NCBI GenBank assembly: GCA_024401745.1
Contig: JAKSKK010000019.1
Coordinates: forward strand, 1 to 38,503
DNA: 38,503 nt
Source: Bacteroidales bacterium
GTDB taxonomy: Bacteria > Bacteroidota > Bacteroidia > Bacteroidales > UBA932
Reading direction: 5' to 3'
Shown here: positions 1-38,503 of the stretch, in pieces
How positions within the stretch are numbered: the stretch's first letter is position 1
Layout of the letters: the number at the start of each line of letters is the position of its first letter
Notes under the pieces: model-generated
Databases searched by the model: none
Told to the model about the DNA's origin: nothing
Seen by the model: the letters and a program-made list of their open reading frames with translations, nothing else
Made by a program: the position numbers and the translations under genes

Positions 1-9
1 ACATAACAA

Positions 10-43
10 AACCCCGAAAGTTTTTTGTCTAACTTTCGGGGTT
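10..43 (-). terminator. Perfect 13-bp hairpin, probable intrinsic terminator
   Basis: AACCCCGAAAGTT (10-22) and AACTTTCGGGGTT (31-43) form a perfect 13-bp stem with an 8-base loop. Read on the minus strand, the stem is followed by TTGTTATGT, a weak U-tract; on the plus strand it is followed by CATGTCACC, which is not U-rich. A minus-strand terminator is therefore favoured, but a gene off the left edge could also end here. Confidence 0.55.
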
Positions 44-87
44 CATGTCACCTTCGGGCCGAGGTTCTTTTATTTCTGAAATTTCCT

Positions 88-218
88 GATGAACAAAATC
101 TTCAATATTGTTCATTGCAACGATGCTTTTCGGCCTTGGATGAACAAATTCGCCATATTTGTTCATTTGGACTGATTATTTGGCTACGCGATGAACATAA
201 TCCCCGAATTTGTTCATC
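88..218. repeat. Three 29-bp palindromic units at exact 51-bp period
   Basis: Units lie at 88-116, 139-167 and 190-218. Each begins GATGAACA and ends TTGTTCAT plus one base, so each is a dyad with arms of about 9-10 bp around a variable centre of about 9 bp. The start-to-start distance is 51 bp both times, close to five helical turns. Centres and the 22-bp gaps between units are not conserved; only the arms are. This fits operator-like sites or a short palindromic repeat family better than a CRISPR, whose whole repeat would be conserved. No gene is visible here; an open frame across the repeats encodes a 17-residue periodic peptide that is explained by the DNA repeat. Confidence 0.75.
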
Positions 219-244
219 TGAACTATGGGCGTAGATGATTGGCG

Positions 245-475
245 CCTTTTGTGGCTGCGCAAACTGCGACGCCACCGATGCGAGGCGACATGCAAGAGAG
301 GCGCCCGGGCGGAAACCGCCACGAGACGCCGGTTCGCGAAGCGGATTGCGAGGACTGTCGAGCCGAGACGCGAATAGCGGCAAGGCTTGCTCCGCAGCAA
401 AGGCGATGAGAAGGGCTCCGCCAGCCTCTCGCCGCTCTGAGCCGAGCACGGGGGCGACCGCAGTGCGCCCGCAAA
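245..475. repeat. GC-rich multi-hairpin element, non-coding
   Basis: This gene-free stretch is a string of short inverted repeats: GTGGC 251-255 with GCCAC 271-275 (inner CGCA/TGCG), GGCGG 308-312 with CCGCC 316-320, the palindrome TTCGCGAA 333-340, GGCGA 402-406 with TCGCC 429-433 (inner GGCT/AGCC), and GGGCG 452-456 with CGCCC 466-470. It shares words in the same order and at similar spacing with the hairpin-rich insertion inside purL: GCGAAGCGGA (336-345), GCCGA (362-366), AGCGG (376-380) and TTGCTCC (387-393). I infer a non-autonomous palindromic repeat element; a structured RNA is an alternative. Confidence 0.5.
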
Positions 476-484
476 CAAAAAATA

Positions 485-504
485 GCCCAGGCAATCACCT
501 GGGC
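485..504 (-). terminator. Terminator of the pyr operon
   Basis: GCCCAGG (485-491) and CCTGGGC (498-504) form a 7-bp stem with a 6-base loop. On the minus strand the stem is followed by TATTTTTTGTTT, a good U-tract, 22 bp after the pyrB stop codon. This is a standard intrinsic terminator closing the carA-pyrB operon. Confidence 0.85.
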
Positions 505-525
505 TTTTCAGAATATCAGAATAAA

Positions 526-1602
526 TTATTTCACCTTCGAATCGCAGTAGGCGCACCGGACACCGGACTCCGTCTCATGGAACAGATGCTTGATGTTCTC
601 ATGGTTGCAGATGCACTTGGGGTTGCGGCACACAAGGGTGGCGTCCTCGAAGTACTCCGGATGCTCGGGCATCACGTGGCAAGGATCGTCCTTCCACTTC
701 AGCAGACTGTACATCAGCGCCATGCGCACGAACTTGCCGTTCTCAACCTGCCTGAAGTATGCGGCGCGAGGGTCGTCGTCCACCTCCGGCTTGATCTCGT
801 TCACGCGGGGCAGGGGATGCAGCACTGCCATCTTCTCCTTGGCCAGGGCCATCTTCTCAGAATCCAGCACGAAGCTGTCCTTTACGCGCTCGAACTCCTC
901 GAGGTCGAGGAATCGCTCCTGCTGCACGCGGGTCATGTAGAGCACGTCAAGCTCGCCCATCACCTCCTCGATGGTGTGCACCTCGCGGTAGTCGACGCCC
1001 TGCTTGTCGCACACGTCGCTCTTGATGTAGTCGGGGAGCCTGAGCTCGTCCGGCGCAATGAGAATTACCTTCACGCCGTTGTAGCGCGACAGCGCCTTGA
1101 TGAGCGAATGCACGGTGCGGCCGAACTTGAGGTCGCCGCAGAAACCGATGGTGATGCCGTCGATGTGACCCAGCTCGCGCTTGATGGTCAGAAGGTCGGT
1201 CAGGGTCTGGGTGGGATGTGCGTGCGAACCGTCTCCGGCGTTGATGATAGGCACCTTTGACACGGTGGAAGCGATGTACGGTGCGCCCTCGAGCGGGTGA
1301 CGCATTGCTATCACGTCCACGAAATTGCCGACTACGCGCACGGTGTCCTCCACGGTCTCGCCCTTGCTTACCGAGGTGTTCTTGGCGTCAGAGAATCCCA
1401 GCACGTTGCCACCGAGTTCCATCATTGCGGAGGTGAAGCTCAGGCGCGTACGGGTGCTAGGCTCGTAGAAAAGAGTTGCCAACTTGTGATAGCGCAGGCT
1501 GTCGCGGTACTTCTCGCGGTTGGCGATGATGTCCTCTCCCAGAGCGATGATCTGGTCGGTCTCCTGCTTGGTGAGGTCGGTAGGGTCGATGAGATGCTTC
1601 AT
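526..1602 (-). CDS. pyrB: Aspartate carbamoyltransferase with fused PyrI-like zinc ribbon
   Basis: This enzyme condenses carbamoyl phosphate with L-aspartate to carbamoyl aspartate, the committed step of pyrimidine synthesis, in the cytoplasm. The carbamoyl-phosphate loop STRTR is at residues 49-53, HPTQ at 129-132 and HPLPR at 262-266, all intact. The catalytic chain normally ends near residue 305; here about 50 more residues follow with C325-x4-C330-x19-C350-x2-C353. That spacing and the surrounding residues resemble the zinc domain of the regulatory chain PyrI, but the PyrI nucleotide-binding domain is absent and there is no pyrI gene in the operon. The length is 358 residues against about 305-310 for ordinary PyrB. 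It is the last gene of the pyr operon, 7 bp after pyrE, and is followed by a terminator. The family call is very secure; the role of the zinc tail is inferred. Confidence 0.97.
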   Translation of the reverse strand: MKHLIDPTDLTKQETDQIIALGEDIIANREKYRDSLRYHKLATLFYEPSTRTRLSFTSAMMELGGNVLGFSDAKNTSVSKGETVEDTVRVVGNFVDVIAMRHPLEGAPYIASTVSKVPIINAGDGSHAHPTQTLTDLLTIKRELGHIDGITIGFCGDLKFGRTVHSLIKALSRYNGVKVILIAPDELRLPDYIKSDVCDKQGVDYREVHTIEEVMGELDVLYMTRVQQERFLDLEEFERVKDSFVLDSEKMALAKEKMAVLHPLPRVNEIKPEVDDDPRAAYFRQVENGKFVRMALMYSLLKWKDDPCHVMPEHPEYFEDATLVCRNPKCICNHENIKHLFHETESGVRCAYCDSKVK

Positions 1603-1609
1603 AGTCGTG

Positions 1610-2239
1610 TTATTTTATCCAGCTTTCGTCTGAAGGATTGCTGCGGAACTGGAGGATGCGCTCCTTCCAGCCTGCGGCGATGTAGCCCATCTCCTCGGCA
1701 ACTTCAACGAGTGCGTCGAGGTTCGAGAGCGAGTAGTTCACCACATTTGCGGCTGCCAGACGGTCAAGGCCCTTCTGCATGCCGTAGGTGAAGATGCTGA
1801 CGATTCCGAGCACCTCGGCGCCGGCCTCGCGAAGAGCTTCCACAACGTCGATGGCGCTGCTACCGGTAGAGATGAGGTCCTCGATCACGACAACCTTTGC
1901 ACCGGGTTCCAGACGGCCCTCGATGCGGTTGTTGCGGCCGTGGCTCTTTGCCTCGCCACGGACGTATCCCATGGGCATGCCAAGTATGCTGGCTGCGATT
2001 GCAGCGTGGGCGATGCCTGCGGTGCTGGTGCCCATAAGTACCTCAGCCTCAGGGAACTTGGCCTTTACGGTGTCGGCGATTGTCTGCTCCACGATCACGC
2101 GTGCCTCGGGCGCGGTGAGGATGAGGCGGTTATCGCAGTAGATAGGGCTCTTGATGCCGCTTGCCCAGGTGAACGGCTCCTCCGGGCGGAGGAAGACTGC
2201 CTTGATATTCAGCAGCTGCTTTGCTATTTCCTTTTCCAT
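1610..2239 (-). CDS. pyrE: Orotate phosphoribosyltransferase
   Basis: It transfers ribose-5-phosphate from PRPP to orotate, giving OMP. The 209-residue length is typical. The PRPP-binding motif of type I phosphoribosyltransferases is clear as VVVIEDLISTGSSA in the middle of the chain, and the KSHGRNN segment ahead of it is the flexible catalytic loop region. It sits 6 bp after pyrF and 7 bp before pyrB, so it is translated from the same polycistronic message. No oddities are seen. Confidence 0.96.
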   Translation of the reverse strand: MEKEIAKQLLNIKAVFLRPEEPFTWASGIKSPIYCDNRLILTAPEARVIVEQTIADTVKAKFPEAEVLMGTSTAGIAHAAIAASILGMPMGYVRGEAKSHGRNNRIEGRLEPGAKVVVIEDLISTGSSAIDVVEALREAGAEVLGIVSIFTYGMQKGLDRLAAANVVNYSLSNLDALVEVAEEMGYIAAGWKERILQFRSNPSDESWIK

Positions 2240-2245
2240 ATCGAA

Positions 2246-2947
2246 CTAGTATACGAATTCTTCAACGCAGCGGTTGTAGGCTGCAACGGGGTCCTCGGCG
2301 GCGGTGATGGGGCGGCCTACAACTATGAAGTCGGAGCCTATCTCCTTGGCGCGGGCGGGAGTGGTGATGCGCACCTGGTCGTCCTTTGCAGCATCGGCGA
2401 AGCGTATGCCGGGGGTCACGGCGATGAACTCTGCGCCGCACTTCTCCTTGACGATGGATGCCTCGAGAGGGGAGCAGACCACACCGTCGAGCCCTGCCTC
2501 CTTGGCGTTGGCTGCATAGTGGGCGATGGTGTCGGCTATGCTCGCGTTGATGAGCAGTTCCTTCTGCATGCGCTCCTCGCTGGTGGAGGTGAGCTGGGTC
2601 ACGGCGATGAGGATAGGCCTGGTGCCGTCGGGGCGGGTGAGTCCCTCGAGGGCTGCCTTCATCATGTCGATGGTGCCGGCAGCGTGCAGGTTGGTCATGT
2701 CGACGTCGAGGTTGCTGAGCACCCTCATGGTCTTCTTCACGGTGTTGGGTATGTCGTGCAGCTTGAGGTCGAGGAAGATCCTGTGGCCGCGGCGCTTGAT
2801 CTCGCGCACGATCTCGGGGCCGGCTGCGTAGTACAGCTCCATTCCAATCTTCACGAAGGGCTTGCGCTCGCACTCGGCGAACTTGTCGAGGAAGCCAAGG
2901 ACCTCCTCTGCGCTGCTGAAGTCGCAGGCAACGATTACATCTCTCAT
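2246..2947 (-). CDS. pyrF: Orotidine-5'-phosphate decarboxylase
   Basis: It decarboxylates OMP to UMP, the last step of the de novo pathway. The signature [11 protein letters not shown], carrying the Asp-Lys-x-x-Asp catalytic array, is near residues 60-70, and GIRF and the IVVGRPIT phosphate-binding motif are near the C-terminus. The 233-residue length fits the compact, group I enzyme of Firmicutes type; many Bacteroidota have a longer, group II enzyme. Its ATG overlaps the end of pyrD by 4 nt, which indicates translational coupling. Confidence 0.96.
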
Positions 2948-3852
2948 ACTATGCCTATGATATCGGTTAGACTTTCAATTCCAAGGCTCTCCATTACTGT
3001 GGGGAGCTTTTCTGTTATCTCCTTGCATACGAAGGGGTTGCGAAGGTTCTCCGCTCCCACCTGAACGGCGGTCGCTCCGGCCATCATCATCTCAATGACG
3101 TCCTCGGCGCTTGCAACGCCGCCGCAGCCCATTATGGGAATGCTGCAGGTGTGGGCCACCTGGTTGACCATCCTTAGCGCCACGGGGAACACGGCCTGGC
3201 CGCTGAACCCGCCGTACTTGTTTGCCAGCACGGGCTTGCGGCGCTTGATGTCGATGCGCATTCCGAGGATGGTGTTTATGAGGGTGAGGCCGTCGGCTCC
3301 TGCATCCTGGCAGGCGCGCGCGATCTCGGTTATGTCGGTGACGTTGGGGCTGAGCTTGATGAACACAGGCTTGCGGCACACAGCCTTAACAGCTGCGGTC
3401 ACTTCGGCGGCAGCCTTTGCGGAAGTGCCGAATGCAAGTCCGCCTCCGTGCACGTTGGGGCAGGAGATGTTCACTTCTATGATGTCGGTCTCAGGAGCGG
3501 CGTCAGCCTTGGCGCAGCACTCTACGTATTCATCGACCGAGAAGCCGCTGATGTTGGCTATCAGCGCACCGCTGAAGCACTTGCGGGCCATGGGGAGCTT
3601 CTGCTCCACGAAGGCCTGGATGCCGGGGTTCTGCAGGCCCACGGAGTTGATCATTCCGCTGGGGGTCTCAGCTATGCGGGGGCATTCGTTGCCGAAGCGC
3701 GCGTCTCTGGTCGTACCCTTGAGCGAGATGCCGCCCAAGACGTTCAGGTCGTAGCAGCCGGCCATCTCGACTCCGAATCCGAAGGTGCCGCTTGCAGGCA
3801 CCACGGGGTTCTTGAGCCTTACGCCGCAAAGATTCACTTCAGTGTTTACCAT
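2944..3852 (-). CDS. pyrD: Dihydroorotate dehydrogenase, class 1B catalytic subunit
   Basis: It oxidises dihydroorotate to orotate with FMN and passes electrons to PyrK and NAD+. The 302-residue length and the active-site segment [12 protein letters not shown] with its catalytic cysteine define class 1; the adjacent pyrK gene indicates subclass 1B. C-terminal FMN phosphate-binding segments ([12 protein letters not shown] and [10 protein letters not shown]) are present. It overlaps pyrK by 7 nt and pyrF by 4 nt. Confidence 0.96.
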
Positions 3853-4583
3853 ATTATGTCCTCCTTGCTGAATACGGGGCCGTCGGTGCAGATTCGCTTG
3901 GGTCCTTTGGTGGTATGGCAGGTGCAGCCGTAGCAGATTCCGCAGCCGCAGCCCATCCTCTCTTCAAGACTGGCCTCTCCCTGGCCCTCCAGGGTCTCAC
4001 AGACGGACTTCATCATCACTTTGGGGCCGCAGGTATAGAAGTGGTCATACTGTGGCTTCACGGCCGAAATAGCGTCCGTTACGAGGCCTTTGACTCCGCG
4101 GCTGCCGTCCATGGTGGCAATGACCACCTGGGCGCCGAGTGCGCGGTACTCGTTTTCGAGCACTACCTCGCATTCGCGGTTGAATCCGAGCACTACGGTG
4201 ACTTCCTTGCCTTCTGCGCGAAGGTCCTTCACGAGTGTGAAGGCGGGGCTTGCGCCTACTCCGCCGCAGACAACGAGGGCTGCCTTGCGGGTGAGGGTAG
4301 AGTCGAAGCCGTTGCCGAGTCCGGTGAGAACGTCGAGCACGGTGTCGGGCTGCATTGCGCTCATCTCGTCGGTGCCGGCGCCCACGACCTTGTAGATCAT
4401 GTCGAAGCCTTTCTCGTCCCAGCAGGTGGCGGCGATGGGGCGGCGGAGGAACCTGCCGGCAATTGCCACGTCGACGAACTGGCCGCCGCGGCAGAGCTCG
4501 GTGGTGTCACCAAGCAGGCGCATGCGCCAGGTCTTGTCGGCCACGCAGACGTTGCTCCCGATAGTATAAAGACTCTGTTTCAT
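3846..4583 (-). CDS. pyrK: Dihydroorotate dehydrogenase electron-transfer subunit
   Basis: This is the FAD and [2Fe-2S] protein that couples PyrD to NAD+. An N-terminal ferredoxin-reductase-like flavin domain (RRPI flavin motif) is followed by an NAD-binding half with CGGVGASPAFTLVK, and a C-terminal cysteine cluster (CGCGICYGCTCH and a later Cys) supplies the iron-sulfur ligands. I start it at ATG 4583, which shares one base with the carB stop codon (TGATG); an in-frame TTG just upstream is less likely. The protein is 245 residues, normal for the family. Confidence 0.94.
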   Translation of the reverse strand: MKQSLYTIGSNVCVADKTWRMRLLGDTTELCRGGQFVDVAIAGRFLRRPIAATCWDEKGFDMIYKVVGAGTDEMSAMQPDTVLDVLTGLGNGFDSTLTRKAALVVCGGVGASPAFTLVKDLRAEGKEVTVVLGFNRECEVVLENEYRALGAQVVIATMDGSRGVKGLVTDAISAVKPQYDHFYTCGPKVMMKSVCETLEGQGEASLEERMGCGCGICYGCTCHTTKGPKRICTDGPVFSKEDIIW

Positions 4584-7500
4584 CAATGATTGTACTCTTC
4601 GTCGATGGTGGATATTCCGAGGGTGATCTCCTCCAGGACGTCAAGCAGTACGCGTACGGTCTCCAGGGAGGTGAAGATGGTCACGTTGTTCTCCACAGCG
4701 GCGCGGCGTATGCCGTAGCCGTCGAGGCGGGTGCTGTGCTGGTTGATGTCGATGGTGTTGATGACGTAGCTCACGTGTCCCTGGCGCAGGGCGCTCACGA
4801 TGTCGCCGGAACCTTCGCTGATCTTGTGAAGGGTCCTGGTGCGTATGCCGTTCTGCTTCAGGAAAGCTGCCGTTCCGCTGGTGGCCTCGATGTTGAATCC
4901 GAGGTTGTAGAAGCGGCGGATCAGGGGGAGTGCCTCGTCCTTGTCCTTGTCGGCGATGGTAGCGAATACGGTACCGTAGTTGACCACGTGCACGCCTGAT
5001 GCCTGCAGCGACTTGTACAGTGCGCGGTTGAGCGAGTCGTCGTATCCGATGGCCTCGCCGGTCGACTTCATTTCAGGTGAGAGGTATGTGTCGATGCCCT
5101 TGAGCTTGCCGAACGAGAAGGCGGGTGTCTTCACATAGTGGCGGTGGCGCTCAGGGTAGTAGGTTTCGGTGATTCCGAGCTCGGGAAGGCTCTTGCCGAG
5201 CATCACGAGAGTGGCGATCTTTGCCATGGGGATGCCCGTCGACTTCGACAGGAAGGGCACGGTGCGTGATGAGCGGGGGTTGACCTCGATGACGTATACG
5301 TCCTCGTTCTTGTCGACGATGTACTGGATGTTGAAGAGGCCCACGATGCCTATCTCGAGTCCGAGCTTCATGGTGTAGTCGATTATCTGGTCCTTGACCT
5401 TCTGGCTGAGCGAGAAGGAAGGATATACCGAGATGGAGTCGCCTGAGTGGATACCGGTGCGCTCCACGTGCTCCATGATGCCGGGGATGAATACGTTCTT
5501 GCCGTCGCAGATGGCGTCGACCTCGCTCTCCTTACCCATGATGTACTTGTCCACTAGCACGGGGGACTTCTCGTTGATTTCCACTGCGTTATGCAGGTAG
5601 TGGCGGAGTGCTTCCTCGTTGCCGACTATCATCATGGCGCGGCCTCCGAGCACGAATGACGGACGCACGAGCACGGGGTAGCCGATCTCCTCGGCGGCCT
5701 TGACGCCTTCCTCGACGTCAGTCACTGCCTTAGCCTTGGGCTGGGGGATTCCAGTCTTGCGCATGATGGCCTCGAAGAGCTTGCGGTCCTCGGCGTTGTC
5801 GATGGCCTCGATCTGGGTGCCGATGATGGGCACGCCGAACTCAGCCACGGGGCCTGCCAGGTTGATGGCGGTCTGGCCTCCGAGAGTGACTATCACGCCT
5901 TCGGGCTTCTCCAACTCGATCACGTTCATCACGTCCTCGACGGTGAGGGGCTCGAAGTAGAGCTTGTCGGAAATGGTATAGTCGGTCGATACGGTCTCGG
6001 GGTTGTTGTTGATGATGATGGCTTCGTAGCCGGCCTCCCTGATGGCCCAGATCGCGTGTACGGTAGAGTAGTCGAACTCCACGCCCTGGCCGATTCTGAT
6101 CGGGCCTGCGCCCAGCACGAGTATCTTCTTGCGGTCAGATACGATAGACTCGTTCTCCTGGCCGTAGGTAGAGTAGAAGTATGGCACGTCGGCGTCATGC
6201 TCGGCAGCGCAGCTGTCGATGAACTTATATACGGGGCGTATGCCATTCTGCCAGCGGAACTCTATCATCTCTTTCTCGCTGCGTCCCCACAGCTGGCCTA
6301 TGAACTTGTCGCTGAAGCCGTAGAACTTGGCCTGCCTGAGAAGCTCGACGTCGAACTTGTTCTCCTTGAGGGCGTTTTCCATCTTCACGATGTTGGCGAG
6401 CTTCTCGAGGAAGAGCATGTCGATCTTGGTGCAGTCGTAGATCAGGCGCACGTCAACGCCGTTGCGTATGAGCTGTGCGATTCCGAGGATATGGTCGTCG
6501 GGGAACTTCACGATGTAGTTGAAGATCTCCTCGTCAGTCATGAGCTCGAACTTCTTCTTCCAGACGTGGCTGCAGCCTATCTCAAGCGAGCGTATGGCCT
6601 TGAGGAAGCTCTCCTCGAAGTTGCGGCCTATGCTCATCACCTCGCCGGTCGCCTTCATCTGGGTGCCGAGCTCGTTGCTGGCCTCGCTGAACTTGTCGAA
6701 GGGGAAGCGGGGAACCTTGGTGACTATGTAGTCGATGGAGGGCTCGCAGCATGCGGGTGCGTTGGCCACTGTAATCTCGTCGAGTGTGAGGCCCACTGCT
6801 ATCTTGGCTGTCACGCGTGCGATAGGGAAGCCGCTGGCCTTCGATGCCAGTGCCGAAGACCTTGACACGCGGGGATTGACCTCGATTATGTAGTAGTTGA
6901 ACGACAGCGGGTCAAGGGCGAACTGCACGTTGCAGCCACCTTCTATCTTGAGGGCGCGGATGAGCTTGAGGGCGCTCTCGCGCAGGATCTCGTACTCCTT
7001 GTCGGCAAGGGTCTGGGCGGGAGCAACCACGATCGAGTCGCCGGTGTGGATGCCCACAGGGTCAACGTTCTCCATCGAGCAGATGGTGATGGCGGTGTCG
7101 TTCTTGTCTCGCATGACCTCGAACTCTATCTCCTTGTAGCCCTTCACGCTCTTCTCGATGAGCACCTGGTGCACGGGGGAGAGGGCAAGCGCGTTGCGCA
7201 TCATCTCCACGAGCTGCTCCTCGTTATCGGCGAATCCGCCGCCTGTTCCGCCGAGGGTGAAGGCGGGCCTGAGTACTACAGGGTAGCCGATCTTGTTCGC
7301 GGTGGCCATTGCATCCTCCACGCTGTAGCAGATGTCGGAGGGGATGACGGGCTCGCCGAGGCTGATGCACAGCTCCTTGAAGAGCTCGCGGTCCTCAGCC
7401 TGCTCGATGCTGTGGAACGAGGTTCCGAGAATCTCCACGTGGCACTCGTCGAGCACACCCTTGCGGGCGAGCTTCACTGCCAGGTTGAGTCCGGTCTGGC

Positions 7501-7774
7501 CGCCGAGGCCGGGAACTATAGCGTCGGGGCGCTCGTAGCGTATGATCTTTGCAACGTATTCAAGGTCAAGGGGTTCCATATATACCTTGTCGGCAATATG
7601 GGTGTCGGTCATGATGGTGGCGGGGTTGGAATTGACCAGCACCACTTCGTATCCTTCCTCCTTGAGGGCAAGGCATGCCTGTGTACCTGCGTAGTCGAAT
7701 TCTGCGGCCTGGCCGATCACGATGGGGCCGGAGCCTATAACCATTACTTTCTTTATGTCAGTTCTTCTGGGCAT
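4583..7774 (-). CDS. carB: Carbamoyl-phosphate synthase large subunit
   Basis: It makes carbamoyl phosphate from bicarbonate, two ATP and ammonia delivered by CarA. At 1063 residues it has the full family length: two homologous ATP-grasp halves, each opening with a glycine-rich segment ([18 protein letters not shown] near residue 12, and [17 protein letters not shown] in the second half), an oligomerisation region between them and a C-terminal methylglyoxal-synthase-like allosteric domain. The ATP-grasp EVNPR motif appears in both halves. It lies 3 bp after carA and abuts pyrK. It could use free ammonia directly, which matters because CarA has a changed triad. Confidence 0.97.
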
Positions 7775-7777
7775 GGC

Positions 7778-8845
7778 TTAGTCCTCCATATCTTTAATGA
7801 ATTTGTCAAAGAAATCAGTGTCCTCGGGGCCGGGGCAGCCCTCGGGATAGAACTGCACTGCGTTCACCTTGTCGGCAGGGCAGCAGATGCCTTCGATGCA
7901 GTCGTCGGCAACGTCGCGATAGGTCACGGTAAGGCCTGTGCCTTCGAGCGAGATGGGGTCGATCGCGAAGTTGTGGTTGTGCTCGGTGGTGATGATGCGG
8001 CCTGTCTCCATGTTGCGTACGGGGTGCCCGCCGTGGTGGCCGGATGCCATCCTGTAGCTCTTGGCTCCGTAAGCAAGGGCGATGATCTGCTGGCCGAGGC
8101 AGATGCCGTAGATGGGCAGCTTGCCGCGGAGTTCGTTCACCAGGGCTATGATGCCGGGAAGGCGCTCAGGGTCGCCGGGACCGTTAGATATGAGTATGCC
8201 GTCAGGGTTGAAGGCGAGAATGTCCTGCACGGGGGTGTCGAAGGGGACGACGGTCACGTTGCATCCTCTGCGGTTGAGCGCAGACACGATGCTGTGCTTC
8301 ATTCCACAGTCGATTATGACTACGTCGTAGGTGTGGTGAGGAGTGCGTGAGAACCATCTCTTCGCGCAGCTTACCTGAGGCACGGCGTTGGTGCTTACGG
8401 GAGTGAGCGAGATGAGCTTCAGGGCGTCGGCCAGAGGCATGCTCTCATCGACGATGGCGGCGCGCACTGCACCCTTGCCGCGTATGATCCTGGTGATCAT
8501 GCGGGTGTCGAGGCCGCTGAGGCAGGGGACACCCCTTTCCTCAAGCTCCTCTGAGAGGGTCTTGGTGTAGCGGAAGTTCGAGGGCGTGTCGCAGCATTCG
8601 CCGACCACAAGGCCTGCGATTCCTGTAGCGCGTGACTCGAAATCCTCTGCCGTGATTCCGTACTGGCCTATAAGAGGGTAGGTCATTACCACAATCTGTC
8701 CTGCGTATGCCGGGTCAGAGAGAATCTCCTGATATCCCACCATAGAGGTATTGAAAACTATTTCCCCGACGGCCGGTGCCTGCGCTCCCTGACAGAGTCC
8801 GCAGAATTCCTGACCGCTTTCCAGGACAAGCTTCATCTTCTTCAT
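7778..8845 (-). CDS. carA: Carbamoyl-phosphate synthase small (glutaminase) subunit
   Basis: This class I amidotransferase subunit hydrolyses glutamine to feed ammonia to CarB. The oxyanion segment ISNGPGDPE (219-227) and the nucleophile C249 in GICLGQQ are present. The usual VQFHPE motif, which supplies the triad His and Glu, reads VQFYPE here, so the His is Y333 while E335 remains. The usual CLGHQ also reads CLGQQ. The length is 355 residues, normal. It is the first gene of the pyr operon, preceded by a leader with a terminator 19 nt before the ATG. An AAGG stands about 10 nt before the start. Function as the CarB partner is secure; glutaminase activity is doubtful. Confidence 0.94.
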   Translation of the reverse strand: MKKMKLVLESGQEFCGLCQGAQAPAVGEIVFNTSMVGYQEILSDPAYAGQIVVMTYPLIGQYGITAEDFESRATGIAGLVVGECCDTPSNFRYTKTLSEELEERGVPCLSGLDTRMITRIIRGKGAVRAAIVDESMPLADALKLISLTPVSTNAVPQVSCAKRWFSRTPHHTYDVVIIDCGMKHSIVSALNRRGCNVTVVPFDTPVQDILAFNPDGILISNGPGDPERLPGIIALVNELRGKLPIYGICLGQQIIALAYGAKSYRMASGHHGGHPVRNMETGRIITTEHNHNFAIDPISLEGTGLTVTYRDVADDCIEGICCPADKVNAVQFYPEGCPGPEDTDFFDKFIKDMED

Positions 8846-8864
8846 TTCAGTGTACCTTAATATT

Positions 8865-8893
8865 AAAAAAAAGACGGCCCCTTAGGAGTCGTC
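8865..8893 (-). terminator. Leader attenuator of the carA-pyrB operon
   Basis: On the minus strand GACGACTCCT, A, AGGGGCCGTC (8893-8873) folds into a hairpin of about 10 bp with one mismatch and one G-U pair, followed at once by eight Ts (8872-8865). It lies inside the 5' leader, 19 nt before the carA start, so it can only act as a conditional terminator. No plus-strand gene ends here. Confidence 0.8.
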
Positions 8894-8901
8894 AACAGTT
8901 G

Positions 8902-8976
8902 TCAAATAAAAATAGAAACAGTAGGCTGGAAGTCAACTTCAGGTGAGAAGTGGGATGTTCTGCGCGGCTGTTTCAT
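8902..8976 (-). CDS. Candidate 24-residue leader peptide of the pyr operon
   Basis: On the minus strand an ATG at 8976 opens a 24-codon frame, starting [10 protein letters not shown] and ending VSIFI, with TGA at 8904-8902. It starts about 20 nt after the -7 promoter box. Its last codons (GTT TCT ATT TTT ATT TGA) form a U-rich run, and its stop lies 8 nt before the attenuator hairpin. In E. coli pyrBI a leader peptide and U-rich pause sites couple UTP level to read-through of a terminator; the arrangement here is the same. No Shine-Dalgarno is seen, as is usual in this phylum. Translation is inferred. Confidence 0.6.
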
Positions 8977-8996
8977 TTGTTTTATTCAATTTTCTG

Positions 8997-9026
8997 CAAA
9001 TATAGCAATTTTGATTTTTCTGCAAC
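8997..9026 (-). promoter_or_regulatory. Promoter of the pyr operon
   Basis: On the minus strand TATATTTG (9004-8997) matches the Bacteroidota -7 consensus TAnnTTTG perfectly. A TTG inside GTTG (9026-9023) lies 18 bp upstream as a plausible -33 element. The predicted transcript start near 8991 precedes the leader peptide ATG by about 15 nt. Confidence 0.65.
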
Positions 9027-9056
9027 ATTTAATTTTCAAATTTGCCAATAGAATCG

Positions 9057-9064
9057 TAAATTTG
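9057..9064 (+). promoter_or_regulatory. -7 element of the purine operon promoter
   Basis: TAAATTTG (9057-9064) is a perfect TAnnTTTG box, 24 bp before the first pur ATG. The -33 element is poor (TTTT at 9033-9036, 20 bp upstream). The box is only about 50 bp from the oppositely directed pyr -7 box. Confidence 0.55.
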
Positions 9065-9088
9065 TGTCGCAATTTTAAAACCCTATAT

Positions 9089-9775
9089 ATGGAACTCCTT
9101 TACACAGGCAAAACCAAAAACGTGTACGCTCTTGAAAGCGGCAACTATCTTCTTAAGTTCAAGGACGACTGCACCGGCAAGGACGGTGTCTTCGATCCCG
9201 GTGAGAATTCTGTAGGACTTACAATCGAGGGCGTCGGCGACGTCAACCTCCGCATGTCCATCTACTTCTTTGAGAAAATCAACGCTGCAGGTATCAGAAC
9301 ACACTTCGTAAGCGCTGATCTCGCCAACACCACAATGGAGGTTCTCCCCGCCAAGGTATTCGGCAAGGGCCTTGAGGTCATCTGCCGCAACAAGGCTGTG
9401 GGCAGCTTCATCCGTCGCTACGGCGAGTATATCGAGGCAGGAGCAGATCTTCCTTCTTATGTAGAGACCACATTCAAGAACGACGAGAAAGGAGATCCTC
9501 TCGTTACAAAGGACGCACTCGTATGCCTCGGCGTCATGACAGCCGAGCAGTATGATGCAATCAAGGCCCAGACCCAGCAGATCACCAAGATCGTTGCTGA
9601 CGACCTCGCTGAGAAAGGCCTCGTCCTCTACGACATCAAGTTCGAGTTCGGTTACGATCCTCAGGGCAACGTAATGCTCATCGACGAGATCGCATCCGGC
9701 AACATGCGTGTCTACAAGGACGGCGAGTACATCGATCCTATGACTCTTTCAAAACTTTTCTTTGCTCAGAAGTAA
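9089..9775 (+). CDS. purC: SAICAR synthetase paralogue 1
   Basis: This is a member of the phosphoribosylaminoimidazole-succinocarboxamide synthase family, which joins CAIR and aspartate with ATP. I start at ATG 9089 ([13 protein letters not shown]), because the lysine-rich N-terminal strand is conserved there and the promoter box lies just upstream; a longer frame from 9011 would run through the promoter. The protein is 228 residues. Motifs [11 protein letters not shown] and LYDIKFEFG are present, but the second signature reads [14 protein letters not shown] rather than the usual DExxPDxxR. This subtype is known from Firmicutes. A second purC lies 4.4 kb downstream in the same operon. Confidence 0.88.
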
Positions 9776-9778
9776 GTC

Positions 9779-10246
9779 ATGAAAGTTGGTGTCATAATGG
9801 GGTCGACAAGTGACTTGGAAGTCATGTCGGCAGCCTTCGGCGTTCTTGAAAGTTTCGGAGTAGAATACGAAAAGAAAGTCATAAGCGCACATCGCGCTCC
9901 CTATCTGCTTGCTGAGTACGCATCCACTGCACGCGAACGCGGCCTGGCCGCCATCATCGCAGGTGCAGGCGGTGCCGCACACCTCGCAGGCGTGACTGCA
10001 GCATATACCACCATCCCCGTTATCGGTGTGCCTATCAACGGCAAGGCCTTCGGCGGTATGGACGCACTCCTCGCCACAGTGCAGATGCCTTCCGGCATCC
10101 CCGTGGCCACAGTCGCAGTGAACGGTGCAAAGAACGCAGCCCTGCTTGCCGTCTCCATCCTCTCGGTGACCGACAAGGACCTGGAGCAGAAACTCGCCGC
10201 CTTCCGTGCAGAGCAGACCCAGAAGATCGAAAACACGCAAATCTAA
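9779..10246 (+). CDS. purE: N5-CAIR mutase, class I PurE
   Basis: It converts N5-carboxyaminoimidazole ribotide to CAIR. The 155-residue length, the GSTSDLEVM phosphate loop near residue 9, the SAHRAP motif near residue 40 and the glycine-rich [11 protein letters not shown] segment identify class I PurE, which normally works with the ATP-dependent PurK. No purK is in the window. It follows purC1 by 3 bp and precedes purL by 5 bp. Confidence 0.95.
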
Positions 10247-10251
10247 TCGTG

Positions 10252-13200
10252 ATGAACAATACAACCCGAATTTTTGTTGAGAAAAATCGCGGATTCCGGG
10301 TAGAGGCGGAAAGCTTGCGCAGCGAGCTTTCCGAGAACCTCTCGTTGAATATCCGCTCCCTAAGACTCCTGAATGTGTATGACCTTGCAGGATTCAGCGC
10401 CGAGCTGCTGGAGAAATGCAGGTACGCCGTCTTCGGCGAAACCGTGACCGATACGGTCTACGACGAATTCCCGCTCGAAGGGAAGAAATACCTCGCGGTG
10501 GAATACATCCCCGGCCAGTTCGACCAGCGCGCTTCTTCAGCGGTAGACTGCGTGCACCTCATAGACCCTAACGCAGACGTCCAGATCCGCTCATCAAGGC
10601 TCCTTGTCTTTGACGACGAAATGTCGGATGATGCCCTCGCGGCCATCCGGCATTATTATATTAATGCGGTAGAGTCACGCGAGAAGGACCTCTCGAAGCT
10701 CAGCCTTTCTGACAAGGCCGACGTGAAGCCTCTGGCCGACCTTAGCGGTTTCACCGCCATGCCAGAGGAAGAGTTCGCAGGATTCTGCAAGCAGTGGGGC
10801 CTCGCCATGAACACCGACGACCTCCGCGAAGTGGTGAACTACTTCAAGGCCGAGCACCGCGATCCTACCGAGACCGAGCTCCGCATCCTCGACACCTACT
10901 GGAGCGACCACTGCCGTCACACCACCTTCACCACAGAACTTACTGAAATCAAGATAGACGACTCATTCCTGAAGGAGGAACTCGAGTCCGAGCTTGGCGA
11001 GTTCCACGCAATACGCAAGGAGCTCGGCCGCGAGGGCAAGAGCCTCTGCCTCATGGAACTGGCCACCATCGGTGCCAGGTGCCTGCGCAAGCGCGGCCTG
11101 CTGGACGACATGGAAGTCAGCGAGGAGAACAACGCCTGCAGCATCTTCATCGATGTTGATGTTGACGGCCAGCAGGAGAAATGGCTCCTCCAGTTCAAGA
11201 ACGAGACGCACAACCATCCTACCGAGATCGAGCCTTTCGGCGGTGCAGCCACCTGTCTTGGCGGCGCAATCCGCGACCCTCTTTCCGGCAGGTCATACAT
11301 CTATCAGGCAATGCGCGTGACGGGCGCTGCCGACATCTGCAAGCCCGTAAGCGAGACCATCCCCGGCAAGCTGCCCCAGAAGGTCATCACCCGCAAGGCT
11401 GCCGCCGGCTACTCAAGCTACGGCAACCAGATCGGCCTTGCAACCACTCACGTGCGTGAGATCTACCATCCGGGATACGTTGCCAAGCGCCTTGAAGTAG
11501 GTGCCGTCGTAGGTGCCGTGAAGGCTGAGAACGTACGCCGCGAGAGCCCCGCTCCCGGCGACGTGATCCTCCTGCTCGGAGGCCGTACCGGCCGCGACGG
11601 AATCGGCGGAGCCACAGGCTCTTCAAAGGAGCATACTGAAGCATCGCTTGAGACCTGCGGAAGCGAGGTCCAGAAGGGTAACGCACCCGAGGAGCGCAAG
11701 CTCCAGAGGCTCTTCCGCCGCCCTGAGGTGACCAAGCTCATCAAGAAATCCAACGACTTCGGTGCCGGCGGCGTGAGCGTCGCAATCGGCGAACTTGCCG
11801 ACGGTCTTGACATATACCTCGACCGCGTTCCCACCAAGTACAGCGGACTGAACTCCACCGAACTTGCAATCAGCGAGTCTCAGGAGCGTATGGCTGTGGT
11901 TGTGGAAGCCGAGGACCGCGAGGCATTCGAGTCGTTCTGCAACAGCGAGAACGTCGAGGTCACATACGTGGCCGACGTCACAGATACAGCGCGCATGCGC
12001 ATGTACAATGGAGAGGTGAAGGTCTGCGACCTCACCCGCGCATTCATCGACAGCGCAGGTGCCAAGCACTACAGCAAAGCCTGCATCCAGGCAGTCGAGG
12101 ACATCGATCCATTCAGGCGCGAACCTGCAGGCGAGACCGTCTCCGACAAGCTCTGCAGCGTGCTCTCATCAGAGAACGTGGCATCGCAGAAGGGCCTCAT
12201 CGAGATGTTCGACTCCACGATCGGCCGCTCTACCGTGCTGATGCCTTTCGGCGGCACCATGCAGAGCACCGAGACCCAGGTTTCAGTGCAGAAGCTCCCG
12301 ACCGACGGATATACCGACACCGCCAGCATGATGGCTTTCGGCTACAACCCTGAGATCAGCAGCTGGAGCCCTTACCACGGTGCCGCATACTCAGTTATCG
12401 AGGCCTGCACGAAGGTCGTCGCAGCCGGCGGCGAGTGGTCAGGAATGCGCTTCTCTTACCAGGAGTACTTCGAGCGCATGACCCACGACCCTCACAGCTG
12501 GGGCAAGCCTCTCAGCGCACTTCTCGGTGCCCTGAAGATGCAGATCGCCCTTGGCCTGCCTTCGATCGGAGGCAAGGATTCCATGAGCGGCACATTCGAG
12601 GACAAGAATGTTCCTCCTACCCTCATCGCCTTCGGAATCACCCCTGTGAAGGCCTCCAAGGTCATTTCTACCGAATTCAAGTGGGAGGGCAACAAGCTCT
12701 ACCTCATCAAGCATACCCCTCTGGCCAACCGCATGCCTGACACAGAGCAGCTCAAGGCCAACTGGGATTTCGTACACAGCCAGATCGAGGCCGGAAACAT
12801 AGTCTCAGGCTGGTCGCTCGGCTTCGGCGGTCTTGCAGAAGGCCTCGCCAAGATGTGCTTCGGCAACGGCTTCGGCGCACGCGTCAAGGTCGATGAAGAC
12901 GAACTCTACCGCCTCTCATACGGCTCTATCCTCGTCGAGTCCGAGACCGAGCTCGATTACGAGAACGCCATCTACCTCGGCGAAGTCACCGACGGCGAAG
13001 ATGACAAGCTCCGCATCAACGGTTCGCGCATTTCCCTTACCAAACTTCAGGAAGCATGGACGAAGCGCTATAGCAAAGTTTACCCAACCTCGGCTGAAGC
13101 CGAGTTTGGCAAAACTTTTGACGGGGGTTCTACCCCCGTAACGCCCCCCGGCAGCCATACGGCTGCTGAACTGCTAGCGAGCGGTAGCTGCCAGCAGGGA

Positions 13201-14124
13201 GAACCTGCTGGGGAATGTGCCACCCTCGGCGCCATAAGAGGGGGGACCATGCAGCGAAGCGGAATGGTGGGGTCGGCGACAGCCGACGTCCCCAGCGGGT
13301 TGCTCCCTGCTGGCCAAAGCAAACCGCTTGCTTATCTCCCGGTATTCCCTGGAACGAACTGCGACTACGACACTGCGAAGGCATTCCGCAAGGCCGGCGC
13401 AGACGTCCGCTTCGGCGTCTTCTGCAACCTCACCGCCCAGGACGTTCTCGACTCCATCGCCCGCATGCGCAAAGACATCTCCGAGTGCCAGATACTCATG
13501 CTCTCAGGCGGCTTCTCATCAGGCGACGAGCCCGACGGCAGCGGCAAGTTCATTGCCAACGTGCTGAACAACAAGGAAATAGCCGACGAGATACACAAGC
13601 TTCTCGATCGCGGCGGCCTCATACTCGGAATCTGCAACGGCTTCCAGGCACTCGTGAAGAGCGGCCTCCTGCCTTACGGAAGGCTCGGCTGCGTGACCAA
13701 GGATTCACCCACACTCTTCCGCAACGACATCAACCGCCACATCTCCCAGATGGTCACCACCCGTGTGGCAACCACCAAGTCACCCTGGCTCGCCGGCATG
13801 AGCGAAGGCGACCTGCACACCATTGCAGTCAGCCACGGCGAAGGCAAGTTCGTGGTCAACGAAGAGCTCGCAAAGGAACTCTTTGCCAACGGACAGGTAG
13901 CGTTCCAGTATGTGGATCCCGTGAGCGAGGAGCCCACCATGGAATCACCCTACAACCCCAACGGCTCATACTACGCAATCGAAGGAATCATCAGCCCCGA
14001 CGGACACATCCTCGGCAAGATGGGACATACCGAGCGCTACGAGCAGGGCAACTTCAAGAACATCCCTGAAGAGATGTACCAGCCCCTGTTCGACAATGCA
14101 GTCAAATACTTTACACAGAAATAG
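10252..14124 (+). CDS. purL: Formylglycinamidine ribonucleotide synthase, single chain
   Basis: It converts FGAR, glutamine and ATP to FGAM. The single 1290-residue chain has an N-terminal PurS-like domain, two AIRS-like halves (residues about 200-930) and a C-terminal class I glutaminase domain with GICNGFQAL, SHGEGKF and HTER, so Cys, His and Glu are intact. I start at ATG 10252, although an in-frame GTG precedes it. Related Bacteroidota proteins are, from memory, about 1230 residues. The extra length lies between residues about 945 and 1025, in the linker before the glutaminase strand LPVFPGTNCDYD. That stretch is coded by a run of inverted repeats with a low-complexity Gly/Ser/Ala/Pro translation, described separately. 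Confidence 0.96.
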   Translation: MNNTTRIFVEKNRGFRVEAESLRSELSENLSLNIRSLRLLNVYDLAGFSAELLEKCRYAVFGETVTDTVYDEFPLEGKKYLAVEYIPGQFDQRASSAVDCVHLIDPNADVQIRSSRLLVFDDEMSDDALAAIRHYYINAVESREKDLSKLSLSDKADVKPLADLSGFTAMPEEEFAGFCKQWGLAMNTDDLREVVNYFKAEHRDPTETELRILDTYWSDHCRHTTFTTELTEIKIDDSFLKEELESELGEFHAIRKELGREGKSLCLMELATIGARCLRKRGLLDDMEVSEENNACSIFIDVDVDGQQEKWLLQFKNETHNHPTEIEPFGGAATCLGGAIRDPLSGRSYIYQAMRVTGAADICKPVSETIPGKLPQKVITRKAAAGYSSYGNQIGLATTHVREIYHPGYVAKRLEVGAVVGAVKAENVRRESPAPGDVILLLGGRTGRDGIGGATGSSKEHTEASLETCGSEVQKGNAPEERKLQRLFRRPEVTKLIKKSNDFGAGGVSVAIGELADGLDIYLDRVPTKYSGLNSTELAISESQERMAVVVEAEDREAFESFCNSENVEVTYVADVTDTARMRMYNGEVKVCDLTRAFIDSAGAKHYSKACIQAVEDIDPFRREPAGETVSDKLCSVLSSENVASQKGLIEMFDSTIGRSTVLMPFGGTMQSTETQVSVQKLPTDGYTDTASMMAFGYNPEISSWSPYHGAAYSVIEACTKVVAAGGEWSGMRFSYQEYFERMTHDPHSWGKPLSALLGALKMQIALGLPSIGGKDSMSGTFEDKNVPPTLIAFGITPVKASKVISTEFKWEGNKLYLIKHTPLANRMPDTEQLKANWDFVHSQIEAGNIVSGWSLGFGGLAEGLAKMCFGNGFGARVKVDEDELYRLSYGSILVESETELDYENAIYLGEVTDGEDDKLRINGSRISLTKLQEAWTKRYSKVYPTSAEAEFGKTFDGGSTPVTPPGSHTAAELLASGSCQQGEPAGECATLGAIRGGTMQRSGMVGSATADVPSGLLPAGQSKPLAYLPVFPGTNCDYDTAKAFRKAGADVRFGVFCNLTAQDVLDSIARMRKDISECQILMLSGGFSSGDEPDGSGKFIANVLNNKEIADEIHKLLDRGGLILGICNGFQALVKSGLLPYGRLGCVTKDSPTLFRNDINRHISQMVTTRVATTKSPWLAGMSEGDLHTIAVSHGEGKFVVNEELAKELFANGQVAFQYVDPVSEEPTMESPYNPNGSYYAIEGIISPDGHILGKMGHTERYEQGNFKNIPEEMYQPLFDNAVKYFTQK
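13075..13328 (+). repeat. In-frame palindromic repeat insertion in purL
   Basis: Consecutive hairpins fill the segment: AAAGTTT 13075-13081 with AAACTTT 13112-13118 enclosing CTCGGC/GCCGAG; ACGGGGG/CCCCCGT 13121-13139; GCAGCC/GGCTGC 13151-13166; CCAGCAGG/CCTGCTGG 13191-13211; ACCAT/ATGGT 13246-13268; GTCGGC/GCCGAC 13272-13287 with GGGG/CCCC outside it; and AGCGGGTTGCT 13294-13304 with AGCAAACCGCT 13318-13328. The frame stays open through all of it. It encodes a low-complexity linker of about 80 residues where about 20-25 are usual. Ordered words shared with 245-475 suggest both are copies of one repeat family, comparable in behaviour to the palindromic elements found inside Rickettsia genes. 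Confidence 0.7.
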
Positions 14125-14126
14125 GC

Positions 14127-14846
14127 ATGGCAGCAGGTGAACTTATTTACGACGGAAAGGAAAAGAAAGTCTATTCCACCGAAGATCCTGATGTAGTGCT
14201 TATCCACTACAACGACCTTGTAACTGCCTTCGGCGGTATCAAGAGGGCCGTGATCAAGGGCAAGGGCGTGTGCAACAACAACATAAGTGCAGTCACTTTC
14301 CAGGCCCTGCACGATGCAGGCGTCCCCAACCACTTCATCAGGAAAGTCAACGACCGCGACATGCTCTGCCGCAAGATCGAGATAATCCCTCTGCAGGTGA
14401 TTGTCCGTAACCGTCTTGCCGGCACCACCGCAAGGCTTCTCGGCCTTGCCAACGGCACGAGGATTCCCAACACGGTCTACGAGCTGCGCTACAACTGCGA
14501 CGCGCTTTCCGATCCCATGATCAACGAGCACCATGCAGTCGCACTCGGCCTTCTGACCTACGAGGAGATAGACTACGTGCTCGGCCTCGCCCGCAAGGCG
14601 AACGCCGCGCTCATCGAACTCTTCCACAAGGCAGGCATCGAACTGATCGACTTCAAGATGGAGGTCGGTCGCACCAGCGACGGTCAGATCATCGTGTCTG
14701 ACGAGATCAGCCCCGACAACGCCCGCCTCTGGGACGAGAAGACCGGAGCCGTACTCGACAAGGACCGTTTCCGTCACGACCTCAGTGACGTGACCGCCAA
14801 CTACAGGGAAGTACAGGAGAGATTAAATGCAGTCATCAAGTTATGA
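14127..14846 (+). CDS. purC: SAICAR synthetase paralogue 2, canonical
   Basis: It has the same reaction assignment as the first operon gene but is the canonical bacterial form: 239 residues, IVRNRLAG in the middle, IDFKMEVG and DEISPDNARLWD near the C-terminus, all matching SAICAR synthase signatures. It follows purL by 2 bp, and its stop overlaps the purF start by 4 nt (ATGA). It is only distantly similar to the first copy, so this is not a recent tandem duplication. This copy is the safer candidate for the classical activity. Confidence 0.94.
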   Translation: MAAGELIYDGKEKKVYSTEDPDVVLIHYNDLVTAFGGIKRAVIKGKGVCNNNISAVTFQALHDAGVPNHFIRKVNDRDMLCRKIEIIPLQVIVRNRLAGTTARLLGLANGTRIPNTVYELRYNCDALSDPMINEHHAVALGLLTYEEIDYVLGLARKANAALIELFHKAGIELIDFKMEVGRTSDGQIIVSDEISPDNARLWDEKTGAVLDKDRFRHDLSDVTANYREVQERLNAVIKL

Positions 14847-16207
14847 GCATATTCGGAGTTTATGGCGTGCATAACGCCGCACAGATGATATATCTCGGCC
14901 TCCATGCCCTCCAGCACAGAGGACAGGAAGGTGCCGGAATAGCAACTTTCGACAAAGAAGGCCGCTGCACTCATCACCGTGGGCTCGGCCTGGCATCGGA
15001 GATCTTCGATACCGACACCCTGTCAAAGCACGATGACGCTCTTCTCGGCCTCGGCAGCACCCAGTATGCAAACAAGGCCAAGGGCGGTCTCGACAACGTC
15101 CAGCCCCTGTTCTTCCATCACAAGTCAGGCGACTTCGTGATAGCGGGCGAGGGCAACCTCATCAACGCCGAGCGTATTGCCAGCTATCTTGAGGACCGCG
15201 GCTGCATCTTCCATACTGCAACCGACGCCGAGATTCTCGCGAACCTCATAAAGAAGGACAACAGCGAGGACCGTATCACCCGTATAATCGACTGCCTGAA
15301 CATGATGGAGGGCGGTTTCGCATTCGCCATCATGACCAAGAACCGCCTGTACGCCATGCGAGACAAGTACGGCATCAAGCCGCTTGCAATCGCGAAGCTC
15401 GGCGACGGCTGGGTGATAAGCAGCGAGACCTGCGCCTTCGACCTCGTGGGTGCACAGTACATACGCGACATCGAGCCCGGTGAGGTGGTCACCGTCGATC
15501 ATCACGGCCTGCGCTCCAACAGATATTCACAGTTCCAGAAGCACAAGGTCTGCTCGATGGAGTACTTCTACATCGCGCGTCCCGACTCCGACATCGACGG
15601 CCGCAACGTGCATGCCTTCCGCAAGGAGGTGGGCCGCAAGCTGGCAGAGGAGTGCCCATGCGATGCCGACATAGTTGTGGGTGTTCCTGACTCAGGCCTC
15701 AGCGCCGCCATCGGATACGCCGAGCGCAGCGGAATCCCTTACGAGATAGGTCTCATCAAGAACAGATACATCGCCCGTACCTTCATACAGCCCAGCCAGG
15801 AGATGCGTGAGAGGGGAGTGCAGATGAAGCTCTCTGCCGTACGCAGCATAGTTGCAGGCAAGCGCCTTGTGCTGGTCGACGACTCAATCGTCCGCGGTAC
15901 GACATGCCTCAAGATCGTGAAGCTCCTGCGTGCCGCCGGTGCCAAGGAAGTGCACGTGCGCATCGGCAGCCCCATGATGAAATATCCCTGCTACTATGGT
16001 GTGGACACTTCTACTTCAGAAGAACTTCTGTGCTCAAGCAGAAGTCTGGAAGAGGCTTGTAAAATGATTGAGGCTGACTCACTTGGATATGTATCATGCA
16101 AGGCGTCCGTCGAGGCTGCAAAGGGCTGCTCGGAGCTTTGCCTCGCCTGCTTCAACGGCGAATATCCCACATCACTTTATCAACACGGAAAAGACTCAGA
16201 AGAATAA
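14843..16207 (+). CDS. purF: Amidophosphoribosyltransferase-like protein with degenerate glutaminase
   Basis: PurF makes phosphoribosylamine from PRPP and glutamine-derived ammonia. The phosphoribosyltransferase half is intact ([12 protein letters not shown] at 343-354; [14 protein letters not shown] loop), as are four cysteines matching the B. subtilis [4Fe-4S] ligands (C237, C383, C433, C436). The glutaminase half is not: the chain begins MSIFGVYG, with no Cys after Met where the family has CGxxG; the GHxRYxT motif reads GSTQYAN (71-77), losing the glutamine-binding Arg; and HNGNL reads GEGNL (102-106), losing the oxyanion Asn. D128 is kept. No other start is possible, because upstream codons contain no ATG, GTG or TTG before an in-frame TGA at 14792. 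The length is 454 residues. It probably uses ammonia. Confidence 0.92.
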
Positions 16208-16208
16208 T

Positions 16209-17240
16209 ATGGCCAAGACTTACGAAAATGCAGGTGTAAACCTGGAAGCCGGCTACGAGGTAGTAAGCCGCATCAAGAAGCACGTAGCTTCGACTGTACG
16301 CCCCGGTTCAATGGGCGGAATCGGTTCATTCGGAGGAATGTTCGATCTCTCTTCACTCGGCATCCGCGAGCCGGTTCTGGTCAGCGGCACTGACGGTGTG
16401 GGCACAAAGCTCAAGATCGCCTTTGCAATGGACAAGCACGACACCGTGGGTATCGACGCAGTCGCAATGTGCGTCAACGACGTGCTCGCACAGGGTGCCG
16501 AGCCCCTCATCTTCCTCGACTACGTTGCAGTGGGACACAACATTCCCGCACAGGTCGAGGCCATAGTTGCAGGTGTTGCTGAAGGCTGCCGCCAGGCAGG
16601 CTGTGCTCTTGTGGGCGGTGAGACCGCCGAGATGCCCGGCATGTATCAGGACGGCGAGTACGACATCGCAGGCTACACTACAGGCGTCGTCGAGAAGTCC
16701 AAGCTCATCGATGGCAGCAAGGTGAAGGCAGGCGACGTGCTGGTAGGTATCGCATCCACCGGCGTGCACTCCAACGGATTCAGCCTCGTGCGCAAGATCG
16801 TTGCCGATGCAGGCCTCGAGTTCACCGACGAGATTCCCGAGTTCGGCGGCCGTCGTCTCGGCGACGTCCTCCTTACTCCTACACGCATATATGTGAAGCA
16901 GGTGCTTGACGTGATCCGCAACTGCGACGTCCACGGCGTGGCACACATCACCGGAGGCGGCTTCGACGAGAACATTCCCCGCGTCCTCCACGAGGGCCAG
17001 GGCCTCGAGATCTTCGAGGGCAGCTGGGAGATCCTTCCCGTATTCAAGATGCTCGAGAAGTGGGGCGGCGTGCCTCACCGCGAGATGTTCAACATCTTCA
17101 ACATGGGCATAGGAATGGTCGTGGTTCTTGACGAGTCAGAGGCCGACAAGGCAATCGAGATCCTCCGCAGCCACGGCGAGACCGCTACCGTCATCGGCAA
17201 GGTCACCGACAAGGAAGGCGTAAACATCCATCTCCTGTGA
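16209..17240 (+). CDS. purM: AIR synthetase (FGAM cyclo-ligase)
   Basis: It closes the imidazole ring of FGAM with ATP to give AIR. The ATG at 16209 ([16 protein letters not shown]) is chosen because family members begin here and it lies 1 bp after the purF stop. The 343 residues include [25 protein letters not shown], split here as [11 protein letters not shown] and [12 protein letters not shown], plus GGETAEMPG and [13 protein letters not shown], all conserved. The stop codon overlaps the purN start by one base (TGATG). Confidence 0.96.
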
Positions 17241-17803
17241 TGAAGAAGCTGGCTGTCTTCGCATCCGGAAACGGAAGCAACTACGAAGCGATAGCCGCTG
17301 CATGTGCAGGTGGCGTGCTGGACGCCGAGGTGGCCGTGCTGGTCTGTGACCATACCGACGCCTACGCAATCCAGCGTGCCGCGAAGTTCGGCACACCCGT
17401 GTTCACATTCTGCCCGAAGAACTATGCTTCAAAGGCTGAATACGAAGCCGAGATAGTCTCCCTGCTTGACAGCAAGGGCATCGACCTTGTGTGCCTTGCA
17501 GGCTATATGAGGATAATCGGCGACGTGCTCCTGAAGGCATACAGCGGCAAGATAATAAACATCCATCCTTCTCTCCTCCCTGCATTCAGGGGAGCGCACG
17601 CAGTCGAGCAGGCTGTGGCCTATGGCGTCAAGGTTTACGGCATCACCATCCACTGGGTGGACGAGAGCCTCGACGGCGGCCGCATCATCGCGCAGCGTGC
17701 ATTCGAATACGATGGCAACGACCCTGAGGAAGTTCATCGCCTGGGGCAGGTCATCGAGCACAAGTTATACGTAGAAACCATAAACAATCTTATAAATGAG
17801 TAA
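17240..17803 (+). CDS. purN: GAR formyltransferase, 10-formyl-THF dependent
   Basis: It formylates glycinamide ribonucleotide using 10-formyltetrahydrofolate. The 187 residues start at ATG 17240, in preference to a GTG one codon upstream. The catalytic segment INIHPSLLPAFRG and the later HWVDESLDGG, containing the active-site Asn, His and Asp, are intact. It overlaps purH by 8 nt. The operon also encodes the formate-using enzyme PurT, so there are two routes for the same step. Confidence 0.95.
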   Translation: MKKLAVFASGNGSNYEAIAAACAGGVLDAEVAVLVCDHTDAYAIQRAAKFGTPVFTFCPKNYASKAEYEAEIVSLLDSKGIDLVCLAGYMRIIGDVLLKAYSGKIINIHPSLLPAFRGAHAVEQAVAYGVKVYGITIHWVDESLDGGRIIAQRAFEYDGNDPEEVHRLGQVIEHKLYVETINNLINE

Positions 17804-19331
17804 AAGAGCGTTAGTAAGTGTAAGCGATAAGACCGGACTCGTCGATTTTGTCAAGGGCCTTCAGAGTGAAGGTTGGGAAATCATTGCAACAGGAGGAACC
17901 CAGAAGCTCCTCGAGCAGAGCGGTGTCAAGACCATAGGCATCAGCGAGGTCACAGGATTCCCTGAGATCTGCGACGGCCGCGTCAAGACCCTCCACCCCA
18001 AGGTGCACGGCGGCATCCTTGCGCGCAGGGATATCCCTGAGCACATGGCCACCCTCAAGGAGAACGGAATCCAGACCATCGAACTGGTCTGCGTGAACCT
18101 CTATCCTTTCAAGCAGACCATCGCGAAGCCCGATGTGACCATGGAAGATGCAATCGAGAACATCGACATAGGTGGCCCCAGCATGGTCCGCAGTGCAGCC
18201 AAGAACTGGAAGGATGTCACCATCGTGTGCGATCCCAACGACTATGGCACAGTCCTCGACGAGATCCGTGCAAACGGTTTCACCTCCGATGAGACCCGTC
18301 TCAAGCTCAGCGCCAAGGCATACACCCACACCGCAGAGTATGACATGATGATCGCCACCTACATGCGTGACAAGGCAGGACTTAACGAGAAGCTCTTCCT
18401 CGAGTACGACCTCAAGCAGGGCCTCCGCTATGGCGAGAACCCTCACCAGAGCGCCAAGTTCTTCGCTGCCCTCGAGCCCGCATCCTTCTCTCTCGCATTC
18501 GCCGAGCAGATTCAGGGCAAGGAGCTCTCTTACAATAACATCCAGGATGCCAACGCTGCTCTCAACGTGGTACGCGACTTCGAGGAGCCCTTCTGCGTCG
18601 CCCTCAAGCACATGAATCCCTGCGGAGCTGCAGTCGCAGCAACAATCGAGGAGGCTTGGCAGGCTGCATACGAGGCCGACAAGGTCAGCATCTACGGCGG
18701 CATCGTTGCAGTGAACCGCACTCTCACCAAGGAGGTCGCTCTCGGAATGAAGCCCATCTTCCTTGAGATCGTCATCGCTCCCGACTACACTCCCGAGGCA
18801 CTCGAGATCCTCTCTGCAAAGAAGAATCTCCGCGTGATGAAGGTCGACATGACCCGCAGCGCAGCTCCCGTTCCTCAGTTCATCAGCGTGAACGGTGGCA
18901 TGCTCGCTCAGCAGCTCGACACCCAGATCGAGAAGATCACTCCCGAAATGTGCGTCACCGAGGTCAAGCCCACTGAGGCTCAGATGGTCGACCTCGACTT
19001 CGGCTGGAAGATCGTTAAGCACGTGAAGTCCAATGCCATCGCAGTTGTAAAGGACGGCCATACCATCGGTGTGGGCGCAGGCCAGACCAACCGCGTAGGC
19101 TCTGCCGAGATTGCTCTCGAAGAGGCAAAGGCAGCAGGATTCACCGAAGGCATAGTCCTCGCATCCGACGGCTTCCTTCCTTTCGGCGACACCGTTGAGC
19201 TCGCATCACGCTATGGCGTGACAGCAATCGTGCAGCCCGGCGGCAGCATCCGCGACGAGGAATCCATCCAGAAGGCAAACGATCTTGGCATCACCATGCT
19301 CTTCACAGGCGTACGTCACTTCAAACATTAG
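17796..19331 (+). CDS. purH: AICAR formyltransferase / IMP cyclohydrolase
   Basis: This bifunctional enzyme carries out the last two steps to IMP. The N-terminal methylglyoxal-synthase-like IMP cyclohydrolase domain (about residues 1-190, SVSDKTGLVDF, TLHPKVHGG) is followed by the AICAR transformylase domain with RYGENPHQ and the catalytic Lys-His in ALKHMNPCG. The 511-residue length is typical. Its start lies inside the end of purN, indicating coupled translation, and it is followed by purT after 12 bp. Confidence 0.97.
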   Translation: MSKRALVSVSDKTGLVDFVKGLQSEGWEIIATGGTQKLLEQSGVKTIGISEVTGFPEICDGRVKTLHPKVHGGILARRDIPEHMATLKENGIQTIELVCVNLYPFKQTIAKPDVTMEDAIENIDIGGPSMVRSAAKNWKDVTIVCDPNDYGTVLDEIRANGFTSDETRLKLSAKAYTHTAEYDMMIATYMRDKAGLNEKLFLEYDLKQGLRYGENPHQSAKFFAALEPASFSLAFAEQIQGKELSYNNIQDANAALNVVRDFEEPFCVALKHMNPCGAAVAATIEEAWQAAYEADKVSIYGGIVAVNRTLTKEVALGMKPIFLEIVIAPDYTPEALEILSAKKNLRVMKVDMTRSAAPVPQFISVNGGMLAQQLDTQIEKITPEMCVTEVKPTEAQMVDLDFGWKIVKHVKSNAIAVVKDGHTIGVGAGQTNRVGSAEIALEEAKAAGFTEGIVLASDGFLPFGDTVELASRYGVTAIVQPGGSIRDEESIQKANDLGITMLFTGVRHFKH

Positions 19332-19343
19332 AATATCCAGAAC

Positions 19344-20534
19344 ATGACAAAGATAGGAACACCCCTCAGCCCGGTTGCAAAGAAGGCTCTCCTCCTTGGT
19401 TCCGGTGAACTTGGAAAAGAGGTTACCATAGAACTCCAGCGCTTCGGTGTGGAAGTGGTTGCATGCGACCGCTACGCCAACGCTCCCGCCATGCAGGTGG
19501 CTCACCGCAGCCACGTTTTCTCAATGCTCGACGGCGAGAAGCTCCGCGAGGTCATCGAGACTGAGAAGCCCGACATCATCATCCCTGAGGTCGAGGCCAT
19601 CGCAACACCCGTACTTGTGCAGCTCGAGAAGGAAGGCTACAACGTCATTCCTACCGCAAAGGCAGCATTCCTCACCATGAACCGTGAGGGCATACGCCGC
19701 CTTGCAGCCGAGGAACTCGGCCTTCCCACCTCATTCTACCGCTTTGCCGACAACTACGAAGAGTTCAAGGCTGCTGTCGAAGAAGTAGGCATACCATGCG
19801 TGGTAAAGCCCGTCATGAGCTCTTCAGGCCATGGCCAGAGCACTGTCAAGTGCCAGGAAGACGTCGACAAGGCATGGAACAACGCCCAGTCAGGCGGCCG
19901 TGCAGGTGCCGGCAGAGTAATCGTCGAGCGCTTCGTCGACTTCGACTATGAGATCACCCTTCTCACCGTGCGTCATTGCGGCGGCACAACCTGCCTTGAG
20001 CCCGTAGGTCACCATCAGGTTGACGGCGACTACCGCGAGAGCTGGCAGCCTCAGCCCATGAGCCCTGTTGCACTCCAGCAGGCACGTGAGTACGCACGCA
20101 AGATCACCGGCGCTCTTGGCGGATACGGTATCTTCGGCGTCGAGATGTTCATAAAAGGCGACGAGGTCATCTTCAGCGAGGTTTCACCCCGCCCGCACGA
20201 CACCGGTATGGTCACAATGATCTCTCAGGACATGTCAGAGTTCGCGCTTCACGCTCGTGCAGTGCTCGGCCTTCCCATCCCTGAAATCAAGTTCTACGGC
20301 GCCAGCGCATCCAAGGCCATCGTGATCGAGGGCGACACTGACAAAGTGGAGTTCTACGACATCGACAAGGTGCTCGAGGAGCCCGGCGTGCAGATGCGTC
20401 TCTTTGGTAAGCCCGAGGTTGTCGGCCATCGCCGCTATGGCGTGATCCTCGCCACCGACGAGACTGTCGAGAAGGCTCTCGCCAAGGCAGAGCGCGCATA
20501 TAAGAAATTAGGAGTCAATATTTTACCTAGATAG
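19344..20534 (+). CDS. purT: GAR formyltransferase 2, formate dependent
   Basis: This ATP-grasp enzyme formylates glycinamide ribonucleotide with free formate and ATP through formyl phosphate. The 396 residues begin with a [14 protein letters not shown] nucleotide-fold segment near residue 18, then the ATP-grasp core with [14 protein letters not shown] and a C-terminal metal site [15 protein letters not shown]. Length and motifs match E. coli PurT closely. Having it beside purN gives independence from folate-bound formyl groups, useful where formate is plentiful. Confidence 0.96.
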
Positions 20535-20536
20535 TT

Positions 20537-21784
20537 ATGAAAGTATTGGTAGTCGGCGGTGGCGGCCGTGAACATGCCATAGTTGATGCAATCAGCCGCA
20601 GCCCGCGCTGTCCGCAGATATTCTGTGCTCCCGGCAATGCCGGCATAGCAGAGCAGGCCACCTGCGTTGCCATCAAGGACACTGACGTTCAAGGTTTGCT
20701 TGATTTCGCACTTACCGAGGGCATCGACCTCACGGTCGTAGGCCCCGAGGCTGCGCTTTCAGTAGGCATAGTCGATGCCTTCCGTGCCGCCGGCCTCAGG
20801 ATCTTCGGACATACCAAGTCTGCAACCCGTATCGAGAGCAGCAAGGAGTTCGCCAAGATCCTGATGGAGAAGTACGACATTCCCACTGCCGGCTACAAGT
20901 CTTTCACAAGCTACGCGGAGGCTCTGGCGTATGTGAGCCTTCGTCCTTTCCCTGCAGTCCTCAAGTATGACGGACTCGCCGCTGGCAAGGGCGTTGTGAT
21001 TGCCCAGAACCTCGAGGAGGCCGCTGCCGCTCTGAAGGACATGCTGATAGGCGAGGCTTTCGGCAAGGGCAAGGTGGTCATCGAGGACTATCTCGAGGGC
21101 CCCGAGTTCTCGTTCATGGCCTTCGTCGATGGCTACAACGTGTATCCAATGCCTCTGGCTCAGGACCACAAGCGCGCCTTCGACGGCGACAAGGGCCCGA
21201 ACACAGGCGGCATGGGAGCATATACCGGCCTGCCTTTCATCAACGATGAGGACGTCGCTTTCGCATACGAGAAGATACTCAAGCGCACTGCATACGCAAT
21301 GGTCAGCGAAGGCTGCCCGCTTTCAGGCGTGCTGTACGGCGGACTCATGAAGACTCCCCAGGGAATCAAGGTCATAGAGTTCAACGCCCGCTTCGGCGAC
21401 CCTGAGACCGAGGTTGTCCTGCCTCTGCTCGACTCTGACGCATGCGACATCTTCGCATCAGTTGCATGCGGCAACGACCCTCAGCCCCTTGTATGGTCAG
21501 ACGACATCACCATGGGTGTCGTGATGGCTTCAAAGGGTTATCCCGGCTCATACAGCAAGGGCTTCGAGATCGACTGCTCCGAGGCAGGCGAGCGCATCTT
21601 CCACATGGGTACCGCCATCAAGGACGGCAAGCTCGTCACCAACGGCGGCCGTGTGCTCATGACAGTCGCACGTGCGGCTACCGTTGCCGAGGCAAAGGAA
21701 AAGGCCTACGCAGCCGTCCACGCAATCAAGTGCGACAATCTTTTCTACCGATCGGACATCGCCCACTGGGCATTGGATAAATAG
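20537..21784 (+). CDS. purD: Phosphoribosylamine-glycine ligase
   Basis: It joins phosphoribosylamine and glycine with ATP to give GAR, the step after PurF. The 415-residue ATP-grasp protein shows VGGGGREHAI at the N-terminus, GLAAGKGV in the ATP-binding region and NARFGDPETEVVLP near the metal site. It starts 2 bp after purT and ends 6 bp before the glycoside hydrolase gene. No purA, purB or purK is seen, so the last CAIR and AMP steps are encoded elsewhere. Confidence 0.97.
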   Translation: MKVLVVGGGGREHAIVDAISRSPRCPQIFCAPGNAGIAEQATCVAIKDTDVQGLLDFALTEGIDLTVVGPEAALSVGIVDAFRAAGLRIFGHTKSATRIESSKEFAKILMEKYDIPTAGYKSFTSYAEALAYVSLRPFPAVLKYDGLAAGKGVVIAQNLEEAAAALKDMLIGEAFGKGKVVIEDYLEGPEFSFMAFVDGYNVYPMPLAQDHKRAFDGDKGPNTGGMGAYTGLPFINDEDVAFAYEKILKRTAYAMVSEGCPLSGVLYGGLMKTPQGIKVIEFNARFGDPETEVVLPLLDSDACDIFASVACGNDPQPLVWSDDITMGVVMASKGYPGSYSKGFEIDCSEAGERIFHMGTAIKDGKLVTNGGRVLMTVARAATVAEAKEKAYAAVHAIKCDNLFYRSDIAHWALDK

Positions 21785-21790
21785 TATTTA

Positions 21791-24313
21791 ATGAAGAGAC
21801 ATCTCCAGACTGCAGTGGCCATTGCAGCCGCATTGGTGGCAGTTGCCTGCTCCTCACAGGGCGGCACGAACGAGCCCAAGGATTCAATTACTGTAAATGT
21901 TGCCGAGAAGCGCGCTGAGATAGCTCCGAGCATGTACGGCATCTTCATCGAGGACATCAACCACGGTTGCGACGGTGGACTTGTTGCCGAAATGATAGAG
22001 AACAAGAGTTTCGAAGACCTGGAGATGCCGGAAGGCTATCATGCCGAGGGCAATCTGCTCTATGCGCCTCTGCAGTACCACCATATCAAGGGTACGATGG
22101 TCCAGACCAGCCATCCCTGGACAACTGATCCCGTGCCTGGCTGGGTGATTGAAGGTTCAGGCTCAATGGCTATGACCAAGGATGACCCCTGCTTCGAGTC
22201 TGCCCCCAACAGCCTTCGCGTCAGCGTCGACGGCCAGGCTGTGCTCGTCAATGACGGCTTCTGGGGAATGAACCTGCAGCAGGGCAGGAACTACGAGTTC
22301 CGCACCATCCTTAAGCCTTTTGACGGCAGCGTCTTTGTACGCCTTGTCGGCGAGAACGGCGAACTGCTTGCGGAGGCACCTGTCAAGGCTGACAGGAAAG
22401 GGGAGTGGAACGACGTAAGCTTTTCCCTCACACCTTCTGCTTCTACCGTCAAGGGCAGCCTTGCTTTGGTATTGGAAGGTAAGGGTGACGTCTGCTTCGA
22501 CTACGTTTCGCTCATGCCCGAGGACCGCTACAGCTATTCAGGTGGCAAGCTTCCTCTGCGCAAGGACGTTGCCGATATGCTCGTTGCAATGAAGCCCTCG
22601 TTCGTACGATGGCCTGGTGGCTGCGTGGTCGAGGGAATCTCCATATCCAACCGCTATGAATGGAAGAAGAGCCTTGGCGACCCTGCTTCCCGTCCCGGCA
22701 TGTACGACTGCTGGGGCTATCACAGCAGCTATGGCCTCGGTTACCATGAACTGCTCTGCTTCTGCGAATCCATGGGTGCTGACGCTCTGTTCGTCTGCAA
22801 CGTTGGAATGGGCTGCGAGGGCCGTCAGGGCGACATCTGCATCGATGAGGAGCTCCAGTTCTATGTCGATGACTGCCTTGACGCAATCGAGTACGCTCTT
22901 GGTCCCGTGGATTCTGAATGGGGCGCCGTGCGCGCAGCCGCAGGACATCCCGAGCCTCTGCCGCTCAAGTATATCGAGGTGGGCAACGAGGACGAAGGCA
23001 CAGTATACGAGAACCGCTACAACGTCTTCCACAAGGCAATCAAGGAGAAATATCCTCAGCTTACAGTAATCTGCAACAACGGCCTGTTCGGCAAGGGTGC
23101 CATAGAGGAGACCGACATGATCGACCCGCACTGGTATGTTGCACCCGACTTCTTCTTCCAGAACACGCATCTCTTCGACAACGTCGAGCGTGGCGAGTAC
23201 AATGCCTACGTAGGCGAGTACGGCGTCAATACCAACGTGGGCTCTGGCGCCATGATAGGCGCTCTCGCCGAGGCTGCTTGGATAGGAGGAATGGAGCGCA
23301 ACAGCGACCTCGTGACCATGACGAGCGTCGCTCCTCTGCTCGAGAACGTCAACGACCGCTTCTGGCCTGTGAACCTAATCTGGATGAATTCTTCGCAGGT
23401 GCTCGGCCGCACTTCATATTATGTGCAGCAGATGGCCTCAGTCAACAGGCCGGACTACAATGTGGCCTGCAGCGCATACGAGAACACTGTTGCCGCACCT
23501 GAATATGTGCCTGGAAGAATCACTCTCGGCACGAACCAGACCGTAAGCGAGTTCAAGGACCTTACAGTCACTACGGCTGATGGTGAGGTTCATACTGTTG
23601 ATCTTGGCTCATTTATTTCCCGCAAGGGCGACTGGAGCTGCACCGGCGGCGTGCTGAGGCAGAACGCTCCTCTTGCCGAGGGCACTCTCTGTACTTTCGA
23701 TTGCGATTTCTCAGGGAACTATTCAATCGACCTGAAGTTCCGCAGGATCAGTGGTGCAGAAGGCTGCTATATCGGTTTCGCCATGAACGAGGACGCGACC
23801 AACGGCCACCGCTGCTCCATCGGCGGATGGGACGACTCCATCACTTCGATCGAACGTATCCTGAACGGCAGCGGATTCAACCAGGGAGGCATGTACAAGG
23901 GCAGCATCGTTAAGGAGGGTGAATGGCAGAATATCCATCTGGATATTGCTGACGGAGTCAGCGTACTGTATATTGATGGCGAGAAGATAACTGAACATCA
24001 CGTCGTAACAGAATCAATAACCTACTATGCGGCAGGCTACGATGAAGACAGTTCAGAAATGGTGCTCAAGATTGTCAACCGCAGTGGGGAAGTGTTCCCT
24101 CTCGCAGTGACTCTCGAAGGCGCAGCCAAGGTGTCCCGCCGCGGCAAGGTCATCACTCTTGCTGCCGAGAACGAGATGGATGAGAACTCGTTCGACGCCC
24201 CTCTGAAGATACATCCCGTCGAAACCACCTGGAACGGCTTCGGCAGGAACTTCACCTACGATCTCCAGCCATACTCATACACTATCCTGAGAGTCAAGAC
24301 GGAGATCCTATAA
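21791..24313 (+). CDS. GH51-family alpha-L-arabinofuranosidase lipoprotein
   Basis: It removes L-arabinofuranose side chains from arabinans or arabinoxylans, probably in the periplasm or at the cell surface. A lipoprotein signal ends at C20 (LVAVAC). An N-terminal strand with SMYGIFIEDINHG is followed by a CBM-like beta domain (about 100-245), the TIM barrel with acid/base E400 in EVGNED and nucleophile E476 in VGEYGVN, then a beta-sandwich of LamG or DUF1080 style (about 585-745) inserted before the last C-terminal strands. The 840 residues are long for GH51. It follows purD by only 6 bp with no terminator between them, so it is probably co-transcribed with the purine genes, an unusual placement. 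Family assignment is firm; exact substrate is not known. Confidence 0.92.
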   Translation: MKRHLQTAVAIAAALVAVACSSQGGTNEPKDSITVNVAEKRAEIAPSMYGIFIEDINHGCDGGLVAEMIENKSFEDLEMPEGYHAEGNLLYAPLQYHHIKGTMVQTSHPWTTDPVPGWVIEGSGSMAMTKDDPCFESAPNSLRVSVDGQAVLVNDGFWGMNLQQGRNYEFRTILKPFDGSVFVRLVGENGELLAEAPVKADRKGEWNDVSFSLTPSASTVKGSLALVLEGKGDVCFDYVSLMPEDRYSYSGGKLPLRKDVADMLVAMKPSFVRWPGGCVVEGISISNRYEWKKSLGDPASRPGMYDCWGYHSSYGLGYHELLCFCESMGADALFVCNVGMGCEGRQGDICIDEELQFYVDDCLDAIEYALGPVDSEWGAVRAAAGHPEPLPLKYIEVGNEDEGTVYENRYNVFHKAIKEKYPQLTVICNNGLFGKGAIEETDMIDPHWYVAPDFFFQNTHLFDNVERGEYNAYVGEYGVNTNVGSGAMIGALAEAAWIGGMERNSDLVTMTSVAPLLENVNDRFWPVNLIWMNSSQVLGRTSYYVQQMASVNRPDYNVACSAYENTVAAPEYVPGRITLGTNQTVSEFKDLTVTTADGEVHTVDLGSFISRKGDWSCTGGVLRQNAPLAEGTLCTFDCDFSGNYSIDLKFRRISGAEGCYIGFAMNEDATNGHRCSIGGWDDSITSIERILNGSGFNQGGMYKGSIVKEGEWQNIHLDIADGVSVLYIDGEKITEHHVVTESITYYAAGYDEDSSEMVLKIVNRSGEVFPLAVTLEGAAKVSRRGKVITLAAENEMDENSFDAPLKIHPVETTWNGFGRNFTYDLQPYSYTILRVKTEIL

Positions 24314-24335
24314 AAAGGTTCTCTCTCAACAAACA

Positions 24336-24359
24336 GAGCGTCCCACGATTAGGACGCTC
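24336..24359. terminator. Bidirectional terminator between GH51 and folD
   Basis: GAGCGTCC (24336-24343) and GGACGCTC (24352-24359) form a perfect 8-bp stem with an 8-base loop. The minus strand continues TGTTTGTTGAG and the plus strand CGTCATTAATTTCC, both moderately T-rich. It lies between convergent genes and probably ends the 15-kb purine operon and the DUF1846-folD transcript. Confidence 0.75.
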
Positions 24360-24382
24360 CGTCATTAATTTCCTGTATCTCA

Positions 24383-25258
24383 TTATGCCATCTTGGCGAG
24401 GAAGCACTCGATTGTGTTCTGCATGAGCATTGTGATGGTCATGGGACCTACGCCGCCGGGCACAGGAGTGATCCAGCCTGCAACCTCTGAGGCACCTGAG
24501 AACTGAACGTCGCCCACGAGGCGTGAGCCCTCGGTTCCGTCTTCCTTGATGCAGGGAATCCTGTTGATACCCACGTCGATTACGATTGCGCCGGGCTTGA
24601 TCATGTCTGCAGTTATCATCTCGGGACGGCCGGCTGCTGCAACCAGGACGTCTGCCTCACGGCATACTGCAGGAAGGTCAGCTGTGCGTGAATGTGCTAT
24701 TGTGACGGTTGCGTTCTTGTCGAGAAGAAGCTTTGCCACGGGCTTGCCAACGATGTTGCTGCGGCCAACGACAACGGCCTTCTTGCCGGAGATGTTCTCG
24801 CCGGTGGAGTCTATCATCGCGATGATTCCCTTGGGAGTGCAGGGCACAATGCAGGGGCGTCCGAGCCAGAGTTTGGCTACGTTCTGCGGGTGGAATCCGT
24901 CAACGTCCTTGGTGATGTCGATGGCGTCGATGACCCTGTCCTCATTGATGTGCTTCGGCAGAGGGAGCTGCACCAGAAGGCCGTCGACCGCGTCTTCGGC
25001 GTTGATGGCAGCTATCTTCTCGAGCAGAGCCTGCTCGCTGATGTCCTCGGGCAGTTCAACGAGGCGGCTGTCCATGCCCACGAACTCCGCTGCCTTGATT
25101 TTTCCGCGCACGTATGAACGGCTGGCGGGGTTGTCTCCTACAATGATGACTGCAAGGCAGGGCTTGCGGCCGTACTGCGCCTCAAGCTCCACGATGCGTT
25201 CCTTCATCTGCTCCTTGAGGGAGAGTGAAAGTGCTTTTCCGTCGATGATGTTGCTCAT
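24383..25258 (-). CDS. folD: Methylene-THF dehydrogenase / cyclohydrolase
   Basis: This bifunctional enzyme interconverts 5,10-methylene- and 10-formyl-tetrahydrofolate, supplying the formyl donor for PurN and PurH encoded next door. The 291 residues include SYVRGKIKAAEFVG with the catalytic lysine, LLVQLPLPKHIN, VVGRSNIVGKPVAKLL for NADP binding and PVPGGVGPMTITMLMQNT at the C-terminus. It lies 10 bp downstream of the DUF1846 gene and converges on the purine operon. Confidence 0.97.
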   Translation of the reverse strand: MSNIIDGKALSLSLKEQMKERIVELEAQYGRKPCLAVIIVGDNPASRSYVRGKIKAAEFVGMDSRLVELPEDISEQALLEKIAAINAEDAVDGLLVQLPLPKHINEDRVIDAIDITKDVDGFHPQNVAKLWLGRPCIVPCTPKGIIAMIDSTGENISGKKAVVVGRSNIVGKPVAKLLLDKNATVTIAHSRTADLPAVCREADVLVAAAGRPEMITADMIKPGAIVIDVGINRIPCIKEDGTEGSRLVGDVQFSGASEVAGWITPVPGGVGPMTITMLMQNTIECFLAKMA

Positions 25259-25268
25259 ATATGTGTAT

Positions 25269-26735
25269 CTAGTTGTTCTTCTTTACAGGGTCGCAGGTAA
25301 GGCCCACGCCAAGCTTCTTGAAAATCTTCTGATCGACCTCGCTCAGCATAACGGTAGAATGGACCTGGCAGCCATTCAGCTGCGGCAGGCATGCGAGCGC
25401 TTTCTGGCAGTTCTCGTCCCAGAGGCTCAGCATCGAGATTGCGACAAGCACCTCGTCTGTATGCAGGCGGGGGTTGTGGCCGTGCAGATAGCTGACCTTG
25501 GTCTTCTGAATAGGCTGTATCATGTTCTGGGGAATCAGCTTGACCTTGTGGTCGATTCCGGCCAGATGCTTGGTGGCATTGAGGATCAATGCGGCGCTGG
25601 GGCCGAGCAAGGCACTGGTCTCCGCGGTGATGAGGGTGCCGTCCTCAAGCTCGATGGCTGATGAAGGCTTGCCGCACTTCTCCTTCCTCTCGCGGGCAGC
25701 CACTGTGGCACAGCGGTCGTCGGTGGATATCTTGGCCTGCTTCATCAGAAGGGCGATCTTGTTGACCTCGGCGTCGTTGCAGTCACCGTTGGCGAGCTTG
25801 TTCAGAGCCGTGTAGTAGCGGCGGATTATCTCCTGGCGCGATGCCTCGCAGCATACATCCTCGTCGCACATGCAGTAGCCTATCATGTTCACGCCCATGT
25901 CGGTGGGTGACTTGTAGGGGTTCTCGCCATAGATGCCTTCGAAGAGGGCGTTGAGCACGGGGAATATCTCGATGTCGCGGTTGTAGTTGACTGCCATCTG
26001 GCCGTATGCCTCAAGGTGGAACGGGTCGATCATGTTGACGTCGTTCAGGTCGGCTGTAGCGGCCTCGTATGCAATGTTGACGGGGTGCTTGAGCGGGAGA
26101 TTCCAAATCGGGAATGTCTCGAACTTGGCGTATCCAGCCTTGACGCCGCGCAGGTTCTCCTGATAGAGCTGGCTGAGGCAGACGGCCATCTTGCCGCTGC
26201 CGGGGCCGGGAGCTGTCACTACCACAAGCGGGCGGGTGGTCTCGACGTAGTCGTTCTTGCCGAAGCCTTCCTCTGAGTCGATGAGGGCCACATTCTGGGG
26301 ATATCCCTCGATGGTGTGATGGTAGTACACCTTGATTCCCTGGCGCTCGAGGCGTTCGCGGTACTTGTCGGCGCTGGACTGGCCGTTGTAGTGGGTGATG
26401 ACAACGGAGCTTACGAGGAAGCCGCGGCTGATGAACTCTCCGCGCAGGCGCAGGACGTCCATGTCGTAAGTGATGCCAAGGTCGCTGCGGACCTTGTTCT
26501 TCTCGATGTCAACTGCGGAGATCACGATGATGATTTCGCACTCATCCTGCAGCTGCATGAGCATCTTGAGCTTGCTGTCAGGCTCGAATCCGGGGAGGAC
26601 CCTGCTGGCATGATGGTCGTCGAAAAGTTTGCCGCCAAATTCCATGTAAAGCTTGTCGCCGAACTTTGCGATGCGCTCCTTGATGTGTTCTGATTGGATT
26701 TTGAGATATTTCTCGTTGTCGAACCCGTACTTCAT
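25269..26735 (-). CDS. DUF1846 family protein, function unknown
   Basis: I recognise the DUF1846 family, widespread in Firmicutes and Bacteroidota and without an assigned reaction. I start at ATG 26735 (MKYGFDNEKYLKIQSEH), giving 488 residues, the normal length; a longer frame from 26792 would run through the promoter. A conserved glycine-rich segment VTAPGPGSGKMA near residue 170 looks like a phosphate-binding loop. It is followed by folD after 10 bp, so the two are likely co-transcribed, which may hint at a link to nucleotide or one-carbon metabolism; this is inference from position only. Confidence 0.88.
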   Translation of the reverse strand: MKYGFDNEKYLKIQSEHIKERIAKFGDKLYMEFGGKLFDDHHASRVLPGFEPDSKLKMLMQLQDECEIIIVISAVDIEKNKVRSDLGITYDMDVLRLRGEFISRGFLVSSVVITHYNGQSSADKYRERLERQGIKVYYHHTIEGYPQNVALIDSEEGFGKNDYVETTRPLVVVTAPGPGSGKMAVCLSQLYQENLRGVKAGYAKFETFPIWNLPLKHPVNIAYEAATADLNDVNMIDPFHLEAYGQMAVNYNRDIEIFPVLNALFEGIYGENPYKSPTDMGVNMIGYCMCDEDVCCEASRQEIIRRYYTALNKLANGDCNDAEVNKIALLMKQAKISTDDRCATVAARERKEKCGKPSSAIELEDGTLITAETSALLGPSAALILNATKHLAGIDHKVKLIPQNMIQPIQKTKVSYLHGHNPRLHTDEVLVAISMLSLWDENCQKALACLPQLNGCQVHSTVMLSEVDQKIFKKLGVGLTCDPVKKNN

Positions 26736-26756
26736 TGCTGTGAAATTTACGGGATA

Positions 26757-26788
26757 CAAATATACTCCAAGAAAGGCGATTTTGCAAA
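26757..26788 (-). promoter_or_regulatory. Promoter of the DUF1846-folD operon
   Basis: On the minus strand TTTG (26788-26785), a 20-bp gap and TATATTTG (26764-26757) match the Bacteroidota promoter consensus well. The -7 box is 21 bp before the DUF1846 ATG, which supports the start chosen there. The -33 element overlaps the hairpin at 26772-26802. Confidence 0.7.
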
Positions 26789-26802
26789 ACAAAATCGCCT
26801 TT
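26772..26802 (-). terminator. Hairpin after the cstA-rlmD operon
   Basis: AAAGGCGATTTTG (26772-26784) and CAAAATCGCCTTT (26790-26802) form a perfect 13-bp stem with a 5-base loop. Read on the minus strand it ends CGCCTTTCTT, a short U-tract, 38 bp after the methyltransferase stop. It overlaps the -33 region of the DUF1846 promoter, so it could also act as a regulatory site. Confidence 0.6.
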
Positions 26803-26839
26803 CAGAGGGGCTATATCAACTCTTTCAGCAAGTTTGTCT

Positions 26840-27964
26840 TTATTTTTTAGAGAGGGAGATTATGTTCTCGATATGGGCCGTGTGGGGGAACATGTCAACG
26901 GGCCATGAGTCGCCCACAGCATAGAGGCTGGTCAGGGCGGCCACGTCGCGAGCCTGGGTGGCAGGGTTGCAGCTGATGTAGACTATGCGGGCGGGGGAAA
27001 GCTTGCGCACTGACTGCAGGAAAGCGCCGTCGCAGCCGTCTCGCGGAGGGTCGAGGATCAGCACGTCGACGGGCGAGTCGAAGTCCATCATGAACTGCTT
27101 CACGTCGGCGCAGTAGAAACGGGCGGAGTCCAGCTTGCCGTGCTTCGCGTTCGCAATCGCATCCCGCACTGCGTCGCGGTTTATCTCTACACCGATGACC
27201 TTGCAGCCGGTCTGCGCCGCAGCACATAGGCCTATGGTTCCTATTCCGCAGTATGCGTCAAGAATGCGGTCTCCAGCATTGATGCCGGCCAGCTCGATGG
27301 CCTTGGAATACAGCACCGACGTCTGTGAAGGATTGACCTGATAGAAAGACCTGGCGCTTATCTTGAACCGTACGACGAGGATGTCGTCCACTATGAATCC
27401 TGGGCCATACAGAACCTTCTCACGGTCGCCCAGAACGACCGAAGTGCCCCTGAAATTGGTGTTCTGCACAATGGACCTTATGCACTTGAAACGTGCACAG
27501 ATTCTCTTTATCAGTTCGGCGCGTCCGGGGAAGAGGTCCTGCGAGGTTACGAACACTACAAGTACCTGTCCGGTCGAGACTCCTATTCGAAGAAGCACCT
27601 GCTTCAGCACTCCTCCGAATCCGTAGGCCTGGATGTGGAGCTTGTCCATCTCTTCCTTGAGGCCGGCCATGATGTCGTTCAGGACCTTGTTCTGCAGCAG
27701 ACAGTCGGGAGCGTAGACCACACGGTGCGTGCTCTCCTCGTACATGCCGTAGCTGATCCTGCCGCCCTTCATCGAGATGTTGGCGATCACTTTGTTGCGG
27801 TAGTTCCAAGGTTCTTCCATGCCGGCAACGGGATGCACCGTGCTCTGGATTCCGCGGTCGTGCAGCAGCCTCTCGACCTCGGCCTGCTTGCGCCTGAGCT
27901 GCTCGGCGTATTCAACACCAAGCAAAGCGCACGCGCCACATTTCCCGGCAGCCTGGCAGCTCAT
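26840..27964 (-). CDS. 23S rRNA uracil-C5 methyltransferase, RlmC/RlmD type
   Basis: This TrmA/RumA-family enzyme transfers a methyl group from S-adenosylmethionine to C5 of a uracil in rRNA. C3, C9, C12 and C88 match the [4Fe-4S] ligands of the family. The SAM-binding segment DAYCGIGTIGL is central, DPPRDGC follows, the nucleophile is C332 in ISCNPAT and the general base is E366 in HIE. There is no N-terminal TRAM domain, so at 374 residues it is closest in build to E. coli RlmC; the target base cannot be told from sequence. It starts 3 bp after the cstA stop. Confidence 0.9.
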   Translation of the reverse strand: MSCQAAGKCGACALLGVEYAEQLRRKQAEVERLLHDRGIQSTVHPVAGMEEPWNYRNKVIANISMKGGRISYGMYEESTHRVVYAPDCLLQNKVLNDIMAGLKEEMDKLHIQAYGFGGVLKQVLLRIGVSTGQVLVVFVTSQDLFPGRAELIKRICARFKCIRSIVQNTNFRGTSVVLGDREKVLYGPGFIVDDILVVRFKISARSFYQVNPSQTSVLYSKAIELAGINAGDRILDAYCGIGTIGLCAAAQTGCKVIGVEINRDAVRDAIANAKHGKLDSARFYCADVKQFMMDFDSPVDVLILDPPRDGCDGAFLQSVRKLSPARIVYISCNPATQARDVAALTSLYAVGDSWPVDMFPHTAHIENIISLSKK

Positions 27965-27967
27965 TCC

Positions 27968-29422
27968 CTATAGTCCTTGTTTTCTGTAATTCTTGACGGA
28001 GAGGAAGTAAAGCACGGCGCTTACCACGAATGTGATCACTCCTATATAAGGAATCGTGCTGTCAGGCAGATTGAATCCAATCTTGGCGGTGCATATATAG
28101 GTGATGCAGACGGCCGTCAGGAAGCAGGCGGGAATCAGTGCCATGAGGTAGTACTTGCCGGACTTGTTCTTTGCAAGATAGGCGGATGCGGTTAGCAGCA
28201 CGAACACGGCCAGCGACTGGTTTGCCCAGCCGAAATAACGCCAGATGATGTCGAATCCGTTGGGCCTGGCGATGTCGAACCAGAGCAGCAGTCCGGTGAG
28301 CGCGAATATAGGCAGGCTGACAGCAAGGCGCTTGCCTATGTGCTTCTGCTCGATGTGTGCGGCATCGGCTATGATGAGGCGGGCTGAGCGCAGGGCGGTG
28401 TCGCCACTTGTGATGGGCGCTGCAACCACGCCGAGGATGGCGAGTACGCTGCCCACGGTGCCGAGCCATGACTTCGACACTACCGTTACCACAGCGGGAG
28501 CTGCAGTGACGCCTTCTGCACCCATCTCGACGTTTCCGCCGCCGTAGAAGAAGTATGAGCTGACTGCTGCCCAGATCAGGGCGATGATGCCCTCGGTGAT
28601 CATCGATCCGTAGAAGATCGGTCGACCGAGCTTCTCGTTGGTGAGGCATCTTGCCATAAGGGGAGACTGGGTCGCGTGGAAGCCGCTTATGGCTCCGCAT
28701 GCGATGGTCACGAACATGCAGGGGAAGATGCTGCCGTTCTGCGGCGCACGGTTCTGCAGGCCGTCCCATATCTCAGGGACAGTGGTGGGCCAGTTGGCGA
28801 GCATGTGGCCGAAGAGCGCGAATCCCATGAACAGCAGCGCAATGGCGAATATGGGATATACGCGGCCGATGAGCTTGTCGATAGGAAGCAGTGTGGCTAC
28901 GATATAGTAGAGCAGCACGCAGATTACGCAGATCATAACGGCCCTGCGGCTGCCGTCGGCAATGAGGCCACCGAGTATGACGGCAGGACTGTATACGAAC
29001 ACGGCACCCACAAGCAGGAGGAGCAGCAGCGAGAAGAAGAGCATGATCTTCTTTATCTTGCCGCCAAGATACTGGCCGCAGAGGACGGGCATTCCGGCTC
29101 CGCCGTGGCGCATGGAGAGCATGCCGGTGAAGTAGTCGTGCACGCCGCCTCCGAAGATGCAGCCAAGGACGATCCAGAAGTAGCATGAGGGGCCGAACTG
29201 CGCGCCGAGGATGGCTCCGAAGATAGGGCCGGTACCTGCGATGTTCAGGAACTGGATCATGAACGCCTTCCAGGCGGGGAGGGGAACATAGTCGATTCCG
29301 TCTGCCTTGAGGGTCGCGGGTGTGAGCCGCTTGGTGTCGGGAGCGAAGACCTTGTCGACAAACTTGCCGTATATGATGTAGCCCAGGATGAGGGCTGCCA
29401 TACTGATCAATAGAGTAATCAT
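27968..29422 (-). CDS. cstA: CstA-family carbon starvation / pyruvate transporter
   Basis: This is an inner-membrane transporter, linked in enterobacteria to peptide and pyruvate uptake. I start at ATG 29422 (MITLLISMAALILGYIIYG), which opens directly into the first membrane helix and gives 484 residues; the longer frame adds an unlikely lysine-rich tail over the promoter. Family segments include FLNIAGTGPIFGAILGAQFGP and CGAISGFHATQSP, given here as recognisable pieces, with many hydrophobic helices throughout. It is much shorter than E. coli CstA (about 700 residues), as is common for this phylum. It is the first gene of a two-gene unit with the rRNA methyltransferase. Confidence 0.92.
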   Translation of the reverse strand: MITLLISMAALILGYIIYGKFVDKVFAPDTKRLTPATLKADGIDYVPLPAWKAFMIQFLNIAGTGPIFGAILGAQFGPSCYFWIVLGCIFGGGVHDYFTGMLSMRHGGAGMPVLCGQYLGGKIKKIMLFFSLLLLLLVGAVFVYSPAVILGGLIADGSRRAVMICVICVLLYYIVATLLPIDKLIGRVYPIFAIALLFMGFALFGHMLANWPTTVPEIWDGLQNRAPQNGSIFPCMFVTIACGAISGFHATQSPLMARCLTNEKLGRPIFYGSMITEGIIALIWAAVSSYFFYGGGNVEMGAEGVTAAPAVVTVVSKSWLGTVGSVLAILGVVAAPITSGDTALRSARLIIADAAHIEQKHIGKRLAVSLPIFALTGLLLWFDIARPNGFDIIWRYFGWANQSLAVFVLLTASAYLAKNKSGKYYLMALIPACFLTAVCITYICTAKIGFNLPDSTIPYIGVITFVVSAVLYFLSVKNYRKQGL

Positions 29423-29443
29423 GCGCGCGCGTTTAAAAGCGTA

Positions 29444-29451
29444 CAAAAATA
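29444..29451 (-). promoter_or_regulatory. -7 element of cstA promoter
   Basis: On the minus strand TATTTTTG (29451-29444) fits TAnnTTTG and stands 21 bp before the cstA ATG. No convincing -33 box was found at the expected distance. The next promoter, for the ABC operon, points the other way. Confidence 0.45.
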
Positions 29452-29460
29452 CTATTTTTA

Positions 29461-29491
29461 TTTGCATAAATGAATTTTTGTTGTACCTTTG
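29461..29491 (+). promoter_or_regulatory. Promoter of the ABC transporter-GntR operon
   Basis: TTTG (29461-29464), a 19-bp gap and TACCTTTG (29484-29491) match the Bacteroidota consensus exactly. It lies 33 bp before the ABC ATPase start, and an inverted repeat covers the expected transcription start. Confidence 0.75.
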
Positions 29492-29493
29492 CA

Positions 29494-29515
29494 GTGTACT
29501 ATTAAAGTAATACAC
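29494..29515. promoter_or_regulatory. Candidate operator for the GntR repressor
   Basis: A 22-bp imperfect palindrome with arms GTGTA (29494-29498) and TACAC (29511-29515) and partly symmetric AT-rich centre sits 2 bp downstream of the -7 box, over the likely transcription start. GntR-family operators have the GT...AC dyad form, and the operon ends with a YtrA-type GntR gene, so autoregulation through this site is the obvious inference. Confidence 0.55.
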
Positions 29516-29524
29516 TCAAACACC

Positions 29525-30355
29525 ATGATAGAAATTGACAATCTAAGTTTCAGTTACGGCAAGAATGCAGTCCTCCAGGGCATCACAATGAGGATGGAAC
29601 CCGGCAGGATCTATGGCCTTCTTGGCGAGAACGGAGTTGGAAAGACAACTCTGCTTACCCTTATGTGCGGGCTCAAGACCCCGCAGTCCGGAACGGTGAA
29701 GGTAGGGGGGACTGACCCTTACAGGCGCGAGCCTGCCAGCCTTTCTGACCAGTACTACCTTGCTGACGAAGTCGCTTCCTCCGGAGCCAGAGCCCTCGAC
29801 TGGGCCAACACAAACGGCGTTTTCTGGCCGAACTATTCCGAGGAGAACTTCAAGGCCATGATGGAGGAGTTCGGTGTGAAGCTTGACCAGAAGATGAAGA
29901 CCATGTCGGCCGGCCAGCTCAAGAAGACCCACATTGCCTTTGCTCTTGCAACGGGTGCCCGCTACATCTTCATGGACGAGCCTACAAACGGTCTCGACAT
30001 CCCTGGAAAGACCCAGTTCAGGAGCGCTATCATGCGCTTCACTCCCGAAGACAGCACTATAGTCATTTCGACTCACCAGGTCAGGGATCTCGAGAACATC
30101 ATCGACCCCATCATCATCCTCGACAAGCAGGACGTGCTTCTCAACGCCAGCATCGAGGAGATATGCAGCAGACTGTACTTCGACTATGGCACGACCCTGC
30201 ATCCTGAATCACTCTTCACCGAGCAGCTTCCAGGCGGATTCATTCAGGTCTATCCTAATGTCAACGGTGAGGAAAGCAAGGTGAACATCGAAGTCCTCTT
30301 CAATGCAGTGGCTAAGAACAAAGAGCAAATCAAAACTTTATTTGAAACGAAGTAA
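29525..30355 (+). CDS. ABC transporter ATPase, YtrB-like
   Basis: This is the cytoplasmic ATPase of a two-gene ABC system. I start at ATG 29525 (MIEIDNLSFSYGKN), giving 276 residues. Walker A is GENGVGKTT (34-42), the signature is the variant MSAGQ (127-131), Walker B and catalytic Glu are FMDEPTNGLD (149-158), and the switch His is in STHQVRD. A short signature and small size match the BcrA/YtrB subfamily used for antibiotic or cell-envelope stress export. It is followed 6 bp later by its permease and then the GntR repressor. Confidence 0.92.
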   Translation: MIEIDNLSFSYGKNAVLQGITMRMEPGRIYGLLGENGVGKTTLLTLMCGLKTPQSGTVKVGGTDPYRREPASLSDQYYLADEVASSGARALDWANTNGVFWPNYSEENFKAMMEEFGVKLDQKMKTMSAGQLKKTHIAFALATGARYIFMDEPTNGLDIPGKTQFRSAIMRFTPEDSTIVISTHQVRDLENIIDPIIILDKQDVLLNASIEEICSRLYFDYGTTLHPESLFTEQLPGGFIQVYPNVNGEESKVNIEVLFNAVAKNKEQIKTLFETK

Positions 30356-30361
30356 CTACTT

Positions 30362-31210
30362 ATGAATAAGAAATTTGATATAAAGAGATTTTGGCTCTTC
30401 CTTAAGCGTGAACTAGTTCGCGCCTACAATGACATGGGGCTCACGATTCTTATTCTTGGCCTTGCTCCGGCTATCCTTTTCGGCATAATCCAGGCATTTG
30501 CCCTCATTATCTCAGGAGAGATGGTAAGCTTCACATATACCGGAATCCTTGCCTTTTCATTCTCACTTATCCTGGGCTGCATCGTGATTCCGATCAAGCT
30601 CTACGGTCCGCTCACTGACAAGAGATTCGGTTCCGAGTGGCTCATGATTCCCGCCTCACGCATTGAGAAATTCACCACTATGATGCTCATTACCTGCGTG
30701 ATTGCGCCCATCTGCATAACTGCCATCACCTTTGTGACCGACGGACTTCTCAGCCTGATCTTCCATGATCAGTACGGGCAGGTTCTTGCCACAAAGTTCA
30801 ACTTCAAGGATATGATGGATTTCATGAGGGGCATGGTTTACAGCATCGGTGGTGGTGACGCTGACCTTGAGGGAATCGAGGGTATCAAGTTCCACATGAG
30901 CACCGCTGGCGTTCTGATACTCAATTGGATTGAGTATGCCGTATTCTTCCTCCTTGGCGCCGTCATCTTCGACAAGAGCAAGTTCGGAAAGACGCTTCTC
31001 TGCCTTATGGCGTTGAGCATGGTGATGAGCATGGCCAGCACAGCGATCGTATCGTTCTGTAATTTAGATGGCCTCATCGATGCCATCAGCGACGAGAACC
31101 CGCAGAGACTCATTAATTATATAATGACTATAGTGTATGTTCTTTATGCTATACTGGCACTTGTACCTGCATACTTCATCTGGCGTAGAGTCAAAACTTT
31201 AAAGCACTAG
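30362..31210 (+). CDS. ABC transporter permease
   Basis: This 282-residue membrane protein is the presumed partner of the upstream ATPase. About six hydrophobic segments are visible: two in the first 90 residues, a pair around 100-140, then a long hydrophilic loop of about 55 residues with many Asp, Lys and Met, and two or three more before the C-terminal basic tail WRRVKTLKH. No family-specific motif was recognised beyond general ABC-2 type membrane topology. It lies between the ATPase gene and gntR with gaps of 6 and 4 bp. The substrate is unknown. Confidence 0.8.
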   Translation: MNKKFDIKRFWLFLKRELVRAYNDMGLTILILGLAPAILFGIIQAFALIISGEMVSFTYTGILAFSFSLILGCIVIPIKLYGPLTDKRFGSEWLMIPASRIEKFTTMMLITCVIAPICITAITFVTDGLLSLIFHDQYGQVLATKFNFKDMMDFMRGMVYSIGGGDADLEGIEGIKFHMSTAGVLILNWIEYAVFFLLGAVIFDKSKFGKTLLCLMALSMVMSMASTAIVSFCNLDGLIDAISDENPQRLINYIMTIVYVLYAILALVPAYFIWRRVKTLKH

Positions 31211-31214
31211 TTCC

Positions 31215-31550
31215 ATGGAGTTCGACAACAACAGACCAATATATCTGCAGATAGCCGACGGCATCTGCGAGCAGATACTCCAGGGCAAGTTCAAGCCCGA
31301 GGAAAGAATACCGTCAGTGCGTGAATGGGCAGCCACCATCGGGGTGAATCCCAATACGGTGGCACGTTCATACGAGACGCTTTCAGACCGCAACATCATC
31401 TACAATACGCGCGGCATAGGCTTCTCGGTATCAAAGGACGCACTGGACGCAATACTGGCAGAAGAACGCCGCAAGTTCACGGAAGAGGAACTTCCGGCAA
31501 TACTCAAGAGGGCCGAGCTGCTCGGCATCAACCTCAAGGAGATGTTATAA
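31215..31550 (+). CDS. GntR-family regulator, YtrA subfamily
   Basis: This 111-residue protein consists of a GntR winged helix (PIYLQIADGICEQI, then RIPSVREWAATIGVNPNTVARSY shown as its two halves RIPSVREWAA and NPNTVARSYETL) and only a short helical tail for dimerisation. The absence of a large ligand domain defines the YtrA subfamily, which usually represses the ABC transporter operon that encodes it. It is the last gene of that operon here. A fitting operator palindrome lies at the operon promoter. Confidence 0.92.
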   Translation: MEFDNNRPIYLQIADGICEQILQGKFKPEERIPSVREWAATIGVNPNTVARSYETLSDRNIIYNTRGIGFSVSKDALDAILAEERRKFTEEELPAILKRAELLGINLKEML

Positions 31551-31562
31551 ACAATTACTGTA

Positions 31563-32465
31563 CTATCTGAACTGGCGGTGCGCTGCGAAGCGTGCCGCTT
31601 TTTCGTTCTCCCTGATCTTGTCCCATTCCCTGACGGGGACGGCTGCCTCGAGGAACTTCTCCCACACAAACTCGACTGCGGCAGGGGAAGGGTGGACGAG
31701 GTCTTCGGCATAGAAGCGGTAGTCCCTGAGCTCGTCGTTCAGAAGCTCGAAGGCAGGGAAGTAGCAGCTGTCGCCTATTGCAAGATGCAGACTCGCCTTT
31801 GAGAGCGTGTTGGAGTGAGCACCGTCTGAAAGATGCCTGATGGGGGAGACGGTGAAGATGAATTCCTTGCCGGGGAAAGAGGCTTTCAGGTCATCTATGA
31901 TGGCTTTGATCTGCTCGACGCCGAGCATCTCCCTGACGAATTCTCCTGAAGGCCGCTTAAGACAGTTTGAAACCACGTCAAAAGAAGCTTTTTCAGTGGT
32001 TAACAAATTTGTTAGGCTTTTGTACTTTTTTGTTTCATTATCTGATATCAAGCATTTTGCCTTCCAAACCCAAGCTGTGCCCAATGTTATGATGACTTTG
32101 TTGCAGGAATGCCAGAAACTGCTTGCTTCCTGCAGTTTTTCGTTGGCATTTTCAAGAAATTCCGCCTCTGTGGGGCGTGCAAATGACGTGTGGTGCGCGT
32201 AGGAGCAGACGAGTCCTGCACCGGCTCCCATGGGTACGCAGTCTTCATTGGTGAAGGGGACTCCACTCTCCATCCTGGCAACTGAGTTGAGTATGGATGC
32301 GGGATTGTAGAGGGTGCCGAAAGGATTGACGCATACGTCGAACCCGGCAGCCTTCATCCTGCCGCCTACGTTGTCGGCAAAGCAGCTGCCGAGCACCATG
32401 ACCTTGTCATGCAGACTGACCTGCACGGGGAGTGTTCCGATATTGACCTGCGTGAAGAACTTCAT
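31563..32465 (-). CDS. GSCFA-domain hydrolase-like protein
   Basis: The GSCFA family, common in Bacteroidota, is related to SGNH esterases. The family motif GSCFA is at residues 26-30 with S27 as the likely nucleophile, NPFGTLYNP follows at 47-55, and the DxxH pair expected of SGNH enzymes is D255 and H258 in DLVHPS. The 300 residues include a block of about 24 residues (about 137-160) after TLGTAWVW that I do not expect from the family and that is coded by unusually AT-rich DNA. The substrate is unknown; acyl ester hydrolysis is inferred. It converges on gntR with only 12 bp between. Confidence 0.88.
   Translation of the reverse strand: MKFFTQVNIGTLPVQVSLHDKVMVLGSCFADNVGGRMKAAGFDVCVNPFGTLYNPASILNSVARMESGVPFTNEDCVPMGAGAGLVCSYAHHTSFARPTEAEFLENANEKLQEASSFWHSCNKVIITLGTAWVWKAKCLISDNETKKYKSLTNLLTTEKASFDVVSNCLKRPSGEFVREMLGVEQIKAIIDDLKASFPGKEFIFTVSPIRHLSDGAHSNTLSKASLHLAIGDSCYFPAFELLNDELRDYRFYAEDLVHPSPAAVEFVWEKFLEAAVPVREWDKIRENEKAARFAAHRQFR
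31981..32060 (-). repeat. AT-rich palindrome-bearing in-frame insert in the GSCFA gene
   Basis: Of the 60 bases 31981-32040, 16 are G or C, in strong contrast to the GC-rich surroundings. The stretch contains the perfect 14-bp palindrome TAACAAATTTGTTA (32001-32014). It encodes a lysine-, threonine- and asparagine-rich loop between two conserved GSCFA blocks and keeps the frame. It may be an inserted element or simply a divergent surface loop. Confidence 0.4.
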
Positions 32466-32489
32466 GCCATTATACTTTTATAATTATGG

Positions 32490-32506
32490 CAAATTTAGTA
32501 ATTTTG
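32490..32506. promoter_or_regulatory. Two opposed -7 boxes, GSCFA and nucleotidase genes
   Basis: On the minus strand TAAATTTG (32497-32490) is a perfect -7 box 24 bp before the GSCFA start. On the plus strand TAATTTTG (32499-32506) is another, only one base away, and 6 bp before the ATG of the nucleotidase gene. Clear -33 elements were not found for either. If both are used, the polymerases compete for the same DNA. Confidence 0.45.
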
Positions 32507-32512
32507 AAACTT

Positions 32513-34246
32513 ATGAAAAGAATAATCATCTCTTTTGTCCTGCTGCTTGGCATGGCTCATCTCCTTCCTGCCCAGAGCCAGCGCACAATTCATCTTGTGA
32601 CCACCGGTGACGTTCATGGATCATGGTTCAGTGAACCATACGTCGAAGGCCAGAAGACCCGCACCAGCCTCATGTCTGTCAAGCATTATGTCGACAGCCT
32701 ACGCCTTGCCGTAGGCCCTGACAACGTCCTGCTTCTCGACGCCGGCGATGCCCTCCAGGGCGACAATGCGGCCTATTATTACAACTATGTTGTACCTGAG
32801 AAGCCCCATCTCTTCACTCTCATTGCGAAATACATGGGCTATGACGTGCTCGTCATGGGTAACCACGACATCGAGACTGGCCATTCCGTCTATGACAGGG
32901 AGAGCTTCGAGCTGGGCTTTGCCGGCATTCCTTACCTCGGAGGCAATGCGGTATGGGCAAAGAGCGGCAAGCCTTATTTCCCCGTCTATACTATTGTAAA
33001 GAAAGCCGGCCTGAGAATAGCAGTGCTCGGATTCAACAACACATACATCAAGAACTGGGTTTCCGAGGACCTTTGGAAGGGCATGGACTTCAAGAATCTT
33101 CTGCCTTACGTGCAGGAGTGCGTCAATGAGGTGAACGGCGTAGAGAACCCTGACGTGACCATAGTCGCAGTGCATTCCGGCACTGGTGACGGCGATGGAA
33201 CTCAGCTTGAGAATCAAGCGCTTGACCTGTTCAACTCACTTAATGGTGTAGATGTCCTGGTGGGCGCTCACGATCATGCCATCTATGTGAAGAACGATAA
33301 CGGAAAGTGCTACGTCAACGGTGGAGCACGTGCAGGATACGTTGGCCACTGCGCCATCAACGTGCAGCTCGACAACAGGAAGAGAATCGAAGGAAAGGCT
33401 GCTCAGGCCGAGGTCGTAAGGCTCGACAAGAACCTTGTCGACGAGACCATGGTCAATCTCTTCAGGAGCGATTTCGAGGAAGTGAAGGCATTCACGAACA
33501 GGAAGGTCGGTGCACTTGACATGCCCCTCTACATACGTGATGCATACAAGGGCATGTGCGACTATGTGAACCTTGTGCATACGGTGCAGATCGCGGCCAA
33601 GGAGGCCCAGATCTCATTCGCGGCGCCGCTGTCGTTCAACGGAACCGTTAAGCAGGGTGACGTGGTGTTCAACGACATGTTCACCATCTACCCATACGAG
33701 AACCAGATGGTCGTGGCACGCCTCAAGGGCAGTGAGATCAGGAACTATCTCGAGTACTCGTACGACAGCTGGATATGCGCACCCGGTGAGCATGTGCTGA
33801 AGATCCATGAGGAGACCGACCGCAACGGCCGCCTGCGCTGGTCGTTCGACGGAAGGAACTACAACTTCGATTCTGCTGCCGGCCTGGTTTATACAGTTGA
33901 CGTTACGAAGCCCTTCGGCCAGAGGGTTGCAATCAAGTCTCTCGCCGACGGCAGCAGCTTCGGCCCCGACGCATGGTACAACGTTGCCATGACCTCCTAC
34001 AGGGCCAACGGTGGGGGCGGGCTCATTCGTGAGGGTGCCGGAATCTCAGCTAAAGAAATGAATGAGAGAATAATAGCCAAATATCCTGAAATCAGAGATT
34101 TGATATATAACTATATTTCTGAGCACGGGACTGTCACAAAGGCAGATGTGAACAATTCTGCCGTGATTGGCTCGTGGTCGTTCATTCCTGAGGAGACTGT
34201 TGCCCCCATAATGGAGGCAGATATGGCAAAGCTGTTCCGCAAGTAA
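32513..34246 (+). CDS. Exported 5'-nucleotidase / cyclic phosphodiesterase family protein
   Basis: This UshA-like enzyme releases phosphate from nucleotides or related esters outside the cytoplasm. I start at ATG 32513 (MKRIIISFVLLLGM), giving a signal peptide with probable cleavage after LLPAQS and 577 residues in all. The metallophosphoesterase domain has D33 and H35 (GDVHG), D76 (LLDAGD), GNHD at 116-119, HSGTGD and GAHDH. The second half is the 5'-nucleotidase C-terminal domain that binds substrate. An ATG at 32486 would put nine residues ahead of the signal peptide and precede the promoter box, so it is less likely. Confidence 0.92.
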   Translation: MKRIIISFVLLLGMAHLLPAQSQRTIHLVTTGDVHGSWFSEPYVEGQKTRTSLMSVKHYVDSLRLAVGPDNVLLLDAGDALQGDNAAYYYNYVVPEKPHLFTLIAKYMGYDVLVMGNHDIETGHSVYDRESFELGFAGIPYLGGNAVWAKSGKPYFPVYTIVKKAGLRIAVLGFNNTYIKNWVSEDLWKGMDFKNLLPYVQECVNEVNGVENPDVTIVAVHSGTGDGDGTQLENQALDLFNSLNGVDVLVGAHDHAIYVKNDNGKCYVNGGARAGYVGHCAINVQLDNRKRIEGKAAQAEVVRLDKNLVDETMVNLFRSDFEEVKAFTNRKVGALDMPLYIRDAYKGMCDYVNLVHTVQIAAKEAQISFAAPLSFNGTVKQGDVVFNDMFTIYPYENQMVVARLKGSEIRNYLEYSYDSWICAPGEHVLKIHEETDRNGRLRWSFDGRNYNFDSAAGLVYTVDVTKPFGQRVAIKSLADGSSFGPDAWYNVAMTSYRANGGGGLIREGAGISAKEMNERIIAKYPEIRDLIYNYISEHGTVTKADVNNSAVIGSWSFIPEETVAPIMEADMAKLFRK

Positions 34247-34257
34247 GAAATTTTGAG

Positions 34258-34265
34258 TATTTTTG
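34258..34265 (+). promoter_or_regulatory. -7 element upstream of ffh
   Basis: TATTTTTG (34258-34265) fits TAnnTTTG and lies 20 bp before the ffh ATG, in the 39-bp gap after the nucleotidase gene. No good -33 box is visible. Confidence 0.45.
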
Positions 34266-34285
34266 TGGGCTATTTATAGAGATAT

Positions 34286-35608
34286 ATGTTTGAAAACCTT
34301 TCAGAAAGATTAGAGAAATCGTTCAAGATCCTCAAAGGTGAGGGCAAGATTACCGAAATAAACATCGCGGAGACGCTCAAGGACGTGCGCCGTGCACTGC
34401 TTGACGCCGACGTCAGCTATAAGGTTGCCAAGGAATTCTGTGACCGCGTGAAGGCCAAGGCTCTTGGCTCCAACGTGCTCACGGCCGTAAAGCCTCAGCA
34501 GATGATGGTCAAGATCGTGCATGACGAACTGGCCGACTTCATGGGCTCGACCGAGACCGCGATAAACGTCAAGGGCCAGCCTGGCATAGTCCTGGTTGCA
34601 GGTCTGAACGGTTCCGGTAAGACCACCTTCAGCGGCAAGCTCGCGCTGCACCTGAAGAGCAAGAAGGGCATGAAGGTCCTGCTTGCCGCTTGTGACTGCT
34701 TCCGCCCTGCCGCAATCGAGCAGTTGAAGACACTTGGCGCTCAGGTGGACGTGCCCGTATTCACGATAGAAGGGGAGACCGATCCCATCAAGGTTGCCAA
34801 GGCTGCTCTACTGCATGCCCGCACCGAGGGTTATAGCGTTGTCATCATAGATACCGCCGGCCGTCTGACGGTCGACCAGGAGCTCATGGACGAGATCCGC
34901 GCCATGAACGAGGCTGTGAAGCCTACCGAGGCCCTGTTCGTAGTAGACGCCATGACCGGTCAGGACGCAGTTGAAAGTGCAAAGGCATTCAACGAGGCCA
35001 TCGACTACGACGGCGTTGTCCTCACCAAGATGGACGGCGACACCCGCGGTGGTGCTGCCCTGTCGATCAAGGCTGTAACCGGCAAGCCCATCAAGTTCGT
35101 GAGCATGGGCGAGAAGATGGAGGCACTTGACGTGTTCCATCCTGCACGTGTCGCTGACCGAATTCTCGGCATGGGTGACGTCGTTTCACTCGTAGAGAAG
35201 GCTCAGGAGCAGTTCGATGAGAAGGAGGCCCGCGCCCTCAAGAAGAAGATCGCCCACAACCAGTTCACATTCAACGAGTTCTATGACCAGCTGCAGCAGG
35301 TGCAGAAGATGGGTAACATGAAGGACCTCATGGGCATGCTCCCCGGCATGGACAAGGCCCTCAAGGACGTCGATATTCCCGATGACGCGTTCAAGCCCAC
35401 CGAGGCCATCATAAAGAGCATGACTCCTTACGAACGCGAGCACCCCGAGTGCCTGAACGGTTCCCGCAGGCGCAGGATCGCGAATGGCTCCGGCACCTCA
35501 CTGAACGACGTGAACAAGCTCATCAAGCAGTTCGAAGGAACGCGCAAGATGATGAAGATGGCCGTTGACGGCTCGCTCCAGCAGCGCCTCAAAGGCTTCA
35601 GAAGATAA
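34286..35608 (+). CDS. ffh: Signal recognition particle protein
   Basis: This GTPase binds signal sequences as they leave the ribosome and, with SRP RNA and FtsY, delivers nascent chains to the membrane. The N domain helical bundle is at residues 1-95, the G domain has the P-loop GLNGSGKTT (106-114), DTAGRL and TKMDGD, and the C-terminal M domain carries the RNA-binding segment RRRRIANGSGTS and a methionine-rich groove (MGNMKDLMGMLPGM). The 440-residue length is standard. It is followed by the kinase gene after 16 bp. Confidence 0.98.
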   Translation: MFENLSERLEKSFKILKGEGKITEINIAETLKDVRRALLDADVSYKVAKEFCDRVKAKALGSNVLTAVKPQQMMVKIVHDELADFMGSTETAINVKGQPGIVLVAGLNGSGKTTFSGKLALHLKSKKGMKVLLAACDCFRPAAIEQLKTLGAQVDVPVFTIEGETDPIKVAKAALLHARTEGYSVVIIDTAGRLTVDQELMDEIRAMNEAVKPTEALFVVDAMTGQDAVESAKAFNEAIDYDGVVLTKMDGDTRGGAALSIKAVTGKPIKFVSMGEKMEALDVFHPARVADRILGMGDVVSLVEKAQEQFDEKEARALKKKIAHNQFTFNEFYDQLQQVQKMGNMKDLMGMLPGMDKALKDVDIPDDAFKPTEAIIKSMTPYEREHPECLNGSRRRRIANGSGTSLNDVNKLIKQFEGTRKMMKMAVDGSLQQRLKGFRR

Positions 35609-35624
35609 TTACACAACCTGTACT

Positions 35625-36797
35625 ATGACCTGTATAACCAAATTCGAAGAAACCTACAAGAAGTCCCCGGACGGCATATCGTTCTGTCCGTACAGGATCT
35701 GCCCCATCGGTGCCCATTCCGACCATAACCTGGGCAAGATCACCGGTTTCGCAATCGACAAGGGCATAAGCATCGCCTATGCCCCAAAGCAGAATGGTGT
35801 CATTGAGCTGGCCAGCCTGCAGTTCGGCAAGCGCGCTCAGTGGCACGTCCGCAGCGTTCCTGAGACCAAACAGGACGACTGGGCCGATTATCTGCGTGGC
35901 ATCACGCTGGAGCTCAGCCAGATATTCCCTCTGCGCACCGGCCTCTGCGGCGTCATTGAAGGCTCTCTGCCCATCGGAGGCCTCAGCTCTTCAGCTGCTG
36001 TCTGCATCGCCTTCCTCAAGGCGCTCTGCACAGTCAACGGCATCCAGCTCACGCCTAACGAGATCATCAACATCGCCATGGCTGCCGAGAACAACTACGT
36101 CGGTGTTAGCTGCGGCAAGCTCGACCAGAGCTGCGAGGTCTATTCCCGCAAGGGCCATCTGCTCTATCTCGACTGCAAGGACGACAACTACGAGCTCATT
36201 CCCGAGTCTCCGGCAATGAAGCCCTACGGCTTTGCGATCTTCTTCAGCGGAGTGGAGCGCACGCTTGCCGGCAGCGCCTTCAACATGAGGGTCGATGAGG
36301 CCCGCAGTGCCGCATACGCCCTGAAAGCCTTCGCCGGACTGCCCTACGGCAAGTTCAAGGAAACCAACCTCCGCGACGTCGCTCCTCAGATATACAAGGA
36401 GAACCGCGACAAGCTTCCCGAGACCTGGCGCAGGCGCGCTGACCACTGGTTCGGCGAGTTCACACGCGTGGAAGCAGGTGCGGCTGCATGGAGAAGGGGA
36501 GACATCGAGGAGTACGGCCGCCTCAGCTTCGAGTCCGGACGTTCTTCTATCGACTGCTGGGAAACCGGCTCACCCGAACTCAAGACACTTTACGAGATTA
36601 TGACCCATACCGACGGCATCTACGGCGGACGTTTCAGCGGCGCCGGATTCAAGGGCTGCTGCATGGCAATCATCGATCCTGCATATCAGGAAAGCATCCT
36701 GCGCAATGTGGAGCAGGAGTACCTCAAGGCCTTCCCTGACCTTAAGGGCAAGTACCAGGGAGTCATTTGTCAAACCGCAGACGGAGTTACATTATGA
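35625..36797 (+). CDS. Galacturonokinase-like GHMP sugar kinase
   Basis: This is a sugar-1-kinase of the GHMP family, 390 residues from ATG 35625 (MTCITKFEET). The galactokinase signature GEHTDY is replaced by GAHSDH (29-34) within PYRICPIGAHSDH, and the ATP loop is LPIGGLSSSAA (115-125), with the catalytic Asp in GKLDQ (D167) and GRFSGAGFKGCC near the end. The PYRICP-GAH-DH segment and the C-terminal block resemble, from memory, plant galacturonic acid kinase more than galactokinase. Its stop overlaps the start of a sugar-1-phosphate nucleotidyltransferase, so the pair probably makes an NDP-sugar or NDP-uronic acid by salvage. Substrate assignment is inference. Confidence 0.82.
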   Translation: MTCITKFEETYKKSPDGISFCPYRICPIGAHSDHNLGKITGFAIDKGISIAYAPKQNGVIELASLQFGKRAQWHVRSVPETKQDDWADYLRGITLELSQIFPLRTGLCGVIEGSLPIGGLSSSAAVCIAFLKALCTVNGIQLTPNEIINIAMAAENNYVGVSCGKLDQSCEVYSRKGHLLYLDCKDDNYELIPESPAMKPYGFAIFFSGVERTLAGSAFNMRVDEARSAAYALKAFAGLPYGKFKETNLRDVAPQIYKENRDKLPETWRRRADHWFGEFTRVEAGAAAWRRGDIEEYGRLSFESGRSSIDCWETGSPELKTLYEIMTHTDGIYGGRFSGAGFKGCCMAIIDPAYQESILRNVEQEYLKAFPDLKGKYQGVICQTADGVTL

Positions 36798-37537
36798 AAT
36801 GTCTGATTTTGGCGGCCGGATATGCAACAAGGTTGTATCCGCTTACCGAGAATTTCCCGAAGCCTCTCCTCAAGGTGGGAGAGAAGACCATAGTCGACTG
36901 GCTCATCGACGACATTGCGGCTTCCGGTTCTGTCGACGAGTTCATCGTCATCAGCAACCACAAGTTCGCTCACTGCTTCGATGACTGGGCTGCGCAGCGC
37001 GCAGGTAACCTGAAGATCACGGTGGTCGACGACGGCACCGAGTCCAACGAGACCCGCCTTGGCGCAGTCAAGGACATCCAGTATGTCATCGACAAGTGCA
37101 GCATCGACGACGACATGCTCGTGATCGCGGGCGACAATGTGCTGGACTTCAGCCTCCAGCACTTCATCAACTATGCACTTGAGATGCGCACCTCGTGCAT
37201 CATGCGATACTTCGAGGAGGAGACCTACCGCCTCAGGAAGTGCGGCGTCGTGGAGATCGACAGCCACGACCGCATCATCTCGATGGAAGAGAAGCCCGAG
37301 AACCCTCGCGCTCACTGGTGCTGCCCGCCTTTCTATTACTATACCCGCAGCGATACCCGCCTCGTGCGTCAGGGAATCCTGGCCGGCTGCGGCACCGACG
37401 CTCCCGGATCGTTCGTTGCCTGGCTCAGCAAGCAGGTACCCGTGCATGCCATGGAGATGCCCGGTTCCCGCTACGACATCGGCAACCTCGAAAGCTACAA
37501 GGACGTCTGCGAAACCTATAAAGGAATCACTGAGTAA
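36794..37537 (+). CDS. Sugar-1-phosphate nucleotidyltransferase
   Basis: It transfers a nucleotidyl group to a sugar-1-phosphate. I start at ATG 36794, overlapping the kinase stop as ATGA, giving 247 residues. The pyrophosphorylase signature LAAGYATRLYPLTENFPKP is at the N-terminus (residues 6-24), the metal-binding Asp is in IAGDNVLDF, and EEKPENPRAHW holds the sugar-binding Glu-Lys. The size fits short RmlA/GlmU-type transferases without a C-terminal beta-helix. Coupling to the preceding kinase suggests it uses that product; nucleotide preference cannot be read from sequence. Confidence 0.88.
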   Translation: MKCLILAAGYATRLYPLTENFPKPLLKVGEKTIVDWLIDDIAASGSVDEFIVISNHKFAHCFDDWAAQRAGNLKITVVDDGTESNETRLGAVKDIQYVIDKCSIDDDMLVIAGDNVLDFSLQHFINYALEMRTSCIMRYFEEETYRLRKCGVVEIDSHDRIISMEEKPENPRAHWCCPPFYYYTRSDTRLVRQGILAGCGTDAPGSFVAWLSKQVPVHAMEMPGSRYDIGNLESYKDVCETYKGITE

Positions 37538-37668
37538 TGACACATCACATAATTCTCTGGAAGCTCAAGGATGAGCTCAGCGATGCTCAGAAGATTGAGG
37601 TCAAGAAGAACATAAAGGATGGTCTCGAGGGCCTTGCAGGCAGATACTGCCTTGACTACGAAGACTGA
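37537..37668 (+). pseudogene. Dabb-domain ORF with internal deletion
   Basis: A 43-residue frame begins MTHHIILWKLKDELSD and runs to GLEGLAG, the normal first third of a Dabb (stress-responsive A/B barrel) protein of about 95-100 residues, then jumps directly to RYCLDYED and stop. RxCLDxE is the usual C-terminal strand of the same family, so about 55 central residues seem to be missing in frame. Its ATG shares a base with the preceding stop codon, and its last 13 bases overlap the end of the gene on the other strand. It is either a remnant or a miniprotein. Confidence 0.6.
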
Positions 37669-38444
37669 TGGTCCGCCATCTTCTCTATAAGCGCCTCCGA
37701 GAGTTCGGGGGCGTTTGTCGTTATGAAGTCGACGCCCAGGGCCAGCATCTCGTCGATGTCTTCCTCGTCGTTCACAGTCCATACGTTGACTGTCATGCCG
37801 AGTCCGTGGGCCTCCTCGACCCATTCAGGGTGCTCTTGGAAGACACTGATGTGATAATCTATGCCGCGTATGCCCATGGGGGCCAGTTCGGCAGGGGAGA
37901 GGTCGCCGTTCAGGTACTCCACCATCATCTCAGGCCTTGCCTTTGCGACGGCCTGGCACGCAGTGAGGCTGAAGCAGATGAAGTCGGTGCGGCCGGCAAG
38001 CCCGTATTCGTCGAGCTTTGCGAGGATTCCGGGAATCGCCCGTGCTTCGTATTCAGGGTCCCCCTTCGACTTCAGCTCGAAGACCAGCTGGAGTTTGGGA
38101 TACTTCCGGAACTCAGCGAGATACTGGTCGAGTGTTGATATCTTCTCGCCGTTTGACAGAGTCGAGTCCCTGTACTCTTCATACGGGGTGGTGTAGAGGT
38201 TCATGCCGTGGAACATGTCGTCATGGTTGATCACGAATTCGCTGTCCGGCGTGGCGTATACGTCGAACTCGCTGCCGTAGAAGCCGTGCTCGCCGGCCTG
38301 ACGAAGCGACTCGATGGAGTTCTGCGCGCTGCCTTCGATATCCCAATATCCTCGGTGCGCTACAGTCTGCGGTCCTTTTGGCGCCGAGCAGGCGCACATC
38401 ATCGTTGCGGCAACTGCGGCCGCGATAAACATCTTGCCTTCCAT
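37656..38444 (-). CDS. Glycerophosphodiester phosphodiesterase lipoprotein
   Basis: It hydrolyses glycerophosphodiesters to glycerol-3-phosphate and an alcohol outside the cytoplasm. A lipoprotein signal ends at C19 (MMCAC). The GDPD catalytic residues are present: HRG (AHRGYWDIEG) near residue 30, EFD in GSEFDVYATPD, HDD in VINHDD, and a later FELK. The 262 residues form a single GDPD barrel. ATG 38432 (MFIAAAVAAT) is an alternative start with a weak TATATTTA -7-like box at 38456-38449 better spaced for it. It converges on the Dabb remnant. Confidence 0.92.
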   Translation of the reverse strand: MEGKMFIAAAVAATMMCACSAPKGPQTVAHRGYWDIEGSAQNSIESLRQAGEHGFYGSEFDVYATPDSEFVINHDDMFHGMNLYTTPYEEYRDSTLSNGEKISTLDQYLAEFRKYPKLQLVFELKSKGDPEYEARAIPGILAKLDEYGLAGRTDFICFSLTACQAVAKARPEMMVEYLNGDLSPAELAPMGIRGIDYHISVFQEHPEWVEEAHGLGMTVNVWTVNDEEDIDEMLALGVDFITTNAPELSEALIEKMADHQSS

Positions 38445-38503
38445 ATCGTAAATATAGATAAAATCCGGCGATTTTAGGCCGGTTGAATAAAAATCAAGAC
38501 CCC
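38445..38503. other. Short upstream region of the glycerophosphodiesterase gene
   Basis: This is an AT-rich stretch with a near-consensus -7 box on the minus strand (38456-38449, last base A instead of G). Nothing else is recognised before the window ends. Confidence 0.3.

Follow-up and report, generated by a model that had tools for sequence, protein, structure and literature searches.

How does a PurF work once the site that feeds it has gone? PurF is the textbook case of ammonia channelling from glutamine: its N-terminal Cys is the nucleophile, an Arg binds glutamine and an Asn forms the oxyanion hole. A gene in the window (the whole 38,503-nucleotide stretch of Bacteroidales DNA analysed here) encodes a PurF in which these residues are replaced and the phosphoribosyltransferase half is intact. 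We refer to it as Cys-less PurF (CLF); it and its diagnostic motifs lie as follows.

14843..16207, plus strand: CLF open reading frame, 454 aa, from ATG (14843) to TAA (16207), PurF by profile and predicted fold
14843..14857, plus strand: MSIFG, the start Met standing at the place of catalytic Cys1 in the alignment with B. subtilis PurF 1ao0
15053..15073, plus strand: GSTQYAN replacing GHVRYxT (GHVRYAT in B. subtilis), with His and Arg lost and Thr changed to Asn
15146..15160, plus strand: GEGNL replacing HNGNL, the oxyanion Asn changed to an acid
15551..15553, plus strand: Cys237 (B. subtilis Cys236), first of four conserved cysteines
15869..15904, plus strand: PRPP loop, intact and also kept in relatives
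15989, 16139 and 16148, plus strand: the remaining cysteines, Cys383, Cys433 and Cys436, respectively

The window CLF scores 444.9 bits against the TIGR01134 purF profile (cut-off 350), and its nearest solved structure is B. subtilis PurF (1ao0), to which it is 50% identical over the structural alignment. Its predicted model (mean pLDDT 81, pTM 0.67, low-confidence stretches at 303-317 and 445-454) matches 1ao0 with a TM of 0.78, and the N-terminal half of the model retains the Ntn glutaminase fold (GlmS glutaminase domain 1xff, TMt 0.83). CLF shares its length, domain order, PRPP loop, flexible loop and purine operon with the B. subtilis and E. coli enzymes, and the Fe-S cysteines are of the B. 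subtilis type, aligning with residues 236, 382, 437 and 440, which we take to be the Fe-S ligands. The alignment with 1ao0 bears out what the first-pass annotation had read at the glutaminase site, namely an MSIFG start with no Cys at position 2, GSTQYAN for GHxRYxT and GEGNL for HNGNL: the start Met pairs with Cys1, Gln74 stands at the glutamine-binding Arg and Glu103 at the oxyanion Asn. The PRPP motif and four cysteines that it had called conserved are likewise intact in the window and kept in relatives. Profile, fold, synthase motifs and operon all identify CLF as a PurF, yet one that lacks the defining residues of class II (Ntn) amidotransferases: the N-terminal Cys nucleophile is absent from the window protein and from all 90 Cys-less rows described below, and the glutamine-binding Arg and oxyanion Asn are both missing from the window CLF.

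We gathered 194 distinct PurF-like sequences. Without two that had no N-terminus and eight MGGFFG-type paralogues, they comprise 90 CLF rows (window included) and 94 canonical rows, numbered here as in B. subtilis. The homologues with the same losses, whose collection had been proposed in the first-pass annotation, form a single clade nested among canonical PurFs (SH-aLRT 100, from a quick tree search with SH-aLRT as its support measure). Unlike the B. subtilis and E. coli enzymes, no CLF row has Cys1, His70 or Asn102 (0/90 each) and only 8/90 have Arg72, which is lost in the other 82, whereas each of the four residues is found in 94/94 canonical rows. The former oxyanion position is always acidic (Asp in 47/90, Glu in 43/90), Thr75 has become Asn in 87/90, and the PRPP-loop and Fe-S columns are retained bar a few gapped rows. 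On the tree, site 102 changed three times, always between Asp and Glu, against 14 and 13 changes at the flanking sites 101 and 104; with changes so few and so restricted compared with its neighbours, the acid looks selected rather than drifting. In CLF, the glutaminase half has a median dN/dS of 0.217 and the synthase half one of 0.080 (765 close, non-independent pairs), as against 0.058 and 0.052 in canonical Rikenellaceae (94 non-independent pairs) and 0.303 and 0.218 in the other canonical rows (46 non-independent pairs), a pattern that marks the CLF glutaminase half as relaxed relative to the synthase half, but not free. The earlier statement that this is not a decaying gene thus holds, given one conserved clade, a canonical operon slot and, for either half, a median dN/dS well below 1.

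The start codon (ATG in 89/90 rows, GTG in 1/90) sits exactly at Cys1 in 90/90 Cys-less rows, that is, where B. subtilis and E. coli PurF have their nucleophile, so that the Cys-less state is neither chance nor a reading error; a sequencing error hiding an MCG start, or a wrong start, is thereby ruled out. An upstream alternative start codon is present in 4/90 rows. For the window itself, the first-pass annotation was right that no ATG, GTG or TTG intervenes between the in-frame stop and 14843, but misplaced the stop, which is the TGA at 14786-14788 rather than at 14792, with 18 codons between. An in-frame upstream Cys (TGC at 14828, in the purC overlap) was considered and rejected, as it is not conserved across the Cys-less rows; any Cys within 12 codons upstream occurs in 7/90, in unlike contexts.

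CLF carriers are mostly uncultured gut bacteria, Candidatus Cryptobacteroides and kin, the nearest named relative being Candidatus Cryptobacteroides choladohippi (L031; 92% identical), and samples from the rumen, omasum, abomasum or faeces of horses and ruminants feature in the titles of many further records. CLF, read as Cys-less, is also found in three genomes of the window's family outside its genus (G254, G275, G211); the G211 copy duplicated another sequence and was left out of the rows. The MGGFFG/MSGFFG-type PurF-like paralogue of Bacteroidales (L023-L030) shares the absence of Cys1 but is only ~27-34% identical to CLF, lacks the segment that carries Arg72 and Tyr73 and forms a separate clade; it was not found in any of the 25 genomes tested. 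Among the open-access literature matches listed, there is no report of a Cys-less PurF clade. As a separate observation, five of the 94 canonical PurFs (L014, L015, L016, L018, L322) keep Cys1 and Arg72 and carry Thr75 to Asn, His101 to Asn and Asn104 to Gln; four of the five read GHVRYSN and NNGQI, and L322 is grouped with them by the tree. Judged by these residues, they may perhaps represent a half-way state of the glutamine site.

In the window, CLF is embedded in a complete purine operon, with the following neighbours.

9779..10246, plus strand: purE (TIGR01162)
10249..14124, plus strand: purL (Pfam GATase_5 and FGAR-AT_linker), glutaminase triad intact (GICNGFQ, GHTER)
14127..14846, plus strand: purC (TIGR00081, 200.7 bits)
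16209..17240, plus strand: purM (TIGR00878; 16215-17237 searched)
17237..17803, plus strand: purN, named from its translation
17796..19331, plus strand: purH, named from its translation
19344..20534, plus strand: purT (PurT_C and ATP-grasp)
20537..21784, plus strand: purD (TIGR00877)

At the purC stop and the CLF start the two genes share 4 bases (ATGA), and CLF fills the same slot as the canonical PurF of relatives (purE-L-C-[F]-M-N-H). Gene order in L031 is identical to that of the window: carB, carA, purC2, purE, purL, purC, purF, purM, purN, purH, purT, purD. Nine of the 18 loci from genomes in which CLF is the only PurF found (CLF-only genomes, see below) were fetched at length: purE, L, C, F, M, H and D stand together in 9/9 and purN in 8/9, and no extra recurring gene was seen among the nameable genes of these nine operons.

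The genus sample comprised 150 genomes, all at least 80% complete except the window's own (72%), and CLF is present in 46 of them, the Cys-less state being read from sequence for all 46. A complete second PurF, for which the first-pass annotation had advised a search, is found in 28 of the 46 and not in the other 18. In 19 of the CLF genomes there is a B. subtilis-type PurF as well, its Cys1 visible in 18/19 (the copy of G022 is a fragment that does not show it), and nine hold a long PurF ('L', LKH.CG), with Cys1 in 9/9; the two kinds occur together in 0/46 (hypergeometric P 0.004). We also considered the long PurF as a degraded kind and rejected this, since 9/9 copies in CLF genomes keep Cys and GHLRYST; its HNGN reads GNFN in the eight where found, so its glutaminase activity is presumed. 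For the remaining 18/46 genomes, the window's own included, no other PurF was found with query proteins and the family profile. The check combined four query proteins with the TIGR01134-type profile (the profile run on the 18, one protein search on 25 genomes), which speaks against a second PurF missed through a weak query: exactly one match per CLF-only genome exceeds the profile cut-off, and it is CLF (18/18). Six further matches are only partial, with far lower scores, and four of the six are GlmS with its own MCGI start. Eight of the 18 genomes are at least 95% complete and at most 5% contaminated; as many-contig drafts, probably mostly MAGs, the genomes nonetheless never make an absence certain. 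Evidence for absence is weak in the window's own genome, as it is 72% complete and a near relative (G183) does hold a second PurF, and nothing firm follows for its strain. Separately, in 42 of the 150 genus genomes no B. subtilis-type PurF (E <= 1e-50) and no long PurF (E <= 1e-30) was found; these may be purine auxotrophs or hold other PurFs.

Presence of a second PurF goes along with nitrogen-assimilation genes. GOGAT (PF01645) occurs in 0/18 CLF-only genomes versus 18/28 with CLF and a further PurF (Fisher p 6e-6, uncorrected for kinship), and AmtB (PF00909) in 0/18 versus 14/28 (Fisher p 2e-4, likewise uncorrected); a GDH-family dehydrogenase (PF00208) is present in 17/18 CLF-only genomes. 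GOGAT absence is not specific to the CLF-only group, as it is also missing from 10/28 CLF genomes with a second PurF and from 25/47 canonical-only genomes, a set defined by exclusion and including one fragment (G115). On the CLF tree, the second PurF was gained or lost 14 times; across 13 independent pairs, GOGAT tracks it in ~6, opposes it in none and is equal in the rest (median p 0.031), and AmtB tracks it in ~3.5 and opposes it in none (median p 0.125), so that tree-aware support for the link is modest. Part of the co-occurrence is linkage, because the long PurF shares a cluster with gltB, gltD and amtB. We take the full cluster, pieced together from several genomes, to hold gltB, gltD, pyrG, a PII-like gene, amtB, asnB and glmS; amtB and gltB are profile-confirmed on long-PurF contigs of some genomes (e.g. 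G003, G008). A P. ruminicola study of a gltBD-PII-amtB-asnB cluster was left out of the evidence because text and figure legend disagree on whether induction occurs at low or high ammonium (PMC5552732). As an observation in its own right, G149 (L228, L277) and G083 (L244, L269) carry near-identical CLFs and form a natural pair: the former is 98% complete and has CLF only, with no GOGAT or AmtB, and the latter has a long PurF, GOGAT and AmtB.

From its position as the sole copy in full operons, we infer that CLF makes phosphoribosylamine, and we consider it probable that it does so from PRPP and free ammonia. The C-terminal half would work as in other PurFs, and the N-terminal Ntn domain would keep its fold and place but, having lost nucleophile, His, Arg and oxyanion Asn, no longer hydrolyse glutamine; it would probably serve as scaffold and ammonia entrance, and the invariant Asp or Glu at the old oxyanion position perhaps binds ammonium, which is a guess. 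Species with CLF as the only PurF found, having neither GOGAT nor AmtB, seem to live on plentiful ammonia, while others keep a glutamine-type PurF elsewhere too, often with GOGAT or AmtB. The first-pass annotation had proposed that the protein uses ammonia or receives it from another protein; this reading still fits best, with the balance now tilted towards free ammonia by the 18 genomes in which no other PurF was found, the nine operons with no extra recurring gene among the nameable ones and the lack of GOGAT and AmtB in the same 18 genomes.

There is laboratory precedent for such a state. Replacing Cys1 of E. coli PurF by Ala or Ser abolished glutamine activity and kept ammonia activity (Mei and Zalkin 1989, as cited in PMC3261824), and external NH3 has been proposed to enter the PurF channel via the glutamine site (PMC12017579). 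CLF fits a fixed, adapted form of this Cys1-less, ammonia-using state, with the difference that the E. coli mutant is a single-residue laboratory change and CLF a natural, fixed protein with a remodelled pocket. A natural PurF homologue with Ser for the active-site Cys, Mlab_0150 of Methanocorpusculum labreanum, is described as a recent extra copy beside a normal PurF that its authors suspect is not a PurF (PMC3261824); unlike CLF, it is not a clade standing alone.

The alternative that survives best, and that we still regard as unlikely, is a two-protein enzyme: CLF would be its synthase subunit, supplied with ammonia by a glutaminase made elsewhere, such as the PurL domain or an unlinked protein. 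The Ntn domain does remain a folded surface in the predicted model and the operon's PurL has an intact triad, but no dedicated partner gene was seen in the operons read. Less probable again is that CLF has given up phosphoribosylamine synthesis to act as a regulator or partner of the Cys1 PurF, or to carry out another phosphoribosyltransferase activity: the second PurF of 28/46 CLF genomes, with Cys1 in 18/19 of one kind and 9/9 of the other, would provide such a partner, yet 18 genomes have no other PurF found, CLF sits in a full pur operon in the nine that were read at length, and the synthase half is under strong constraint. Ser is a working nucleophile in other Ntn hydrolases, and the second residue of CLF is Ser or Gly, which might after Met removal sustain residual glutamine use from the N-terminus. 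We judge this very improbable, as that residue aligns with Gly2 rather than Cys1 and is Gly in many rows, His and the oxyanion Asn are lost in all rows and Arg in 82/90, and a Ser form of E. coli PurF showed no detectable glutamine-dependent activity (PMC3261824). Finally, although the window comes from one draft assembly of 72% completeness, a frameshift, wrong start or decaying gene has next to no chance as an explanation: the state recurs in 90 distinct sequences, drawn from 89 genomes or records, and dN/dS is well below 1.

The proposed ammonia-fed synthesis by CLF can be set beside the state of the glutaminases linked to it. Divergent from the pur operon lie the carbamoyl phosphate synthetase genes.

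7778..8845, minus strand: carA (NF009475/TIGR01368), Cys kept, catalytic His changed to Tyr (QFYPEG)
4583..7774, minus strand: carB, named by size and place beside carA

Residue roles were assigned by alignment with the E. coli chain, in which we take the Tyr site to be the catalytic His, E. coli 353. We scored 35 of 38 distinct CarA copies, dropping three fragments (L124, L179, L180). Cys or His is gone in 15/15 CLF-linked CarAs examined, window included (Cys kept with His to Tyr in seven, Cys to Gly with His kept in five, other patterns in three), and in 11/11 Rikenellaceae copies, eight of which read Asp, Gln, Asp. The triad is thus broken, in several ways, in 26/26 copies linked to a pur operon (including L277, L278, L279, L281, L285 and L084-L106), whereas nine full CarAs of another kind, ~35% identical to the linked kind in the two compared, keep Cys-His-Glu. 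Since the Rikenellaceae pair a canonical PurF with a broken CarA, the CarA change also occurs apart from CLF. The PurL triad, in turn, is intact at 71/71 CLF loci and 51/51 canonical loci; as a point against the free-ammonia reading of CLF, this means that the switch to ammonia is not a general one.

Going by their active-site residues, two unrelated glutaminases, those of PurF and CarA, are dismantled side by side, and the broken CarA suggests an ammonia-dependent carbamoyl phosphate synthetase in bacteria. Vertebrate CPS I has an amidotransferase domain with an incomplete triad, has lost the catalytic Cys and uses free ammonia (PMC7657897). CLF resembles this known shift from glutamine to ammonia, except that CPS I is a different enzyme with a class I (triad) glutaminase, CLF being class II (Ntn), and that ammonia use is measured in CPS I and inferred for CLF. 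More tentatively, and with the balance somewhat against so broad a reading, these loci might form a linked ammonia-fed nucleotide module, in which PurF and CarA, the committed points of nitrogen entry into purines and into pyrimidines and arginine, lost unrelated glutaminases beside one operon while PurL kept its own; the PurF oxyanion Asn would have become an obligatory ammonium-binding acid, and, depending on how much ammonia is supplied, lineages would take up or drop a second, glutamine-type set along with GOGAT and AmtB. If CLF is indeed ammonia-fed, a natural clade without glutamine use, and often with CLF as the only PurF found, would mean that free ammonia can sustain a channel enzyme in nature, and would link the choice of nitrogen donor in gut bacteria to their ammonia economy. 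For CLF species, metabolic models built on glutamine may then be wrong, as may the label 'amidophosphoribosyltransferase', and the CLFs offer ready-made enzymes for probing the role of the conserved acid.

A few further features of the window deserve mention. Between 235 and 3754, three plus-strand open reading frames of 219-374 aa have no Pfam match at 1e-5 and are overlapped by long minus-strand frames. The operon holds two different purC genes (9011-9775 and 14127-14846), the first of which falls below the NCBIfam cut-off (122.5 versus 189.9 bits); in certain other genomes, a presumed third PurC-like gene, of ~314 aa, and a presumed purB-like gene are neighbours close to the second PurF. 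The operon also contains both a purN-like gene (17237-17803) and purT (19344-20534), that is, two routes of GAR formylation.
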